DNA of 64,000 nt, from positions 3,287,958 through 3,351,957 of the forward strand of contig NZ_JAKVOI010000001.1 of the NCBI RefSeq assembly GCF_022482905.1, read 5' to 3'. Positions within the stretch are counted from its first letter, which is position 1; each line of letters opens with the position of its first letter. Shown piece by piece: positions 1 through 64,000 of the stretch. The stretch comes from Clostridium sp. GTDB lineage: Bacteria > Bacillota > Clostridia > Clostridiales > Clostridiaceae. The notes beneath the pieces were generated by a model. The model was not told where the DNA came from, did not search any database, and worked only from the letters and a program-made list of their open reading frames with translations. The position numbers and the translations under genes were made by a program.

Positions 1-1308
1 GGAAAAAATCATGAATGTAATGTAAAAAGTATGATAATTGAAAATAGTGCTATTAAGAAAATACCTGATTTATTAAAAAAATTAGAATTTAAAAATATAT
101 TGATGATAGCAGATACTAATACTTATAAAGTTGCAGGGAAAAATGTAGAAACTATTTTGGATCAAGAGAAAATAAATTATAAAAGATTCATATATAGAAC
201 GAAGAAGGATGAATTGCTGGTTCCGGATGAAAATGCCATAGGCAGTCTTTTTACCAAGGTTGAGAAAGGTATGGATTTAATTCTTGCAGTAGGTTCAGGA
301 GTATTAAATGATCTATCCAAATTTGTAAGTTACAGGCTTGGTATTGATTGTATTATTGTAGCTACAGCACCTTCAATGGATGGATTTATATCAGATGGTT
401 CTTCACTTATAGTAGATGATCTTAAAAGTACATTTGTATCGCAACCTCCGAAAGCTGTTGTTGGAGATATAGACATTTTAAAAGAAGCCCCTATGGATAT
501 GATTCTGGCCGGTTTTGGAGACATAATAGGGAAATATTCTGCTCTGTGTGATTGGAAATTAAGCAAAATAGTAAATGATGAATACTATTGTGATGTTGTT
601 GTAAAGATGGTAAAAGATTCATTGAATAAATGTGTTGGAAGTACAGATGGAATAAAAAAGAGAGAAGACAGTGCAATAAAGAATTTAATGGAAAGTTTGC
701 TGCTTACAGGAATTGCCATGAGCTATATAGGTAATTCAAGACCGGCTTCTGGAGCCGAACATCATATGTCGCATTATTGGGAATTGATGTTTCTATTCCA
801 GGGAAAAAAGGCCTTATTTCATGGAACAAAAGTGGGAATTTCTACAGTTTTAATTACAAAATTAAGAGAATTATTAGAAGAGGAAAAATTGAATTTTGAT
901 AAAGCTGTAGATAACATAGGTTCTTTTGATGAAAAGGAATGGGAATCAGAAGTTACTAAATTATATGAAAAAGCTGCTCCGGAAATTATAGCTGTAAGTA
1001 AAAAAGAAGGGACAAACTCTACTGCGACAAGATTGAAAAGAGTTGGTGTAATAAGAAAAAAACTTGATGAAGTTATAGAAAGTATGAAAGACACACCTTC
1101 CTCCGAGGAAATAAAGTCAATTTTAAGGAGAGCAGGTGCACCTGCATTACCTAATGAAGTAGGTATAAGTGACAAAATAGTTTTTAACAGTGTGTTAATG
1201 GCAAAGGAAGTTAGAATAAGGTATACTGTTTTACAGCTTTTAGGAGATTTTGGACTGCTGGAGAAATTTGCACACGAGATTATGAATTATTTAAAAGAGG
1301 AGAAATAA
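1..1308 (+). CDS. AraM-like sn-glycerol-1-phosphate dehydrogenase family protein, 5' end outside window
   Basis: Member of the AraM/EgsA (glycerol-1-phosphate dehydrogenase) branch of the metal-dependent alcohol dehydrogenase superfamily; characterised members interconvert dihydroxyacetone phosphate and sn-glycerol 1-phosphate with NAD(P)H. Seen: a nucleotide-binding stretch AVGSGVLNDLSKFVS, the substrate region APSMDGFISDGSSL, and candidate metal ligands Asp in GFGDIIGKYSAL, His in SGAEHHMSHYWE and His in LFHGTKVG. The first ATG is at 31, but the frame is open from base 1 and the residues before it (GKNHECNVKS) align without gaps with the paralogue at 48972 (GKKHSIALED), so about 25 N-terminal residues lie upstream of the window. 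The next gene, a HAD phosphatase, starts 1 bp after the stop, and a glucitol-type PTS follows. True substrate unknown: it may be a polyol phosphate rather than glycerol 1-phosphate. Confidence 0.85.
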   Translation, partial: GKNHECNVKSMIIENSAIKKIPDLLKKLEFKNILMIADTNTYKVAGKNVETILDQEKINYKRFIYRTKKDELLVPDENAIGSLFTKVEKGMDLILAVGSGVLNDLSKFVSYRLGIDCIIVATAPSMDGFISDGSSLIVDDLKSTFVSQPPKAVVGDIDILKEAPMDMILAGFGDIIGKYSALCDWKLSKIVNDEYYCDVVVKMVKDSLNKCVGSTDGIKKREDSAIKNLMESLLLTGIAMSYIGNSRPASGAEHHMSHYWELMFLFQGKKALFHGTKVGISTVLITKLRELLEEEKLNFDKAVDNIGSFDEKEWESEVTKLYEKAAPEIIAVSKKEGTNSTATRLKRVGVIRKKLDEVIESMKDTPSSEEIKSILRRAGAPALPNEVGISDKIVFNSVLMAKEVRIRYTVLQLLGDFGLLEKFAHEIMNYLKEEK

Positions 1309-1309
1309 T

Positions 1310-2152
1310 ATGTATGATTTAAGCAAAAGAGAGTCTGCATTTAAGAATAAAGATGAAGTGAAAAAGATACTTGAAAATGTCAAGTGTTATGTTATGGATT
1401 TAGATGGTACTGTTTATTTGGGAGATAAAATTTTAGAGGGTTCTATAGAATTTTTTAGAACTCTCCAAAAATATAATATCAAGTTTAAATTTTTTACCAA
1501 CAATTCATCTAAAAACGCACAGATTTATGTTGATAAAATTACAAAAATGGGTTATCCGATAACAGAAGATATGATGCTTATTTCTAACCATGTTATTATA
1601 CAGTATATAAAGAAAACGTTACCCAATAAAAAAGTATTTGTTTTAGGCAACAAATACTTGAAAGAAGATTTTATAAAAGCAGGAATCAATATCGTGGAAA
1701 AAGATGCTGATGTTGTAGCAGTAGGGTTTGATACATCCTTATGTTATGAAAATGTTTCAAAAGCGTGTGATTTTATAAGAAATGGAGCAATATTTTTAGG
1801 AGTAAATCCAGATTTCAATTGTCCAACTGAAAATGGCTTTATACCGGATTGTGGTTCAATTTGCAAGATGATTACAGCATCAACGGGAGTTTTACCGGAA
1901 TTTTTCGGAAAACCAACACATCATACTCTAGAGTATATATTGAATTATACAGGTTTGAGGGAAAGCGAAATAGCGATGATAGGAGATAGATTATATACAG
2001 ATATTGCAATTGCTAGAGGAAATGATCTGATAAGTATTCTTGTATTGACAGGAGAGACCAAACTAGAGGATTTAAAGGATTCTGACATACAGCCAAGATT
2101 AATATTTAATTCATTAAAAGATTTAAAAGACACTTTAGAAAAAATATTCTGA
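1310..2152 (+). CDS. HAD-superfamily (NagD/pNPPase-like, IIA) phosphatase
   Basis: Predicted cytoplasmic sugar- or polyol-phosphate phosphatase of the HAD IIA type. Motif I is DLDGTVYLG (near residue 31, nucleophile Asp), motif II lies in FTNNSSKN, the cap contains NPDFNCPTENGFIPDCGS, and motifs III/IV are the GKP and IGDRLYTDIAIA stretches; 280 residues is normal for NagD-type enzymes. It starts 1 bp after the AraM-like gene with GAGGAG just upstream, so the two are translationally close. A closely similar gene at 50352 also directly follows an AraM-like gene. Family known; the physiological phosphate ester is not predictable from sequence. Confidence 0.88.
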   Translation: MYDLSKRESAFKNKDEVKKILENVKCYVMDLDGTVYLGDKILEGSIEFFRTLQKYNIKFKFFTNNSSKNAQIYVDKITKMGYPITEDMMLISNHVIIQYIKKTLPNKKVFVLGNKYLKEDFIKAGINIVEKDADVVAVGFDTSLCYENVSKACDFIRNGAIFLGVNPDFNCPTENGFIPDCGSICKMITASTGVLPEFFGKPTHHTLEYILNYTGLRESEIAMIGDRLYTDIAIARGNDLISILVLTGETKLEDLKDSDIQPRLIFNSLKDLKDTLEKIF

Positions 2153-2213
2153 ATTAAATGATAATGATGGATTAATATTCATTATATATAAAAAAGAATT
2201 GGGGGTTTGAATT

Positions 2214-2756
2214 ATGTTAACTACTTTAGCAAATGCTGCGCAGGGATTTATAGGACTGTTTCAAGAAGGAGGAAAAAGCTTTACCGGGATGGTTACCGGA
2301 ATATTGCCAACACTAGTTGTACTCATCACAGCTGTCAACTCTCTCATCAAAATAATAGGTGAAGAAAAAGTCAACAATTTGGCAAAAGCTTCATCCAAAT
2401 ATCTCATAACAAGATACACGATATTCCCTATTATAGCTACTTTCTTTTTGACAAATCCTATGGCGCAGACTTTTGGACAATTTTTAGATGAAAAGTACAA
2501 ACCTGCTTATTATGATTCAACTATTTCTTTCTGCCATGCAATTACAGGACTATTTCCGCATGCAAATCCTGCCGAATTGTTTGTATACATGGGTATAGCA
2601 CAGGGAATAACAAAACTTGGACTGCCTGTAGGTGAACTTGCAGTGAGGTATTTTCTAGCCGGCATTATAGTTATATTGATCAAGGGCATACTTACAGAGA
2701 GAATTACATTCTACCTTCTCAATAAGAAAGAAAGAGAAAAGGCTGAGCTGGCATGA
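2214..2756 (+). CDS. PTS system glucitol/sorbitol-type EIIC component
   Basis: Membrane subunit of the glucitol (Gut/Srl) PTS family, 180 residues, matching the length of SrlA/GutA. It has several hydrophobic segments and the family stretch FPHANPAELFVYMGIAQG. It works with the EIIB subunit encoded 43 bp downstream to import and phosphorylate a polyol. A ribosome binding site (GGGGG) precedes the ATG. No sorbitol-6-phosphate dehydrogenase (SrlD) or glucitol EIIA (SrlB) gene is visible nearby; instead an AraM-like dehydrogenase and a HAD phosphatase lie upstream, so the substrate may differ from sorbitol. Confidence 0.88.
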   Translation: MLTTLANAAQGFIGLFQEGGKSFTGMVTGILPTLVVLITAVNSLIKIIGEEKVNNLAKASSKYLITRYTIFPIIATFFLTNPMAQTFGQFLDEKYKPAYYDSTISFCHAITGLFPHANPAELFVYMGIAQGITKLGLPVGELAVRYFLAGIIVILIKGILTERITFYLLNKKEREKAELA

Positions 2757-2799
2757 AATTAATAAAATTGTATGAATCCATAAAAATAGGAGGGTTATC

Positions 2800-3807
2800 A
2801 TGTATAATACAGTAAAAGTTGAAAAAGGAAGAAGTGGCTGGGGAGGACCTCTCTATATAAAACCGGAAGGAAAAAGGAATAAAATTGTATGTGTAACGGG
2901 ACAGGACATGCATCCTGTAGCATATAAGCTTGCCCAAATGACCAATGCAGAACTGGTAAATGGATTTGCTACTGGAGTTCCTGATGCGGAGATAGCTGCA
3001 GTTGTCATAGATTGTGGAGGTACTGCAAGATGCGGAGTTTATCCAAAAAAAGGTATACTTACTATAAATGTAAAATCTGTTGGACAGTCAGGTCCTCTTG
3101 CAAAATTTATGACGGAGCAGCTGTATGTATCTGATGTAAATGAATCCTGTATTTCCATCCATGAGGGCAATTCACCGGTATCATCAGCTCCAGAAGTGGA
3201 AAAAGCAAAAACAAATATTCCTGATGATAAGGCAAAGAAAAGTGTGGCGGCAGCTGTTGAAGCGGCACCAAAGAAGAAAGAGAATTTTATAGTAAGGCTT
3301 GGGAAAGGTGTTGGAGATGTAATAGGAAAGTTCTATGAAGCAGGAAGAGAGACGATTGATTCAATAATAAAAAACATACTTCCATTCATGGCTTTCGTAT
3401 GTATGATAATTGGAATTATAAACAAGACAGGTATAGGAAATATTATTGCAAAGGCAATCTCACCGGCAGCAGGTTCTCTTGTAGGGCTGATCATAGTGTC
3501 AATTATCTGTACACTGCCCATACTTTCACCTATACTCGGACCTGGAGCAGTTGTGGCTCAGGTAGTGGGAGTTCTTGTAGGAACGGAAATAGGCAAAGGA
3601 CATATACCACCGCATTTTGCACTTCCAGCATTGTTTGCAATAGATGCACAGGTAGGATGTGATTTCATACCTGTTGGATTGAGCCTTGCAGAAGCGGAAC
3701 CTGAAACAGTGGAAGTGGGGGTTCCGGCAGTTCTATTCTCAAGAGTTGTAACAGGACCTCTATCTGTTATAATAGCTTATTTTGTAGGAGTTGGTTTGTA
3801 TGAATAA
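2800..3807 (+). CDS. PTS system glucitol/sorbitol-type EIIB (with second membrane domain)
   Basis: SrlE/GutE-like subunit, 335 residues. The N-terminal cytoplasmic EIIB domain (about 1-120) starts with the family signature VEKGRSGWGGPL and holds the probable phospho-cysteine region DCGGTARCGVYPKK; a linker rich in Ala, Lys and Glu (about 125-165) leads to a C-terminal membrane domain with GPGAVVAQVVGVLVGTEIG and FALPALFAIDAQ. It accepts phosphate from a glucitol EIIA that is not encoded in the window. The gene appears intact and ends immediately before a decayed RpiB/LacAB-type isomerase, which suggests a deletion removed downstream genes of an original polyol operon. Confidence 0.88.
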   Translation: MYNTVKVEKGRSGWGGPLYIKPEGKRNKIVCVTGQDMHPVAYKLAQMTNAELVNGFATGVPDAEIAAVVIDCGGTARCGVYPKKGILTINVKSVGQSGPLAKFMTEQLYVSDVNESCISIHEGNSPVSSAPEVEKAKTNIPDDKAKKSVAAAVEAAPKKKENFIVRLGKGVGDVIGKFYEAGRETIDSIIKNILPFMAFVCMIIGIINKTGIGNIIAKAISPAAGSLVGLIIVSIICTLPILSPILGPGAVVAQVVGVLVGTEIGKGHIPPHFALPALFAIDAQVGCDFIPVGLSLAEAEPETVEVGVPAVLFSRVVTGPLSVIIAYFVGVGLYE

Positions 3808-3809
3808 AT

Positions 3810-4000
3810 GCAGCTTTGGTAGAAAACGTTTTTTCAGCGAGATATACTAAAATGCACAATGTTTCTATGTAATATGTATGGGTGGAAGAGTTATTGGAGA
3901 TGGACTTGCCGTAATGTTATTTGATGAATGGTATAATGCTAAGTTTTAAGGAGGCAGACACAAAGAAAGAATTGATATGATAAATAATTATGAAAATTTT
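3810..4000 (+). pseudogene. Decayed RpiB/LacA/LacB-type sugar-phosphate isomerase (C-terminal remnant)
   Basis: Translating past the EIIB stop gives AALVENVFSARYTKMHN, then after a one-base shift near 3869 VICMGGRVIGDGLAVMLF and DEWYNAKF, then TAA (3947-3949) exactly where the family has Glu in the EGGRH motif, then GGRHKERIDMI. This reproduces the C-terminal third of ribose-5-phosphate isomerase B or galactose-6-phosphate isomerase (consensus about SA..S..HN.ANVL..G.RV.G..LA...VD.W...EGGRH). The N-terminal two thirds are missing, so the copy is truncated, frameshifted and interrupted. It probably served the adjacent polyol PTS operon. Confidence 0.75.
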
Positions 4001-4069
4001 CGATTTTAGGTATTGACAAGTTTATTAAAAGATTATATAGTATATGTAAATCAATTGAATATTTAACTT

Positions 4070-4183
4070 CTTATCAAGAGAGGCAGAGGGACTGGCCCTA
4101 TGATGCCCGGCAACCTGAATGAATTTTGTTCAACGGTGCTAATTCCAGCAGGTAAAACCTGAGAGATGAGAGATACTAAGAAT
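4070..4183 (+). promoter_or_regulatory. SAM-I (S-box) riboswitch
   Basis: The leader shows the S-box core: a P1 arm TTCTTATC, the kink-turn region AAGAGAGGCAGAGGGACTGG, CCCTATGATGCCCGGCAACC, a P3 hairpin with the GGTGCTAATTCCAGCAG block, then AACCTGAGAGATGAGAG and the 3' P1 arm GATACTAAGAA. An intrinsic terminator follows directly and the 3' P1 arm can compete with its 5' arm. It should switch off transcription of the sulfhydrylase gene at 4370 when S-adenosylmethionine is plentiful. Confidence 0.95.
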
Positions 4184-4187
4184 TTTG

Positions 4188-4220
4188 ACTTCTTACAGTT
4201 TCTCTGTAAGAAGTTTTTTT
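4188..4220 (+). terminator. Riboswitch expression-platform terminator
   Basis: Perfect 11-bp stem ACTTCTTACAG (4188-4198) with CTGTAAGAAGT (4204-4214), 5-nt loop, followed by a run of T. It forms the OFF state of the S-box leader. Confidence 0.92.
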
Positions 4221-4369
4221 AGTTTTTAAAGGAATGACATAATAAAATATTAAATTTTAGATTGGATGTGATTATAGTGAAGATAACGTGCAATTGCTGT
4301 TGCAGATAATTAAAGTAATAAATTGTTATTGTAAAAAATTTTAATATATAAATGTTAGGAGCGATAAAA

Positions 4370-5653
4370 ATGAGTGAAGAGAGAAAATTAGGATTTGAAA
4401 CATTACAGGTACATGCAGGACAAGTACCAGACCCAACAACGGGAGCAAGAGCTGTTCCAATTTATCAGACTACGTCTTTTGTTTTTAAAGATGCAGATGA
4501 AGCAGCAGACTTTTTCCAACTTAAAAAACCAGGAAATGTTTATGCCAGAATAATGAATCCAACACAGGATGTATTTGAACAGAGAGTAGCAGCACTTGAA
4601 GGTGGAAGTGCAGGACTTGCAACTTCATCAGGACTTTCAGCAATATTATATTCAATACTAAATGTGGCAAATTCAGGGGATAATATAGTTTCAGCAAGCA
4701 CTCTTTATGGGGGCACATATGAATTGTTTTCAGTAACATTAAAGAAATTAGGAATTGACGTAACGTTTGTAGATCCTGATGATCCTGAAAATATTAGAAA
4801 GGCTATTACAGACAGAACAAAGGCAGTTTATGCCGAGACATTAGGAAATCCAAAGATTAATGTATTGGATATAGAAGCTGTAGCAAATATAGCACATGAA
4901 AACAAAATACCTCTTATAATAGATAATACTTTTGGTACTCCATATCTTGTAAGACCAATAGAATATGGTGCAGATGTAGTTGTACATTCAGCAACAAAAT
5001 TCATTGGTGGCCATGGGACAACCATTGGTGGAGTTATAGTAGACGGAGGAAAATTTGACTGGGCAGCAAGTGGAAAATTCCCTGACTTCACTACACCTGA
5101 TGAAAGTTATAACGGTCTTGTTTACGCAGATCAGGGACCAATTGCCTTTGCTTTAAAAGCCAGGGTTCAGCTTCTTAGAAATACAGGGGCAACATTAAGC
5201 CCGCAAAGTGCATTTTATTTCCTTTTAGGATTGGAATCACTTTCACTCAGGGTTGAAAGACATGTAGAAAATACAAGAAAAGTAGTTGAGTTTTTAACTA
5301 AGCATCCAAAGGTTTCATGGGTAAACTATCCTGAACTTGAAAGCAGTCCGTATCATGATCTGGCAAAAAAATATTTTCCAAAAGGAGCAGGTTCTATATT
5401 CACATTTGGAATAAAGGGAGGACTTGAAGCAGGAAAGAAGTTTATAAATAGTGTTAAATTATTTTCATTGCTTGCAAATGTAGCAGATGCCAAATCTCTT
5501 GTAATACATCCTTCCAGTACAACACATGCAGAATTAAATGAAGAACAGCAAAAAGCTGCCGGGATAACTCCAGATCTTATAAGGCTCTCAATAGGTGTAG
5601 AGAATATTGATGATATTATATACGATTTGGATCAGGCTCTTGCCAAAATTTGA
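4370..5653 (+). CDS. metY: O-acetylhomoserine sulfhydrylase (PLP-dependent)
   Basis: Cys/Met-metabolism PLP enzyme making homocysteine from O-acetylhomoserine and sulfide in methionine synthesis. Seen: the N-terminal family start [22 protein letters not shown], the PLP region [11 protein letters not shown] and the Schiff-base lysine in [18 protein letters not shown] (near residue 205), plus the C-terminal [12 protein letters not shown]. The start at 4370 is preferred over an in-frame ATG at 4352 because TAGGAG lies 8-13 bases upstream of 4370; this gives 427 residues, normal for MetY. It is a single-gene unit controlled by the SAM riboswitch and closed by a terminator at 5681. Confidence 0.93.
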
Positions 5654-5680
5654 TATTGTGAAATTAATATAAAATATGAA

Positions 5681-5724
5681 AATCAAGTTTCTTTGATATA
5701 ATTGTTGAAGAAACTTGATTTTTT
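5681..5724 (+). terminator. Intrinsic terminator after the sulfhydrylase gene
   Basis: Perfect 13-bp stem AATCAAGTTTCTT (5681-5693) with AAGAAACTTGATT (5708-5720), 14-nt loop and a T run. Confidence 0.92.
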
Positions 5725-5785
5725 ATTTTGATGATTTTATAGAATGGTATAATATGTTTAAATATATTATTTTGGAGGAAGCGGC

Positions 5786-7678
5786 ATGTTTAATCTATCG
5801 GAGATTAGCAATATAATAAGACAGTCACATTTAAGATGTGAAAACGAGTACAAAATTCCAAAGGGAAGGGTTTTTCCGCTGAAAATCGTGAAAGGTTTGG
5901 AGTTTCAAAGATTATGTAAAAAAAATTATGAAGTCATAAAAGTTGCCAGGCCATTTATGGAAATATTATATGATTTTCTAAGAGGTTCGGGCTTTTTCCT
6001 CGATCTTACTGATAAGGACGGAGTTATATTGATAGCTATTGGTGATAGAGATGTGATAGAAGAAGCCAAAAAGATGAAGATGATAGAAGGCTCGGATATG
6101 AGTGAAAAAAGTACAGGTACAAATGCGATTGGAACATCCATATATATGGATCAACCTATGCAGATGGCGGAGAAACAGCATTATTTGAATGCATATCATA
6201 TTTGGACATGCTCTGCAGATACTATACATGATAAATACGGAAATGTGATTGGATGTCTTAATTTAACAGGTAAGTATCAATTGGTGCATCCGCATACACT
6301 GGGACTTGTAGTAGCTGCCGTAAAATCAATAGAAAATTATATAGAGATGGAAAAGTCCCAAAATAAATTGTTTGAAGCATATCAATATCTTGATACTATA
6401 ATAAATTCGATGGATGTGGGCATCCTGACTGTAGATTCTTATGGGAAGATAAAATCAATAAATGTTGTAGCCTGCAAAATGCTTCAAGTGAATAAAGATT
6501 CTGTAATAAGCAGCAATATATCAAATCTAATAGAAAACTGGGAGCATATATATGAGCAGATGGATAATTATAAATATGAAAATAATGACTACACCGTGTA
6601 TTTAAATAAAAAAAATTTTAATTTAAATGTTTCTCCAATAAAAGATAAAAATAACAGAATACTCTCTATAATCGTAATGCTCAAGGATATACAGAAGGTT
6701 TACAATATGGTAAATAAGTATACTGGTATGCGAGCAAAATACAGTTTTTCGGATATAATTGGCAAAAGCAGTGCTGTTACAAGGATGAAAAGATATGCTA
6801 AGAGTATTTCAGATAGTCCATCCACTGTCTTAATAGAAGGAGAAAGCGGAACTGGCAAGGAGTTGATTGCCCAGGCTATTCATAATGACAGTTCAAGGAG
6901 AAATTATGGATTTATAGCGATAAATTGTGGAGCCATACCAAAGAATCTAATTGAGAGTGAATTATTTGGATATGAAGAGGGAACTTTTACAGGAGCAAAA
7001 AAAGGTGGACAGCTCGGTAAGTTTGAACTTGCAAACAATGGTACTATATTTTTGGATGAAATAGGTGAAATGCCTCTGGATATGCAGATTAATTTACTTA
7101 GAGTTTTACAGGAGGGGTGCATTATGAGAATAGGTGGAAGCAGATATATAAAAATAAATGTTAGAATAATTGCAGCTACAAATAAAAACTTAAAAGAGGA
7201 AATAGCGGAAGGAAACTTCAGAGAAGATTTATATTATAGATTATGTGTTATACCAATTCATGTGCCACCATTGAAGGAACGAGAAGGAGATATAAAATTG
7301 CTTATAGATTATTTTCTGAAATTGAAATCTTCTAAATTAAAAAAAGAGACACCATGTATAAAACCCTCTTTATATAGTAAATTGCTGAATTATGATTGGC
7401 CTGGAAATGTTAGAGAACTTGAAAATTGTATTGAGAATATAGTAAATATGAATGGAAAAACATCCTTTGATTTTGATAAACATATCTCAAACAATAATTA
7501 TGAAAATACTAAATTAAAGTATGAATACAACATGTGCTCGTTAAACCAGTGGGAGAAAGTAGCTATTATAGACTGCATAAAAAAATGCAGCGGTAATTTA
7601 TCCAGGGCGTCTAAGATTCTTGGAATAAATAGAACTACTTTGTACAATAAAATAAACAAATATGATATCAAGATTTAA
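5786..7678 (+). CDS. AcoR-type sigma-54-dependent transcriptional activator
   Basis: 630-residue enhancer-binding protein. The N-terminal part (about 1-195) looks like an AcoR-type GAF sensor region (GTNAIGTSIYMDQPMQM), followed by a PAS-like region (about 205-310). The AAA+ domain has Walker A GESGTGKE (near 352), the sigma-54 contact loop EEGTFTGA (near 398, GTFTGA rather than the usual GAFTGA) and Walker B FLDEIGE. A Fis-type helix-turn-helix closes the protein (LSRASKILGINRTTLYNKI). The start has GGAGG 8 bases upstream. It lies just before an alcohol dehydrogenase preceded by a consensus -24/-12 promoter, so it very likely activates that gene in response to a small metabolite such as a ketone, diol or acetoin-like compound (inference). 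Confidence 0.9.
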   Translation: MFNLSEISNIIRQSHLRCENEYKIPKGRVFPLKIVKGLEFQRLCKKNYEVIKVARPFMEILYDFLRGSGFFLDLTDKDGVILIAIGDRDVIEEAKKMKMIEGSDMSEKSTGTNAIGTSIYMDQPMQMAEKQHYLNAYHIWTCSADTIHDKYGNVIGCLNLTGKYQLVHPHTLGLVVAAVKSIENYIEMEKSQNKLFEAYQYLDTIINSMDVGILTVDSYGKIKSINVVACKMLQVNKDSVISSNISNLIENWEHIYEQMDNYKYENNDYTVYLNKKNFNLNVSPIKDKNNRILSIIVMLKDIQKVYNMVNKYTGMRAKYSFSDIIGKSSAVTRMKRYAKSISDSPSTVLIEGESGTGKELIAQAIHNDSSRRNYGFIAINCGAIPKNLIESELFGYEEGTFTGAKKGGQLGKFELANNGTIFLDEIGEMPLDMQINLLRVLQEGCIMRIGGSRYIKINVRIIAATNKNLKEEIAEGNFREDLYYRLCVIPIHVPPLKEREGDIKLLIDYFLKLKSSKLKKETPCIKPSLYSKLLNYDWPGNVRELENCIENIVNMNGKTSFDFDKHISNNNYENTKLKYEYNMCSLNQWEKVAIIDCIKKCSGNLSRASKILGINRTTLYNKINKYDIKI

Positions 7679-7731
7679 ATTTATGTTGATTATCAGTAAT
7701 GATATAATTGTATAAATAATGGACAATGTAT

Positions 7732-7771
7732 AAAAAAACAACAGATTGCTTTTTAAAACTGTTGTTTTTTT
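7732..7771 (+). terminator. Intrinsic terminator after the sigma-54 activator
   Basis: Stem AAAAAAACAACAG (7732-7744) with CTGTTGTTTTTTT (7759-7771); loop of 14 nt. Confidence 0.88.
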
Positions 7772-7838
7772 ATACGCTAATTATAAGCCAATTGCAAAAA
7801 ACAACGGAGTTTCAGTATATGAGGGAGATCATATAATG

Positions 7839-7854
7839 TGGCATGAATATTGCT
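7839..7854 (+). promoter_or_regulatory. Sigma-54 (-24/-12) promoter of the alcohol dehydrogenase gene
   Basis: TGGCATGAATATTGCT matches the sigma-54 consensus TGGCAC-N5-TTGCW with one C-to-T difference; GG (7840-7841) and GC (7852-7853) are separated by exactly 10 bases. It lies 88 bp before the GTG start at 7942 and between a sigma-54 activator and its probable target. Confidence 0.85.
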
Positions 7855-7941
7855 CTTACTAATAAATTGTAATCAAGTGTTAATTTAATAACAACTGGTA
7901 TATTAATCTGCTTTTTAATAATTGTATAAGGAGGAATATTT

Positions 7942-8997
7942 GTGAAAGGTTTTGCAATGATTGGAGTAAACAAGGTGGGGTGGATTGAAAAAAAGAAACC
8001 GGAAATAGGACCATTTGATGCCTTGATCCATCCACTTGCTGTATCGCCGTGCACTTCAGATATACATACTGTATTTGAAGGAGCTCTTGGAGAAAGAAAT
8101 GACATGATATTAGGGCATGAGGCAGTTGGGCAAGTTGTTGAGGTAGGCAGTGAAGTCAAGGATTTTAAGGTAGGAGATAAAGTAGTTGTACCTGCAATAA
8201 CTCCCGATTGGCGTTCGATAGATGTACAAAGAGGATTTCCGCAACATTCGAATGGAATGCTGGCCGGATGGAAATTTTCAAATTTTAAGGATGGAGTTTT
8301 TGCAGAATATTTTCATGTAAATGATGCTGATATGAATCTGGCATATTTACCTGATGAAATTCCAGTTGAAGTTGCCGTAATGATAAGTGATATGGTTACA
8401 ACTGGATTTCATGGATCAGAACTTGCTGATATTGAAACGGGATCAAGTGTTGTTGTCATAGGAATTGGAGCGGTAGGACTTATGGCAATTGCCGGTGCGA
8501 AACTGCATGGTGCAGGAAGGATAATAGGGGTTGGCAGCAGACCCGTATGTGTTGAGGCTGCAAAGTTTTATGGGGTTAACGATATTGTAAATTATAAGAA
8601 CGGAGACATAGTCAAACAAATATTTGAACTTACGGATGGAAAAGGTGTAGACCGCATAATAATGGCAGGAGGAGGAACTGATACATTGGCTCAGGCAATA
8701 AAAATACTTAAACCGGGCGGAGTAGTATCGAATGTAAATTATCATGGAAGCGGAAATCTCGAAATACCAAGGGAAGAGTGGGGATGTGGTATGGCACATA
8801 AAACCATTAAGGGAGGATTATGTCCTGGAGGAAGGCTCAGAATGGAAAGACTTATAGACCTTGTAAAATATAATCGCCTTGATCCGGCAAAATTAGTTAC
8901 CCATGTGTATCATGGATTTGATCATATTGAGGAGTCTCTTCTTCTAATGAAGAATAAACCTCGGGACCTGATAAAACCTGTTGTTGTCATAGACTAG
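7942..8997 (+). CDS. Zn-dependent NADP secondary alcohol dehydrogenase (TbADH/CbADH type)
   Basis: 351-residue medium-chain dehydrogenase of the clostridial/Thermoanaerobacter secondary alcohol dehydrogenase family, which reduces acetone, butanone and acetoin-like ketones. The family catalytic Zn ligands are in place: Cys37 (AVSPCTSD), His59 (LGHEAVG) and an Asp near 150 (ISDMVTTGFHG). The Rossmann motif is VVIGIGAVGL, followed by GVGSRP, which suggests NADPH use. GTG start with AAGGAGG 10 bases upstream. Monocistronic: sigma-54 promoter upstream and terminator downstream. Residues 80-130 (TPDWRS, QQHSNGMLAGWKFSNFKDGVF-like) are almost invariant in the family. Confidence 0.93.
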   Translation: MKGFAMIGVNKVGWIEKKKPEIGPFDALIHPLAVSPCTSDIHTVFEGALGERNDMILGHEAVGQVVEVGSEVKDFKVGDKVVVPAITPDWRSIDVQRGFPQHSNGMLAGWKFSNFKDGVFAEYFHVNDADMNLAYLPDEIPVEVAVMISDMVTTGFHGSELADIETGSSVVVIGIGAVGLMAIAGAKLHGAGRIIGVGSRPVCVEAAKFYGVNDIVNYKNGDIVKQIFELTDGKGVDRIIMAGGGTDTLAQAIKILKPGGVVSNVNYHGSGNLEIPREEWGCGMAHKTIKGGLCPGGRLRMERLIDLVKYNRLDPAKLVTHVYHGFDHIEESLLLMKNKPRDLIKPVVVID

Positions 8998-9005
8998 ATA
9001 AAATG

Positions 9006-9046
9006 AATTGCCAATAGATTTCAGTAAAATGAATCTATTGGCAATT
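9006..9046. terminator. Bidirectional terminator between convergent genes
   Basis: Perfect 15-bp inverted repeat AATTGCCAATAGATT (9006-9020) with AATCTATTGGCAATT (9032-9046), between the converging alcohol dehydrogenase and iolR genes. Confidence 0.88.
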
Positions 9047-9070
9047 TGTTTCTATGGCATATAGGAAAAA

Positions 9071-9853
9071 CTAACCCTGTGCATATAGACATTTATCATT
9101 TTGTGCTATTATTAAATTCACATTGTTTCTTTTGATAAATTGTATATATTCCTCTGGTGGTTTTTTATCGGTTATCAGATAATCTATATCTTCCATTGAA
9201 CAGTAAGTCATTAAAGAAGAAATTCCAAATTTTGAATGATCTATCAATACATATACTAAGTTGCTCTTACTTACTACAAGTTTTTTTATCTCACACTCCT
9301 GTGGAGAACCATTTGTAACGCCGCTTGCTAAAGATATTCCTGTAGAAGCCATAAAGGCTTTATTTATATTATATTTTTTTATCATATTCAACGTATCCGT
9401 ACCTACAAGTGAATTTGTCTTTCTTACTAGGCTGCCTCCTGTAGAAATTATATTTAAATTATTATATTTGATGCATTTGTTGATAAAGTTGAGATTATTG
9501 GTTATTATTGTTATATTTTTTTTATCCTTAAGAAAATCTGCAAGATTCAATGTAGTTGTTCCAGAGTCTACAAATATTATATCTCCATCTTCAATCAGTT
9601 TAGCCGCTTCCTCAGCTATTAGAGATTTTGAATAGATATTCTTTATCTGCCTTTTATCAAAAGGAACTAGTGGATTTGAATTTACTGATACACCTCCATA
9701 TACCTTCTTTATCGTACCCTTTTCAACCAGTTCATTTATATCTCTTCTAATTGTATTTTTGGAAACATTAAATACATCAGCTAATTTATCCAATGTTACA
9801 GTATTGTTGTCCAGTATATATTCTTCTATTTTTTGTATCCTTTTTAATTTCAT
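9071..9853 (-). CDS. iolR: DeoR-family repressor of inositol catabolism
   Basis: 260-residue DeoR/GlpR-type regulator. N-terminal winged helix (about 1-60) with FNVSKNTIRRDINELVEKG, then the sugar-phosphate-binding domain with FVDSGTTTLNLADFL and ADHS-like VLIDHSKFG. By recollection the whole protein resembles Bacillus subtilis IolR (MKL.RIQ..EEYIL, KVYGGV, DKYNINKAFM-like). In B. subtilis the inducer is a phosphorylated inositol intermediate (2-deoxy-5-keto-gluconate 6-phosphate). It is divergent from the iol operon, and 11-mers matching the B. subtilis IolR operator consensus occur in the intergenic region and at a second iol promoter at 20410. Good ribosome binding site (GGGGAGG). Confidence 0.85.
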   Translation of the reverse strand: MKLKRIQKIEEYILDNNTVTLDKLADVFNVSKNTIRRDINELVEKGTIKKVYGGVSVNSNPLVPFDKRQIKNIYSKSLIAEEAAKLIEDGDIIFVDSGTTTLNLADFLKDKKNITIITNNLNFINKCIKYNNLNIISTGGSLVRKTNSLVGTDTLNMIKKYNINKAFMASTGISLASGVTNGSPQECEIKKLVVSKSNLVYVLIDHSKFGISSLMTYCSMEDIDYLITDKKPPEEYIQFIKRNNVNLIIAQNDKCLYAQG

Positions 9854-9999
9854 AATTGCCTCCCCACGTTAAAATACAACTAATATGTTCGTATCATAAA
9901 ATAATAGATTGCAATTATTTATAAGTTTTAGTTATATTAGTATATTCACTGTGTTCTTATATATAATTATATATAAGAATTCAAATATTTACAATGATA

Positions 10000-10125
10000 T
10001 AATCAAAAAATATGCAAAAAATAATATTACAATATTGTTAAGCAAATATATTGACATATATATAGTATAAGTGATAATATATAACCAAAAGATAATTATA
10101 ATATAATAAATATATAATCAAAAAA
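10000..10125 (+). promoter_or_regulatory. iol operon promoter with three IolR-like operator boxes
   Basis: Promoter TTGACA (10051-10056), 16-17 bp spacer, GATAATA (10073-10079). Three 11-mers fit the B. subtilis IolR operator consensus WRAYCAADARD: TAATCAAAAAA (10000-10010), TAACCAAAAGA (10082-10092) and TAATCAAAAAA (10115-10125). The middle one begins just after the -10 region. The rest of the 290-bp gap (9854-10143) is very AT-rich, with no further feature recognised. Confidence 0.75.
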
Positions 10126-10143
10126 TATTAAGAAGGTGAAGCT

Positions 10144-11298
10144 TTGAGTAATTTATTTTTAATGCCAAGATATGTTTTCACAGGTCAGGGATCTTTGAAT
10201 AAAGCTGGTGGAAATATAAAACTGTTAGGTAAGAAGGCACTTATAGTTACAGATGATGTAATGATTAAATTGAAGAGCATAAACAATGTTACTAATTTAT
10301 TGGATAAGTTGGGAGTAAATTATTCCATTTATCACGAAGTCAATGGAGAACCTACAGATATTATGGTCAATAATGGAATCAGGCAGTACAAAGATGACAA
10401 CTGTGATTTTTTAATAGCACTGGGTGGTGGAAGTCCTATTGACACAATGAAAGCTATAGGAGCCATGATAACGAATTCAGGAGAGATAAATGATTATCTT
10501 GGAAAGGTAATTGAAAGAGAAACTCCTCCACTGGTCGCAATACCAACTACAGCTGGAACTGGATCGGAGGCAACTCAGTTTACTATAATAACGGATACTA
10601 AAAGGAATATAAAAATGTTATTAAAAGGATCTTATCTAATACCAAATATTGCAGTAATAGATCCTGTTTTTACAATTACATCACCAAAAAGTGTTACTTC
10701 TTCTACGGGTTTGGATGCATTGACACATGCTATAGAGTCCTATACATCAAAACTTGTCCAACCTATGTCAGAAATATTTTCTCTATCTGCAGTCAAAAAA
10801 ATATTTGCCAATTTGCTGGAAGCTTATGATAATGGCGAAAATGTCAAAGCAAGAACAGAAATGTCTATAGCTGCACTTCAAGCGGGAGTAGCATTTAACA
10901 ATTCCTCTGTTACCATAGTACATGGTATGAGCAGGCCTATAGGTGCATTGTTTCATGTACCTCATGGATTATCAAATGCAATGCTTTTAACAGATTGTCT
11001 TGAGTTTATTTTGCCTGGTGCATCTGATAGATTTTGTGATCTGGCCAAGACAATCGGAGTATATGAAGAAAATATGAGTGATATACAGGCAGGAGAGGCA
11101 TTCATACAGGCGGTTAGAAATCTTTGTACAAGTTTAAATGTACAGACATTACGAGAATTTGGAATTGAAAAAAATATTTTTCTTGGAAATTTGGACAAGA
11201 TGGCGGAAGATGCACTTCAAAGTGGAAGCCCTCAAAACACAAGAAGAGAAGTCAAAAGGGAAAATATAATAGAAATATATAAAGGACTATGGAAGTAG
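10144..11298 (+). CDS. Iron-containing alcohol dehydrogenase, first gene of the iol operon
   Basis: 384-residue type III (Fe-dependent) alcohol dehydrogenase. Seen: NAD-binding GGGSPIDTMKA, IPTTAGTGSEAT, and the metal region SSTGLDALTHAIESY, with candidate ligands Asp and His, then HGMSRPIGALFHVPHG with two ligand-type His residues 14 apart. Many family members have a His four residues after the first of these; here it is Arg. TTG start with AAGGTG upstream. As the first gene behind an IolR-controlled promoter, in a locus without iolA, it may reduce malonate semialdehyde to 3-hydroxypropionate (inference). Alternatively it handles another aldehyde made during cyclitol breakdown. Confidence 0.85.
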   Translation: MSNLFLMPRYVFTGQGSLNKAGGNIKLLGKKALIVTDDVMIKLKSINNVTNLLDKLGVNYSIYHEVNGEPTDIMVNNGIRQYKDDNCDFLIALGGGSPIDTMKAIGAMITNSGEINDYLGKVIERETPPLVAIPTTAGTGSEATQFTIITDTKRNIKMLLKGSYLIPNIAVIDPVFTITSPKSVTSSTGLDALTHAIESYTSKLVQPMSEIFSLSAVKKIFANLLEAYDNGENVKARTEMSIAALQAGVAFNNSSVTIVHGMSRPIGALFHVPHGLSNAMLLTDCLEFILPGASDRFCDLAKTIGVYEENMSDIQAGEAFIQAVRNLCTSLNVQTLREFGIEKNIFLGNLDKMAEDALQSGSPQNTRREVKRENIIEIYKGLWK

Positions 11299-11306
11299 GT
11301 GAAGGT

Positions 11307-12152
11307 ATGGCACTGACGAGATTAAGAGAATTACTGGCTGAAGCTGAAAGTGGAAAGTATGCGGTAGGTGCTTTTAGTATTGCAAATATGGAAATGATAA
11401 TAGGAGCCGTCAAGGCTGCAGAAGAATTGAAATCACCTATAATATTGCAGATTGCAGAAAGCAGGCTGAAGCATTCACCGCTGTATATGATAGGTCCTGT
11501 AATGATGGCTGCAGCTAAAAAAGCAAAAGTTCCCATAGCAGTGCATCTGGATCATGGTTTGACTATGAATTGTATAGATGAGGCACTTGATTTGGGATTT
11601 ACCTCTGTTATGATAGATGGCTCCAGATATCCTCTGGACAAAAATATTGATTTAACTAAAAGTGTTATAAAAAAAGCTCAAAAATACGGTGCTTCAGTAG
11701 AAGCTGAAATTGGTAGAGTTGGAGGCAGCGAAGATGGTTCGGAAAATATATCCTCAATGTATACAGATACAGGCGAGGCATGTGAGTTCTATAGAGAAAC
11801 GAATGTTGACGCACTTGCAATCGGCATAGGGAATGCCCATGGTGTTTATAAAGGCTCACCAAATTTGAATTTTGATGTGTTGGAAAATGTCAATAAAGAA
11901 GTTGATGTCCCCCTTGTTTTACATGGAGGATCCGGTATAAGCGATGATGATTTTAGAAAGTGTGTTTCATATGGAATGAGGAAAATAAATATAGCTACTG
12001 CTACGTTTATGTCGGTTGTTCAGAAGGTAGAAGCATTATGTAGAAAAGAGGAGTATATAGACTATTTCAGGCTCCATGAAGCTGAAATAGAAGGTGCATA
12101 TTTGAATGTTAGAAAGCATATAAAAATTTTCGGAAGCAATAATAAAGCCTAG
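11307..12152 (+). CDS. iolJ: 5-dehydro-2-deoxyphosphogluconate aldolase (class II FBA-like)
   Basis: Class II (Zn) aldolase cleaving 5-dehydro-2-deoxy-D-gluconate 6-phosphate to dihydroxyacetone phosphate and malonate semialdehyde. Seen: VPIAVHLDHG (Zn-binding His and catalytic Asp), MIDGSRYPLDKNI, EAEIGRVGGSEDG, GNAHGVYKG and VLHGGSGISD, all in family order. The ATG at 11307 follows GTAGGTGAAGG and gives 281 residues; an upstream in-frame ATG at 11289 would overlap the dehydrogenase stop at 11298. Lies between the Fe-alcohol dehydrogenase and iolC. Family member ambiguity with fructose-bisphosphate or tagatose aldolase is resolved by context. Confidence 0.88.
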   Translation: MALTRLRELLAEAESGKYAVGAFSIANMEMIIGAVKAAEELKSPIILQIAESRLKHSPLYMIGPVMMAAAKKAKVPIAVHLDHGLTMNCIDEALDLGFTSVMIDGSRYPLDKNIDLTKSVIKKAQKYGASVEAEIGRVGGSEDGSENISSMYTDTGEACEFYRETNVDALAIGIGNAHGVYKGSPNLNFDVLENVNKEVDVPLVLHGGSGISDDDFRKCVSYGMRKINIATATFMSVVQKVEALCRKEEYIDYFRLHEAEIEGAYLNVRKHIKIFGSNNKA

Positions 12153-12165
12153 GGGGAGAGATAAA

Positions 12166-13182
12166 ATGCAGTATATTGAATTTGACAATAGCAGAAAATT
12201 TGATGTTGTACCTTTGGGAAGGGCAACTATAGATTTAAATCCGGTAGAAATAAACAGAACTTTGGCGGAAAGTGTAACTTTCAAGAAATACCTTGGAGGA
12301 TCTCCTGCAAATGTAGCTGTAGGGCTTGCCAGACTTGGGAAAAAAGTTGGATTTATAGGCAAAGTATCAGATGATAGATTTGGGGACTTTATTATTGACT
12401 ATTTTAAAAGGGAAGGTATAGATACCTCACAAATTTATAGGGCAAAAAATGGTGAGTCTCTAGGGCTTACTTTTACTGAAATACTCAGTCCTACAGAAAG
12501 CAGTATATTGATGTATAGAAATAGTATTGCAGATTTAAGTCTGAATGTAGATGAAATTGACGAGAACTATATCAAGAATGCAAAAGCAATTTCCATATCA
12601 GGGACAGCTCTTGCCCAAAGTCCTTCCAGAGAAGCTGCTCTTAAAGCGATGGAATATGCGAAAAAACATAATACAGTTGTAGTCTTTGATATAGATTATA
12701 GAAAGTATAATTGGAGAAATAAAGATGAAATAGCAATTTATTATTCCATGGTGGGGAAAAACAGTGATCTGGTGATAGGCTCCAGAGAAGAATTTGACCT
12801 TATGGAAGGTCTTGTTGCAAAAAACAGCAGTGATATTGATACAGCAGACAGGTGGATTGGATATGGAAACAAGATAGTTGTTATAAAGCATGGCAAGGAT
12901 GGATCTACAGCCTATACGGAAGACGGGAAAAAATACAGCATCAAGCCGTTTCCTGTTAAACTGATGAAATCCTTTGGAGGTGGGGATGCCTATGGGTCAG
13001 CCTTCATATATGGACTTCTTGAAGGATGGGACATAATAGATGCTCTTGAGTTTGGAAGTGCTTCAGCTGCAATGCTTGTTGCAAGCCACAGCTGTTCAGA
13101 TGCAATGCCTAAAGTTGAAGAAATAAAAAAATTTATAGAAAAAGAAAAAGCTGAATATGGTGAAATGGTGGCAAGAAATTAA
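12166..13182 (+). CDS. iolC: 5-dehydro-2-deoxygluconokinase
   Basis: PfkB-family sugar kinase that phosphorylates 5-dehydro-2-deoxy-D-gluconate in myo-inositol catabolism. Seen: the N-terminal substrate motif YLGGSPANVAVGLARLGKKV, and the C-terminal ATP/anion-hole motif KSFGGGDAYGSAFIYGLL with catalytic Asp (near residue 273). 338 residues, close to Bacillus IolC. Ribosome binding site GGGGGAGAG; 13 bp after iolJ and 19 bp before iolB, so part of one operon. Confidence 0.93.
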   Translation: MQYIEFDNSRKFDVVPLGRATIDLNPVEINRTLAESVTFKKYLGGSPANVAVGLARLGKKVGFIGKVSDDRFGDFIIDYFKREGIDTSQIYRAKNGESLGLTFTEILSPTESSILMYRNSIADLSLNVDEIDENYIKNAKAISISGTALAQSPSREAALKAMEYAKKHNTVVVFDIDYRKYNWRNKDEIAIYYSMVGKNSDLVIGSREEFDLMEGLVAKNSSDIDTADRWIGYGNKIVVIKHGKDGSTAYTEDGKKYSIKPFPVKLMKSFGGGDAYGSAFIYGLLEGWDIIDALEFGSASAAMLVASHSCSDAMPKVEEIKKFIEKEKAEYGEMVARN

Positions 13183-13201
13183 GATTGGGAGGAATTAGTA
13201 T

Positions 13202-14002
13202 ATGAGTTTAAGTGAATTTGGTAATTTGGGTTCTCTAAAATTTGGTGAAAATAAAATATGTGGAGTAAACGGCCCGCATAAAGAAATGCTTATGGACATT
13301 TCAGTAAACAGGATCGAAAAAAATTCAGAAGAATTTTATGAAGAAAATAATAAGGAAATGGCTGTTCTTCTTTTAAAGGGCAAAATTGAAGTAGGCTGGC
13401 TGGGCAATAGACAAATTATGGAGAGACATTCAGTATTTGATGAAAATCCCTGGTGTATTCATGTTCCACATGGTGTGAAAGTAACAGTAAAGGCTCTGGA
13501 AGAAAGTGAAATAATATTTCAGGCTGCTGAAAACAGAAATGATTTTACTTCAAAATTGTATTCTCCAAAAGATTGCCAAAGTGATATATTTGGCAAGGGA
13601 GTATGGAATGACACTGCAAGAAGGACCGTCAGAACTGTATTTGACTATCATAATGCTCCTTATTCCAATATGGTAATGGGTGAGGTTATTACTTTCCCTG
13701 GAAAGTGGTCAAGTTATCCTCCACATTATCACCCGCAGCCGGAAGTTTATTATTATAAATTCAACAAACCTCAGGGCTTGGGATTATGCCTTACTGGAGA
13801 TGATGCCCATAAAATATCGGACAACAGCTATGTTGCCATTCATGGGGGAGATGTTCATCCTCAGACTTCAGCACCTGGATATGCCATGTATTACTGTTGG
13901 ATGATAAGACATCTTAAAGATAACCCTTGGACAGATAGAATTGATGTTGAAGAACATAAATGGTTATGGGAAAAAGATGTAAAAATATGGCCTGAAAAGT
14001 GA
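13202..14002 (+). CDS. iolB: 5-deoxy-glucuronate isomerase
   Basis: Bicupin isomerase converting 5-deoxy-D-glucuronate to 5-dehydro-2-deoxy-D-gluconate. The metal-binding cupin stretch FPGKWSSYPPHYHPQPEVYY (near residue 160-180) and the C-terminal HPQTSAPGYAMYYCWMIRHL are diagnostic. 266 residues, normal length. A second copy lies at 24478 in the same locus. GGAGG before the ATG. Confidence 0.93.
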   Translation: MSLSEFGNLGSLKFGENKICGVNGPHKEMLMDISVNRIEKNSEEFYEENNKEMAVLLLKGKIEVGWLGNRQIMERHSVFDENPWCIHVPHGVKVTVKALEESEIIFQAAENRNDFTSKLYSPKDCQSDIFGKGVWNDTARRTVRTVFDYHNAPYSNMVMGEVITFPGKWSSYPPHYHPQPEVYYYKFNKPQGLGLCLTGDDAHKISDNSYVAIHGGDVHPQTSAPGYAMYYCWMIRHLKDNPWTDRIDVEEHKWLWEKDVKIWPEK

Positions 14003-14017
14003 GAGGGAGGTTAAAGT

Positions 14018-15958
14018 ATGAAAAAAGTAAGACTTACGGTTGCACAGGCACTGGTGAAATTTCTTGACAATCAATATGTTGAATTTGATGGTATTGAAAC
14101 TAAATTCGTCAAAGGAATATTTACGATTTTCGGACATGGAAATGTAGTAGGACTTGGACAGGCATTGGAGGAAGATCCTGGGGATTTAATAGTACATCAG
14201 GGCAGAAATGAGCAGGGAATGTCCCATGCTGCCATAGGATTTGCAAAACAAAAATTGAGAAAACAGATATATGCATGTACATCATCGGTTGGCCCTGGTG
14301 CTGCAAACATGGTAACAGCAGCTGCTACAGCAAGCGCAAACAGAATACCCGTTTTGTTTCTCCCAGGGGATGTATATGCTACAAGACAGCCTGATCCAGT
14401 ACTGCAGCAGATGGAGCAATTCAACAATCTTACAATAAGTACAAATGATGCTTTTAAGGCTGTAAGCAAATATTGGGATAGAATTTCAAGACCTGAACAG
14501 CTTATGACAGCTTGTATAAATGCAATGAGAGTTTTAACAGATCCTGAAAATACAGGAGCGGTTACCATAGCTCTGCCTCAGGATGTTGAAGGTGAAGCAT
14601 ATGATTATCCAGAGTATTTTTTTCAGAAAAGGGTACACAGAATAGAAAGAAGACCTGCAACAAAACAAATGATAAAAGATGCAGTTGAACTTATATTGAA
14701 GAAAAAGAAGCCTATGCTTGTATGCGGTGGTGGAGTAAAATATTCTGAAGCTGCAGAGGCCTTTAAAAACTTTGCAGAAAAATTCAGCATACCATTTGGA
14801 GAGACTCAGGCCGGCAAAAGTGCAATAGTGTGGGATCATAAATTGAATCTTGGTGGAATAGGGGAAACAGGAAGTCTGGCTTCTAATATGATTGCCAAAA
14901 AAGCAGATCTTATAATTGGTGTTGGTACAAGATATACGGATTTTACAACATCATCAAAATGGCTGTTTCAAAATCCTGAAGTCAGTTTCCTCAATATAAA
15001 TATAGCGGAATTTGATGCCTATAAGTTGGACGGGATTAAGGTCGTTGCCGATGCTAAAGCGGCATTGGAAGATTTGACAAATGAACTTGAAAAAACTGAA
15101 TATAAATCCTCATACAAAAATGAAATAGAAGAAGCCAGGGATAAACTGAATGCAGAAGTAAAGAGAGTATATAGTACAGAGTACACAAGCAAGGATTTTG
15201 TACCTGAAATACAGGACCATCTTGACCCGTCAGTATTTGAAGAGTTCAGGGAAATAACCGGTTCATGCCTCACACAATCAAGAGTTGTAGGAGTCTTTAA
15301 TGAAATGCTTGCTAATGATGATATTGTAGTTGGTGCATCAGGAAGTTTGCCTGGAGATCTGCAGAGAATATGGAGACCAAAGGGTGTCAATACCTATCAT
15401 GTAGAATATGGATTTTCATGCATGGGATATGAAGTAAATGCATCACTGGGTGTAAAACTTGCAGAACCTGACAGGGAAGTTTATGCATTTGTTGGAGATG
15501 GTTCTTATATGATGCTCCATTCTGAACTTCCAACCTCTATTCAGGAAGGGAAAAAGATAAATGTAGTATTGTTTGACAACATGGCTTTTGGATGTATAAA
15601 CAACCTTGAGATGGAACATGGAATGAACAGTTTTGGAACAGAATTCAGATTCAGGAATCCAAAAACCGGAAAGCTGGATGGAGGTCTTGTCCCAATGAAT
15701 TTTGCCATGAATGCGGCTTCCTATGGATGCAAGACCTATATTGTAAAGACAATAGAGGAATTGAAAGAAGCAATAGTAGATTCAAAAAAACAAAAGTTAT
15801 CTACACTTATAGACATAAAAGTATTGCCAAAAACCATGGTCCATAAATATGGCTCCTGGTGGAGAGTAGGGTTGGCTCAGGTATCCAGGAGCAAGAGAAT
15901 TCATGATGTGTATGAAAGTGTAATAAAGAAAAATCTTGGTGAGGCACGTCAATATTAG
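14018..15958 (+). CDS. iolD: 3D-(3,5/4)-trihydroxycyclohexane-1,2-dione hydrolase (ThDP-dependent)
   Basis: Ring-opening enzyme of inositol catabolism, 646 residues, from the acetolactate-synthase-like ThDP family. Seen: the PYR-domain Glu in [17 protein letters not shown], a central domain (about 215-360) with [13 protein letters not shown], and the ThDP/Mg motif [13 protein letters not shown] followed by [16 protein letters not shown]. The start ATG follows GAGGGAGG 9 bases upstream. Last gene of the first iol run; a weak hairpin (15960-16004) follows. Confidence 0.93.
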
Positions 15959-16073
15959 TTAAAGGGACTTTTGCAAAGTGAAAAATTTGCAGCAGTTCCT
16001 TTGGCTTTAGCATATGTTTTGTTGGTATCTATAGTGACCTATTAATTTTATTGTTATATAGGGAGGTTTTAAT

Positions 16074-16997
16074 ATGAGTATTAGAATAGGAATCGGTCCA
16101 TGTTGTTGGGGCGTAGATGATGTTAAGAATCCATATCTTCCAGATTGGAAACTTGTACTAAAAGAAGCTGTAGAAGCAGGATATAAGGGTATAGAATTAG
16201 GACCCTACGGGTATCTTCCTTTAGATATAGATATAGTGAAAAGAGAGTTGGAAATAAATGGCCTTACTGTAATTGCAGGAACTATATTTGATGATCTGGT
16301 AAGTCAAGAAAATAAAGATATGCTTCTGAAAATGACTGATGATATATGCAGTTTAATTACTAAGCTTCCGTGTGACTATAAATCACAGAAGCAGCATTTT
16401 AAGACACCATATCTTACTATTATGGATTTTGGTCATAAGGAACGCAGTTTTTTAGCAGGACATTACAATAAAGCTCCCCGTTTATCTAAACAGAAATGGT
16501 ATGGAATGATAGAGAATATTAGAGCAATTTCGAAGTTAGCCTGGAAAAAATATGGAGTCAGACCTGTTGTCCACCCTCATGCAGGAGGATATATAGAATT
16601 TGAAGATGAAATAAAACAGATGCTTAACGATATTCCGTATGATATTGCCGGTCTTTGTTTAGATACAGGTCATCTTTATTATTCAGGTATGGATGCAGTA
16701 GAATGGATTAGAAACAATATAGATAGATTAGATTATATTCACTTCAAAGATATTGATAAAAAAATATATGATCAAATGATGAATAAGAAAATAGATTTCT
16801 TTGATGCTTGTGCTAAAGGGGTAATGTGCCCGATAGGAAAAGGGATTATTGACTATAGTAGTATAAATAGACTTTTAAGCAAAATTGATTATCAAGGTTG
16901 GATTACGATAGAACAGGAGAGGGATCCTAGAAATTCAAGGACAAGTTTGGGCGATGTATCAGAAAGTTTCAATTATTTGAAAAGTGTAGGATATTAA
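16074..16997 (+). CDS. IolE/MocC-like inosose dehydratase family protein (TIM barrel)
   Basis: 307-residue AP-endonuclease-2/xylose-isomerase-like TIM barrel. Start GIGPCCWGVDD resembles the IolE/MocC N-terminus; VHPHAGGYIEFEDE, CLDTGHLYYSGMD, YIHFKDID and the final EQERDP supply metal-ligand positions typical of IolE (His, Asp, Glu). The canonical IolE is more likely the gene at 21479; this paralogue diverges from it and may act on another inosose stereoisomer or ketose. Good GGGAGG ribosome binding site. It has its own 115-bp leader after iolD. Confidence 0.8.
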   Translation: MSIRIGIGPCCWGVDDVKNPYLPDWKLVLKEAVEAGYKGIELGPYGYLPLDIDIVKRELEINGLTVIAGTIFDDLVSQENKDMLLKMTDDICSLITKLPCDYKSQKQHFKTPYLTIMDFGHKERSFLAGHYNKAPRLSKQKWYGMIENIRAISKLAWKKYGVRPVVHPHAGGYIEFEDEIKQMLNDIPYDIAGLCLDTGHLYYSGMDAVEWIRNNIDRLDYIHFKDIDKKIYDQMMNKKIDFFDACAKGVMCPIGKGIIDYSSINRLLSKIDYQGWITIEQERDPRNSRTSLGDVSESFNYLKSVGY

Positions 16998-17012
16998 AAG
17001 GAGTTGTTTCTT

Positions 17013-17084
17013 ATGATTTTAAGGGCGTTACAGAACCAAATAATTGGCTCTGTAACACCATACTTGTTTTTGAGTAATCTGTGA
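17013..17084 (+). other. Possible 23-codon ORF overlapping a terminator-like hairpin
   Basis: ATG at 17013 lies 7 bases after AAAGGAG and reads MILRALQNQIIGSVTPYLFL then SNL and TGA. The same bases form an inverted repeat GTTACAGAACCA (17027-17038) with TGGCTCTGTAAC (17045-17056) containing one wobble pair. It could be a small peptide, the remnant of a lost gene, or simply the terminator between the converging genes; there is no strong T run. Confidence 0.3.
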
Positions 17085-17116
17085 CTGTCATCATAATTAA
17101 AAGTTATAATTCTATT

Positions 17117-18058
17117 TTACTGGCTGATTGTTTGCTTCAATGCATCAACAGATGTTTTAATTCCAGCTTCTACAGACATTGTTAAATCTTCCATTTCAAG
17201 TGAAACAGGACCATCATAACCTACCATCTTTAAAACTGAAAAGAATTCCTTCCACCACTGAAGGTCATGTCCGCAGCCTACTGCTACGTAATTCCATGCT
17301 CTCGATGCCACATCAGTAACAACTTTTGTCTCCATAATGCCATTGGTATCTACGATTCCACGTTCCATTCTAACGTCTTTTCCATGTACATGATAAATAG
17401 CATCACCAAGTTCTCTTGCAGAGGCAATTGGATCTGCTCCCATCCACAATAAATGACTTGGATCTAAATTTAATCCCACCATTGGTCCAACTGCATTACG
17501 TAATTTGAATAAGGTCTCTGGATTGTACACTAGTTGGGAACTGAAATTTTCTAATGCAATTTTTCCAACACCACACTCTTCAGCTTTTTTAACAAGTTCC
17601 TTCCAATAAGGAATTGCTACTTCATTCCACTGATAGTCTAAAATATCTTGAAGTGATTCAGGCCAGCTTACAGTGTATGTTATCCAATTAGGTATTTTAT
17701 CTTCGGGACTGGCAGCTGGAAGTCCGCTCATCATGACAATTTTCTTGACTCCAAGAAGTTTGGCAAGTTTCATAGTCTTCTCTGTAATGGATCTATGTTG
17801 TCTTCCAAGTTCACCAGGGTCCAATGGATTACCTGAACAGTTAAGTGCACAAATTTCAATATTCCTCTTTTTTAGTGCCGCTGTAAATTTTTCCCGCAAT
17901 GAATCGTTTTCAAGAAGCTCATCAAGATTTATATGCGGTGCGGGAGACCATCCGCCTGTTGCCATTTCTACATAGTGTATTCCGAATTCTGATACTTTGT
18001 CCAACATTTCTGCAAAAGCAAGATTACCCATACTATCTGTACAATATGATAATTTCAT
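17117..18058 (-). CDS. Sugar phosphate isomerase/epimerase-like TIM-barrel protein
   Basis: 313-residue AP-endonuclease-2-fold protein. Candidate metal ligands are Glu in KIALENFSSQ, Asp/His in GLNLDPSHLLWMG, His in AIYHVHGKDVR and Glu in PVSLEMED. The family is commonly paired with Gfo/Idh/MocA dehydrogenases in cyclitol and keto-glycoside pathways, and here it directly follows one (58-bp gap) in an apparent two-gene operon controlled by the AraC regulator at 19497. Start supported by GGAGGTG. Could be an inosose epimerase or isomerase, or a 3-keto-glycoside lyase subunit; not assignable from sequence alone. Confidence 0.75.
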   Translation of the reverse strand: MKLSYCTDSMGNLAFAEMLDKVSEFGIHYVEMATGGWSPAPHINLDELLENDSLREKFTAALKKRNIEICALNCSGNPLDPGELGRQHRSITEKTMKLAKLLGVKKIVMMSGLPAASPEDKIPNWITYTVSWPESLQDILDYQWNEVAIPYWKELVKKAEECGVGKIALENFSSQLVYNPETLFKLRNAVGPMVGLNLDPSHLLWMGADPIASARELGDAIYHVHGKDVRMERGIVDTNGIMETKVVTDVASRAWNYVAVGCGHDLQWWKEFFSVLKMVGYDGPVSLEMEDLTMSVEAGIKTSVDALKQTISQ

Positions 18059-18116
18059 AAGAACACCTCCAAATTTTAAATTGCTTTAATTAATATGTCC
18101 ATGATTTATTCCAAAG

Positions 18117-19295
18117 TTATTTAAAATCTACCCATATGCCCCCGGCATTAGCTGATTTAACACAGTTTTGAACCCAACGAATGCCGTTGATTCCAGCATC
18201 AATATCTGGATATACTAAATTTTTTAAAGTTTGTTCATCATTATGTTTTTTAGCATCAATAGCAATGGCAAATTTCAAGTATATATTTGCCCATGATTCT
18301 GGAAGACCTTCTGCATGAAGTGCACCTAAACGTTCATCAGCATTACATTCATCATAAAGGTAAGGCATTGCCCGAATAAGTTTTTGAATTGGTTTGCCCT
18401 GAACTTCATATAATAACTCATTTGGCTGGTTATCTCTAAATTCTACACTGGCTTTAGATCCTACAATACGGATTCGATGACCATCTATACAGCCTGCATT
18501 TACTGCTGATACCCACATTCTCCCTACTGCACCATTATTATATCTCATAAGACAGTATGCGTTATCTTCTAACGGTTTGCGGCTTTTAACAAAGCTTTGA
18601 CGGTCACAAAGTACTTGTTTTATTTTCATGTCTGGGCAAATTAACTGTGACATATAATAGGTGTGTGTAGAAAGATCTCCCAAAACGAAGGATGGGCCTG
18701 CTATTTTAGGATTTACTCTCCATTTTTGACCTTCGTTAATTTTATCTGCTTCAAAGTCACATCCAAAACCATGAGTATATTGCAGCTCTACCATGTGAAT
18801 TTCTCCTAGATTCCCATTTTGAACCATGGAACGCATTTGAAGCAATAATTGGCTGCCAGAAAATCCATAAGTTACTCCGACAATTTTTCCTTTCTTCTCT
18901 GCAAGAGCTTTAATTTCTTCTCCCTGTTCTACTTCAAAAAATAATGGCTTTTCACAGATTACATGTAACCCAGCGTTGAGAGCTGCCTTACAAATTTCGT
19001 AGTGTGTTGCATTTGGTGTAGCAATAGAAACCACCTCAATGCCATCTTTACGTTTAACTTCTTCCTCGAACATTGTTTTGTAATCTGGATAGCATCGTTT
19101 AGGATCAACCCCAAGGTTTGTACCAAAATCTTTGCCTCTAGATGGATCTATGTCGAATGCACCTGCTAACAACTGGAATGCTGTATTATCTCTGAGAGCA
19201 CCTAGACGATGCTTGTATCCAACATTTCCTGTTCTACCACCACCTACCATTCCCCAACGAAGGGGACTTTCTATTTTTTTCTCTCCGTTTAACAT
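18117..19295 (-). CDS. Gfo/Idh/MocA-family NAD(P)-dependent oxidoreductase
   Basis: 392-residue dehydrogenase. The Rossmann start RWGMVGGGRTGNVGYKHRLG, the EKPLFFEVEQGEE motif with the family Lys (near residue 116), and the C-terminal sheet with GDLSTHTYY and the family His. Longer than typical IolG (about 340). Transcribed away from the AraC gene; AGGAGG before the ATG. With the downstream TIM-barrel protein it could oxidise and then rearrange a cyclitol or glycoside outside the core myo-inositol path. Substrate unknown. Confidence 0.85.
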   Translation of the reverse strand: MLNGEKKIESPLRWGMVGGGRTGNVGYKHRLGALRDNTAFQLLAGAFDIDPSRGKDFGTNLGVDPKRCYPDYKTMFEEEVKRKDGIEVVSIATPNATHYEICKAALNAGLHVICEKPLFFEVEQGEEIKALAEKKGKIVGVTYGFSGSQLLLQMRSMVQNGNLGEIHMVELQYTHGFGCDFEADKINEGQKWRVNPKIAGPSFVLGDLSTHTYYMSQLICPDMKIKQVLCDRQSFVKSRKPLEDNAYCLMRYNNGAVGRMWVSAVNAGCIDGHRIRIVGSKASVEFRDNQPNELLYEVQGKPIQKLIRAMPYLYDECNADERLGALHAEGLPESWANIYLKFAIAIDAKKHNDEQTLKNLVYPDIDAGINGIRWVQNCVKSANAGGIWVDFK

Positions 19296-19379
19296 AAGAA
19301 ATCATCCTCCTATAATTTATTGTTGTCGTTTTCAATAAGACACTTATAGTGTAATCTAGATATAAAAATACGTAAATAT

Positions 19380-19417
19380 TGTATCTTGCTGTGTTATTCA
19401 TGTATCTTGTTATGTTA
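19380..19417. promoter_or_regulatory. Direct-repeat operator for the AraC-type regulator
   Basis: Two 17-bp direct repeats, TGTATCTTGCTGTGTTA (19380-19396) and TGTATCTTGTTATGTTA (19401-19417), differ at two positions and are spaced 21 bp apart, two helical turns. On the minus strand they lie just upstream of a possible -35/-10 (TTTACG, 17 bp, TACACT) of the Gfo/Idh gene, the usual position for an AraC-family activator site. Confidence 0.65.
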
Positions 19418-19496
19418 GGCATTTTATATTATACTTTTTTTGAAAATATTTATAATTTTATAATTTTATACTAAATAAATCTTTGGAGGAATATAT

Positions 19497-20333
19497 ATGA
19501 AAAGTATTGATCCTGGAGTTCTATCCAATTCTTCTTGTTTTTCCTTTACCCCATCTCAAACTGCAAAAAAGTTTTATTTTTATCTAATCTGGTGTGGACA
19601 TTATTTTTGTACCCAGAAGTATTTTATAAAGCGTGATTTTTTCCCGTATATATTATTGGTATATGTTCGAAAAGGTGAGCTGATATTAGAATATAAGGAA
19701 CATTGTTATACAGCTGGAAAGGGAAATGTAGTATTAATTGACTGTCAGGAGCCACATTATTATCGTGCTTCAAATGGACTGGAATTTCTATATATTCATT
19801 TTGACGGAGTGAATTCTCATGACCTATGTCAGTATATTATGAATCAACGTGGAATTGTATTTCAGGGGAAAAATATAGTTACTATTGGTGAATTGCTATA
19901 TCAAATAGTAAAAGGATATGAAGGTGGTAAGGTTTTATCATCTTCCGAAATTTCTCTGATTATTTATGAGATGTTGTGTACTTTGACTATCAAAATAAAT
20001 CAAGACAACACTCAATGCTCGCCTGTAAATACAGCTGTAAATTATATACGCAATAACGTTGGCAGAAAAATTTTACTTGAAGATCTTGCCAGTATTACAA
20101 ATTTAAGCACTTATTACTTTTCTCATATTTTTAAAACTGAAACAGGTTATTCTCCCATAGAATATGTGATTAGTACTCGTCTGGATACAGCCAAAGTATT
20201 ATTGAAAACTACATCGTTTTCAATTGAAGAGATTGCTTTTCGTGTAGGTTATAAAAATACAGGGAGCTTTATTAATTTATTTATACAGAAAGTAGGCTGT
20301 TCTCCAAAACAATTCCGCAAAACTCATATTTAA
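19497..20333 (+). CDS. AraC-family transcriptional regulator
   Basis: 278 residues: N-terminal cupin-like effector domain (about 40-150, with FPYILLVYVRKGELIL and VLIDCQEPHYY) and a C-terminal double helix-turn-helix (about 180-278, KILLEDLASITNLSTYYFSH and SIEEIAFRVGYKNTGSF). It is divergent from the Gfo/Idh-TIM pair and sits inside the inositol locus. The adjacent direct repeats at 19380 are its likely target. Effector unknown, probably a cyclitol or sugar. Confidence 0.88.
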   Translation: MKSIDPGVLSNSSCFSFTPSQTAKKFYFYLIWCGHYFCTQKYFIKRDFFPYILLVYVRKGELILEYKEHCYTAGKGNVVLIDCQEPHYYRASNGLEFLYIHFDGVNSHDLCQYIMNQRGIVFQGKNIVTIGELLYQIVKGYEGGKVLSSSEISLIIYEMLCTLTIKINQDNTQCSPVNTAVNYIRNNVGRKILLEDLASITNLSTYYFSHIFKTETGYSPIEYVISTRLDTAKVLLKTTSFSIEEIAFRVGYKNTGSFINLFIQKVGCSPKQFRKTHI

Positions 20334-20409
20334 TTTCTGATTTAAGTATAGTAATTTATTAATTAGAAATATATATTGCAAATATTATGCTTATATTTGA
20401 TAAAACATA

Positions 20410-20462
20410 TTGACATTTATAACCTGAAAGTGATAATATTTAATCATAAAATAATCATAATT
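20410..20462 (+). promoter_or_regulatory. Second iol promoter with tandem IolR-like boxes
   Basis: TTGACA (20410-20415), 17 bp, ATAATA (20433-20438), then two directly adjacent 11-mers TAATCATAAAA (20441-20451) and TAATCATAATT (20452-20462), near matches to the IolR consensus WRAYCAADARD. The segment aligns gaplessly with 10051-10109 upstream of the first iol operon, including AAGTGATAATAT, so both promoters are probably co-regulated by IolR. Confidence 0.72.
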
Positions 20463-20533
20463 TAACAAACAGATATGACAATTATATATAATAAACTTAT
20501 AATTCAAATTTATAATTCAGGAGGTATCAAGTT

Positions 20534-21409
20534 ATGAAAATTGCATTTGATCCAGATGTACTTTTTAAGCAGAATATGTCTGTTGCGGAGATGGTTCATC
20601 AGGTTGCAGACTGGGGTTTTGAATATATTGAACAATCCCCGCACCCACATATTTTACCGTTTTATAAACATCCCAAAGCAAGTAGAGAAATTATTAAAGA
20701 ATATAAGGATGCACTTCGGGAAACAGGAGTTAGGATTTCTTCCATGATTCCAATCTATCGTTGGTCAGGTCCTGATGAAGAACGCCGTGAAGCGGCAGTC
20801 CGAAATTGGAAAAGGGCTATTGAGATTGCTGTTGAGTTAGATGTTAACGTTATTAATACAGAGCTTTCCGGAGATCCTAATCAACCGGAAATTTGTGAGG
20901 AAATGTGGTATCGTTCTATGGAAGAATTACTTCCAATTCTAGAGCGTGAAGGAATAAGAGTAGACATACAGTCACATCCATATGATTTTTGCGAGAATAA
21001 CTATGAAACCGTTGACATGGTAAAATCTCTGCGTAGTGACAATGTAAAGTATTTGTACTGCGCTGCACATACATTCTTTTATGATGATGGTGTTGGTGAT
21101 ATAAGGAAAATGCTTGCATATGCAGGAGATGATCTTTCTCATGTTATAGTAGCTGATACAATGAACCATACGAAGGACTGCCGTTATATTGTAAATCCTC
21201 CTGGGGTGAACGCTACAATTCACCAACATTTGGGGATAGGAGAAGGGGAAGTTGACTTTGATGCCTTTTTTAGACAGCTTCGCTCAATGAATTTTGGAAA
21301 GAAAGAAGATACTATTGCCTGTGTTTCTCTCTTTGGATATCCTGAAAGAATGTCCAGGCTTGCACTTGAGGCCAAAGATAGAATATCAAAAGAACTCTTG
21401 AATAGTTAA
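20534..21409 (+). CDS. iolH: IolH-like TIM-barrel protein of inositol catabolism
   Basis: 291-residue AP-endonuclease-2-fold protein resembling enterobacterial and rhizobial IolH: MKIAFDPD.L at the N-terminus, YIEQSPHPHILPF, LPIYRWSGPDEERREAAV, YLYCAAHTFF, NPPGVNATIHQHLGIGEGEV. Its exact reaction in inositol metabolism is not settled; it is inferred to act as an isomerase or epimerase. First gene of the second iol run, with GGAGG before the ATG and a probable IolR-controlled promoter. Confidence 0.82.
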   Translation: MKIAFDPDVLFKQNMSVAEMVHQVADWGFEYIEQSPHPHILPFYKHPKASREIIKEYKDALRETGVRISSMIPIYRWSGPDEERREAAVRNWKRAIEIAVELDVNVINTELSGDPNQPEICEEMWYRSMEELLPILEREGIRVDIQSHPYDFCENNYETVDMVKSLRSDNVKYLYCAAHTFFYDDGVGDIRKMLAYAGDDLSHVIVADTMNHTKDCRYIVNPPGVNATIHQHLGIGEGEVDFDAFFRQLRSMNFGKKEDTIACVSLFGYPERMSRLALEAKDRISKELLNS

Positions 21410-21478
21410 TTATTAAATTTGAAGTGAAATTTAATATAAAATACTAGAATTTGTTGTAATATTTAGGAGGAGTTATAA

Positions 21479-22375
21479 ATGTTTAGTAAGGATAAAGTTA
21501 AAATAGGAATCTGTCCTATAGGCTGGACCAATGATGATATGCCGGATTTAGGAAAGGAAAATACTTTTGAACAAGCTATAAGTGAAATGGCATTAGCAGG
21601 CTTCAAAGGTACTGAAGTGGGAAATAAGTATCCCAAAGATATAAAAGCTTTGAAAAAAGCACTCGATTTAAGAGGATTACAAATAGCTAGTGCATGGTTT
21701 AGTGCATTTTTAACAACTAAACCATATGAGGAAACGGAAAAGGCATTTATTGAACATAGAGATTTTCTACATGCTATGGGAGCTAAAGTAATTGTTGTTT
21801 CAGAACAGGGGCACAGTATACAAGGGCAAATGGATACTCCTATATTTGAGGGTAAATATCATATGAATGAAGAAGAGTGGAGGATACTGGCAAATGGTCT
21901 TAACAAATTGGGAGAGCTTGCAGAAGAAAAGGATATGAAATTAGTTTACCACCATCATATGGGGACTGTAGTTCAGACTACAGATGAAATAAACAAGCTT
22001 ATGGATATGACTGATGGTAAATTGGTGTACTTGTTATTTGATACTGGTCATTTAGTATATTCAAGTGAAGATCCTGTAGCAATAGCAAGGAAATATGCAA
22101 ATAGAATAAAACATGTACATTTGAAAGATATACGACCTGAGATAGCACAGAAGGTAAAAAAAGACAAGCTAAGTTTCTTGAAGGGAGTCAGATTGGGTGC
22201 ATTTACAGTGCCCGGGGATGGATTTATAGATTTTGAACCAATATTTAAAGTTTTATCTGAAAATAATTATGAAGGATGGATGTTAGTCGAGGCGGAACAA
22301 GATCCAGCCAAGGCAAATCCTTTTGAATATGCATTAAAAGGAAGAAAATATATAGCAGATAAAATAGGATTTTAG
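21479..22375 (+). CDS. iolE: Inosose dehydratase (2-keto-myo-inositol dehydratase)
   Basis: Converts scyllo-inosose (2-keto-myo-inositol) to 3D-(3,5/4)-trihydroxycyclohexane-1,2-dione, the IolD substrate. The N-terminal [16 protein letters not shown] and [17 protein letters not shown] match Iol[38 protein letters not shown] and LVEAEQDP carry the family metal ligands. 298 residues, standard length. Better match to Bacillus IolE than the paralogue at 16074. Confidence 0.92.
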
Positions 22376-22399
22376 TTAGTTATAAAAATATTTATATAA

Positions 22400-23434
<1,035 letters not shown>

Positions 23435-23509
23435 GATTTAGAAGCAAGTATAGTTGTTAGTATGTATGTATTGAATTTTAAAAATAAAAAATAAATATGG
23501 AGGGGAAAT

Positions 23510-24349
23510 ATGAAAATATGTTTTAATGAAGCAACGACTATGAAAAAATCAACATTAGAAAAAGATCTGGAGCTATGTGAAAAACATGGATATGAATTGA
23601 TTGAAATTAGGACGATGGATAAATTAAAAGAGTACTTGAAGAATCATAGTGTTGATGATCTAGCAAGATTTTTTGAAACTCATAGAATCAAACCATTTGC
23701 ATTTAATGCATTAGTATTTTTCAACAATAGAAGTGTGGCTGAATATCAAGAAATAAAAAAAGAATTGCAATGTATGTGTGAAATTGGACAGAAGATTGGA
23801 TGCAAAAACATAGTAGTTGTTCCACTTGTAGGAGAACAAAAATTCACAAAGACTCAAATCAAGAAAAGTTCAGTTAAGGTATTAAATGAACTAGCTGATA
23901 TTGCAGATAAATATGGGATTAGGCTTGCTATAGAATTTGTAGGACATCCTCAATGCACAATAAATACTTTTGGACAGGCATATGATATCGTGAAAGCTGT
24001 AAATAGGGATAATGTCGGTTTGGTTTTGGATTGTTTTCATTTTCATGCCATGGGATCAAGAATAGAGGATTTACAAAAAGCTGATGGGTCTAAGATATTT
24101 ATACTTCATATTGATGATACAGAAGATTTCCCTATTGGCTCTCTAGTTGATGAAGACAGATTGTGGCCTGGAGAAGGTGCTATAGACCTTGATTCAATAT
24201 TGAGTACGTTAAAGAAGATTGGTTATTCCGATATGGTATCCATAGAAGAATTTAGACCTGAATATTATGAATTGGATATAGAAGATGCAATAAAGATTGG
24301 AAAAGAAAAGACAGAAAGAGTTATAGGAAAATATTTTAGTATTGATTAG
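23510..24349 (+). CDS. iolI: 2-keto-myo-inositol isomerase (inosose isomerase)
   Basis: 279-residue TIM barrel closely resembling Bacillus subtilis IolI: MKICFNEATT start, LCEKHGYELIEIRTMDKL, LAIEFVGHPQCTINTF, LVLDCFHFHAMGS, FILHIDDTEDFPIG, LWPGEGAIDLD and SIEEFRPEYY. The metal ligands (Glu, Asp, His, Glu) are present. It interconverts 2-keto- and 1-keto-inositols, allowing use of D-chiro-inositol. GGAGGGG precedes the ATG. Confidence 0.92.
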   Translation: MKICFNEATTMKKSTLEKDLELCEKHGYELIEIRTMDKLKEYLKNHSVDDLARFFETHRIKPFAFNALVFFNNRSVAEYQEIKKELQCMCEIGQKIGCKNIVVVPLVGEQKFTKTQIKKSSVKVLNELADIADKYGIRLAIEFVGHPQCTINTFGQAYDIVKAVNRDNVGLVLDCFHFHAMGSRIEDLQKADGSKIFILHIDDTEDFPIGSLVDEDRLWPGEGAIDLDSILSTLKKIGYSDMVSIEEFRPEYYELDIEDAIKIGKEKTERVIGKYFSID

Positions 24350-24477
24350 TATATTTCTATAAAGTAAAAAGCTGTAAAGTGGTGGATACCTAAGTATCTA
24401 CCCTTAAATTTTATTTATAAAAATATGACTTTGGAATGTGTGAGATTCTGAGTAAGAGTGAACAGGAGGAAGTTGAA

Positions 24478-25275
24478 ATGCTCAAGATCAGACAGAATGA
24501 ACAATTTAAGCTTGGATACAACTCCATAATTAAAATAGATGAAATTGAAGATAATGCACTTGTTGATTTTGGTGTATTGAGATTGGGAAAAAATCAAGCT
24601 GAAATTTTTAAGGAGGATAAAAAAGAAATGGCATTTCTTCTTATACAAGGGGAAATTATATTTGAATTAGAGGGGAACAAAAAAACGGTGAAGAGAACGA
24701 ACTGCTTTGATGAAGAACCATGGGTACTTCATGTTTCAAAGGGAGTAAATGTAATAATTACAGGAGCATGTGACAATTCAGAAGTTGGTGTAATCATGAC
24801 ATATAATAATAAAGTATTTAAATCAAAACTGTACACACAGGAAGATTGCAAACCTGAAATAAGAGGAAAAGGTACTATGAATGAATGTTCAACTAGAATA
24901 GTCAGGACGGCATTTGATATTGCAAATGCACCATATTCAAATCTTGTTCTGGGAGAAGTTGTTAATTTCCCCGGAAAATGGTCAAGTTTTCCACCACATT
25001 ACCATCCACAACCAGAAATATATTTTTATAAATTTACGCCAGAAGGAGGATATGGTTTTTCACAATTAGGAGAAAATGTTAATATAGTTAGAGAAAACGA
25101 TACAGTAAAAATATTGAATCAAAGAAGACATCCACAGGTTGCGGCACCGGGATATGCAATGTATTATATCTGGATTATAAGAAATTTGGATGGTAATCCA
25201 TATAGAGGTCCCGTTTTTAATAAGGAATATGAATGGACTAATGACAAAAATGCAAGAATATGGCCTGAAAAATAA
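24478..25275 (+). CDS. iolB: 5-deoxy-glucuronate isomerase, second copy
   Basis: 265-residue bicupin paralogue of the gene at 13202, with the same diagnostic FPGKWSSFPPHYHPQPEIYF and HPQVAAPGYAMYYIWIIRNL stretches. The start at 24478 is chosen because AGGAGG lies 8-13 bases upstream; an in-frame ATG at 24436 has no such site. The copies differ throughout, so this is an old duplication or a separately acquired gene rather than a recent copy. Possibly tuned to a different stereoisomer, or redundant. Confidence 0.9.
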   Translation: MLKIRQNEQFKLGYNSIIKIDEIEDNALVDFGVLRLGKNQAEIFKEDKKEMAFLLIQGEIIFELEGNKKTVKRTNCFDEEPWVLHVSKGVNVIITGACDNSEVGVIMTYNNKVFKSKLYTQEDCKPEIRGKGTMNECSTRIVRTAFDIANAPYSNLVLGEVVNFPGKWSSFPPHYHPQPEIYFYKFTPEGGYGFSQLGENVNIVRENDTVKILNQRRHPQVAAPGYAMYYIWIIRNLDGNPYRGPVFNKEYEWTNDKNARIWPEK

Positions 25276-25364
25276 AACTATTTATATATTACAAAAAACA
25301 CAAAACTCCAAATAACATTAGAATATGAATTTAATTATAAAAATGGAGATATGGGGGAATCAAA

Positions 25365-26774
25365 ATGGAACAAAGTATTGAAAAAAAGAGGTTTCTGAAA
25401 AGAATATCTATCATATCGACTTTTGGTGGGCTTTTATTTGGATATGATACTGGTGTAATCAATGGTGCTTTGACTTTTATGACAAGATCAGATCAGTTAA
25501 ACTTAAATTCTTTGACGGAGGGACTTGTTACTAGTGCTCTGTTGTTTGGTGCAGCTTTAGGAGCAGTATTTGGAGGACATTTATCAGATAGATATGGAAG
25601 AAGAACAATACTTAAACTTCTTGCTATTATTTTCTTTTTGGCTACTATAGGGTGCTCTATTTCACCAAATGCATCAGTTATAATTAGTTGTAGATTTATA
25701 TTGGGATTAGCAGTAGGTGGGGCATCAGTGATTGTACCTACATTTTTATCCGAGATGGCACCAACAGATAAACGAGGAAGTATTGTATCACAAAATGAAT
25801 TGATGATTGTTAGTGGACAACTTTTGGCATATGTATTCAATGCTATCTTGGGAAATTTATTCTCCGACCCAGGAATATGGCGTTATATGATAGCAATAGC
25901 TACTATTCCTGCGGTTGTATTATGGTTTGGGATGATGGTGGTTCCTGAGACACCAAGATGGCTGGCTGCTAATGGAAAAAACCAAAAGGCATTGGAAATT
26001 TTAAAAAGACTTCGTAGTGAAACAGAAGCAGAAATTGAACTTAAAGGAATACAGGAAAATATTCAAAAAGAAAAAAATCTAAATCGTGCTACTTTTAAGG
26101 ATTTAAACATTCCATGGATTCGACGTCTTATATTGATTGGAATAGGAATAGGTATTATACAACAAATAGCAGGAATTAATATAATGATGTATTATGGAAC
26201 AACCGTTTTGGAAAAGGCTGGATTTGGAGTTGGGGCAGCATTGATTGCCAATATAGGTAATGGATCTATGGCAGTTATAGCCACAATAGTCTATATGAGA
26301 TTTTTTGCAAATAGAATTAAACGTAGATCCATGTTGCTTATTGGATATACAGGAAGTACGTTGTCTATGTTGTCAATAGCTGTGCTTACAAATTTATTAG
26401 AAGGATGGAGTATACTCCCATATTTAGTAATTATTCTAACCATGTCATTTCTGGCCTTTTTCCAAGGGACTGTTGGACCAGTAATTTGGCTTGTATTATC
26501 TGAAATATTTCCACTTAGATTAAGAGGATTTGGCATGGGGATATCTGCATTCTTCTTATGGACAGCTAATTTTTGTGTTGGACTTGTATTTCCTACGTTG
26601 TTGTCAACATTTGGATTATCAGGTGCGTTTATTATATTTGTTATACTTGGAGTTATAGCCTGGATATACACATACAAATTTGTACCAGAAACACTTAACA
26701 AATCACTGGAAGAAATAGAAGAATCCTTTAGAAATTATAAAACAGATAATTCAGAATTGCCATTAAAAAATTAG
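25365..26774 (+). CDS. iolT: MFS sugar-porter family transporter, probably myo-inositol
   Basis: 469-residue, 12-segment major facilitator of the sugar porter family. Seen: GGLLFGYDTGVINGAL in segment 1, DRYGRRT after segment 2, PETPRWL before the central loop, QQIAGINIMMYYGTTVL in segment 7 and PETLNKSLEEIEE at the C-terminus. Resembles Bacillus IolT. Last gene of the second iol run and closed by a terminator at 26915, so inositol (or a related cyclitol) is the likely proton-coupled substrate. Confidence 0.87.
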   Translation: MEQSIEKKRFLKRISIISTFGGLLFGYDTGVINGALTFMTRSDQLNLNSLTEGLVTSALLFGAALGAVFGGHLSDRYGRRTILKLLAIIFFLATIGCSISPNASVIISCRFILGLAVGGASVIVPTFLSEMAPTDKRGSIVSQNELMIVSGQLLAYVFNAILGNLFSDPGIWRYMIAIATIPAVVLWFGMMVVPETPRWLAANGKNQKALEILKRLRSETEAEIELKGIQENIQKEKNLNRATFKDLNIPWIRRLILIGIGIGIIQQIAGINIMMYYGTTVLEKAGFGVGAALIANIGNGSMAVIATIVYMRFFANRIKRRSMLLIGYTGSTLSMLSIAVLTNLLEGWSILPYLVIILTMSFLAFFQGTVGPVIWLVLSEIFPLRLRGFGMGISAFFLWTANFCVGLVFPTLLSTFGLSGAFIIFVILGVIAWIYTYKFVPETLNKSLEEIEESFRNYKTDNSELPLKN

Positions 26775-26914
26775 ATTAAAAATTTTCAGTTAAGTAAAAT
26801 AGAAGATAATTTATAGGTGCAGTATATTTTTATAAATTTAAGGTAAGAAAATTTCTTTTATAATTTACTTTCTTCTAATTTTGTTTGAACTGACTAATCC
26901 TACTACTTAGAAAG

Positions 26915-26964
26915 ATATTGTTCTTTATTATATAAAAATTATACAATAAAGAGCAATATTTTAT
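26915..26964 (+). terminator. Intrinsic terminator after the inositol transporter
   Basis: 15-bp stem ATATTGTTCTTTATT (26915-26929) with AATAAAGAGCAATAT (26945-26959), one G-U pair, then TTTTATT. Confidence 0.85.
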
Positions 26965-26985
26965 TATAAGGTGTTTGATTTTCCT

Positions 26986-27357
26986 ATTAAAAAATGTCCT
27001 GTTTTGAGCGAAATGTAAATACAAATTAACCTGTTGTGCTAAAAGATAAATTTTGATAAATAGGATATATACTCCATAGAAATAAGCTAAAGTAACCCTA
27101 AAAACTTTATCATATGCTTTTAAGAAAAATTAACCAATTCATGGCGATAAGATTGATTTTTGTTTTAGATTTTAGTTCTGAAATAAATCTATCTCAAATA
27201 TATCCTTTATCCCCTATTATAGTTACCGGGGATAGGAATGATGTTAAATCCCATACTGCTGCGTGATCATCAATATTGGCAGGAGTTAAGATAAAAAACG
27301 AAATAATTATGCTGATTCCTAAAAACTGTGTCAGAAATAATTTATGCACCCTAAAGC
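26986..27357 (-). pseudogene. IS982-like transposase remnant
   Basis: On the minus strand the sequence reads VHKLFLTQFLGISIII, then ILTPANIDDHAAVWDL, TSFLSPVTIIGDKGYI, TGA, DRFISELKSKTKINLIAMN. This has the pattern of IS982-family DDE transposases (PANIDDR..VWDL, IGDKGYIG..L...L....I.L..M). The stop falls where Gly is expected. Further decayed sequence continues to about 26986 in another frame (KVFRVTLAYFYG, IYLLAQQVNL), consistent with the C-terminus. No intact ends were found. It fills most of the 665-bp gap between the inositol transporter and the MarR gene. Confidence 0.68.
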
Positions 27358-27375
27358 ATGCTTTTTATTTGCTTG

Positions 27376-27405
27376 TTGACAAATGATTCTAAATTATAAT
27401 ATAAT
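27376..27405 (+). promoter_or_regulatory. Promoter of the MarR regulator gene
   Basis: TTGACA (27376-27381), 18-bp spacer, TATAAT (27400-27405), 34 bp before the ATG. The -35 context CTTGTTGACAAAT is shared with the operon promoters at 29551, but the TTGTATACAA palindrome found there is missing. Confidence 0.65.
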
Positions 27406-27439
27406 AATACCTATTAACTAAAAATGAGAGGTTTCTAAT

Positions 27440-27853
27440 ATGGAATTGAACGAATGTATAAACTTTTTATTGACAAAGGCACAGCACAATGTATTCCAAT
27501 ATTTAAAATCTGATCTTGCAAAATTTGATGTCACCCCGGTCCAATACGGAATATTGAAATGTCTTTGGACCCAAAGTGGTCAGACCCCTAAACAAATGGC
27601 GGACGTTTTGGGATTGGATGGATCTACTATTACTGGAATACTTGATAGAATGGAGAACAAGAAACTTTTAAAAAGAACTGAAAATCCTGAAGACAGGAGG
27701 ACACTCAAGGTTGTTATTACAGACAAAGGGCTCGAACTACAAAAACCGATAGAGGGGGTAGTGGATAGATTTAACGAATACATGCTTGGAATATTCCCAG
27801 AAAAAGATAGGGAAAAGTTTAAAGAATTTTTGAGATTAATAGCAAATAGATAA
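27440..27853 (+). CDS. MarR-family transcriptional regulator
   Basis: 137-residue winged-helix protein: TPVQYGILKCLWTQSGQTPKQMADVLGLDGSTITGILDRM is the DNA-binding part, ENPEDRRTLKVVITDKG the wing. It precedes the GntP permease and the CoA-linked operon, whose three promoters share a TTGTATACAA-type palindrome; it is the best local candidate for the protein that binds them. Likely ligand: an aliphatic or aromatic acid or its CoA ester (inference). Confidence 0.88.
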   Translation: MELNECINFLLTKAQHNVFQYLKSDLAKFDVTPVQYGILKCLWTQSGQTPKQMADVLGLDGSTITGILDRMENKKLLKRTENPEDRRTLKVVITDKGLELQKPIEGVVDRFNEYMLGIFPEKDREKFKEFLRLIANR

Positions 27854-27918
27854 TTTTCTATGTTCTGGGATATCTTGATCTAACTTTTAAAATGTTAATT
27901 GCTGGTACACAATTTGAT

Positions 27919-28030
27919 ATGCTCCCTTCTAAGTGGACAAGTGAAACAATAAAAACTTGTGTATTTGGAAGGGAGCATTTTCATGCCATTTAAACATAGA
28001 ATTATTATCTATAAAATTCATATAATTTCT
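27919..28030 (+). mobile_element. Possible insertion-sequence end fragment
   Basis: ATGCTCCCTTC (27919-27929) and GAAGGGAGCAT (27968-27978) form a perfect inverted repeat around TAAGTGGACAAGTGAAAC, then an ATG at 27983 begins MPFKHRIIIYKIHIISP before a stop. Layout and the MPFKHR start resemble the left end and OrfA start of IS3-type elements, but nothing further matches. It lies in the 336-bp gap between the MarR and GntP genes. Confidence 0.4.
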
Positions 28031-28066
28031 CCATAAACCATATTTCAATATATAGTGCCAGCAATT

Positions 28067-28115
28067 CTTGTATACAAATTATTAGTTGACAAATAATTTG
28101 TATACAAGGTAAAAT
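28067..28115 (+). promoter_or_regulatory. Palindromic operator and promoter of the GntP permease gene
   Basis: A perfect 17-bp inverted repeat, CTTGTATACAAATTATT (28067-28083) and AATAATTTGTATACAAG (28092-28108), with 8-bp spacer; each arm holds the self-complementary TTGTATACAA. The spacer contains the -35 TTGACA (28086-28091), and TAAAAT (28110-28115) is the -10. A dimeric regulator bound here would cover the promoter; the adjacent MarR protein is the obvious candidate. Confidence 0.75.
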
Positions 28116-28189
28116 AATATAAGAATATATATTAAGTGTTATTTGAATTGTAAAGGTTTAAAAAATTCAAAAGGGTGGAGGTATATAAA

Positions 28190-29494
28190 ATGATTGGAAT
28201 TGCTATTAGTTGGTGGGGTGCTGTACTTGGTTTGGTTCTTGCAATAGTATTGATTCTAAAAAAAGTAAATGCTGTATATGCTCTTTTTGCAGGTTCACTT
28301 ATAGGTGGAGTCGTAGGTGGTGCAAGTTTAAATCAGACAGTTACAGTCATTATCAATGGTACCAATAGTGTAATGCCTGCTGTAGTACGTGTATTAACTG
28401 CTGGAATATTGGCAGGGGTGCTTATTGAATCTGGAGCAGCTGAAAAGATTGCTGAAACCATAGTGGAGAAACTTGGCGAGAAAAAGGCGTTATTGGCTAT
28501 TGCTCTTGCAACTTTGATAATAACTGCCGTGGGAGTGTTTGTAACTGTTGCAATTATTATAGTAGCACCTATTGCATTATCTGTAGCCAAGAGAGTCGGT
28601 ATTTCAAAGACTGCAGTACTTTTGACCATGGTTGGTGGAGGAAAAGCCGGTAATGTAATGTCACCAAATCCAAATACTATTGCAGTGGCCAAAGGTTTCA
28701 ATCTGGAATTGACCCAGGTTATGATTGCAGGATTTATACCTGCCTTAGTTGGTTTAATAGTAACTTGTATTGTTGGTAAATTGCTGAGTGAAAAGGGTAC
28801 ACAGATTAAGGACTCTGATTTAGTTGTAAAGAAAACATCGGATAATGATAATGAAGAAAAACCAAGCTTTTTAAAGGCTATGGTTGCACCTATAGTGGCA
28901 ATTGTATTATTAGGTATAAACCCCATTGGCAGCATTTTGAATATAGAATTTCTCAAGAAGATCAGCATAGATTCCATGATAATTCTTCCTGTAGCTGGTC
29001 TGGTTGGATTGGTAGCCATGGGAAAAGCTAAAAATATCCTTAAATATACTGCATCAGGATTGAATATGATGTCCAGTACAGCAATTCTACTAATTGGAGC
29101 AGGATCTATAGCAGGTATTATTTCCAATTCTAATTTAAGTTCAATTGTAGTAAATATTATTAAGACATCAGGTATATCCGGAACATTGCTGGCTCCAATT
29201 TCAGGTATATTAATGGCGGCTGCTACTGGTTCCACATCTACCGGTGCAATTTTGGCCACAGGATCATTTGAAAAGGCAATTTTGGCAATGGGTGTAGCGC
29301 CTATAAGTGCAGCAGTAATGGTCCATACTGGTGCTGTAGTAATAGATCACCTGCCACATGGAAATTTTTTCTTGGTATCTGCTCAGTCAGTCAAAATGGA
29401 TATATCGGATCGTATGAAACTTATACCTTATGAGTCAATAGTTGGAGGAAGTATATGTCTGACGGCTACTGTCATATATGGGTTTCTAATGTAA
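28190..29494 (+). CDS. GntP-family carboxylate permease
   Basis: 434-residue, 11-12-segment membrane protein of the gluconate permease (GntP) family, which imports gluconate or hydroxy acids with protons. Seen: GGGKAGNVMSPNPNTIAVAKGF, a charged cytoplasmic loop (about 205-225) and a C-terminal HTGAVVIDHLPHGNFF. ATG 28190 is chosen because GGTGGAGG lies 9 bases upstream; GTG 28175 falls inside that site. Its location before a crotonase-CoA-transferase-dehydrogenase operon with the same operator suggests it imports the organic acid handled there, for example 3-hydroxybutyrate, 3-hydroxypropionate or crotonate (inference). Confidence 0.82.
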   Translation: MIGIAISWWGAVLGLVLAIVLILKKVNAVYALFAGSLIGGVVGGASLNQTVTVIINGTNSVMPAVVRVLTAGILAGVLIESGAAEKIAETIVEKLGEKKALLAIALATLIITAVGVFVTVAIIIVAPIALSVAKRVGISKTAVLLTMVGGGKAGNVMSPNPNTIAVAKGFNLELTQVMIAGFIPALVGLIVTCIVGKLLSEKGTQIKDSDLVVKKTSDNDNEEKPSFLKAMVAPIVAIVLLGINPIGSILNIEFLKKISIDSMIILPVAGLVGLVAMGKAKNILKYTASGLNMMSSTAILLIGAGSIAGIISNSNLSSIVVNIIKTSGISGTLLAPISGILMAAATGSTSTGAILATGSFEKAILAMGVAPISAAVMVHTGAVVIDHLPHGNFFLVSAQSVKMDISDRMKLIPYESIVGGSICLTATVIYGFLM

Positions 29495-29550
29495 TATAAT
29501 AAATATGTAATCCATGTAAATTAATTATTTTTATAAAATTTTCTAAAATA

Positions 29551-29690
29551 CTTGTTGACAAATAGTTTGCATACAAGTAAAATTAAATTAAACGTTAACA
29601 TAAATAAATTTACTGAATTAATAAAATAATTGCCATCTAAATGGCATAAAGTGGGGGTAATATAATGGAAAATGTTCTTTTTAAAGAGGA
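29551..29690 (+). repeat. Duplicated promoter region, copy 1, upstream of the crotonase gene
   Basis: Contains TTGACA (29555-29560), the half-palindromic operator TTTGCATACAAG (29566-29577) in the spacer and TAAAAT (29578-29583). Then AAATTAAACGTTAACA, a TTGCCAT/ATGGCA inverted repeat before the ribosome binding site, and the first codons of the crotonase gene. The same order recurs at 33375. Confidence 0.8.
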
Positions 29691-30441
29691 AAGCGGTATA
29701 GCTTATGTTACTATCAACAGACCTAAGGCACTCAATGCACTCAACAGTGATACACTGACAGAACTTGGCTCAGTTGTGGATGAAATATCCAAGAAACAGG
29801 ATATTAAAGCAGTAATAATAACCGGAGCTGGAGAAAAGTCTTTTGTAGCAGGAGCAGATATAGCTCAGATGAGCAAGCTTAATTCCATAGAAGCAGCGAA
29901 TTTTTCAAGACTGGCACAAAGAGTATTTTCGGAAATAGAAAATTTACCTCAAGTTGTCATAGCAGCTGTTAATGGATTTGCACTTGGAGGTGGCTGCGAA
30001 CTTGCTATGGCTTGTGATGTAAGATTTGCTTCCAGGAAAGCTAAATTTGGACAGCCAGAAGTTAACCTCGGCATACTACCTAGTTTTGGAGGTACTCAGA
30101 GGTTGCCGAGACTGGTAGGAAAAGGTATAGCAAAAGAATTGATATTTTCCACTGACATGATAGATGCTCAGGAAGCATATCGTATAGGACTTGCAAATAA
30201 AGTTTTTGAGCCTGATGAATTGATACAGAAATCCGAGGAATTTGCAAAGAAAGTAATGAGCAAATCACCGTGGGGGGTTAGATTGGCCAAGGCTTCAATA
30301 AATAATGGCCTTGATGTAGATTTAGAGGCCGGACTTAAATACGAAGCAAATTCATTTGGATTGTGCTTCTCTACAGAAGATCAAAAAGAAGGTATGAATG
30401 CTTTCCTGGAAAAGAGAAAAGCCAACTTCAAAGACCGTTAA
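29665..30441 (+). CDS. Enoyl-CoA hydratase (crotonase) family protein
   Basis: 258-residue crotonase. Oxyanion-hole motifs FVAGADIAQM (near 65) and GFALGGGCELAMACD (near 105), and the acid/base Glu residues in GQPEVNLGILPSFGGTQRL. Predicted to hydrate or dehydrate short-chain 3-hydroxyacyl-CoA/enoyl-CoA. Resembles clostridial Crt, but the usual partners hbd and thl are absent: a CoA-transferase, an acyl-CoA dehydrogenase and Etf follow. That suggests it dehydrates an imported or internally made 3-hydroxyacyl-CoA. Confidence 0.9.
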   Translation: MENVLFKEESGIAYVTINRPKALNALNSDTLTELGSVVDEISKKQDIKAVIITGAGEKSFVAGADIAQMSKLNSIEAANFSRLAQRVFSEIENLPQVVIAAVNGFALGGGCELAMACDVRFASRKAKFGQPEVNLGILPSFGGTQRLPRLVGKGIAKELIFSTDMIDAQEAYRIGLANKVFEPDELIQKSEEFAKKVMSKSPWGVRLAKASINNGLDVDLEAGLKYEANSFGLCFSTEDQKEGMNAFLEKRKANFKDR

Positions 30442-30506
30442 GTTAAATCATGTACTTTCAATATTTGTTTGTTAACTTTGCGAAATTGTAAAAGGAGTGG
30501 TTTATA

Positions 30507-32057
30507 ATGGGATTAAAATTTTTAAAATCTTCTGAAGCAGCTGAATTGGTTAATGATGGAGACTTGATCGTTACCAGTGGATTTGTAGGAAGCTTACAAG
30601 CTGAGGCACTTACGATAGCACTGGAAAACCGTTTTAAGGAGACAGGTCATCCAAGAGATTTGACTTTAGTGTATTCAGCTGCCCAGGGAGATGGTAAAGG
30701 CAAGGGTGCTGATCATTTTGCACATGAAGGGCTTATAAAAAGAGTTGTTGGTGGACACTGGAATCTGTCACCTGCATTGGGAAAAATGGCAGTTGAGAAT
30801 AAAATAGAAGCCTATAATCTGCCTCAAGGTACAATATCTCAGCTGTATAGAGATATTGCGGGAAAGAGAATTGGAACTATAACTCATGTTGGTTTGAATA
30901 CGTTTGTGGATCCAAGAATTTCAGGAGGAAAATTAAACGATATAACCAAGGAAGATATAGTAAAACTCATAAATATAGAAGGAGAAGAAAAGCTGCTTTA
31001 TAAATCCTTCCCTATTGATATATGTTTTCTGAGAGGATCATATGCAGATGAGAATGGCAATATTTCGCTGGAAAGAGAAGTAGCTACCATAGATGTACTT
31101 TCAACAGCACAGGCCTGCAAAAATACAGGTGGAATTGTAGTAGTGCAGGTTGAAAAAGTAGTAGCATCAGGTATATTGGATCCTAAACTTGTAAAAATAC
31201 CGGGTATATATGTTGATGTGGTTGTAGTCGCCGAACCTGAATATCATGAACAATTTTTCGGTTGTAAAGGATTTGATCCTGCGTTGACAGGTGAAGTAAA
31301 AATACCTGTTGGGAACATAGAAAGCCCTAAGCTAAATGCAAGAAAAATAATAGCAAGAAGGGCAGCTATGGAACTTAAGCCGGATGCAGTTGTAAATCTT
31401 GGTATAGGAATACCGGAGGTTATATCTCTTGTAGCCAATGAAGAAGGAATAGGCGGGTATATGACTATGACTGTAGAGGCAGGACCGATAGGAGGCGTTC
31501 CTGAAGGAGGATCGGCTTTTGGAGCAAGTATAAATGCAGAGGCGATTATAGATGAGGCTTACCAATTTGATTTCTATGATGGTGGCGGAACTGATCTCGC
31601 ATTTTTAGGCCTGGCGCAGGCAGATAAATATGGAAATATAAATGTAAGTAAATTTGGACCACGTATAGCCGGCTGCGGAGGATTTATAAATATAACCCAA
31701 AATGCAAAAAAAGTATTTTTCTGCGGTACATTTACCGCAGGTGGATTGAAGATAGAAACAGGAGATGGAAAACTGAAGATAACTCAAGAAGGAAAGGTAT
31801 CCAAGTTTTTAAGTGAAGTTGAGCAAATTACATTCAGTGGGGAATATGCAAGAAAGACAGAACAGCCTGTTATGTATATAACTGAAAGAGCTGTATTTGA
31901 ATTGAAAAGTGACGGATTGTATCTTACCGAAGTGGCTCCGGGAGTGGATATTGAAAAGGATATACTTAGACTGATGGAATTCAAACCTAAGATAGACAAG
32001 GTAAAGACAATGGACGAAAGAATTTTTTATGATAAATTGATGGGATTAAAAAAATAA
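30507..32057 (+). CDS. Fused acyl-CoA:carboxylate CoA-transferase (propionate CoA-transferase type)
   Basis: 516-residue class I CoA-transferase with alpha and beta halves in one chain. Seen: TSGFVGSLQAEALT near the N-terminus, a C-terminal half with LGIGIPEVISLVANEEGIGG, then the active-site Glu in TMTVEAGPIGGVPEGGSAFG and QFDFYDGGGTDLAFLG. Length and order match propionate/lactate CoA-transferase (Pct) and YdiF-type enzymes. It would activate a free acid by swapping CoA with acetyl- or propionyl-CoA, without spending ATP. Second gene of the crotonase operon. Confidence 0.88.
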   Translation: MGLKFLKSSEAAELVNDGDLIVTSGFVGSLQAEALTIALENRFKETGHPRDLTLVYSAAQGDGKGKGADHFAHEGLIKRVVGGHWNLSPALGKMAVENKIEAYNLPQGTISQLYRDIAGKRIGTITHVGLNTFVDPRISGGKLNDITKEDIVKLINIEGEEKLLYKSFPIDICFLRGSYADENGNISLEREVATIDVLSTAQACKNTGGIVVVQVEKVVASGILDPKLVKIPGIYVDVVVVAEPEYHEQFFGCKGFDPALTGEVKIPVGNIESPKLNARKIIARRAAMELKPDAVVNLGIGIPEVISLVANEEGIGGYMTMTVEAGPIGGVPEGGSAFGASINAEAIIDEAYQFDFYDGGGTDLAFLGLAQADKYGNINVSKFGPRIAGCGGFINITQNAKKVFFCGTFTAGGLKIETGDGKLKITQEGKVSKFLSEVEQITFSGEYARKTEQPVMYITERAVFELKSDGLYLTEVAPGVDIEKDILRLMEFKPKIDKVKTMDERIFYDKLMGLKK

Positions 32058-32083
32058 ATTATAAATTTTAGGAGGATACACAT

Positions 32084-33223
32084 ATGAATTTTGAATTATC
32101 GGAAGATCAGAAGCTTATACAGAAAAAAGTTAGAGATTTTGCTGAAAAGGAATTGAAACCGATAGCAATTGAGAACGACCGGACTAGTGAATTCCCTGTA
32201 GATGTATACAAGAAGATGGGTGAACTTGGATTTATAGGACTTCCTTATCCAAAAGAATATGGTGGTTATGGAGCAGATTATTTATCTTATGCAATTGCAG
32301 TAGAAGAGGTATCAAAGGTACATGCCTCCATGGGAATATCCTATTCAGTTACAACATCTTTGTGTGCAGGTGGAATAATTAATAATGCATCGGAAGAACA
32401 AAAGAAAAAATATCTTCCGGATTTATTGACAGGCAGGAAATTTGGTTCTTTTGGAATGACGGAACCAGGGGCCGGTTCAGATGCGTCTGCGGCAGTAACA
32501 ACAGCTGACAGAAAAGGGGATTACTATATATTAAATGGTACTAAGTGCTTTATAACAAACGGACCTCTTTCAGAAACATTCCTGGTATTTGCAATAACTG
32601 ACAAGAGCAAGGGACCTAAAGGTGTGTCGGCATTTATAGTAGAAAAAGGATATCCTGGATTTTCAATAGGAAGAATTGAGGATAAATGCGGAATAAAAGC
32701 AGCACAAGTATCAGAATTATTATTCGATAACTGCAAAGTACCTGCAGAAAATCTGGTATCTGAAGAAGGAAAAGGACTTAAAATAGCATTGAGCACACTG
32801 GACGGAGGAAGAATAGGTGTAGCAGCACAGGGACTTGGAATAGCAGAGGGAGCCTTCGAACTTGCAAAACAATATATGAAAGAGAGAATTCAGTTTGGAA
32901 GACCACTGTTCAAACAGCAGTATCTAGCATTCAAGATGGCAGAGTTGGATCTTGAAATAGAACAGGCTAAATATATTCTCTACAAGGCAGCTATAGACAA
33001 ACAGGAGGGAAGACCGTATGGTGTACCTGCAGCAAAGGCAAAAATAGCATGCACGGATGCAGCCATGCACGTAACAACTGAAGCAGTTCAGATGTTTGGT
33101 GGAAATGGATACATGAGAGAGTATGAAGTTGAGAGAATGATGAGGGATGCCAAGATAACTCAGATATATGAAGGAACAAATGAAATACAGAAACTGATAA
33201 TAAGTGGACAGCTTTTCAGATAA
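32084..33223 (+). CDS. Acyl-CoA dehydrogenase, short-chain type (first copy)
   Basis: 379-residue FAD enzyme of the butyryl-CoA dehydrogenase group. Seen: FGMTEPGAGSDASAAVT, YILNGTKCFITNGP, DGGRIGVAAQGLGIAEGA, FGGNGYMREYEVERMMRD, and the catalytic-base Glu in KITQIYEGTNEIQ (near 365). Likely runs in the reductive direction with Etf, turning an enoyl-CoA such as acryloyl- or crotonyl-CoA into the saturated product. AGGAGG precedes the ATG; a terminator and a new promoter separate it from the second copy. Confidence 0.9.
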   Translation: MNFELSEDQKLIQKKVRDFAEKELKPIAIENDRTSEFPVDVYKKMGELGFIGLPYPKEYGGYGADYLSYAIAVEEVSKVHASMGISYSVTTSLCAGGIINNASEEQKKKYLPDLLTGRKFGSFGMTEPGAGSDASAAVTTADRKGDYYILNGTKCFITNGPLSETFLVFAITDKSKGPKGVSAFIVEKGYPGFSIGRIEDKCGIKAAQVSELLFDNCKVPAENLVSEEGKGLKIALSTLDGGRIGVAAQGLGIAEGAFELAKQYMKERIQFGRPLFKQQYLAFKMAELDLEIEQAKYILYKAAIDKQEGRPYGVPAAKAKIACTDAAMHVTTEAVQMFGGNGYMREYEVERMMRDAKITQIYEGTNEIQKLIISGQLFR

Positions 33224-33280
33224 TCTTGTGTTTTAAAATTATTTGTTGAATTTAATGAGTTGATAAGTAATAAATTATAT

Positions 33281-33329
33281 CCTGTAAGATGGGCACGGGA
33301 GATAGCGTGCATCATCTTACAGGGTGTTT
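33281..33329 (+). terminator. Intrinsic terminator after the first acyl-CoA dehydrogenase
   Basis: Stem CCTGTAAGATG (33281-33291) with CATCTTACAGG (33313-33323), then GTGTTTTT. Confidence 0.85.
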
Positions 33330-33374
33330 TTCGTAATAATATTTTTCAAATATTATGTTAAAAAATTTACAATG

Positions 33375-33536
33375 ATTGTTGACAAATTTTTTGTATGCAA
33401 GTAAAATTAAATTAAACGTTAACACAAACAAATTCATTCAATCTACATAATAATTGCCACTTGAATGGCATAAAATAGAGGGGTGATATAAGGAGGTGAT
33501 GTAGAGGACGATATAATGAAAAAATGTTCTTCCTAG
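33375..33536 (+). repeat. Duplicated promoter region, copy 2, with a crotonase start remnant
   Basis: Aligns with 29551-29690: TTGACA (33379-33384), operator TTTGTATGCAAG (33390-33401), TAAAAT (33402-33407), TAAATTAAACGTTAACA, and the TTGCCA...TGGCA hairpin. An extra segment with AGGAGGTGATGTAG follows, then ATG (33516) AAAAAATGTTCTTCCTAG, which matches the crotonase start (ATGGAAAATGTTCTTTTTAA) but stops after six codons. The rest of the gap to 33620 holds only the ribosome binding site of the next gene. Confidence 0.78.
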
Positions 33537-33620
33537 AATAAAAAATATTGAAATTCTCTGGAGAGCTGACAAATTATTAACACATAGTTGTCAATTAAAA
33601 GATATAAGGAGGTAAAATGA

Positions 33621-34760
33621 ATGGATTTTACATTGACTAGGGAACAGGAACTTGTAAAACAAATGGTAAGAGAATTTACAGAAAATGAAGTCAAACCCCT
33701 GGCTGCCGAAATAGACGAGACAGAAAGGTTTCCAAGAGAAACAGTAGAAAAGATGGCCAGATACGGCATGATGGGGATACCTTTCCCGGAGGAATATGGC
33801 GGGGCGGGTGGAGACACCCTGTCTTATATAATAGCTGTGGAAGAACTTTCCAAGGCCTGCGCCTCAACGGGAGTCATACTCTCGGCACACACATCGCTCT
33901 GTGCATCGCTTCTCGAACAGTTCGGCACGGAAGAACAAAAACAGAAATATCTGGTTCCCCTTGCAAAGGGAGAAAAGATAGGTGCATTTGGACTTACAGA
34001 ACCCAATGCAGGTACGGATGCATCCGGACAGCAGAGTCTGGCTGTACTTGAAGGAGACCATTATATACTGAACGGTCAGAAAATATTCATAACAAACGGT
34101 GGAGCTGCAGACATATTCGTGGTATTTGCAATGACAGACAGGAGCAAGGGAAATCATGGCATATCAGCATTCATACTTGAAAAGGGAATGCCGGGCTTTT
34201 CAATAGGAAAACTTGAAAACAAAATGGGAATAAGGGCATCATCAACTACGGAGCTGATATTCGAGGACTGTATAGTTCCAAAGGAGAATCTTGTAGGAAG
34301 AGAAGGAAAAGGTTTTGGAATAGCAATGAAGACTCTTGATGGAGGAAGAATCGGTATAGCAGCACAGGCACTTGGAATAGCAGAAGGCGCCCTGGAGGAA
34401 GCAGTTGAATACATGAAAGAAAGAAAACAGTTTGGAAGATCACTTAGCAAGTTCCAGGGGCTGGCATGGACTGTTGCCGATCTGGATACTGAAATACAGG
34501 CTGCAAAATACCTTGTGTACAAGGCAGCATTGAGCAAGGATGCACATGTATCCTATACAGTAGATGCAGCAAGAGCCAAGCTTATGGCAGCAAATGTTGC
34601 CATGGAGACTACAGCAAAGGTTGTACAGCTCTTTGGAGGATATGGATATACAAAGGACTATCCAGTAGAGAGAATGATGAGAGATGCAAAGATAACTGAA
34701 ATATATGAAGGAACCTCGGAAGTACAGAAAATGGTCATTTCAGGAAATATATTTAAATAG
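33621..34760 (+). CDS. Acyl-CoA dehydrogenase, short-chain type (second copy)
   Basis: 379 residues, the same length as the copy at 32084, with matching motifs (FGLTEPNAGTDASGQQS, YILNGQKIFITNGG, DGGRIGIAAQALGIAEGA, FGGYGYTKDYPVERMMRD) and catalytic Glu in KITEIYEGTSEVQ. The two diverge throughout, so they may prefer different enoyl-CoA chains. It is followed closely by etfB and etfA (12 bp and a short gap), so this copy is likely the Etf partner. Base composition is shifted: 33 G/C in 33841-33900, against 20 in 32401-32460 of the first copy, which suggests different ancestry or strong codon selection. Confidence 0.9.
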   Translation: MDFTLTREQELVKQMVREFTENEVKPLAAEIDETERFPRETVEKMARYGMMGIPFPEEYGGAGGDTLSYIIAVEELSKACASTGVILSAHTSLCASLLEQFGTEEQKQKYLVPLAKGEKIGAFGLTEPNAGTDASGQQSLAVLEGDHYILNGQKIFITNGGAADIFVVFAMTDRSKGNHGISAFILEKGMPGFSIGKLENKMGIRASSTTELIFEDCIVPKENLVGREGKGFGIAMKTLDGGRIGIAAQALGIAEGALEEAVEYMKERKQFGRSLSKFQGLAWTVADLDTEIQAAKYLVYKAALSKDAHVSYTVDAARAKLMAANVAMETTAKVVQLFGGYGYTKDYPVERMMRDAKITEIYEGTSEVQKMVISGNIFK

Positions 34761-34772
34761 GAGGAACGCCTA

Positions 34773-35552
34773 ATGAATATTGTTGTTTGTTTAAAACAGG
34801 TACCGGACACAAATGAAGTCAAAATAGATCCAAAAACAGGAACGCTTATAAGAGAAGGTGTTCCTTCGATAATAAATCCAGATGACAAGAATGCACTTGA
34901 GGAATCAATTGCAATTAAAGAAAAAACAGGTGGAAAGGTTACAGTAATAAGCATGGGACCACCCCAGGCAGAGTCGGCACTGAGGGAAGCACTTGCAATG
35001 GGTGCAGACGAGGCAATACTCATATCTGACAGGGCTTTTGCAGGAGCAGATACCTGCGCCACAGCATATGCACTTTCAGGAGCACTCAGGAAACTGGACT
35101 ACGATATAATTTTTGCAGGAAGACAGGCAATAGACGGAGATACCGCACAGGTTGGACCTGAAATAGCAGAATTTCTGGGAATACCGCAGATAACTTATGT
35201 AGAAAAGGTCGATGTGGATGGAAGTACGGTTACAGTTAGAAAAGCATGGGAAGACGGGTATGAAACAGTGAAAGTCAATACGCCGGTACTGCTTACTGCT
35301 ATAAAAGAATTGAACAATCCAAGATATATGCATATGAAGAATATATTTAAAATCTTCAACAAGGAAGTAAAAGTGTGGAGCGCTGCCGATCTTGAAGTTG
35401 ACAGGGAACGTCTTGGACTTAAAGGTTCTCCTACGAAGGTAAAGAGATCAGCTACAAAAGAAGCAAGAGGGGCAGGAGAGATTGTCAACAAGCCGGTAAA
35501 AGAAGCAGCAGCATATGCAATTTCAAAATTAAAAGAAAAGCATGTTATTTAA
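34773..35552 (+). CDS. etfB: Electron transfer flavoprotein beta subunit
   Basis: 259 residues, complete. MNIVVCLKQVPDTNEVKID start, VPSIINPDDKNALEESIAIKE, AGRQAIDGDTAQVGPEIAEFL and TPVLLTAIKELNNPRYM. The NPDDKNALE and GDTAQVGPE stretches resemble clostridial electron-bifurcating Etf. With EtfA it would carry electrons from NADH to the acyl-CoA dehydrogenase and possibly to ferredoxin. GGAGGAACG precedes the ATG. Confidence 0.93.
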   Translation: MNIVVCLKQVPDTNEVKIDPKTGTLIREGVPSIINPDDKNALEESIAIKEKTGGKVTVISMGPPQAESALREALAMGADEAILISDRAFAGADTCATAYALSGALRKLDYDIIFAGRQAIDGDTAQVGPEIAEFLGIPQITYVEKVDVDGSTVTVRKAWEDGYETVKVNTPVLLTAIKELNNPRYMHMKNIFKIFNKEVKVWSAADLEVDRERLGLKGSPTKVKRSATKEARGAGEIVNKPVKEAAAYAISKLKEKHVI

Positions 35553-35568
35553 TTGGGGGGGATTCGTA

Positions 35569-36573
35569 ATGAATATAGCAGACTACAGAGGTGTATGGGT
35601 ATTTGCTGAACAGAGAGACGGTGAACTTCAAAAAGTAGCTCTGGAATTATTGGGAAAAGGAAGAGAACTTGCAGACAAATTAAAGGTTGATCTGACTGCA
35701 GTACTTCTCGGAAGCGATATAGATGATGCCGCAGAAGAATTGACTGCGTATGGAGCAGACAAGGTGCTGTATGCAGACAGTCCGCTATTGAAACACTATA
35801 CTACGGACGGATATACAAAGGTAATTGCAGACCTTGTAGAAGAGAAAAAACCGGAAATAGTACTTATAGGTGCAAGCTTCATTGGAAGAGATCTGGGACC
35901 AAGACTGGCAGCCAAACTCGTTACGGGACTTACAGCCGATTGTACCGGACTCGACATAGATGCGGAGACGAACAATCTCATGATGACAAGACCGGCTTTT
36001 GGTGGGAATCTTATGGCAACAATAGTTTGCGGGGACCACAGACCGCAGATGTCAACAGTAAGGCCGGGGGTTTTCGATAAACTTGAGAAAGCCGATGTGA
36101 AGGCTGACAGGATAGAAAAAGTGAGCGCAGATGTTTCAGAGGACGACATAAGGATAAAGGTACAGGAAGTAGTGAAACTTGCAAAGGACGTAGTGGATAT
36201 TGGAGAAGCAAAGGTAATTGTATCCGGAGGAAGAGGGCTTGGAAGCAAGGAAGGCTTTGAAGTTCTGAAGGAACTGGCAGATGTGCTTGAGGGAACTGTA
36301 GGTGGTTCCAGAGCTGCTATTGACAATGGCTGGATAGACAAGGCATATCAAGTTGGACAAACCGGGAAGACGGTAAGGCCGGCACTCTATATAGCAGTTG
36401 GAATATCAGGAGCAATACAGCACCTGGCAGGCATGCAGGACAGTGGATATATTGTGGCTGTAAACAAGGATGAAAATGCTGCAATAATGAAGGTGGCTGA
36501 CCTTGCCATTGTAGGAGACTATACCAAGGTCATACCTGAACTTGTAACTCAGATTAAAGCTTTGAATGAGTAA
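35569..36573 (+). CDS. etfA: Electron transfer flavoprotein alpha subunit
   Basis: 334 residues from ATG 35569, which follows GGGGGG; an earlier in-frame start at 35542 overlaps etfB. Seen: N-terminal ADYRGVWVFAEQ, central RPAFGGNLMATIV, and the C-terminal FAD site VSGGRGLGSKEGFEVL, GGSRAAIDNGWI and YIAVGISGAIQHLAGM. No N-terminal ferredoxin extension of the CarE (caffeate reductase) type. Last gene of the operon, terminator follows. Confidence 0.93.
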   Translation: MNIADYRGVWVFAEQRDGELQKVALELLGKGRELADKLKVDLTAVLLGSDIDDAAEELTAYGADKVLYADSPLLKHYTTDGYTKVIADLVEEKKPEIVLIGASFIGRDLGPRLAAKLVTGLTADCTGLDIDAETNNLMMTRPAFGGNLMATIVCGDHRPQMSTVRPGVFDKLEKADVKADRIEKVSADVSEDDIRIKVQEVVKLAKDVVDIGEAKVIVSGGRGLGSKEGFEVLKELADVLEGTVGGSRAAIDNGWIDKAYQVGQTGKTVRPALYIAVGISGAIQHLAGMQDSGYIVAVNKDENAAIMKVADLAIVGDYTKVIPELVTQIKALNE

Positions 36574-36604
36574 TTGTTGTTGAATTTAATAATTTAGAGG
36601 TAAT

Positions 36605-36653
36605 AGACTACACCCTGCAGGATGATATGCATCTGTCTTGCAGGGTGTAGTCT
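36605..36653 (+). terminator. Intrinsic terminator after etfA
   Basis: 15-bp perfect stem AGACTACACCCTGCA (36605-36619) with TGCAGGGTGTAGTCT (36639-36653). Confidence 0.85.
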
Positions 36654-36664
36654 GTTACTTCCTA

Positions 36665-36696
36665 AAATATATAACATTTGTAAAGAGTAAGGAAAG
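36665..36696 (+). repeat. 32-bp direct repeat, copy 1
   Basis: AAATATATAACATTTGTAAA followed by GAGTAAGGAAAG. It recurs with one mismatch at 40475-40506, about 3.8 kb away. Copy 1 abuts the truncated uxaA; copy 2 lies just before cdd and supplies part of its leader. Confidence 0.85.
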
Positions 36697-36702
36697 TATT
36701 GA

Positions 36703-37332
36703 ATAGCACAGGGAGGCACTACAATATTGACTGAAGTTCCTGAAATGTTTGGTGCAGAGACAATATTTATGAATAGGGCGGAAAATAATGGTGTGTTTGA
36801 AAAGACAGTTCACTTGATAAATGATTTTAAAGAGTATTTTATTAGGTACAATCAGCCTATATATGAAAATCCTTCGCCTGGAAATAAGGTAGGTGGTATA
36901 ACTACGCTTGAGGATAAATCACTTGGATGCACTCAGAAATCAGGGACTGCTACAGTTGTAGATGTGCTGAAATATGGGGAGACACTCAAAATTAGGGGAC
37001 TGAATCTTTTAAGTGCACCTGGAAATGACCTGGTTGCGGCATCAGCTCTTGCAGCAGCTGGCTGCCAGTTGGTTCTGTTTACTACAGGCAGAGGAACTCC
37101 ATTTGGAAGTTTTGTACCAACGATGAAGATATCTACAAATTCAGCGCTTTTTAAGAAGAAACCTCACTGGATTGATTTCAATGCAGGGGTTTTGGTTGAA
37201 GATTCATCAAGAAAAGATGTTCTTGAAAATTTTATCCAGTATATTATCAAAGTTTCTAGTGGAGAAAAGGTAAATAACGAAAAGAATGATTTCAGGGAAA
37301 TAGCAATATTTAAAACTGGTGTAACATTGTAA
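36703..37332 (+). pseudogene. uxaA: 5'-truncated altronate dehydratase (uxaA) remnant
   Basis: The frame opened by TTG 36727 gives 201 residues that match only the C-terminal part of UxaA-family hydro-lyases (full length about 490): TEVPEMFGAETIFMNRAEN, RYNQPIYENPSPGNK, LEDKSLGCTQKSGTATVVDV, LLSAPGNDLVAASALAAAGC and the end FREIAIFKTGVTL. Homology extends upstream of TTG in frame (AQGGTTIL) until an in-frame TGA just before 36703, next to the 32-bp repeat, so the N-terminal catalytic half was lost by rearrangement. No intact hexuronate genes are nearby. Confidence 0.75.
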
Positions 37333-37337
37333 TGTGA

Positions 37338-37368
37338 AAGGACTTGACTTTTCAGTCAAGTCCTTTTT
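37338..37368 (+). terminator. Intrinsic terminator after the uxaA remnant
   Basis: 12-bp perfect stem AAGGACTTGACT (37338-37349) with AGTCAAGTCCTT (37354-37365), 4-nt loop, then TTTAT. Confidence 0.9.
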
Positions 37369-37461
37369 ATCTTTCATGCTGACTGCTCATACCCTCATTG
37401 ACACCTTTTCTCACTGTCACTGCTAGGGCTTCTTTGAACACGAGTTTAGCATGACGGTATA

Positions 37462-38853
37462 TTACAATATAGATGATAAAATTTTAATTCCTTTCTCCAT
37501 TTCCCCAATTTTAGTATTTCCGTAGCCAAAAATCAGAGAATGGTCATATGGCGTATAAGGTTTCGTGGATAAATAGTGTTTATTAATTGCAGCAATCTGT
37601 ATTTCTTTGTTTTCAATTTTATGCATAAGGATATTGTTGAAACATGTATCATCAAAAGATGCCACAAAATGCAGACCTGCTTCTGCACCAGAGATTGCCA
37701 CATGACTATCAAATGTATGGTTAAGGCAGAAAATTAAATGATTTCTTTTTTTTAGATACAATTTTCTCATTTTTCTAATATGATGTTCAAAAAGGCCGGT
37801 TTCAATAAACTCTGCCAATGTCAATTGTTCAAGGATCGGAGAGTGCAGGTCTGCTACAAATTTTGCATCTTTCATTTGCTTGCAAAGGCAATTGGGTAAA
37901 ACCATATATCCTATACGTAACGCTGGCATGAGGGTCTTAGAAAATGTTCCTACGTAGACAACCCGTTCAGGATCCAAATACTGCATCGATTGTATTGGAT
38001 TACCATCAAAACGGAATTCGCTATCATAATCATCTTCTACAATGTAGGCATTGTGTTTTTGAGCATATCGTATCATTTCAATTCTTCTTCCAACAGGAAG
38101 AATGACACCTGTTGGAAATTGATGACTTGGGGTAGTGAAAATAAGTCTGGGGGGATTATCTGGTAATTCGGATGTAACCATACCATGTTCATCAAGTCTT
38201 ATCGGCTTTATTTGTATATGATTACTTTCCAAAGTATGAAGAATACCATAGCTCAAGGGGTTTTCAACTAAAGCATAGCAATCAGGAGGTACTAGTTGGC
38301 ACAATAAGCTAAACGATTGAGCAGCACCATTTGTTATTAAAATATTCTCAGGAAATGTGCAGGCACCTCTGGCGCGATTCAAGTAAAGCGAAATTTGTGT
38401 CCTTAATTCATAATCACCAAAGGGATTTTGATAATCCATTTGAGATGGTTTTATGTCAAGGGCAATATTATGATACATTTGTGCCCACTTTTTTATTGGA
38501 ATCTCATCTAAATCTGGAATACCTGTACGAAAAGATATGATGTTGGAGCTTTGGTGCTTTTTATTATTCTTCTCTTTTTGTATATTTCCTATTCCTACTC
38601 TTTGAAATTGAATACCGTCAGAAACATATGTGCCAGAACCACTTTTGGAATAAGCATATCCTTCGGATATCAGTTGTTCATAGCTTTCAACCACCATATT
38701 TCTTGCTATATTTAGATATTTAGATAATTCCCGTGATGATGGTAGCTTTTCTCCCGGCTGTAATGTACCACAAAGTACAGATTCTTTAATGAAACTATAT
38801 ATCTGCTTTGCAAGAGAATCCTTTGATTCTCTATCAATATTTATGTAAATCAT
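37462..38853 (-). CDS. MocR/GabR-type regulator (GntR HTH fused to aminotransferase-like domain)
   Basis: 463 residues: N-terminal GntR winged helix (about 8-75, LCGTLQPGEKLPSSRELSKYL) and a fold-type I PLP domain (about 110-463) with the probable PLP lysine in YVGTFSKTLMPALRIGY and VEDDYDSEFRF. Such regulators sense PLP or a PLP-bound amino compound. It is divergent from the B3/B4-LysE pair; TGGTTCT/AGAACCA arms in the gap (38874-38916) are candidate sites. Probably controls the pair in response to an amino acid (inference). Confidence 0.9.
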   Translation of the reverse strand: MIYINIDRESKDSLAKQIYSFIKESVLCGTLQPGEKLPSSRELSKYLNIARNMVVESYEQLISEGYAYSKSGSGTYVSDGIQFQRVGIGNIQKEKNNKKHQSSNIISFRTGIPDLDEIPIKKWAQMYHNIALDIKPSQMDYQNPFGDYELRTQISLYLNRARGACTFPENILITNGAAQSFSLLCQLVPPDCYALVENPLSYGILHTLESNHIQIKPIRLDEHGMVTSELPDNPPRLIFTTPSHQFPTGVILPVGRRIEMIRYAQKHNAYIVEDDYDSEFRFDGNPIQSMQYLDPERVVYVGTFSKTLMPALRIGYMVLPNCLCKQMKDAKFVADLHSPILEQLTLAEFIETGLFEHHIRKMRKLYLKKRNHLIFCLNHTFDSHVAISGAEAGLHFVASFDDTCFNNILMHKIENKEIQIAAINKHYLSTKPYTPYDHSLIFGYGNTKIGEMEKGIKILSSIL

Positions 38854-38873
38854 GTATAATCTTCTCTCTAAAG

Positions 38874-38916
38874 TGGTTCTATAAAAATATCTAAAATGTG
38901 GAACTTATCAGAACCA
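38874..38916. promoter_or_regulatory. Inverted repeat in the MocR/B3-B4 divergent promoter region
   Basis: TGGTTCT (38874-38880) and AGAACCA (38910-38916), 29 bp apart, in the 121-bp gap between divergent starts. Possible MocR-type binding site; evidence is positional only. Confidence 0.45.
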
Positions 38917-38974
38917 ATATTTTATGATAAATTATACTACAGAATGAAACTAAAGTAAAATCAGGAGGACAAAA

Positions 38975-39679
38975 ATGATTGAAATACATCCCAATATGAA
39001 TAACCAATATCAGAATACATTTTTCGGAATACTTGTTTTGCAAAACTTTTATGGGCAGCCTGGCAGGAAAGATGTTTTTAGCAGATTTACTTATGACGAA
39101 TTGGAGAGTATTCGAAGTTCCCATTCAAATTATGACAGAAAAGCTTTTTGTAAAACTGATGAAGTAGTAAATCCTTATGTCCGGTATTACAAGAAATTTA
39201 AAAAAACATATCATGTGCTGCTCCAGCTCGAATCCATTCTAAATGGTAAAGATTTTCCGGATGCAATCCCACTGGTTCAGGCCCTGTTTATGACAGAGTT
39301 GAAAACATCCTTGCTCATTGCAGGTCATGATTTAAAAAAATGTCATCTTCCTCTCACAATACAGATGTCAAAAGGTGGTGAAACCTGTTTGGGTGCAGGA
39401 AACCGTGGTATCGTATTAAAACCAAAGGATATTTGCCTTAGAGACCAGAAGAATTATATATTGAGCATTATTTATGGTCAGGATGATACTACACGCATAA
39501 CAGAAAAAACAACGGATGTACTTTTTTTAATTGATGGGGTTCCCGGGCTGGACAAATGCCATATAGAAAAAGGGCTTGAAACTCTGTTGAGATATGTTCG
39601 TGTATTTGCACCTGATACAGTTCCTATAGATATGAGAGTAATAGGTACGTCAGCTATGCAAGGCGGCGAAAATCAATGA
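38975..39679 (+). CDS. Free-standing B3/B4-domain protein (PheRS beta editing-domain-like)
   Basis: 234-residue protein whose body resembles the B3/B4 editing domain of phenylalanyl-tRNA synthetase beta: NPYVRYYKKFKKTYHVLLQLESI, PLVQALFMTELKTSLLIAGHD, ILSIIYGQDDTTRITEKTTD and the C-terminal LIDGVPG. In PheRS this domain hydrolyses mischarged tRNA. Stand-alone relatives are mostly uncharacterised. Its stop overlaps the LysE exporter start by 4 bp (ATGA), so the two are translationally coupled, which suggests a joint role in handling a toxic or non-cognate amino acid. AGGAGG precedes the ATG. Confidence 0.78.
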   Translation: MIEIHPNMNNQYQNTFFGILVLQNFYGQPGRKDVFSRFTYDELESIRSSHSNYDRKAFCKTDEVVNPYVRYYKKFKKTYHVLLQLESILNGKDFPDAIPLVQALFMTELKTSLLIAGHDLKKCHLPLTIQMSKGGETCLGAGNRGIVLKPKDICLRDQKNYILSIIYGQDDTTRITEKTTDVLFLIDGVPGLDKCHIEKGLETLLRYVRVFAPDTVPIDMRVIGTSAMQGGENQ

Positions 39680-40290
39680 ATACATATACTTTTTTTATTA
39701 CGTCATTTATTATTATTTTAATCCCTGGTGCAGGGGTCATATATACAATTTCTGTTGGGATTTCTAAAGGTAAAAAAGCAAGTATGATTGCTGCATTTAG
39801 CTGTACAGTAGGAATTGTTCCACACCTGTGTATAAGTATTGCTCTCTCTTCATTACTTGTAAAAATGAGCAGTGAAGCATTTACGATTATGAAATTACTT
39901 GGCGCATTATATTTACTGTACCTTGGTGCCGGTATGATGCTTTCCAAGACAAAGCTAAAATTGGAAAATACAAAAATGGAAGATAGGCCTATTTCCATAG
40001 TTTATCGCGGAATACTGATAAATCTTTTAAACCCGAAGTTGACATTGTTCTTCTTTTCGTTTTTACCGCAATACGTAAATTCATACGGAATGAATTATGT
40101 CATTGAGAGTTTGATATATGGACTTTCTTTTATGATTCTCACACTTATCGTTTTTATTGGTTATGGAATATTGGGTGGAACTGCAAAGAAGTTGATAATC
40201 AACTCTCCAAAAAGAATAAATTTGTTACAGAAATTCTTTGGTATTATCTTCGTTATTTTTGCAGTCCAGCTTACATTAAGTCCATTTTAA
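39676..40290 (+). CDS. LysE/RhtB-family amino acid exporter
   Basis: 204-residue membrane protein with the family start FIIILIPGAGVIYTISVGIS, GALYLLYLGAGMM and LNPKLTLFFFSFLPQYV, about six transmembrane segments. Exports amino acids or related metabolites. Coupled by overlap to the B3/B4 gene and divergent from a MocR-type regulator, so its substrate is probably the compound sensed by that regulator. Confidence 0.88.
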   Translation: MNTYTFFITSFIIILIPGAGVIYTISVGISKGKKASMIAAFSCTVGIVPHLCISIALSSLLVKMSSEAFTIMKLLGALYLLYLGAGMMLSKTKLKLENTKMEDRPISIVYRGILINLLNPKLTLFFFSFLPQYVNSYGMNYVIESLIYGLSFMILTLIVFIGYGILGGTAKKLIINSPKRINLLQKFFGIIFVIFAVQLTLSPF

Positions 40291-40412
40291 TTTACAAATT
40301 AAAATAAGAAGTATGTGCAGTTGATTAGTACAATTTCAAAAAATTATGTCAATCTGGGCCCGAAGCGTCGTACTGCCCTGGTTGTCGTTTGCTGCCGTTT
40401 CTATAACAAGGT

Positions 40413-40442
40413 AAAACCACTAGTTTGGCTAGTGGTTTTTTA
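40413..40442 (+). terminator. Intrinsic terminator between lysE and cdd
   Basis: 11-bp stem AAAACCACTAG (40413-40423) with CTAGTGGTTTT (40429-40439), 5-nt loop, T run. It ends a GC-rich patch (40351-40400, 29 G/C of 50) that I could not identify. Confidence 0.88.
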
Positions 40443-40474
40443 TTATGGAATTTTACTGGCAGATTTATTGAAAG

Positions 40475-40506
40475 AAATATATAATATTTGTAAAGAGTAA
40501 GGAAAG
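40475..40506 (+). repeat. 32-bp direct repeat, copy 2
   Basis: AAATATATAATATTTGTAAA followed by GAGTAAGGAAAG; one mismatch to 36665-36696. It contributes the leader just before the cdd ribosome binding site. Confidence 0.85.
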
Positions 40507-40520
40507 GAAGGTATACTAAT

Positions 40521-40919
40521 ATGGATTATAGCTTATTGATTTCCAAGGCTTTGCAGGGAAGAGAAAATGCCTATGCTCCTTATTCCAACTTCAAGGTTGG
40601 AGCGGCTGTACTTACTGAGGATGGAAAAATATATACAGGATGTAATATAGAAAATGCATCCTATGGGGCAACAAATTGTGCAGAGAGAACCGCCATATTT
40701 AAAGCAATATCCGATGGATACAGAACCATAGCTGCCATTGCAATAGTGGGTGATGATAATAAGTACATCTATCCATGCGGCATTTGCAGACAGGTAATAT
40801 CGGAATTCGCTTCAAAAGATACAAAAATAATTCTTGGCAAGAATGAAAATGAGTATATTGTTAAAACATTGGATGAAATTCTACCGGGAGCCTTTACTAA
40901 AAATGATCTTTTAAAATAG
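40521..40919 (+). CDS. cdd: Cytidine deaminase
   Basis: 132-residue tetrameric-type cytidine/deoxycytidine deaminase: substrate region YSNFKVGAAVL, zinc ligands in NCAERTA (Cys plus catalytic Glu) and PCGICRQ. Starts a nucleoside-salvage run with deoB and pdp, which together convert (deoxy)cytidine to uracil and (deoxy)ribose 5-phosphate. Confidence 0.95.
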   Translation: MDYSLLISKALQGRENAYAPYSNFKVGAAVLTEDGKIYTGCNIENASYGATNCAERTAIFKAISDGYRTIAAIAIVGDDNKYIYPCGICRQVISEFASKDTKIILGKNENEYIVKTLDEILPGAFTKNDLLK

Positions 40920-40943
40920 TTATTGTGAAAGAAGGAGTTATTT

Positions 40944-42125
40944 ATGAAACCATTTGAAAGAATACATATTATAGTCATGGATTCCGTTGGTGTTGGAGAG
41001 GCGCCGGATTCACATAAATTCGGTGATTTTGGGGTAAATACGCTAGTGCATACGGCTCAGAGAAAAGATGGTTTGAATATGCCCAATATGGCAGGGCTTG
41101 GATTGTCAAATATATGTGAAATAAAGGGTATAGAAAAGGCTCGAAATCCTAAAGCGTACTTTGAAAAGATGCAGGAGGCGTCCTGCAGCAAGGATACTAT
41201 GACAGGACACTGGGAAATGATGGGCCTGTACGTTGATAAACCTTTTCATGTATTTCCGGATGGGTTTCCTGAGGAATTGATTGAAAAGATACAGAAATTT
41301 TCCGGTAGAAAGGTCATAGGAAACAAACCTGCCAGTGGAACTGAAATTATAAAAGAGTTAGGGGAAAGACAGCTTGAAACAGGTGAGCTTATCGTTTATA
41401 CGTCTGCGGACTCCGTGCTTCAAATTGCCGCACATGAAGAAATCATACCATTAGATGAGTTATACAAGGTTTGTAAATACTGTCGTAGTATTACACTTCA
41501 TGAACCGTATAAACTTGGGAGAATTATTGCAAGACCGTTCGTAGGAGAAACCTCAGATACCTTCAGGAGAACTCCCAATCGCCATGATTATGCTTTGAGA
41601 CCTTTTGGAAAAACTGTAATGGATTATTTGAAAGAGAATGATTTTGACTGTATTTCAATTGGAAAGATTGTGGATATTTTTGATGGAGAAGGTATTACAA
41701 GATCTATCAGAACGAAATCAAATATGGATGGAATGGATAAGCTCGTTGAACTAATGGATGGAGAATTCCATGGGATAAGTTTTACAAATCTAGTTGAATT
41801 TGATTCAGCTTATGGACATCGACGTGATCCAATCGGCTATGGAGATGCATTGGAAGCGTTTGACGGAAGACTCGCCGAAGTCTTAAAAAAAGCTCGGAAA
41901 GATGATCTGATAATGATTACGGCAGACCACGGGAATGATCCTACATACAGAGGAACGGATCATACGAGAGAATTTGTTCCATTGCTTGTTTACTCAAGAC
42001 GATTCAAGGTGGGAAAAGACCTGGGTATCCGCAGGACATTTTCAGATATTGGTGCAACGATTGCAGATAATTTTAGTGTGAAGATGCCTGAATATGGTAA
42101 AAGTTTTTTGAAACAATTACTGTGA
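40944..42125 (+). CDS. deoB: Phosphopentomutase
   Basis: 393-residue Mn-dependent alkaline-phosphatase-superfamily mutase interconverting (deoxy)ribose 1- and 5-phosphate. Seen: [28 protein letters not shown] with the catalytic Thr, [11 protein letters not shown] and [20 protein letters not shown] with metal ligands. 24 bp after cdd. Confidence 0.96.
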
Positions 42126-42138
42126 AAGGAAGATAAAA

Positions 42139-43440
42139 ATGAGAATGGTGGATATAATATCGAAAAAACGGGATGGAAAAGAATTAAGCAGGGAGGAGAT
42201 AAACTTTTTTATAGAAGGTTATACTGGAGAAACAATTCCGGATTATCAGGCAAGCTCCCTTGCAATGGCCATATACTTTCAAGGTATGAATTATAGCGAA
42301 ATGTCGGATCTCACCATGGCAATGGTAAAATCGGGAGAGACAATTGATTTATCTGAAATCGCGGGAATAAAAGTGGATAAACATTCTACAGGAGGTGTGG
42401 GCGATAAAACAACTATTGTACTTGCACCTCTCGTTGCATCATTAGGTGTACCTGTTGCAAAAATGTCAGGACGGGGTTTAGGATACACCGGTGGTACTAT
42501 TGATAAACTTGAATCAATTAGCGGGTTTCGGACTGAAATCATGACGGATAAATTTATAGATCTTGTTAAGGACAATGGAATTGCTATTATGAGTCAAACC
42601 GGGAATCTTACTCCAGCAGACAAAAAATTGTATTCTCTTAGAGATGTAACTGGTACGGTAAATTCAATACCATTGATAGCAAGTTCTGTAATGAGCAAGA
42701 AGATTGCAACAGGAGCAGATGCAATAGTATTGGATGTAAAGGTAGGTTCAGGAGCCTTCATGAGGACATATGAAGATGCTGAAAAACTGGCTCATTCAAT
42801 GGTCAGAATAGGAAATAGTCTAGGAAGGAGGACCATGGCTGTAATTTCAGATATGTCACAGCCTCTTGGATTTGCAATAGGAAATGCACTTGAGATAAAA
42901 GAAGCCATCGATACATTAAAGGGAAATGGCCCAGGTGATTTAACAGAACTTGTTTTAACTATCGGAAGTCAGATGGTTGTATTGGCTAAAAAAGCGGACA
43001 CCCTTGGTGAGGCCAGAGCAAAACTTGTCGAATCCATAAAAAGAGGGGCGGCTCTTGAAAAATTCAAGGTATTTGTTAAAAGTCAAGGTGGAGATCCGTC
43101 TGTTGCAGATAATCCTGCAAAATTGCCACAGGCAAGATATGAAATTGATGTACCGGCACAAAAAAGTGGAATTGTATCTCATATTGCAGCTGATGAGATT
43201 GGAGTTGCAGCAATGCTTTTGGGTGCAGGCAGGGCTGTAAAAGGAGATAGCATTGATCCAGGTGTCGGACTTGTTCTACATAAAAAAATAGGTGACAGGG
43301 TCAAAAAGGGTGATACCGTTGTTACTGTTTATGCAGAGAGTGAAGACGTAGATGATATAAAAGACAGGATTTATAGAAATATTTCTATTGGAAGTTGTGC
43401 TGAAAAATTGTATCTTATACACAAGATGATTATAGAATAA
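42139..43440 (+). CDS. pdp: Pyrimidine-nucleoside phosphorylase
   Basis: 433-residue dimeric phosphorylase that splits uridine or thymidine with phosphate. Seen: [40 protein letters not shown] and [20 protein letters not shown]. The C-terminal beta domain is complete. Product feeds DeoB upstream. Could equally be called thymidine phosphorylase (deoA); Firmicute enzymes are usually Pdp. Confidence 0.93.
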
Positions 43441-43469
43441 ATATCCCACTACAGAAAGGGGAATAATCT

Positions 43470-46061
43470 ATGCAGAATTTAAGTAATAGCCTTAGTAGAA
43501 AAGAGAGGGTATACTTTAAGTTAAAGGAACTTAGCGCTGCTCTATCCAGAAATGAAATTACTTCTTCTGAAAGAATTGGATTTGAAACCAGATATGTAGC
43601 ACAGCAATTAAATATAAATAGGAATAATGCCAGTAAGGAACTGAACGTTCTTGTAAAAGAAGGTAAAGTGATTAAGATTCTGGGCAAACCTGTATTATAT
43701 ATGGATAAAGAATATATAGAAAAAAAGTTGAACATAAGAATCAAGAATCCCATAATAAAAAATTTCGGCGATATTGTAAATAAGAAATCTGTTGCCTCAA
43801 AAGGCAGTAAACATAGTGACGGATCTTTATATAATAAATCAATTAATAATATATTTGATAATCTCATTGGTTCGAATGAAAGCTTGAGGTCTCAGGTAAA
43901 ACAGGCAAAGGCAGCTATATTATACCCTCCAAAAGGATTACATACTCTGCTTATAGGTCCTACAGGAGTAGGAAAGACTACTTTTGCTGAAGTAATGTAC
44001 AGATATGCAATAGAGAAAGGAAGATTGAATGGGAATTCTCCCTATGTAGTTTTTAATTGTGCTGATTATGCTGAAAATCCACAATTGCTTTTATCACATC
44101 TTTTTGGACATTCAAAGGGAGCTTTTACAGGGGCAGATACGGATAAAAAAGGACTGATAGATAAATCAAATGGTGGAATATTGTTTTTAGATGAAGTTCA
44201 CAGACTTCCTGCTGAAGGACAGGAAATGCTTTTTTCCATAATGGATAGAGGTACTTATAACAGATTGGGTGAATCTGAAAATACAAGAAGAGCTGACGTG
44301 CTTATTATTGCTGCTACAACTGAAAATCCGGAATCCGTTATGTTGAATACATTTTTGAGAAGAATTCAAGTTGTTATAAAGCTTCCAAGCCTGGAGAACA
44401 GAACTTTAAGAGAAAGAATGGATTTTATATGTCAGTTTTTTAGCGAAGAGTCTATAAAAATAAAAGCACCGGTAAAGATACCCAAGGAAGTTTTAAAAAT
44501 ACTTTTATTATATAAATGTTCAGGAAATATAGGACAGTTGAAAAATGATATAAAGCTCATATGTGCAAATGCATTTTTGGATTATATTACGGAAAACAAG
44601 GATTATGTGGAAGTAAAAGTATCCCAGCTATCTGACAGGTTTAAAGATGGCTTGTTTTCAATTGATAATAAGCGATATGAATTGGCTCAGAATTTCAATC
44701 TTAACGATTTTGGTAACATAGTATTTGAGGGAAAAAATGATAAATCGAATGCAAAGATAAATAATATCTTTGTATATGATGACTATAAAATCAAGGATGA
44801 TTTATATGAAACCATGCTGCAGAATGCACAGAAGTTTTATGAAAGTGGTATGCCTACCAGTGAGATCAAACAGAATATGAATAAAAAAATAAAAGAGTAT
44901 TTCACTAATAATCAAGGGAATAATATGTCGGAAAAAGTTACTTTAAAAAAAGAAATACTTTCTAAAATAGTGACTCCTGAAATTGTAGATATTGTACAAA
45001 AATCCTTTGAAGAAAACGATTATAAATTTGATGGGGCAGATTCTAAAATAATATATAGCCTGGCACTCCATATAGAGACTCTTTTGGAGAGAATTAATCT
45101 AAATCAAATTGTGATATACCCGAATATAGAAAAGGCATATAGTGAACATGAGAAAGAATACGGCGTAGCAGTTACCATAAAGAAAAAACTTGAAGAAAAA
45201 TTTTCAGTTGAAATTCCAGAAGATGAAATAGCATTTATTACCATGTTTATATATTGGGTGAATGAGAGCAGGGCTAAAGGAAACATACAGGTCTTGGTTA
45301 TAGCGCATGGATACGGTACTGCTACAAATATGGTAGAAGTTACAAAAACACTTTTGGGATATAATTGTATCCATGCGCTTGATATGCCATTGGAGGAAAA
45401 AGTTGAAGTGATTTTGGAAAAGGCAATTCAAACTGTAAAGAAAATAGATAAAGGCAAAGGTGTATTGCTTCTAGTAGATATGGGTTCTCTCACTACTTTT
45501 TCCGATATAATTACAAATAAAACAGGGATACCGACAAAATATGTAAAGATGGTAAGTACACCCATGGTTATTGAAGCGGCTAGAAAAGCCATGGAACCTA
45601 ATATGAACCTGGATGTACTGGTAGACAGCGTAAAAAATATGAGTCAGCTTATAGGAGAAAGAGTGAAGATTGACAATCCTCCTGTCCAAATTGATAATTT
45701 CAAAATTGGATATCATGATAGAACAATCAATATGCTTGAAGGTATGCTGACTTTCCTTGATGTAAAAAAGGTATCTGAGGTTATGGATAAAGTTATCAGA
45801 AATATAGCGCAGGATATTCATAAAAATGTAGATGATATATTATATATAAAATTTTTATTCCACTGCTCATGTATGATAGAGAGAGTCATAAGAAATTATC
45901 CTCTGCCGTATAAAAATGTCTTGAGTATTAAAAATGAAAATAGGAATCTTTTTTCTGTAGTTAAAAGTAGATTTAGTTTAGTAGAAGAAGTTTTTGGAAT
46001 ACAGGTTCCTGACTCAGAATTTGCGTATATAGTCGAGATGCTGAATTCCGGATTTAATTAG
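43470..46061 (+). CDS. LevR/ManR-type sigma-54 activator with PTS regulation domains
   Basis: 863 residues. N-terminal winged helix (about 10-70), AAA+ sigma-54 domain with Walker A GPTGVGKT (near 163), contact loop KGAFTGADTD (near 219) and FLDEVHRLP (near 240), PRD1 (about 515-595, His in LALHIETLLER), an EIIA-Man-like domain with VLVIAHGYGTAT (phospho-His near 612) and a C-terminal PRD2 (about 760-860, His in FLFHCSCMIER). Phosphorylation by HPr or EIIB sets its activity. The downstream mannose-family PTS has a perfect -24/-12 promoter and direct-repeat UAS, so it is surely the target. Confidence 0.92.
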   Translation: MQNLSNSLSRKERVYFKLKELSAALSRNEITSSERIGFETRYVAQQLNINRNNASKELNVLVKEGKVIKILGKPVLYMDKEYIEKKLNIRIKNPIIKNFGDIVNKKSVASKGSKHSDGSLYNKSINNIFDNLIGSNESLRSQVKQAKAAILYPPKGLHTLLIGPTGVGKTTFAEVMYRYAIEKGRLNGNSPYVVFNCADYAENPQLLLSHLFGHSKGAFTGADTDKKGLIDKSNGGILFLDEVHRLPAEGQEMLFSIMDRGTYNRLGESENTRRADVLIIAATTENPESVMLNTFLRRIQVVIKLPSLENRTLRERMDFICQFFSEESIKIKAPVKIPKEVLKILLLYKCSGNIGQLKNDIKLICANAFLDYITENKDYVEVKVSQLSDRFKDGLFSIDNKRYELAQNFNLNDFGNIVFEGKNDKSNAKINNIFVYDDYKIKDDLYETMLQNAQKFYESGMPTSEIKQNMNKKIKEYFTNNQGNNMSEKVTLKKEILSKIVTPEIVDIVQKSFEENDYKFDGADSKIIYSLALHIETLLERINLNQIVIYPNIEKAYSEHEKEYGVAVTIKKKLEEKFSVEIPEDEIAFITMFIYWVNESRAKGNIQVLVIAHGYGTATNMVEVTKTLLGYNCIHALDMPLEEKVEVILEKAIQTVKKIDKGKGVLLLVDMGSLTTFSDIITNKTGIPTKYVKMVSTPMVIEAARKAMEPNMNLDVLVDSVKNMSQLIGERVKIDNPPVQIDNFKIGYHDRTINMLEGMLTFLDVKKVSEVMDKVIRNIAQDIHKNVDDILYIKFLFHCSCMIERVIRNYPLPYKNVLSIKNENRNLFSVVKSRFSLVEEVFGIQVPDSEFAYIVEMLNSGFN

Positions 46062-46083
46062 AAGTTTATATAGAATATGAAGT

Positions 46084-46130
46084 ATATGCAGACCATGTTA
46101 TAAAATATAAATGGTCTGCATATTTTTTTT
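46084..46130 (+). terminator. Intrinsic terminator after the LevR-type gene
   Basis: 13-bp stem ATATGCAGACCAT (46084-46096) with ATGGTCTGCATAT (46111-46123), then eight T. Confidence 0.93.
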
Positions 46131-46275
46131 GATACAGTTTTGATACAGTTTTGATACGCATCTTTGATACACATTGCAATTTAATACACATTTGCAATGA
46201 TAAATTTTTACTTAAAGAATATTACTGCTTGTTAAAGACAAAAGTTCCTTTGAGAATGTGCTTTGATACACATGC
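46127..46275 (+). promoter_or_regulatory. Upstream activating sequence with GATACA repeats
   Basis: Three contiguous 11-bp units, TTTTGATACAG (46127-46137), TTTTGATACAG (46138-46148) and TTTTGATACGC (46149-46159), are followed by TTTGATACACATTGCAA (46163-46179), TTTAATACACATTTGCAA (46180-46197) and TTTGATACACATGC (46262-46275). The array lies 10-160 bp upstream of the -24 element, fitting enhancer sites for the LevR-type activator. Confidence 0.72.
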
Positions 46276-46287
46276 TATTTAAATCTT

Positions 46288-46303
46288 TGGCACAAATATT
46301 GCT
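46288..46303 (+). promoter_or_regulatory. Sigma-54 (-24/-12) promoter of the mannose-family PTS operon
   Basis: TGGCACAAATATTGCT is a perfect match to TGGCAC-N5-TTGCW; GG (46289-46290) and GC (46301-46302) are 10 bases apart. 69 bp before the EIIA start. Confidence 0.92.
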
Positions 46304-46371
46304 TTTAAAGAATATCGAGATTAAAAATATATCTAGCTTTTATAAATAACTATATAGGAAGTGGTGATTTG

Positions 46372-46788
46372 ATGATTGGGGTACTGGTAATAACACATGG
46401 TAACTTTGCAACCGAGATTTTGAAAACAGCTGAATTAATTATAGGAGAACAGAAACAGGCAGCTTCTTTAGGACTGCATTATGGTGACAGTATTGAAGAT
46501 TTTTCTTTGAAGGTTAAAGACAGTATAGAAAGTCTTGATGATGGAGAAGGAGTGCTGGTATTTGCAGATCTTTTTGGTGCCAGTCCATATAATGCTGCAG
46601 CATTTAGTGCGAATAAAGTAAAAGATACTGATTTTAGGTGTATAACTGGAGTTAATCTACCGATGCTTTTGGAAGCACTTACTAGCAGAAATGGATCAAA
46701 TCTAAATGATCTGACGGAATTATGTATTAAATCAGGAAATGAGGGAATAAAAGAATTATTTAATCAAATTAAAATAAATAGGGAGTGA
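46372..46788 (+). CDS. PTS mannose/fructose/sorbose-family EIIA
   Basis: 138-residue phosphocarrier with the phospho-His in VLVITHGNFATEIL and VFADLFGASPYNAAA. ATG 46372 (AGGAAGTGG upstream) is preferred to TTG 46369. First gene of the sigma-54-driven operon EIIA-EIIB-EIIC-EIID-AraM-like-HAD. Takes phosphate from HPr and passes it to EIIB. Confidence 0.92.
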   Translation: MIGVLVITHGNFATEILKTAELIIGEQKQAASLGLHYGDSIEDFSLKVKDSIESLDDGEGVLVFADLFGASPYNAAAFSANKVKDTDFRCITGVNLPMLLEALTSRNGSNLNDLTELCIKSGNEGIKELFNQIKINRE

Positions 46789-46794
46789 AGTATT

Positions 46795-47268
46795 ATGTTG
46801 AATATTGTTCTTGCAAGAATTGATGACAGACTAATCCATGGACAGGTGGCCACGGCGTGGTCAAAGGTTACTAAAGCCAATAGAATTATTGTAGTAGATG
46901 ATGAAGTGGCAAAAGATTCATTTATGGAGATGGTTTTAAAGTCTGCAGCACCAAGTTCTCTGTCCGTTGATGTACTTACAGTAAACGATGCCGCAAAAGT
47001 GATAAATGGTGATGATACAGGAGAAAAGGTAATTATACTTGTAAAGACACCATTGACCGTTGTTTCCCTTATAAATTCCGGTGTTGATATAAAAGAACTT
47101 AATTTGGGAGGCATTGGAGCAAGACAGGGCAGAAAACAATTATATAAAAATATTTCTATTTCGGAGGAAGAAAGAGCAGCTTTCAAACAACTTATTGACA
47201 AAGGTGTAAACGTATTTTTGCAAATAGTTCCTGATGCAAAACAGATAGCTGTAGCTAAACTTCTTTAA
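46795..47268 (+). CDS. PTS mannose/fructose/sorbose-family EIIB
   Basis: 157 residues; the N-terminal ARIDDRLIHGQVATAW contains the phospho-His of this family (near 15) and LNLGGIGARQGRK follows. 6 bp after EIIA. Phosphorylates the incoming sugar or polyol at the membrane. Confidence 0.93.
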   Translation: MLNIVLARIDDRLIHGQVATAWSKVTKANRIIVVDDEVAKDSFMEMVLKSAAPSSLSVDVLTVNDAAKVINGDDTGEKVIILVKTPLTVVSLINSGVDIKELNLGGIGARQGRKQLYKNISISEEERAAFKQLIDKGVNVFLQIVPDAKQIAVAKLL

Positions 47269-47305
47269 CATAGATATAAAATAAATTTGAGGAGATGAAT
47301 AGTAT

Positions 47306-48064
47306 ATGCATATTTCTTTGCTACAGGCAATACTAATCGGTATATTTTATTATATTTCATGGAGTCCATGGTTTACTTATGTTGGATTCTTTACATTTAA
47401 CAGGCCGCTGCTTGCCGGATTCATAACTGGAATAATACTGGGACAACCGCTTGAAGGTGCATTGATAGGAGCTGGAATAAATGTTATCTATCTTGGATTT
47501 ATATCTGCAGGAGGAGCTCAAATGGGAGACCCATCTTTTGCAGGTTATATTGGTACAGCATTGGCTATAGCATCCAATCTGGATGTGAAAACTGCTATGG
47601 CAATATCGGTTCCTCTTGGAACTATTGCAACTGTATTGTGGATAGGAAAAATGACGATCAATTCATTCTTTGTTCACTGGGCTGACAAGGAAGTTGAAAA
47701 AGGTAATATTGACAAGTTGCCTTTTATAAATGTAGTACCTCCACAAATTGTGCTGTTTTTACTTAGTTTTATTCCTGCAATGCTAGTAGCTTATTATGGC
47801 CCGACTGCAGTAGATGGAATGCTGAAGGTTCTAAGTCCGAATGTATTACATGTGTTTAACGTAATAGGAGCTATGTTACCTGCACTGGGAATCGCAATGA
47901 ACCTGAAGCTAATAGGAAACTCTTTTACAATGCCATTCTTTGTTTTGGGAATATTGATGTCCGTATACTTCAAGCTGGATATAGTCATTATTTCTATAAT
48001 AGGTGTTGTGCTTGCACTGACTATAACTTCTATAAAAAATACCAATTCGGCCGCAAAGGCATAG
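47306..48064 (+). CDS. PTS mannose/fructose/sorbose-family EIIC
   Basis: 252-residue membrane subunit with RPLLAGFITGIILGQPLEGALIG-type start and MGDPSFAGYIGTALAIAS. AGGAG before the ATG. Forms the translocation channel with EIID. Confidence 0.92.
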   Translation: MHISLLQAILIGIFYYISWSPWFTYVGFFTFNRPLLAGFITGIILGQPLEGALIGAGINVIYLGFISAGGAQMGDPSFAGYIGTALAIASNLDVKTAMAISVPLGTIATVLWIGKMTINSFFVHWADKEVEKGNIDKLPFINVVPPQIVLFLLSFIPAMLVAYYGPTAVDGMLKVLSPNVLHVFNVIGAMLPALGIAMNLKLIGNSFTMPFFVLGILMSVYFKLDIVIISIIGVVLALTITSIKNTNSAAKA

Positions 48065-48085
48065 AAATCAATGTAAGGAGGAATA

Positions 48086-48946
48086 TTGATGAAGGATGCA
48101 AATATTGCAGTTGACAGTAAAAATGACAATACAGAAGGTGAAAAAAAACTTAACAGAAAAGATATAATCAAAAGCTGGCTTAGATGGTTTATGTTTGCCC
48201 AATCCAATTACAACTATGAAAGATTGCAGGCTACAGCCTTTGCTCACTCAATGCTGCCTGTTATAAAAAAATTATATAAAGATAAAGATGAAAGGAAAGC
48301 AGCTGTTCAGAGACATCTTTCATTTTTCAATACAGAACCAATCTGTGGCTCTGTAATACATGGCGTAACTATAGCCATGGAAGAGGAAAAATCCAATAAC
48401 AAGCCAATAACCGATGAAAGTTTGAATGCTATAAAGACAGGACTTATGGGACCTCTTGCAGGAGTTGGTGATACGCTTACCCAGGGTGTTATAACCCCTA
48501 TTGTTCTTGCAATATGTATTGGTATAACAAATACACAGAATATACTGGGACCTATAATATTTTTGGCAGCCCAGTATGCCATAATGACGACTATTTCCTT
48601 TACTATGTGGACAAATGGATATAAGTTTGGTAAAAAGGCAGTCGAGGAAATATTAAAAGGAGGCAAAATCAACAAGGTAATTGAAGCAGCATCTCTTTTG
48701 GGAACTCTTGTAATGGGGGGACTTGTTGGTAGATTTGTAAATTTACAGACTTTTATAACTTTCAAAATGGGTAAAGTAAATTTCAGTCTTCAAAAAGATC
48801 TTTTGGATAAGTTGATGCCGGGTCTTATACCACTTGTATTGACACTATTGGTTTTGCATCTGGTAAAAAAAGGTGTTTCACCAATAAAATTGATGGGAAT
48901 TCTTATAGTTCTTGGAGCAGCTACCGGAATATTGGGAATATTCTAA
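48086..48946 (+). CDS. PTS mannose/fructose/sorbose-family EIID
   Basis: 286-residue EIID with SNYNYERLQATAFAHSMLP, FFNTEPICGSVIHGVTIAMEE, GLMGPLAGVGDTLTQG and a hydrophobic C-terminus. An N-terminal 25-residue charged extension precedes the family start. Completes the permease. Confidence 0.92.
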   Translation: MMKDANIAVDSKNDNTEGEKKLNRKDIIKSWLRWFMFAQSNYNYERLQATAFAHSMLPVIKKLYKDKDERKAAVQRHLSFFNTEPICGSVIHGVTIAMEEEKSNNKPITDESLNAIKTGLMGPLAGVGDTLTQGVITPIVLAICIGITNTQNILGPIIFLAAQYAIMTTISFTMWTNGYKFGKKAVEEILKGGKINKVIEAASLLGTLVMGGLVGRFVNLQTFITFKMGKVNFSLQKDLLDKLMPGLIPLVLTLLVLHLVKKGVSPIKLMGILIVLGAATGILGIF

Positions 48947-48971
48947 AATATAGTACAAGGAAGTGTTTGCT

Positions 48972-50351
48972 ATGGAGTTAACAATAGAAAATGTGAGTAA
49001 ATTACAGTTGAATGACTTTTTAAGAGATGACCTGAATTGCCAGTGTGGAAAAAAGCATTCAATTGCGCTGGAGGATGTAATAATTGAAGAAGATGCCATA
49101 AAAAAGATTCCGGATTTATTAAAAAAATATGGATTCAAGAAAGTACTTTTAGTTTCAGATGAACATACTTATGATGCAGCAGGAAAACTTGTAGCAGAAA
49201 CTCTGGATAAAGTTAATTTTGGGTATAAAGAGTTTATATTCAAAATCAAAGAGGACCTTGTACCAGATGAAGAAGCTGCAGGAAAACTTCTTATACAGAC
49301 AGATGAAGATATAGATGCCATGGTTACAGTTGGTACTGGAACTTTAAATGATTTGGCTAAATTTGTAAGCCATAAATTGAGAATACCATCTATTATTGTT
49401 GGTACAGCTCCATCTATGGATGGATTTGCATCAAATGGTGCAGCACTTATAGTTGGAAATTTGAAAATAACTTATGATGCTGCAGTGCCAAAGGCAATTA
49501 TTGGTGATGTAAATGTATTGAAGAGATCACCGGAAGATATGATATTGGCTGGCTTTGGTGACATAGTCGGCAAGTATTCGGCTCTGAACGATTGGAAATT
49601 GAGTAAGATTATAAATGAAGAATACTATTGTGATGTTACAGTTAAAATGGTTGAGGATTCTTTAAAAAAGTGTATAGAAAATGCAGAGGGAATAAAAAAC
49701 AGAGAATCCGAAGCAATAAAAAATCTAATGGAGGCGTTGGTCTTGACAGGTATAGCCATGAGTTTTGTAGGAAATTCAAGACCGGCTTCAGGTTCTGAAC
49801 ATCATTTGGCCCATTACTTTGAGATGATGCTTTTATTTGAAAACAAGAAAGCAATACTTCATGGAAGAAAAGTAGGAGTCAATACAGTCATAACTACAAA
49901 ACTCAGAGATATGCTTGCTAACAGCGATATTGATTTTGACAAATCCATATCTGATGCAAAGTCTTTTGATATGGATAAATGGACGAAAGACGTTAATTCT
50001 ACTTTTAAAGAAGCTGCCAAGGGAATTATTGAAATAAGTGAAAAAGACAAGACCACATCTATTCCAGAAAGACTTAAAAGAATTAAGAGGATCAGGGAGC
50101 ATCAGGAGGAAATTAAAAAAGTATTGAAAGAAGTTCCATCTACTGAAGAAATAAAGGATATTTTAGTAAAGGCAGGGGCACCAACTTTGCCTGAACAAAT
50201 AGGAATAAAAAATGAAGCTATTTTAAATGCTGTATTGATGTCCAAAGAGATAAGAACAAGATATACTGTGCTGAGTTTGTTGTCCGATCTTGGACTGCTT
50301 GAAAAATTTGCATATGGAATAGAAAAATATTTAGATGAGGTAAGTGATTGA
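48972..50351 (+). CDS. AraM-like sn-glycerol-1-phosphate dehydrogenase family protein (second copy)
   Basis: 459 residues, complete. ATG 48972 follows AAGGAAG; an earlier GTG at 48963 lies too close to that site. Closely related to the partial gene at 1-1308 along its whole length (for example AGFGDIVGKYSALNDWKLSK, NSRPASGSEHHLAHYFEM, LHGRKVG). It has a Cys-containing N-terminal stretch (LNCQCGKKH) shared in position with the first copy. Co-transcribed with a mannose-family PTS and followed directly by a HAD phosphatase. Family reaction: DHAP to glycerol 1-phosphate; the PTS context suggests it may instead oxidise an imported polyol phosphate. Confidence 0.87.
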   Translation: MELTIENVSKLQLNDFLRDDLNCQCGKKHSIALEDVIIEEDAIKKIPDLLKKYGFKKVLLVSDEHTYDAAGKLVAETLDKVNFGYKEFIFKIKEDLVPDEEAAGKLLIQTDEDIDAMVTVGTGTLNDLAKFVSHKLRIPSIIVGTAPSMDGFASNGAALIVGNLKITYDAAVPKAIIGDVNVLKRSPEDMILAGFGDIVGKYSALNDWKLSKIINEEYYCDVTVKMVEDSLKKCIENAEGIKNRESEAIKNLMEALVLTGIAMSFVGNSRPASGSEHHLAHYFEMMLLFENKKAILHGRKVGVNTVITTKLRDMLANSDIDFDKSISDAKSFDMDKWTKDVNSTFKEAAKGIIEISEKDKTTSIPERLKRIKRIREHQEEIKKVLKEVPSTEEIKDILVKAGAPTLPEQIGIKNEAILNAVLMSKEIRTRYTVLSLLSDLGLLEKFAYGIEKYLDEVSD

Positions 50352-51161
50352 ATGAATGATAAATCAATGGCAAATTTACTGAGAAGGATAAAATGTTTTA
50401 TATTTGATCTCGATGGAACAGTTTATCTCGGAAATAAACTTCTTGACGGCTCCATAGACTTCTTTAAACTTCTGGAAAAAGATAATATAAAATTCAAATT
50501 TTTCACCAATAATTCCTCTAAAAATGCAGGGGTGTATATAGAGAAGATAAGAAATATGGGATACAATCTGACAGATGATATGATGTTGATTTCAAATCAG
50601 GTCATAATAAATCATCTAAAAGAAAAATTCCTTAATAAAAATGTATTTGTACTGGGAAATAATTATCTAAAAGAAGATTTTAGAAGAGCAGATATAAAAC
50701 TTACAGAAAAAGATGTTGATATAGTTGTGGTTGGATTCGATACTTCTCTGGCATATGAAAATGTATCCAAGGCGTGTGAGTTTATAAGAAACGGGGCTGT
50801 ATTTTTGGGAGTTAACCCTGATTTCAATTGCCCTGTGGAGAATGGTTTTATTCCCGATTGCGGTTCAATATGTGCCATGATAACTGCATCTACCGGGGTA
50901 AAACCTGAATTCTTTGGTAAACCGTCCAGATATACATTGGAGTATATAATCAAGGATACTGGGCTTGACGAAAGTGATATAGCCTTTGTAGGAGACAGGC
51001 TGTATACGGATATTGCAATAGGAAAAGGAAATAATGCAATTACAATACTTGTGCTAACAGGAGAGGCTAAAAAAGAGGATCTACAGAATTCAGATGTAAA
51101 GCCAACTCTTATATTTGATTCTCTCGCACAGTTAAAAGATGTATTTGAAAAGTTATACTGA
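50352..51161 (+). CDS. HAD-superfamily (NagD/pNPPase-like) phosphatase, second copy
   Basis: 269 residues with DLDGTVYLGNKLLDGSIDFF, FTNNSSKNAG, GVNPDFNCPVENGFIPDCGS, EFFGKPSRYTLEYI and VGDRLYTDIAIGKGN. Nearly collinear with the protein at 1310. Its ATG follows the stop of the AraM-like gene without a gap, so the two are translationally coupled. Last gene of the operon, terminator follows at 51161. Confidence 0.9.
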   Translation: MNDKSMANLLRRIKCFIFDLDGTVYLGNKLLDGSIDFFKLLEKDNIKFKFFTNNSSKNAGVYIEKIRNMGYNLTDDMMLISNQVIINHLKEKFLNKNVFVLGNNYLKEDFRRADIKLTEKDVDIVVVGFDTSLAYENVSKACEFIRNGAVFLGVNPDFNCPVENGFIPDCGSICAMITASTGVKPEFFGKPSRYTLEYIIKDTGLDESDIAFVGDRLYTDIAIGKGNNAITILVLTGEAKKEDLQNSDVKPTLIFDSLAQLKDVFEKLY

Positions 51162-51190
51162 AAAGGGAGCCTTTTATTAGGTTCCCTTTT
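51161..51190 (+). terminator. Intrinsic terminator after the PTS-AraM-HAD operon
   Basis: Stem AAAAGGGAGCC (51161-51171) with GGTTCCCTTTT (51180-51190), one G-U pair, 8-nt loop; the 3' arm supplies the T run. Confidence 0.88.
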
Positions 51191-51335
51191 ATTGTATGTT
51201 TATTTTCAAAATAACTGCACATAGCATAAAAATTTAGAATAATTTTCTTGAATGTGAAAATAAATCATTGTATAATAAGTAATGTTAATATACGAACAAT
51301 ATTTATAAAAATGGTTTACATAGGGAGGACTTTCA

Positions 51336-52304
51336 ATGAAAAAGGTTACTTTATTTTGTTTGGCTGCAATAATGCTTCTAAGTGGATGCGCTTCTTCCAA
51401 AAATACGGCCAAAACTATAAACAACATCCCACAGACTGCTGATGAACAATTTATATTAGGAGGAAAAATAGCAACGAATGAGAAAGCTGATATAAGTTCA
51501 AAAGTTTCTGCAAAAATTGATCAGATATCTGTGGATGTAGGGTCAAAAGTAAAGGAAGGGGATATTTTGGCAAAGTTGGATACAAAAGATCTTCAATCCC
51601 AGGTAGATGAAGCGCAAGCAGCAGTAAATACTGCAAAAGCGAATCTATCAAATGCACAAAATAACACACGTCCTGAACAAATTTCACAGGCTCAGATTTC
51701 TGTGGACAGTGCATATCAAAACTACCAGACTGTTAAGAAAAACTATGACCGTGTACAAGCTTTAGTAAAATCAGGTGCTGCAGCTCAGCAGGAGCTTGAT
51801 TCTGCAAGTCAGCAAATTACTACTTCACAGGCACAATATAAAACGGCTCAAGAACAACTTGATATGCTGAAAAACGGTCCTACCAAATCAAGTATAGATG
51901 TTTTTAAAGCACAGGTGGATCAATCGGAAGCAGCTTTAAAAGCAGCTGAAACTATGCTAAGCAATGCTGTAATAACTGCACCTATTTCAGGTACAGTAAG
52001 TTCAAGAAATGTAAATATAGGTGATACAGTTTCTCCTGGATCAGTTATAGTTTCCATAGTCAATCCTACAAATTTATTTATAAATGCATATGCACCTCTG
52101 GATGTTGTAAGCCAGCTGTCAGTAGGACAGGCTGTTGATATAAAGATATCTGAAATACCTGACAAAGAATTCCATGGAAAAGTATCTGTTATAAATTCAC
52201 AAGTCAATGCTCAAAGCAGAGATGTATTAGTAAAAGTTACACTGACAGATAAATATTCCAATCTAAAACCTGGAATGTTTGCAGAAATTGCATTACAAAA
52301 GTAA
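51336..52304 (+). CDS. Lipoprotein membrane-fusion (HlyD/RND adaptor) subunit
   Basis: 322 residues. Lipoprotein signal peptide with lipobox LLSGC (Cys18), split lipoyl/barrel-sandwich domain (about 45-75 and 205-235, VDVGSKVKEGDILAKLDTKD and VITAPISGTVSSRNVNIGDTV), and a long alpha-helical coiled-coil hairpin between (about 80-195, rich in Gln and Ala). Anchored outside the membrane as the adaptor of an efflux complex. First gene of an operon with a second adaptor, a DHA2-type MFS pump and a MarR gene. GGGAGG before the ATG. Confidence 0.88.
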   Translation: MKKVTLFCLAAIMLLSGCASSKNTAKTINNIPQTADEQFILGGKIATNEKADISSKVSAKIDQISVDVGSKVKEGDILAKLDTKDLQSQVDEAQAAVNTAKANLSNAQNNTRPEQISQAQISVDSAYQNYQTVKKNYDRVQALVKSGAAAQQELDSASQQITTSQAQYKTAQEQLDMLKNGPTKSSIDVFKAQVDQSEAALKAAETMLSNAVITAPISGTVSSRNVNIGDTVSPGSVIVSIVNPTNLFINAYAPLDVVSQLSVGQAVDIKISEIPDKEFHGKVSVINSQVNAQSRDVLVKVTLTDKYSNLKPGMFAEIALQK

Positions 52305-52316
52305 AGAAAGAAGGTT

Positions 52317-52979
52317 TTGAGCAGCATGAAAGATAAACGAAAAATATTAATCATTGCGATTTTAGTCGCAATTGTGGTAGCATTAATTAGTATAGCCTTT
52401 TACTATTGGTATCAAAATACATATTATGTTTCAACTGATGATGCCCAGGTTAGTGCTGATTTTGTAAGTGTAACTCCTCAAATAAGCGGTAAATTATTAG
52501 AGCTCAATATGGAAGAAGGAGATACGGTTGTAAAAAATCAGATATTGGCCCGTCAAGACTCAACAAGCCTTCCTGATTCCAATATAGATGAATCTCTAAT
52601 AAGAGCACCTATAAGTGGAAGAATAGTTAAGAAGCAAGGTACAATAGGTGAAATATGGTCTCTAGGTCAGACTCTTGCAACCATGATAGATCCAAATAAT
52701 CTTTATATAACAGCTAATATAGAGGAAACTAAACTTGGCAGAATAAGAATAGGACAACCGGTTGATATTACTATAGACCAATTTGGATCACAGAAATTTA
52801 CGGGTAAAATCAAATCGGTGGGTGAAGCAACTCAATCGGCATTTTCACTTCTTCCATCTTCAGCAAGTGGAACATTTACAAAAGTAGTACAAAGAATACC
52901 TGTAAAAATACAATTGAATAAATTTAACAGTAAGATACTTCCAGGAACCAATGCAGTTGTGAAGATTCATGTCAAATAA
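52317..52979 (+). CDS. Short EmrA/HlyD-like membrane-fusion protein
   Basis: 220 residues: one N-terminal transmembrane helix (about 10-32), lipoyl half-motifs VTPQISGKLLELNMEEGDTV and LIRAPISGRIVKKQGTIGE, and a C-terminal beta-barrel. The coiled-coil hairpin that normally lies between the lipoyl halves is replaced by about 15 residues, so the protein is far shorter than EmrA (about 390). TTG 52317 is 5 bases after GAAGG; ATG 52326 is the alternative. Likely couples directly to the MFS pump 14 bp downstream. Confidence 0.85.
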   Translation: MSSMKDKRKILIIAILVAIVVALISIAFYYWYQNTYYVSTDDAQVSADFVSVTPQISGKLLELNMEEGDTVVKNQILARQDSTSLPDSNIDESLIRAPISGRIVKKQGTIGEIWSLGQTLATMIDPNNLYITANIEETKLGRIRIGQPVDITIDQFGSQKFTGKIKSVGEATQSAFSLLPSSASGTFTKVVQRIPVKIQLNKFNSKILPGTNAVVKIHVK

Positions 52980-52993
52980 CGAGGTGATAGTTT

Positions 52994-54526
52994 ATGGAAC
53001 AAAATAATAATGATTCCATATACAGCTGGTTATCTTTAATAGTAGTAGTAATAGGTACGTTTATGTCTATACTTGACAGTAGTATTGTAAACATTGCTAT
53101 TCCTAAAATCATGACTGTATTTGGTGTATCAATGGATGATTCAAAATGGATACTTACATCATATACCCTGGCACTTGGTGCAATTATACCCCTAACGGGA
53201 TATCTGCAGGATGTATTTGGATCCAAAAGAGTATATATGTTTGCACTAACGATGTTTACAATAGGATCTATGTTATGCGGCCTATCATGGAATAATACTT
53301 CCATGATATCATTCAGGATACTTCAGGCTATAGGTGGAGGAATGATAATGCCAGTTGGAATGTCAATAGTGTATGAAGTATTCCCAAGAGAAAAAATAGG
53401 ACTTGCACTTGGTATTTGGGGAATAGCTTCCATGGCAGCTCCTGCAATAGGTCCTACACTTGGAGGATATATAATTGGAAAGTTGGACTGGAGACTTATT
53501 TTCAATTTAAATGTACCTCTAGGTATAATAGGTGTAATTCTGGCGGCAATTTTATTGAAGGATCCAAAAGTAAAGAAATCGAAATCATTTGACATGATAG
53601 GATTTTTATCATCTACTATAGGTGTAGTCAGTATACTATATGTTCTTGGAGAATGGTCTTCAATTGATTGGTCAAAAGCAAGATATCCAATATTATTGGT
53701 TCTTGGGTGTTTGAGTTTATTACTGTTTGTAGTAAATGAGCTTACCCATCCTGAGCCTTTACTGGACCTCAGTGTGTTCAAGTTATTCAATTTTACAGTA
53801 AGTCAGGTTATAACTTGTGTTTTAACTCTTGCATTGATGGGTGGAGTTTATGTAATACCTTTATTTCTTCAAAACATAAGAGGATATACGGCAATGGAAA
53901 CCGGACTAATTATGTTTCCTGCAGCAATTGTCGTAGGTATACTTATGCCGATAAGTGGAACCTTATTTGATAAAATAGGAGCCAAACCAATTGTAATACC
54001 GGGTCTTGTAATACTTGCCATAAGCTCATATATACTTTCAACGTCTATAAGCATGAATTCCACTAGAGAATTTATAACTATGATTTTATGTGTTAGGTCG
54101 GTTGGACTGGGGCTTGCCATGATGCCAATAAATACTGCAGGGATGAATGCAGTACCTACAAAATTGATTGGAAAAGCATCTGCCCTTTCAAATGCTATAA
54201 GACAAATATCGAGTTCTTTAAGCATAACAATAATGACTGTAATAATTCAAAATAGAACAAACTACAATTATCTGAAATTATCGGGGCAAATAAATGTTTA
54301 TAATGAAACTGTCAATAATACTATAAATTATTTAACAAGTGCATATATACACTCAGGTCTGCCCGGTGCCGCTGCAAAAATATCAGCTGTATCTAAATTA
54401 GCCGCAATGATTCAAGGCCAATCTATGCTGGATGCCATGTCATATGCTGTAGTTGTAACTTCTGTCATAGTAATTGCAGCTATATTGTTGGCTTTTGTAA
54501 TGAGAAATGGAAAAGGAATAGCATAA
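52994..54526 (+). CDS. DHA2-family multidrug MFS transporter (EmrB/QacA type)
   Basis: 510-residue, 14-segment drug:proton antiporter. Seen: SILDSSIVNIAIPKI in segment 1, WILTSYTLALGAIIPLTGYL, QDVFGSKRVY, and ALGIWGIASMAAPAIGPTLGG (motif C of drug exporters). Operon with two membrane-fusion proteins upstream and a MarR regulator downstream, so multidrug or toxic-metabolite efflux. Confidence 0.93.
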   Translation: MEQNNNDSIYSWLSLIVVVIGTFMSILDSSIVNIAIPKIMTVFGVSMDDSKWILTSYTLALGAIIPLTGYLQDVFGSKRVYMFALTMFTIGSMLCGLSWNNTSMISFRILQAIGGGMIMPVGMSIVYEVFPREKIGLALGIWGIASMAAPAIGPTLGGYIIGKLDWRLIFNLNVPLGIIGVILAAILLKDPKVKKSKSFDMIGFLSSTIGVVSILYVLGEWSSIDWSKARYPILLVLGCLSLLLFVVNELTHPEPLLDLSVFKLFNFTVSQVITCVLTLALMGGVYVIPLFLQNIRGYTAMETGLIMFPAAIVVGILMPISGTLFDKIGAKPIVIPGLVILAISSYILSTSISMNSTREFITMILCVRSVGLGLAMMPINTAGMNAVPTKLIGKASALSNAIRQISSSLSITIMTVIIQNRTNYNYLKLSGQINVYNETVNNTINYLTSAYIHSGLPGAAAKISAVSKLAAMIQGQSMLDAMSYAVVVTSVIVIAAILLAFVMRNGKGIA

Positions 54527-54559
54527 AATAAACAAAACAAGGTAGGTGATTAAACTAAG

Positions 54560-55036
54560 ATGAATCTAAAAAAGGATTCGTTTGCTGGAGATGATAAATT
54601 GTTATCGGATCAGGCAGAAAGAATAATTGCTGCATTCAAGAATATCCATAAGCTACTGTGTATCAAATTCAAGGAGAATGCTGATAAATACGGTCTGACG
54701 GTACAACAACTTACTGTCATATTTTATCTGTATAAACATCCCGATATAACCTTGAACCAGCTAAGTGAGCACATGATGCTTACAAAAAGTACAGTTTCAG
54801 GAATAATAGATAGATTGACTAAACAGGGCATAGTAGCAAGGAAAATACCGGAAGACAACAGAAGAATCGTAAAGCTGTCGCTTTCAGAAGATTTTAAGAC
54901 GAGTCATGATATACCCATCATGAAACAGAAGTTTATTTCGAATTTTATATTTGATACTATAAAAGATATGGAACGTTCAGAAATAGAAAAATTCATTTCA
55001 TCTTTAGAGTATTTTGCCTCTCTTATAAAAAAGTGA
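54560..55036 (+). CDS. MarR-family regulator of the efflux operon
   Basis: 158 residues with a winged helix: YGLTVQQLTVIFYLYKHPDITLNQLSEHMMLTKSTVSGIIDRL and the wing IPEDNRRIVKLSLS. 33 bp after the pump gene, so probably feeds back on its own operon and responds to a pump substrate. Confidence 0.9.
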   Translation: MNLKKDSFAGDDKLLSDQAERIIAAFKNIHKLLCIKFKENADKYGLTVQQLTVIFYLYKHPDITLNQLSEHMMLTKSTVSGIIDRLTKQGIVARKIPEDNRRIVKLSLSEDFKTSHDIPIMKQKFISNFIFDTIKDMERSEIEKFISSLEYFASLIKK

Positions 55037-55057
55037 TCAATTGAAGTCAATAAAAAA

Positions 55058-55114
55058 TGATATGCTCCCTTTAAATAATGTTTTTTAACTAGCTGCTGCA
55101 TAAGGAGCATATCA
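55058..55114. terminator. Possible bidirectional terminator between convergent genes
   Basis: 11-bp inverted repeat TGATATGCTCC (55058-55068) with GGAGCATATCA (55104-55114) around a 35-nt loop, between the MarR gene and the converging glycosyltransferase gene. Confidence 0.5.
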
Positions 55115-55134
55115 ACTTCATTTATAGTTTTCTA

Positions 55135-57270
55135 TTATTGTACAGTATCTTTGAGATCATATAATGTTTGGGACTCCATTCCCATTCTATTGTCAGAACT
55201 ATTTCCCTGCGAATTTTTTTCTGAAGTTTCGCTCCACTCGCTTTGATCGACTTTTTTGCCATTTTTCTGAACCCAGGACATAATATCATTTGATTCTCTT
55301 CCGCCCATTCCTCCTCCTGAGAGAACATATCTGACTTCACCTTTTTTAACGAGCTCCTTGAACTGACTTAAGGTCAATATCTTGTCGGAACCTGAGAATC
55401 CACCAAGTGCCATTACACTTTGACCGCTTTCAAGTATTATGCTCTGGGCTGTATTTGAACTGGATACAACAAGGGCATATTTTACATTGGAAGCATTGGA
55501 CTTGAGAAATTTTACAAGTTTGCTGTTTTTGCTGCTGTTTATTCCACTGCCATTTCGGCCCATCATAGGATTTTGGGAATTGCCGCTTGACAGAAGTTCA
55601 AGCCCGGCTGCAGGTATTGTTCCGCTGACTGCATGATTTATAGCAGCTGAAGACCCTATTGCAGGTGTAATCAGAATTCCTGCAAGTGCAACTGCAGTAA
55701 GTATTTCAGTAAAGATTTCTTTCTTTATCAGTTTCAATATTATAAGCAGTGCAGAGGAAATAAAACACATTACTACAGCAGCCGTAATTATTATTCTTAT
55801 TGTAGAAGATATACTGCTTGTGAAGTATGAAAGCATAACAAGGTGTACGATACCTTCCATAATAAAACTTAGAGGAAGCAGCCATGCTTTTATGCCTCCA
55901 TTTTTGTACAGTTTCCACATTGACGTTATTCCAATTCCTGACAGCGCTGCAATTGGAGGAGCCATCATAGTCAGATAATAAGGATGGAATAATCCAGTTG
56001 TATAGCTGAAATATATGAATTCAGGCAGCAGCCATAAAATCCATAATGCCAGATCCAGTTTTTTTCTGCTGTCTAACGGTAGACGAAATTTTTCTAACAT
56101 TAATGAAGCTATAAATCCCAAGATGGCCAGTGGGATGAACCAGACTATCTGATCAGACAAAACATTTTTCGAGAATAATCTTGTGATACCCGCTGGAGTT
56201 TGACCTCCAAAAGTTCCGGAAAGACCTGAAGAACCGCCAGGACCACCCTGTCCTTTAAAAGATCTATTTTGGAAACCATTTTTTGCATAAGAATCAGGAC
56301 TTTGTCCTGGAAATCCCTGTCCGCCATTAGGAGGCTGCATATTTTGTGAAAATTGAGAGGAACCATTACCTGAATTAGTTCCATTGCCGTTAGATGCTGG
56401 TCTTTCAAAGTTTCTAAATTTTTCATTGCCAGAATTTCCATTGTTTCTCCCTGGGGTTCCACCAGGCCCCATTCCTCCATTTGAACTGCCCAGCCTTTCA
56501 AGGCCGTTATGACCGAATATTAGCTCCATCACAGTATTGTTTGAGCTGCTGCCAACGAAAGGCCTGTTCTGCGATGGAATCATGTCAACTACAAAAGCCC
56601 AGGACAGTGACACAACAGCAAGTACAACTGTTCCTGCTATCAAATGGAGTATCTTCTTCTTTACAGGTGCAGCTGATGATATTAAATAGGTTATATATAT
56701 AGCAGGACCTACCATATAAGCTTCCAGCATTTTTATATTGAATCCTATGCCTACAAGCACAAGACTTATTATCAAATACTTGAATTTGCCTTTTTCTGCT
56801 GCTTTGGATAAAAACATGCATGCAAACAGTAAAGTCATAACCAAAAGATTATCTACAGTATTATTCCTGCTTGCAGCAACAAAAACGGGTGTTACAGCAA
56901 GGCATAGGGCAGATATTATTCCGGCAGCAGTTCCAAAGGATCTTTTAACCATATAGTATAATACTCCCACCGATATAACTCCAGCAAGTGCCTGGGGAAG
57001 AATTATGCTGATTCCACTGAATCCAAATATTTTTGCAGATATGGTCTGTACCCAAAATCCCAGAGGTGGTTTGTCTATGGATACGAAACCTGCAGGATCA
57101 AAAGATACGAAAAAAAAGTTTTTAAAGTTCATCAGCATACTTTTTACTCCGGAAGCATAATACTCATTTCCATAATTCTCTATAGACAGATTTGCAAAGT
57201 TAAGTATTGCTGATAACAACAGTATTGCGGTTATCGCAATCTTTTCTTTTGTAAATTTTATTTTTTTCAT
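55135..57270 (-). CDS. GT39-type (GT-C) membrane glycosyltransferase, YkcB-like
   Basis: 711 residues from ATG 57270, which follows AAGGAGG; an earlier in-frame start at 57297 overlaps the upstream gene. Seen: FVSFDPAGFVSIDKPPLGFW (first extracytoplasmic loop with the family Asp), about 11 transmembrane segments, and a C-terminal soluble domain (about 590-711). An unusual Gly/Asn/Gln-rich loop (about residues 258-360) interrupts the hydrophobic core. Predicted to transfer a sugar from a polyprenyl-phosphate donor onto an envelope polymer or protein outside the membrane. Confidence 0.85.
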   Translation of the reverse strand: MKKIKFTKEKIAITAILLLSAILNFANLSIENYGNEYYASGVKSMLMNFKNFFFVSFDPAGFVSIDKPPLGFWVQTISAKIFGFSGISIILPQALAGVISVGVLYYMVKRSFGTAAGIISALCLAVTPVFVAASRNNTVDNLLVMTLLFACMFLSKAAEKGKFKYLIISLVLVGIGFNIKMLEAYMVGPAIYITYLISSAAPVKKKILHLIAGTVVLAVVSLSWAFVVDMIPSQNRPFVGSSSNNTVMELIFGHNGLERLGSSNGGMGPGGTPGRNNGNSGNEKFRNFERPASNGNGTNSGNGSSQFSQNMQPPNGGQGFPGQSPDSYAKNGFQNRSFKGQGGPGGSSGLSGTFGGQTPAGITRLFSKNVLSDQIVWFIPLAILGFIASLMLEKFRLPLDSRKKLDLALWILWLLPEFIYFSYTTGLFHPYYLTMMAPPIAALSGIGITSMWKLYKNGGIKAWLLPLSFIMEGIVHLVMLSYFTSSISSTIRIIITAAVVMCFISSALLIILKLIKKEIFTEILTAVALAGILITPAIGSSAAINHAVSGTIPAAGLELLSSGNSQNPMMGRNGSGINSSKNSKLVKFLKSNASNVKYALVVSSSNTAQSIILESGQSVMALGGFSGSDKILTLSQFKELVKKGEVRYVLSGGGMGGRESNDIMSWVQKNGKKVDQSEWSETSEKNSQGNSSDNRMGMESQTLYDLKDTVQ

Positions 57271-57281
57271 AACTTTCCTCC

Positions 57282-57701
57282 TTAGTTGAAAACCCAAATC
57301 TTATACAATATGAAATTTACTGCCTGGGCCATAAGTGTTACAATTATTTTTGCCAGGTATATATTTGAATTAAAATTGCTTATCAGTATTTTCATAAAAA
57401 CCAATGTAACAGAAAGGGAAATTATATTGACTACTGTAAATTGAAATAATTCATAATATAGTTTTTTCCTGGAGTTGCCTGCTTCAAAGGTCCATTTTTT
57501 ATTAAATATGAAGCTATTTGCTATACCAAAGCTGTAGCCTATAATTTGGCTTATTGTGTAATATAAACCTATTATGCTTTGGCATATTGTAAAGACAATA
57601 AAATCTATAAGTGTATTAAGTATTCCTGTTGCAGAAAAACGACTTAATAGTTTGAGTCTGCCGTTGAAAATGAAATCCATTGTCTTAGTTAGAGAATTCA
57701 T
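57282..57701 (-). CDS. GtrA-family membrane protein (polyprenyl-phosphate-sugar flippase)
   Basis: 139 residues, four hydrophobic segments, with the family stretch RFSATGILNTLIDFIVF and GYSFGIANSFIFNKKWTF. ATG 57701 is preferred over GTG 57710 because AAGGA is well spaced from it. Overlaps the end of the GT2 gene by 17 bp. Thought to flip the glycosyl-phosphate lipid made by the GT2 enzyme to the outer face for the GT39 enzyme. Confidence 0.87.
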   Translation of the reverse strand: MNSLTKTMDFIFNGRLKLLSRFSATGILNTLIDFIVFTICQSIIGLYYTISQIIGYSFGIANSFIFNKKWTFEAGNSRKKLYYELFQFTVVNIISLSVTLVFMKILISNFNSNIYLAKIIVTLMAQAVNFILYKIWVFN

Positions 57702-58653
57702 TTTTATCACGTTCCTTATTTTTATTTATTATACTTTCAATAATATAATTTGGACGATTTTTGCTTTCGTCAAAAATTCTCCCTATATATTGCCCTATTA
57801 TACCAATGCACGCAAGTATAATGCCAAACATTATAAAATCAATTCCTATAATGAGTCCGAAATTTATTATGCCAGTATTGTCGGACATATGCTTTATAAT
57901 AATTACGATTAAACAGATTATTCCTATAAATAAAGAAATACAGCCTAAATATCCTGAAAGCAGCAGAGGCTTGTATGAGAAAGATGTTATTCCATCAAGG
58001 GCAAGTTTGAGCATTTTTTTAAGGGGATATTTGCTGTCGCCTGCAAGTCTTTCATGTCTTATAAACTCTACTGATGTCTGCCTGTATCCAACCCAGCTTA
58101 CAAGGCCTCTTACATATCTATTTCTTTCAGGCAATGATTTTAGAGTATCACATACTTTTCGGTCTATAAGCCTGAAATCGCCAGTATCTACAGGAATTTT
58201 TATACTTGTAATACTGTCCAGCAACCTGTAAAATGTCTTTGCTGTAAGTTTTTTAAAAAAGGTTTCCCCTTTTCTTTGGGCCCTTTTCCCATAAACTACA
58301 TCATAGCCTTCCTTCCATTTTTCAATCATCCGTAAAATAACATCCGGAGGATCCTGAAGATCTGCATCTATTACCACGATTGCTTCCCCGGAAGCATATT
58401 CCATTCCAGCGGTTATTGCACATTGGTGTCCAAAATTTCGCGAAAAATTGATAAGCTCTATATTTTTATCTTTGCGGCATATTTTTTCTGTCTTGATTCT
58501 CGTTCCATCCGAACTTCCATCATTTATAAATATGATTTCGTAATCTTCACCTGTAGAATCCATTACTGATTTCAATTGTGAATAAGTTTCTTCAATTACA
58601 AGTTCTTCGTTGTATAAAGGAACTACTATGGAATAAATTATATCGTCATTCAT
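57685..58653 (-). CDS. GT2 polyprenyl-phosphate glycosyltransferase (DPM1/CsbB-like)
   Basis: 322 residues: N-terminal GT-A fold with VVPLYNEELVIEETY, FINDGSSDGTR and the donor/metal DxD in VVIDADLQDPPDVI, then DTGDFRLIDRKV, and two C-terminal transmembrane helices (about 230-295). Start chosen at 58653 with GAGGTG upstream. Makes a lipid-phosphate sugar from a nucleotide sugar. With GtrA and the GT39 protein it forms a three-component glycosylation system. Confidence 0.9.
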   Translation of the reverse strand: MNDDIIYSIVVPLYNEELVIEETYSQLKSVMDSTGEDYEIIFINDGSSDGTRIKTEKICRKDKNIELINFSRNFGHQCAITAGMEYASGEAIVVIDADLQDPPDVILRMIEKWKEGYDVVYGKRAQRKGETFFKKLTAKTFYRLLDSITSIKIPVDTGDFRLIDRKVCDTLKSLPERNRYVRGLVSWVGYRQTSVEFIRHERLAGDSKYPLKKMLKLALDGITSFSYKPLLLSGYLGCISLFIGIICLIVIIIKHMSDNTGIINFGLIIGIDFIMFGIILACIGIIGQYIGRIFDESKNRPNYIIESIINKNKERDKNEFSN

Positions 58654-58706
58654 TTTAGTCACCTCGATTTGATTATTAATTATATATATTATTTTGGGAG
58701 TTGAAC

Positions 58707-58739
58707 CTTAAAAAATACTTAAAAAATACTTAAAAAAAT
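58707..58739. promoter_or_regulatory. Three tandem 11-bp repeats, probable response-regulator site
   Basis: CTTAAAAAATA (58707-58717), CTTAAAAAATA (58718-58728) and CTTAAAAAAAT (58729-58739) lie in the 157-bp gap between the GT2 gene and the divergent two-component genes. An 11-bp period is typical of OmpR/PhoB-type regulator sites. Confidence 0.6.
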
Positions 58740-58810
58740 GAACAATAAATGTAAATTAAATTTAAACACTGCAATTTATAATATATAATTTATAATAGGA
58801 GGTAAAGTTT

Positions 58811-59488
58811 ATGAGATTACTTTTGATTGAAGATGAAATTATGCTTTCTGATGCACTTGCATACATTCTTAGAAAGAATAATTATAATGTGGATGTTGCC
58901 AATGATGGAATTGAGGGCCAGGAAATGGCTGAAACAGAAATATACGACATAATAATACTCGACAGGATGCTTCCAGGAAAAGATGGACTGGATATTCTGA
59001 AAGGATTGAGGAAGAAGGGAATTGAAATTCCGGTAATCATACTTACGGCTATGGATTCTGTTGAAAATAGAGTGGAAGGTTTGGATAATGGAGCGGATGA
59101 TTATCTTATAAAACCTTTTTCCAAGGAGGAACTTCTTGCAAGGATAAGAGCACTTGGAAGGAGAAACATGAATTATATCCAGGATGGAAATATTAAATTG
59201 AATTCTTTGTTATTTGATCCGCTTAAAGGAGAAATTGAGTATAATGAGAACAAGGTAAAGCTCACTTCTAAAGAATCTCAGCTTTTGGAACTATTAGCGA
59301 GGAATAAAAATCAGGTTATAACCAGGGATCAGATATTGGATAGAGTATGGGGAATTGATTCTGATATAGAAATGAACAATAATATTGAGGTATATTTTTC
59401 ACACCTGAGAAAAAAACTCAAGTGCATAAAAAGTGGTGTTGTTATAGAAACAGTTAGAGGTGTAGGATATTGTTTAAAAGAGATTTGA
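58811..59488 (+). CDS. OmpR/PhoB-family response regulator
   Basis: 225 residues: receiver domain (1-120) with acidic EDE at 7-9, phospho-Asp in IIILDRMLPGKDG, Thr in VIILTAMD and Lys in DDYLIKPFS; then a winged-helix output domain (about 128-222) with LTSKESQLLELLARNKNQVI and ETVRGVGYCLKE. Stop 3 bp before the kinase ATG. Divergent from the glycosylation cassette, which it may control. Confidence 0.93.
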   Translation: MRLLLIEDEIMLSDALAYILRKNNYNVDVANDGIEGQEMAETEIYDIIILDRMLPGKDGLDILKGLRKKGIEIPVIILTAMDSVENRVEGLDNGADDYLIKPFSKEELLARIRALGRRNMNYIQDGNIKLNSLLFDPLKGEIEYNENKVKLTSKESQLLELLARNKNQVITRDQILDRVWGIDSDIEMNNNIEVYFSHLRKKLKCIKSGVVIETVRGVGYCLKEI

Positions 59489-59490
59489 CT

Positions 59491-60708
59491 ATGTTCCGCA
59501 AATTAAAATTAGAGCTCATTTTAATTAATTTGATATTAACCGGGCTTGTACTTATTACTATATTTTCAGGTATATATATTTTAATGCAGAGAAGTTTTGA
59601 TAATTCAGCCTATATGAGAATGTCTAAGACGGCCCACATGGGGAATATACCTCCATTAATGGAGCCTCCTCCAGAGAAAAGACTTAATTCGTCAGAAGAT
59701 TTCTTTATAAAAGTAGATGGAAATGGAAACATCATAGATATGTCTTTGAATTCCACATTGTCAAAAACAGAATCACAAAGTTTAGTAAAGAAAGTGTTTG
59801 ATATGGAGGAAGACAAGGGTACTGTAAATTATAATGATATTGCCCTGAGATATATCAAGGTTCCTAAAAGTTATGGGTTTATTGTAGTACTCCTGGATAA
59901 ATCTGTTGATAGTGAAGTGCTGAGACGTCTGATAATTATATCTGCAGTAATATGTATTATAAGTCTTGTACTTGTATTTATAATAAGTTTATTTCTCGCC
60001 AATATATCACTTAAACCTGTGATAGGTGCATGGGAGAAGCAGAAGGCTTTTGTTGCCGATGCATCTCATGAACTCAGAACGCCGCTTGCAGTTATTACTA
60101 CAAACCTTGATATAGTTCTTGACAATGATGATGAGCTGGTATCAGGTCAGAAAAAATGGTTGGGGAATATTAAATTGGAAACGGACAGGATGACCAAACT
60201 CATAGAGAGTCTTTTGTTTCTTGCAAGATCTGATTCCAATAAGAGTCAGGTTTCATTTATGAAATTTGATTTAAGTAATGCTGTTATAAAATCAGTAGTC
60301 CCATTTGAAGCAGTCTGCATAAAAAATGGAATAAACCTTAAATCCAATATTGAACCTGACATAATTTTTATGGGAAATGAAGGACGAATTAAGCAGCTTA
60401 TAGCTATCTTGATTGATAATTCGCTAAAACATACTCCGGAAGGAGGCTCGATAAAGGTTAAAGTACATAGAGTTAAAAATGGAATCGAAATATTGGTATC
60501 TGATACTGGAGAGGGAATACCCGAAAATCATCTAAACAAGATTTTTGACAGGTTTTATAAGGTCGACAAATCAAGAGCCAAAAGAGAAGGTAATTTTGGA
60601 CTTGGGTTGGCAATTGCAAAGACAATAGTTGAGGAACACAGGGGTAATATAAGTGTATCAAGCACTGTGGGAAAGGGATCCACGTTTAGAATTGTGTTTG
60701 TAAATTAA
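59491..60708 (+). CDS. Membrane sensor histidine kinase
   Basis: 405 residues from ATG 59491; a TTG at 59470 in frame overlaps the response regulator. Two transmembrane helices (about 8-30 and 148-172) bracket an extracellular domain of about 115 residues with a Pro-rich stretch (PPLMEPPPEKRL). HisKA motif VADASHELRTPLAVI (phospho-His), then HATPase motifs LIDNSLKHTPEGG, DTGEGIP and FGLGLAIAKTIVEEH. No HAMP domain is obvious. Signal unknown, probably envelope-related given the context. Confidence 0.92.
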   Translation: MFRKLKLELILINLILTGLVLITIFSGIYILMQRSFDNSAYMRMSKTAHMGNIPPLMEPPPEKRLNSSEDFFIKVDGNGNIIDMSLNSTLSKTESQSLVKKVFDMEEDKGTVNYNDIALRYIKVPKSYGFIVVLLDKSVDSEVLRRLIIISAVICIISLVLVFIISLFLANISLKPVIGAWEKQKAFVADASHELRTPLAVITTNLDIVLDNDDELVSGQKKWLGNIKLETDRMTKLIESLLFLARSDSNKSQVSFMKFDLSNAVIKSVVPFEAVCIKNGINLKSNIEPDIIFMGNEGRIKQLIAILIDNSLKHTPEGGSIKVKVHRVKNGIEILVSDTGEGIPENHLNKIFDRFYKVDKSRAKREGNFGLGLAIAKTIVEEHRGNISVSSTVGKGSTFRIVFVN

Positions 60709-60722
60709 AAATAACTTGGCAG

Positions 60723-60776
60723 AGAGTGTGCATCTGCCAGATGCTGAAGAGACATCTGGTAAATGCAGGCTCTTTT
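60723..60776 (+). terminator. Intrinsic terminator after the histidine kinase
   Basis: Interrupted stem: GAG and TGCAT (60729-60733), CCAGATG (60737-60743), loop, CATCTGG (60753-60759), ATGCA (60763-60767), CTC, then TTTT. The rest of the gap up to 60951 shows no clear promoter or operator to me. Confidence 0.7.
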
Positions 60777-60951
60777 ATCATGGCCTGATTTTGACAATAA
60801 GTAAAGCTTTTCTGGACAGTGTGATAACGATTAAGCTGCTATATAATTTTATTAAGGAAGAAGAACATAAAATATATGAATTTTGGTTAGTATAATTCAG
60901 AGTATGTTTATTAATAAGGCAATTAATAAATTTTAGCAAGGAGATACAGAT

Positions 60952-62349
60952 ATGGAATATTATTTGGGCATAGATATTGGTGCCTCAAGTGGAAGGCATA
61001 TTTTAGGCCATGTGGAAAATGGAAAATTAAAGATTGAAGAAATTTATAGATTTGAAAATGGAATAGGCAAAATAAATGATGAATACTGCTGGGATATTGA
61101 AAATTTGTTCAATGAAGTTAAAAATGGCATAAAAAGATGTCGGGAAATAGGTAAAATTCCAAAGAGCATAGGAATAGATACATGGGGTGTGGATTTTGTA
61201 CTGCTTGATGAAAAGGATAAAGTGATAGGAAATGCAGTATCCTATAGAGATAATAGGACAGAGGGGTTTATGGAAAAAGCCTTTGAAAAGATACCAAAGG
61301 ATATGCTGTACTTGTATACTGGAATTCAATTTCAAAGATTTAATACCTTATACCAGTTACTTTCTATAAAAGAGAAACACAAGGATTATCTAGAAAAAGC
61401 AAAGACATTTTTGATGATACCTGATTATTTGAATTTCCTGTTAACCGGGAAAAAGACAGCAGAATATACAAATGCTTCCACCACCCAGCTTTTGAATTCT
61501 TTTGATAGAACGTGGGATGACAAGATTTTGAATACTTTTGGTATAAATAAAAGTATTTTTCAAGAAATAAGACTGCCTAAAACAAAATTAGGCAATTTAA
61601 GAAATGAACTGGTAGATGAATTTGGTTTTGACACGGAGGTTATTTTAGTGGCATCTCATGATACAGGATCAGCTTTTATAGCTTCAGTTTGCAATGATGA
61701 TGAAAGCATATTTTTAAGTTCCGGAACATGGTCCTTGATTGGTGTTGAAAATCGTTTCCCGATATGTGTTCCTCAAGCCATGAACTACAATTTTACCAAT
61801 GAGGGAGGAATAGATTATAGATACAGATTCTTAAAAAATATAATGGGGCTTTGGATTATTCAAGAAGTTAGAAGAAATCTTGACAATAAATATTCTTTTG
61901 CAGAAATTGCGGATTTGGCAAGAGATTATATGGACTTTCCTTCAATAATTGATGTAGATGATGACAGATTTTTGAAACCTGAAAATATGATCCAGGAAAT
62001 TAAAAACCATTGTATTGAAACAAATCAAAAGGTCCCGGAAGAAGTTGGGGAGATTGCAATTTGTGTCTTTAACAGTTTGGCTTATAGTTATAAAAGTTCA
62101 GTTGAATCTCTTGAAGAGATATTTGAAAAACCATTCAAAAAAATAAATATCTTTGGTGGGGGATGCAAAAATGATTTATTAAATGAAATAGTTGCAAAGG
62201 TTACCGGAAAAACGGTATTTGCCGGTCCATCAGAAGCAACAGCTATAGGTAATATTTCAGCTCAGCTGCTAAGCTCAGGAGCATGCAAAGATCTGGGCGA
62301 GGTAAGAAAATTGATAGGTAATTCTTTCAATATCAAAGAATTTAAATAA
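60952..62349 (+). CDS. rhaB: Rhamnulokinase
   Basis: 465-residue FGGY-type sugar kinase. N-terminal GIDIGASSGRHILGHVENGKL, GIDTWGVDFVLLDEKDKVIG, SYRDNRTEGFMEKAF, SHDTGSAFIA with the catalytic Asp, SSGTWSLIGVE and NIFGGGCKNDLLNEI match rhamnulokinase. Phosphorylates L-rhamnulose. First visible gene of the rhaB-rhaA-rhaD operon, with AAGGAG before the ATG. Confidence 0.93.
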   Translation: MEYYLGIDIGASSGRHILGHVENGKLKIEEIYRFENGIGKINDEYCWDIENLFNEVKNGIKRCREIGKIPKSIGIDTWGVDFVLLDEKDKVIGNAVSYRDNRTEGFMEKAFEKIPKDMLYLYTGIQFQRFNTLYQLLSIKEKHKDYLEKAKTFLMIPDYLNFLLTGKKTAEYTNASTTQLLNSFDRTWDDKILNTFGINKSIFQEIRLPKTKLGNLRNELVDEFGFDTEVILVASHDTGSAFIASVCNDDESIFLSSGTWSLIGVENRFPICVPQAMNYNFTNEGGIDYRYRFLKNIMGLWIIQEVRRNLDNKYSFAEIADLARDYMDFPSIIDVDDDRFLKPENMIQEIKNHCIETNQKVPEEVGEIAICVFNSLAYSYKSSVESLEEIFEKPFKKINIFGGGCKNDLLNEIVAKVTGKTVFAGPSEATAIGNISAQLLSSGACKDLGEVRKLIGNSFNIKEFK

Positions 62350-62369
62350 ATTAAAGTGAGGTAAAGCAA

Positions 62370-63626
62370 ATGAGTGTTAAAGAAAAATATGAATTGGCAA
62401 AAAAGGAATATGAAAGATGGGGAATAGATGTCGACAAGGCTTTGGAAGAACTTAAAAAAGTTAGAATATCCATACACTGTTGGCAGGGTGATGATATTGC
62501 AGGATTTGAGGTGGATCAGAAGGAACTGTCTGGAGGAATTGCTGCTACGGGAAATTATCCTGGAAAGGCAAGAAATCCAGAGGAGCTTAGAAAAGATCTG
62601 GATAAAGCATTAAGTCTTATTCCAGGGAAACACAAGGTAAATCTTCATGCCATATATGCTGAAACTGCTGGAAAATTTGTAGAAAGAGATGAAATAAAAC
62701 CTGAGCATTTTGAAAATTGGGTATCCTGGGCAAAGAAAAATGACCTGGGCTTGGATTTCAATCCTACAATATTTTCTCATGACAAAGCAAAAGATGGACT
62801 TACACTTTCCAATCCCGATAAAGAGATTCGTGATTTTTGGATAAGACATTGTATTGCTTCAAGAAAGATTGGAGAGTATTTTGGAAAGGAACTTGGAAAG
62901 ACTTGTCTGACAAACCTTTGGATACCAGATGGTTATAAGGACATTCCAAGTGACAGGCTCGGACCAAGACAGCGTCTGAAAGACTCTTTGGATGAAATAT
63001 TTAAAGAAAAGATAGATAAAAAATATAATTTGGATTCTGTGGAATCAAAAGTTTTTGGAATAGGTGCTGAATCATACACAGTTGGTTCCAGTGAGTTCTA
63101 TCTCAATTATGCAGCAAAAAATGATGTGTTGTGCCTGATGGATACAGGACATTATCATCCAACAGAGGTAGTATCGGACAAAATTTCATCAATGCTTCTG
63201 TTTTCAGACAAAGTTGCCCTTCATGTAAGCAGACCGGTTCGTTGGGACAGTGACCACGTTATAATTCTGGATGATGAACTTAAAGAGCTTGCAAAGGAAA
63301 TAGTAAGGAATAATGCACTTGACAGAGTAATAATAGGTCTTGATTTCTTTGATGCGAGCATCAACAGGGTAGCGGCATGGGTTATCGGTACGAGGAACAT
63401 GATAAAGGCGCTTTTGAATGCAATGCTTCTGCCGAATGAAAAATTGAAGGAACTCCAGAATGAAGAGAACTATACTGACAGACTTGCCCTGCTGGAGGAA
63501 TTCAAAACATATCCGTTTGGTGCCGTATGGGATTACTATTGTGAGATAAACGATGTTCCTGTAAAAGAAAAATGGCTTGATGAAGTAAAAAAATATGAAA
63601 AAGAGGAATTATCAAAAAGGGAGTAG
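62370..63626 (+). CDS. rhaA: L-rhamnose isomerase
   Basis: 418-residue Mn-dependent TIM barrel converting L-rhamnose to L-rhamnulose. Seen: [16 protein letters not shown] near the N-terminus, [59 protein letters not shown] and [16 protein letters not shown] with metal ligands. Standard length. 20 bp after rhaB. Confidence 0.96.
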
Positions 63627-63634
63627 TGATAAAA

Positions 63635-64000
63635 GTGAAAGTAGAAGAAGCGGAATTTGTAAAGGACTATATAAAGATAACCTATGATGCCTGGCTCAAG
63701 GGATGGCACGAGCGAAACGGCGGCAACCTGAGCTACAGGATAGCAGAAGACGATGTAGACGGCATAAGAGGGGAACTTGACGAAAGTTCAGAGTTCAAGC
63801 CAATAGGAGTCTCAGTTCCGAATCTTGCAAATGAATATTTTCTTGTAACCGGCAGCGGAAAATACATGAGAAATATAAAACTTGATCCTGAAGCCAATAT
63901 AGGTGTGGTGAAGATAGATGAAAAAGGTGAGAACTACAAGATAGTATGGGGACTTTTAAATGGAGCAAATCCTACCAGTGAGTTTCCATCACATCTCATG
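63635..64000 (+). CDS. rhaD: Rhamnulose-1-phosphate aldolase, 3' end outside window
   Basis: Open frame to the window end with WLKGWHERNGGNLSYRI, FLVTGSGKYMRNI, GLLNGANPTSEFPSHLM, which match the Zn-dependent class II aldolase RhaD (cleaves L-rhamnulose 1-phosphate to DHAP and L-lactaldehyde). GTG 63635 is the likely start (AGGGAG 11 bases upstream); GTG 63626 overlaps the rhaA stop but sits too close to that site. About 122 residues are visible, under half of the protein. Confidence 0.9.
   Translation, partial: MKVEEAEFVKDYIKITYDAWLKGWHERNGGNLSYRIAEDDVDGIRGELDESSEFKPIGVSVPNLANEYFLVTGSGKYMRNIKLDPEANIGVVKIDEKGENYKIVWGLLNGANPTSEFPSHLM

Follow-up and report, generated by a model that had tools for sequence, protein, structure and literature searches.

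A recurrent AraM–HAD gene pair in PTS operons of three superfamilies in a Clostridium genome, with a possible role in polyol use

A Clostridium sp. genome encodes four pairs of an AraM-like dehydrogenase and a HAD-IIA phosphatase, all in PTS operons and spread over three PTS superfamilies (Gat twice, Gut and Man once each). The AraM–HAD pair is itself already known, and these PTS-linked operons are a variant of the known module, with a function that we infer. The occurrence of four pairs in operons of three importer families points to a little-known use of sugar alcohols. On the most probable reading, AraM oxidises a polyol phosphate supplied by the PTS, with HAD dephosphorylating the product or a side product. 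The more specific version that we tentatively favour, at somewhat less than an even chance, assigns the role of polyol-phosphate dehydrogenase in every such operon to the AraM-like protein, with HAD as its partner phosphatase and a ketose 1-phosphate as the intermediate; it draws on gene content, operon structure, catalytic-residue conservation, repeated pairing and fusion, and the pentulose kinases and AraD found in some lineages.

Two of the pairs (B and C) lie in the window, the 64,000-nucleotide stretch of contig NZ_JAKVOI010000001.1 that was analysed (Table 1). As an earlier note on this DNA had claimed, the pair is present twice, its reading frames are adjacent or touching, and the attached PTS genes are of different types. 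We measured 56% identity between the AraM copies (241/433) and 69% between the HADs (184/268), and gaps of 0 nt in pair C and 1 nt in pair B; the PTS genes are mannose-family EIIA/B/C/D at 46369–48946 and Gut EIIC/EIIB at 2214–3807.

Table 1 Features of the two window loci that carry an AraM–HAD pair
Feature	Position	Strand	Evidence
AraM-like dehydrogenase, pair B, 5' end beyond window	1..1308	+	paralogue match; full ORF L012:9875-11266
HAD-IIA phosphatase, pair B	1310..2152	+	paralogue match, profile search
PTS glucitol-family EIIC, pair B operon	2214..2756	+	PF03608 263 bits; NF049923 245 bits, above cut-off
PTS glucitol-family EIIB, pair B operon	2800..3807	+	PF03612, PF07663; NF049924 480 bits, above cut-off
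Sigma-54 activator, LevR/DagR-type, 863 aa	43470..46061	+	Pfam Sigma54_activat, PRD, EIIA-man
Sigma-54 -24/-12 promoter-like site TGGCACAAATATTGCT	46288..46303	+	0 mismatches
PTS EIIA, mannose family	46369..46788	+	PF03610 93 bits
PTS EIIB, mannose/sorbose family	46795..47268	+	PF03830 174 bits
PTS EIIC, mannose/sorbose family	47306..48064	+	TIGR00822 129 bits, below cut-off 340
PTS EIID, mannose family	48086..48946	+	PF03613 317 bits
AraM-like dehydrogenase, pair C	48972..50351	+	PF13685 118 bits; PRK00843 235.6 bits
HAD-IIA phosphatase, pair C	50352..51161	+	TIGR01460 133.2 bits, above cut-off 100.15
Intrinsic terminator-like hairpin, T-rich tail, closes operon	51161..51190	+	pattern scan and folding

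In the Man operon, the PTS, AraM and HAD genes are bracketed by a sigma-54 promoter-like site and a terminator-like hairpin. The site is the sole match without mismatch to the sigma-54 -24/-12 pattern across the whole window, and at least 8 of the 10 sigma-54 positions were matched in 27 of 43 regions upstream of EIIA in the surveyed loci. The LevR/DagR-type activator is presumed to regulate the operon; it scored 586.5 bits against NCBIfam DagR, below the cut-off of 1400. A terminator pattern scan of the region found two candidates where shuffles gave 2.6, and the hairpin itself folded at -18.4 kcal/mol (z -5.9), which was equalled by none of 200 shuffles. For the AraM gene, ATG 48972 is preferred over the alternative in-frame GTG 48963 because AAGGAAG lies just upstream of it. 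The Man EII set is complete in this operon, and no dehydrogenase other than AraM, whether SDR or Zn-ADH, was seen there.

The window edge cuts the AraM gene of pair B, which encodes 463 aa in full. Upstream of it are genes for a DRL-family oxidoreductase, a SorC-type regulator, a GutM-like ORF (by eye) and Gut EIIA; the DRL-family protein is the only oxidoreductase of this operon besides AraM, and neither SDR nor Zn-ADH was found in it. The remaining pairs, A and D, map to 459 kb and 3373 kb, and both belong to operons of Gat type. Operon A also encodes a GpsA-like protein and, 3' of HAD, a Zn-ADH. Zn-ADH genes are likewise found between EIID and AraM in the Man loci of two Erysipelotrichia (L036 and L054); such an operon can thus contain a second dehydrogenase beside AraM. 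Operon D encodes an AraD scoring above cut-off and, in addition, a class II aldolase of the AraD/FucA kind that stayed below the cut-off of every model (best score 143 bits, with 126 bits for ribulose-1-phosphate aldolase). None of the four operons holds an araA/araB/araD set (pair D has an AraD), and an ara-like cluster elsewhere in the genome (L183, by eye) is not among the genome's AraM or HAD places. The genome has two further AraM matches, at 21–23% identity; these are distant relatives that resemble glycerol dehydrogenases, and neither is accompanied by a HAD match.

The pair C dehydrogenase contains an Fe-ADH_2 domain (PF13685), and its nearest solved chain is 9h4x, a G1P dehydrogenase (E 2e-60), which we take to be B. 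subtilis AraM. All copies that we scored fell below the cut-off of 413 bits for PRK00843, the EgsA/AraM equivalog (235.6, 218.6 and 207.1 bits for pairs C, B and A, and 226.5 bits for an arabinan-linked copy, L160), and we therefore file the window protein as AraM-like and not as a G1P dehydrogenase. In a grouped alignment of 136 AraM rows, R273, H280, H284 and H300 are invariant and D200 is kept in all but one; D200, H280 and H300, presumably the Asp-His-His zinc ligands, are at 100% in both the ManGut and Gat groups.

The phosphatase belongs to HAD-IIA (NagD/AraL subfamily), as it has the HAD motifs and exceeds the TIGR01460 cut-off. Its catalytic residues D19, D21, T52, K190, D215 and D220 are kept in all 54 sequences, and scores against more specific models were all below cut-off (TIGR01457, 193 against 247.65 bits; TK1734, 191.6 against 475; PRK10444, 125.5 against 368). 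HAD homologues occur away from AraM in 10 of 44 family places, in mixed settings that suggest no single substrate. A different iron-type ADH adjoins HAD at L186 (Pfam) and, by eye, at L188, and a TRAP-like transporter (by eye) lies near the HAD at L191–L194.

The survey showed that the pairing is not confined to this strain, as the earlier note had left to a neighbourhood comparison: AraM and HAD share PTS operons in at least 17 of 206 family genomes. Within the family, a HAD gene lies within 600 nt of AraM in 34 of 50 AraM places and AraM lies beside HAD in 34 of 44, which argues against chance. We covered 41 of 46 family places outside our own genome and chose 20 class matches, which gave 18 new loci; L109 and L110 were left out of the annotation of loci, as were three loci with no AraM ORF (L042, L082 and L013) out of the AraM set. 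Counting identical sequences once, 142 loci gave 136 distinct AraM sequences, a set that does not include window pair C. HAD is fused to AraM or within two genes of it for 33 of 39 PTS-linked AraM, compared with 18 of 97 others. For two of the other six PTS-linked AraM, a HAD is found farther off, within six ORFs. In Pectinatus, the Gat loci L046 and L053 combine AraM with AraD but lack HAD (the L053 sequence ends soon after). AraD is present in four Gat loci (own D, L046, L053 and L074). Seven ORFs, in two clades of the AraM tree, are AraM–HAD fusions. Four of these have an FGGY kinase gene on their 3' side, and the single kinase that was scanned scored as an L-ribulokinase (673 bits, cut-off 583). 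Near a fifth fusion, at L165, lies a xylulokinase gene (418 bits, cut-off 380). In addition to its kinase, the fused gene of L155 has a Man-PTS set farther upstream. No other dehydrogenase was found in the operon rows of six Man loci (the window and the family), one of which, L127, has three unassigned ORFs after HAD. One scan of viral contigs for relatives confirmed none among 68 candidate stretches. In several Clostridia, AraM outside PTS operons lies near GDPD and GlpA/GlpB-like genes.

In quick trees, with SH-aLRT as their only support, Man and Gut loci are intermixed within one AraM clade. PTS-linked and GDPD-linked AraM are on separate branches, although the Man/Gut clade closely neighbours two GDPD-containing clades. 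The suggestion that the pair is a portable module on different PTS families is supported by the three superfamilies within a single genome, the mixed Man/Gut clade and the fusions in two clades. Co-evolution of the two proteins stood in part. AraM and HAD distances are coupled (Mantel r 0.50 for n=53, against a maximum of 0.21 in 999 permutations), but there are clear partner swaps, so that independence is partly true and strict co-evolution is rejected. In genome G366, the Gat (L129) and Gut (L141) loci share 39.4% identity in AraM and 94.2% in HAD; in our own genome, Gat compared with Man/Gut gives 35–39% and 68–69%; and ten C. beijerinckii-type Gat loci compared with own locus A give 48–50% for AraM and 40–43% for HAD. 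HADs that are alike across the PTS types of one genome and swapped elsewhere suggest that AraM is locus-specific and HAD general-purpose. A tree-corrected independent-pairs test of PTS against HAD was not significant (median p 0.375), with too few pairs (6).

In the route that we tentatively favour, the PTS would bring in a sugar alcohol and phosphorylate it at a terminal carbon. AraM is a zinc enzyme with the architecture of sn-glycerol-1-phosphate dehydrogenase; it would oxidise a secondary alcohol group, probably that adjacent to the phosphorylated carbon, and so yield a ketose 1-phosphate. HAD would dephosphorylate this to the free ketose, and a common pentulose kinase of the AraB or XylB type would return the ketose to the pentose phosphate pathway. 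We infer the direction, the phosphate position and the order of AraM then HAD, as well as a pentitol or tetritol substrate, with ribitol or D-arabitol the best stereochemical fit. We gave little credence to glycerol as the PTS substrate: a GlpF/GlpK-like cluster (L184, by eye) occurs in the genome, and neither AraM nor the GpsA-like protein reaches the cut-offs of glycerol-phosphate enzymes. Against the polyol route, removing and restoring a phosphate costs ATP, the AraM of B. subtilis reportedly acts as a G1P dehydrogenase and makes G1P (excerpts of PMC5059525), AraL has weak, unspecific activity and is dispensable on arabinose (PMC3207120), and 6 of 39 PTS-linked AraM lack a HAD within two genes. 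The Zn-ADHs of operon A, L036 and L054 also count slightly against it. A broader claim, which we hold to be fairly doubtful, is that this is a separate logic of PTS polyol use, in which the phosphate sits beside the oxidised carbon, an enzyme of the G1P-dehydrogenase type makes ketose 1-phosphate and the phosphate is then taken off by a HAD that is both dedicated and interchangeable. A single module would thereby fit any PTS superfamily, with only AraM adapting to substrate.

The interchangeability of HAD between loci, seen in G366 and in our own genome, also fits an account in which AraM is a polyol-phosphate dehydrogenase whose keto-phosphate goes straight to central metabolism, with HAD cleaning up a by-product common to the loci; its targets may be, for instance, G1P that arises if AraM also acts on DHAP, or piled-up polyol or sugar phosphate. 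Some PTS-linked AraM do without HAD, and the authors of PMC3207120 proposed detoxification as the role of AraL. However, an enzyme that is fused to AraM in two clades, and whose place is taken by other HADs where partners were exchanged, is probably not just an optional accessory, and AraL was inactive on glycerol 3-phosphate (PMC3207120, where G1P itself is not reported). We consider HAD clean-up somewhat improbable.

Polyol synthesis usually runs dehydrogenase then phosphatase, and fermenting clostridia need electron sinks. Both count for a reductive sink, in which DHAP or a PTS sugar phosphate would be reduced with NADH to G1P or a polyol phosphate and HAD would release glycerol or free polyol for excretion, as does the reported G1P formation by B. 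subtilis AraM. A shared DHAP sink, however, needs no locus-specific AraM, and AraM diverges between PTS types far more than HAD; our own Man operon would then be without any polyol enzyme; and the pair also accompanies arabinan or arabinose genes (L160, by eye; excerpts of PMC4428132), where the sugar is not reduced. We judge such a sink unlikely but a serious rival; its DHAP–G1P–glycerol form, proposed in the earlier note, is less likely than polyol-phosphate oxidation, given that AraM, unlike HAD, is locus-specific. Very unlikely, in our view, is that AraM is a true G1P dehydrogenase salvaging sn-glycerol 1-phosphate and only incidentally placed in PTS operons. The GDPD and GlpA/GlpB-like neighbours of non-PTS AraM are as expected for glycerophosphodiester breakdown, but at least 17 genomes of the family have AraM beside PTS and HAD, often with EIIA preceded by a sigma-54 site, and the PTS-linked and GDPD-linked forms are on different branches, even if some clades are close neighbours.

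The reported G1P formation by B. subtilis AraM leaves its location in an arabinose operon unexplained, and the PTS-linked copies offer a cleaner view of the two enzymes, since little else acts on the substrate there after uptake. If the polyol route is true, many Clostridia genes named 'glycerol-1-phosphate dehydrogenase' are misnamed, and arguments that trace archaeal-type lipids in bacteria by AraM/EgsA would also be affected.

The earlier note knew of no pathway coupling AraM and HAD to PTS permeases. Our searches of open-licence papers likewise listed no title or abstract that describes a PTS-linked AraM–HAD operon, but the pair itself has been published, from the ara operon of B. subtilis (PMC3207120) and from arabinan clusters of Geobacillus, which hold a HAD and G1PDH pair (excerpts of PMC4428132). 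With EgsA, the window AraM shares a fold family, zinc ligands and an SRPASGxEH motif, and differs in its score below the equivalog cut-off and its PTS context. At 414 residues, 9h4x is a shorter chain than the window AraM, and the match begins after the N-terminal CxCGxxH region. In Thermotoga maritima araMDBW, araM adjoins araD and araB and is induced on arabinose, and no PTS is named with it in the excerpts of PMC3750489. The Gat-type atlABCD operon of B. methanolicus, for D-arabitol, is alike in combining a galactitol-family PTS with a polyol-phosphate dehydrogenase; according to excerpts of PMC6685057, its arabitol-phosphate dehydrogenase, related to that of E. avium, was assayed with xylulose 5-phosphate, and a second gene is galactitol-1-phosphate 5-dehydrogenase-like. 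The word phosphatase is absent from that paper, whereas the operons described here have HAD with AraM-like and GpsA-like dehydrogenases. The B. subtilis operon araABDLMNPQ-abfA (PMC3207120) encodes transport of arabinose oligomers and not a PTS, and has araL before araM, whereas the window order is AraM then HAD. The window operons hold no araA/araB/araD set, but their pairs match AraL–AraM in uniting the same two families as adjacent genes in a sugar-catabolic operon, and the HAD motifs of AraL recur in the window HAD.

The window holds both of the paralogous pairs claimed in the earlier note, each joining an AraM-like protein (sn-glycerol-1-phosphate (G1P) dehydrogenase-type) to a HAD-IIA phosphatase, with 56% identity between the AraM-like proteins and 69% between the HADs. 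The PTS types assigned there also stand: glucitol-type (Gut) EIIC and EIIB, both over the NCBIfam equivalog cut-off, come after pair B, and mannose-family (Man) EIIA, B, C and D precede pair C. Searching the whole genome, a single 3.57-Mb contig that includes the window, identified four AraM-like genes at 40–100% identity, two further, distant matches at 21–23%, and four HADs at 68–100%, each adjoining one of the four AraM genes. The remaining pairs, A and D, both lie in galactitol-type (Gat) operons, the names of the regulator and PTS genes of pair D resting on similarity to genes of pairs A and C, so that three PTS superfamilies carry AraM and HAD in one genome. Pairs A (L011) and D (L014) are 97% identical in AraM and 94% in HAD, and evidently stem from a recent duplication, although the enzymes flanking them differ. 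The island containing pair D encodes two Gat-type PTS sets (one being that of pair D), a GpsA-like protein, class II aldolases, Zn-ADHs, an SDR and LevR-type activators. Gut-type loci also carry a DRL-family (DXR-like) oxidoreductase in the locus of pair B and, by similarity, in L017 and L141.

Features of the window and of the AraM–HAD operons of the genome
Feature	Position	Detail
AraM-like gene, pair B	1-1308	
HAD gene, pair B	1310-2152	
LevR-type activator gene	43470-46061	
Sigma-54 site TGGCACAAATATTGCT	46288-46303	Between LevR-type activator and EIIA; 0 mismatches
AraM-like gene, pair C	48963/48972-50351	
N-terminal CxCGxxH motif	49038-49058	Residues 26-32 of ORF starting at 48963
HAD gene, pair C	50352-51161	
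Hairpin	51161-51190	Directly after HAD stop
Pair A operon		LevR, GatA, GatB, GatC, GpsA-like, AraM, HAD, Zn-ADH
Pair D operon		LevR, GatA, GatB, GatC, AraD, AraM, HAD, 2-hydroxyacid dehydrogenase, class II aldolase
Polyol-like island (L013, L014)	G000:C1:3352000-3382000	Immediately downstream of the window
DRL-family gene	L012:6078-7382	PF21135, 213 bits

Given the sigma-54 site before EIIA and the hairpin after HAD, AraM and HAD of pair C most likely share a single promoter with their PTS. The sigma-54 site is the only one without mismatches within the window. The hairpin has a folding energy of -18.4 kcal/mol, which none of 200 shuffles matched, although the pattern scan by itself was not over chance (2 found versus 2.6 expected). 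A sigma-54-like site matching 8 or more of the 10 consensus positions was present upstream of 27 of 43 EIIA genes in surveyed loci, a set in which a few loci are counted twice and some EIIA genes have no AraM next to them; upstream of the EIIA of pair D there was none at this threshold.

A neighbourhood survey, proposed in the earlier note, extended the pairing beyond one strain. Within the family, AraM was detected at E <= 1e-60 in 33 of 206 genomes (50 places) and HAD in 31 (44 places), with HAD within 600 nt at 34 of the 50 AraM places and AraM at 34 of the 44 HAD places. We retrieved 41 of the 46 AraM places outside the own genome and, with own pairs A, B and D, annotated 44 AraM ORFs. PTS-linked were 28 (19 Gat, 6 Man, 3 Gut), 27 of them with HAD adjacent; the other 16 comprised 4 fused to HAD, 3 adjacent and 9 without HAD. 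By our reading of the annotated rows, at least 17 of the 206 family genomes, the own genome counted, have the PTS-linked pair. Named genomes that carry it, among all those surveyed, are Clostridium sp. cel8, C. tyrobutyricum, C. bowmanii, C. beijerinckii, Pelosinus fermentans, Lucifera butyrica, Catenisphaera adipataccumulans and Amedibacillus dolichus. Class-wide, AraM occurred at E <= 1e-40 in 83 of 291 sampled genomes, and none of 18 further loci annotated from that sample (L165-L182, some on short contigs) had a PTS set beside AraM.

Pooling own-genome, relative, family and class-wide searches gave 136 distinct AraM, a sample biased because one contributing search was confined to the top 80 of 578 relatives. 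HAD was fused or within two genes for 33 of 39 PTS-linked AraM versus 18 of 97 others (Fisher p 7e-13, without correction for relatedness); 79 of those 97, and thus most of the non-PTS set, had neither PTS nor HAD. The tree-corrected test was not significant, with only 6 independent pairs (sign test median p 0.375).

Trees, suggested earlier as a check on co-evolution of the two proteins, gave a divided answer. AraM and HAD distances do correlate (Mantel r 0.50, n=53, with 999 permutations reaching at most 0.21; r is 0.84 within Gat, 0.68 within Man/Gut and 0.58 for pairs lacking a PTS), but partners have been exchanged. Between Gat and Gut loci of one genome (G366) the HADs are 94% identical but the AraM 39%; between Gat and Man loci of another (G365) the values are 80% and 37–40%, and between Gat and Man/Gut loci of the own genome 68–69% and 35–39%. 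Ten Gat loci of C. beijerinckii type, compared with own locus A, have 48–50% identity in AraM and 40–43% in HAD. The pairing has thus arisen more than once, from halves inherited separately. PTS labels on the AraM tree need 10 changes, the least possible being 3, and the starred branches force at least three for each of the types Gat, Man and Gut. In a clade of 14 with support 99 (some inner forks weak), 8 Man loci are intermixed with 5 Gut loci; two Man loci from Erysipelotrichia and two Gat loci from Pectinatus lie elsewhere. Inside the Gat clade, a group of four solitary AraM without PTS or HAD (L128, L132, L136, L139; support 100) represents an apparent loss of the PTS link; 122-aa and 187-aa ORFs adjoin AraM in all but L132.

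The closest solved chain to the window AraM is 9h4x (E 2e-60), which we take to be B. subtilis AraM, followed by 3ce9, which bears the name glycerol dehydrogenase, and by 4rfl, 4rgq and 5fb3, all G1P dehydrogenase chains. The AraM scanned (own A, B and C, and L160) all fell under the G1P dehydrogenase cut-off. Zinc residues D200, H280 and H300 and the motif SRPASGxEHxxxH are conserved in the ManGut and Gat groups. R273 and H284 are spaced like the Arg and His that bind phosphate in dehydroquinate synthase and, by eye, this Arg is absent from 3ce9 and from the own genome's two glycerol-dehydrogenase-like proteins, a pattern that fits a phosphorylated substrate with its phosphate near the reacting carbon. 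The CxCGxxH motif, possibly a site for a metal or an Fe-S cluster, precedes the start of the 9h4x alignment and is kept in 128 of 136 AraM-like proteins (24/24 Gat, 5/5 Gut, 9/10 Man, 90/97 others). HAD catalytic residues are conserved in 54 of 54 proteins, the closest solved chains being 1vjr, 1pw5 and 3pdw. Pair A's GpsA-like protein falls far short of GpsA cut-offs (110.7 versus 257); 19 GpsA-like proteins retain a KN motif.

In the window Man operon, AraM and HAD are the only enzymes available for the PTS product, and the family's other Man loci look alike in this; AraM therefore probably serves as dehydrogenase for the imported compound. A point against this reading is that Zn-ADH also occurs in two Erysipelotrichia Man loci and in own Gat operon A. 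Seven ORFs fuse AraM to HAD, in two supported clades (96 and 100), and an FGGY kinase follows four of them; the only one of these kinases scanned, that of L148, is an L-ribulokinase over cut-off. Near a fifth fusion, that of L165, lies a xylulokinase that also exceeds its cut-off, and in fused locus L155 the kinase is split over two ORFs, with a Man-PTS set further upstream. Pentulose kinases beside the fusions, with AraD in four Gat loci, point to pentitols as substrates. Oxidising the carbon next to the phosphate, as with G1P, AraM would convert ribitol phosphate to L-ribulose 1-phosphate and D-arabitol phosphate to D-ribulose or D-xylulose 1-phosphate (products worked out by Fischer projection), and HAD would remove the phosphate, leaving a free ketose for a kinase.

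A general HAD beside a specific AraM fits such a permissive phosphatase, and suits equally well a clean-up enzyme for a by-product common to the loci. The reductive direction, from sugar phosphate through polyol phosphate to polyol, is possible as well, since direction cannot be read from sequence. Several non-PTS AraM lie near glycerophosphodiesterase (GDPD) or GlpA/GlpB-like genes (L041, L059, L076, L079, L083, L085, L168, L180; L037, L038, L047, L092, L174), as if they salvaged G1P. HAD relatives also stand beside a different iron-type ADH in L186 (G415; PF00465, 181 bits; with an FBA-type aldolase and, by eye, a DhaL-like gene) and, by eye, L188 (G375); pairing of HAD-IIA with iron-ADH may be wider than AraM.

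No description of a PTS-linked AraM–HAD operon was found in titles and abstract starts of the open-licence literature searched, where this form appears undescribed. B. subtilis AraL, from the operon araABDLMNPQ-abfA, is a low-specificity HAD-IIA phosphatase (kcat/KM near 100 per M per s), with glycerol 3-phosphate activity not detected, and is dispensable for arabinose growth (PMC3207120); B. subtilis AraM is reported to be a G1P dehydrogenase (PMC5059525). A Geobacillus arabinan cluster table lists a HAD hydrolase and a G1P dehydrogenase on adjacent lines (PMC4428132), the T. maritima AraR regulon includes araMDBW (PMC3750489), and a Gat-type PTS occurs together with arabitol phosphate dehydrogenase (PMC6685057). 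The PTS-linked AraM–HAD association, whose function we infer, is real and conserved, and the AraM–HAD pair itself is already known.
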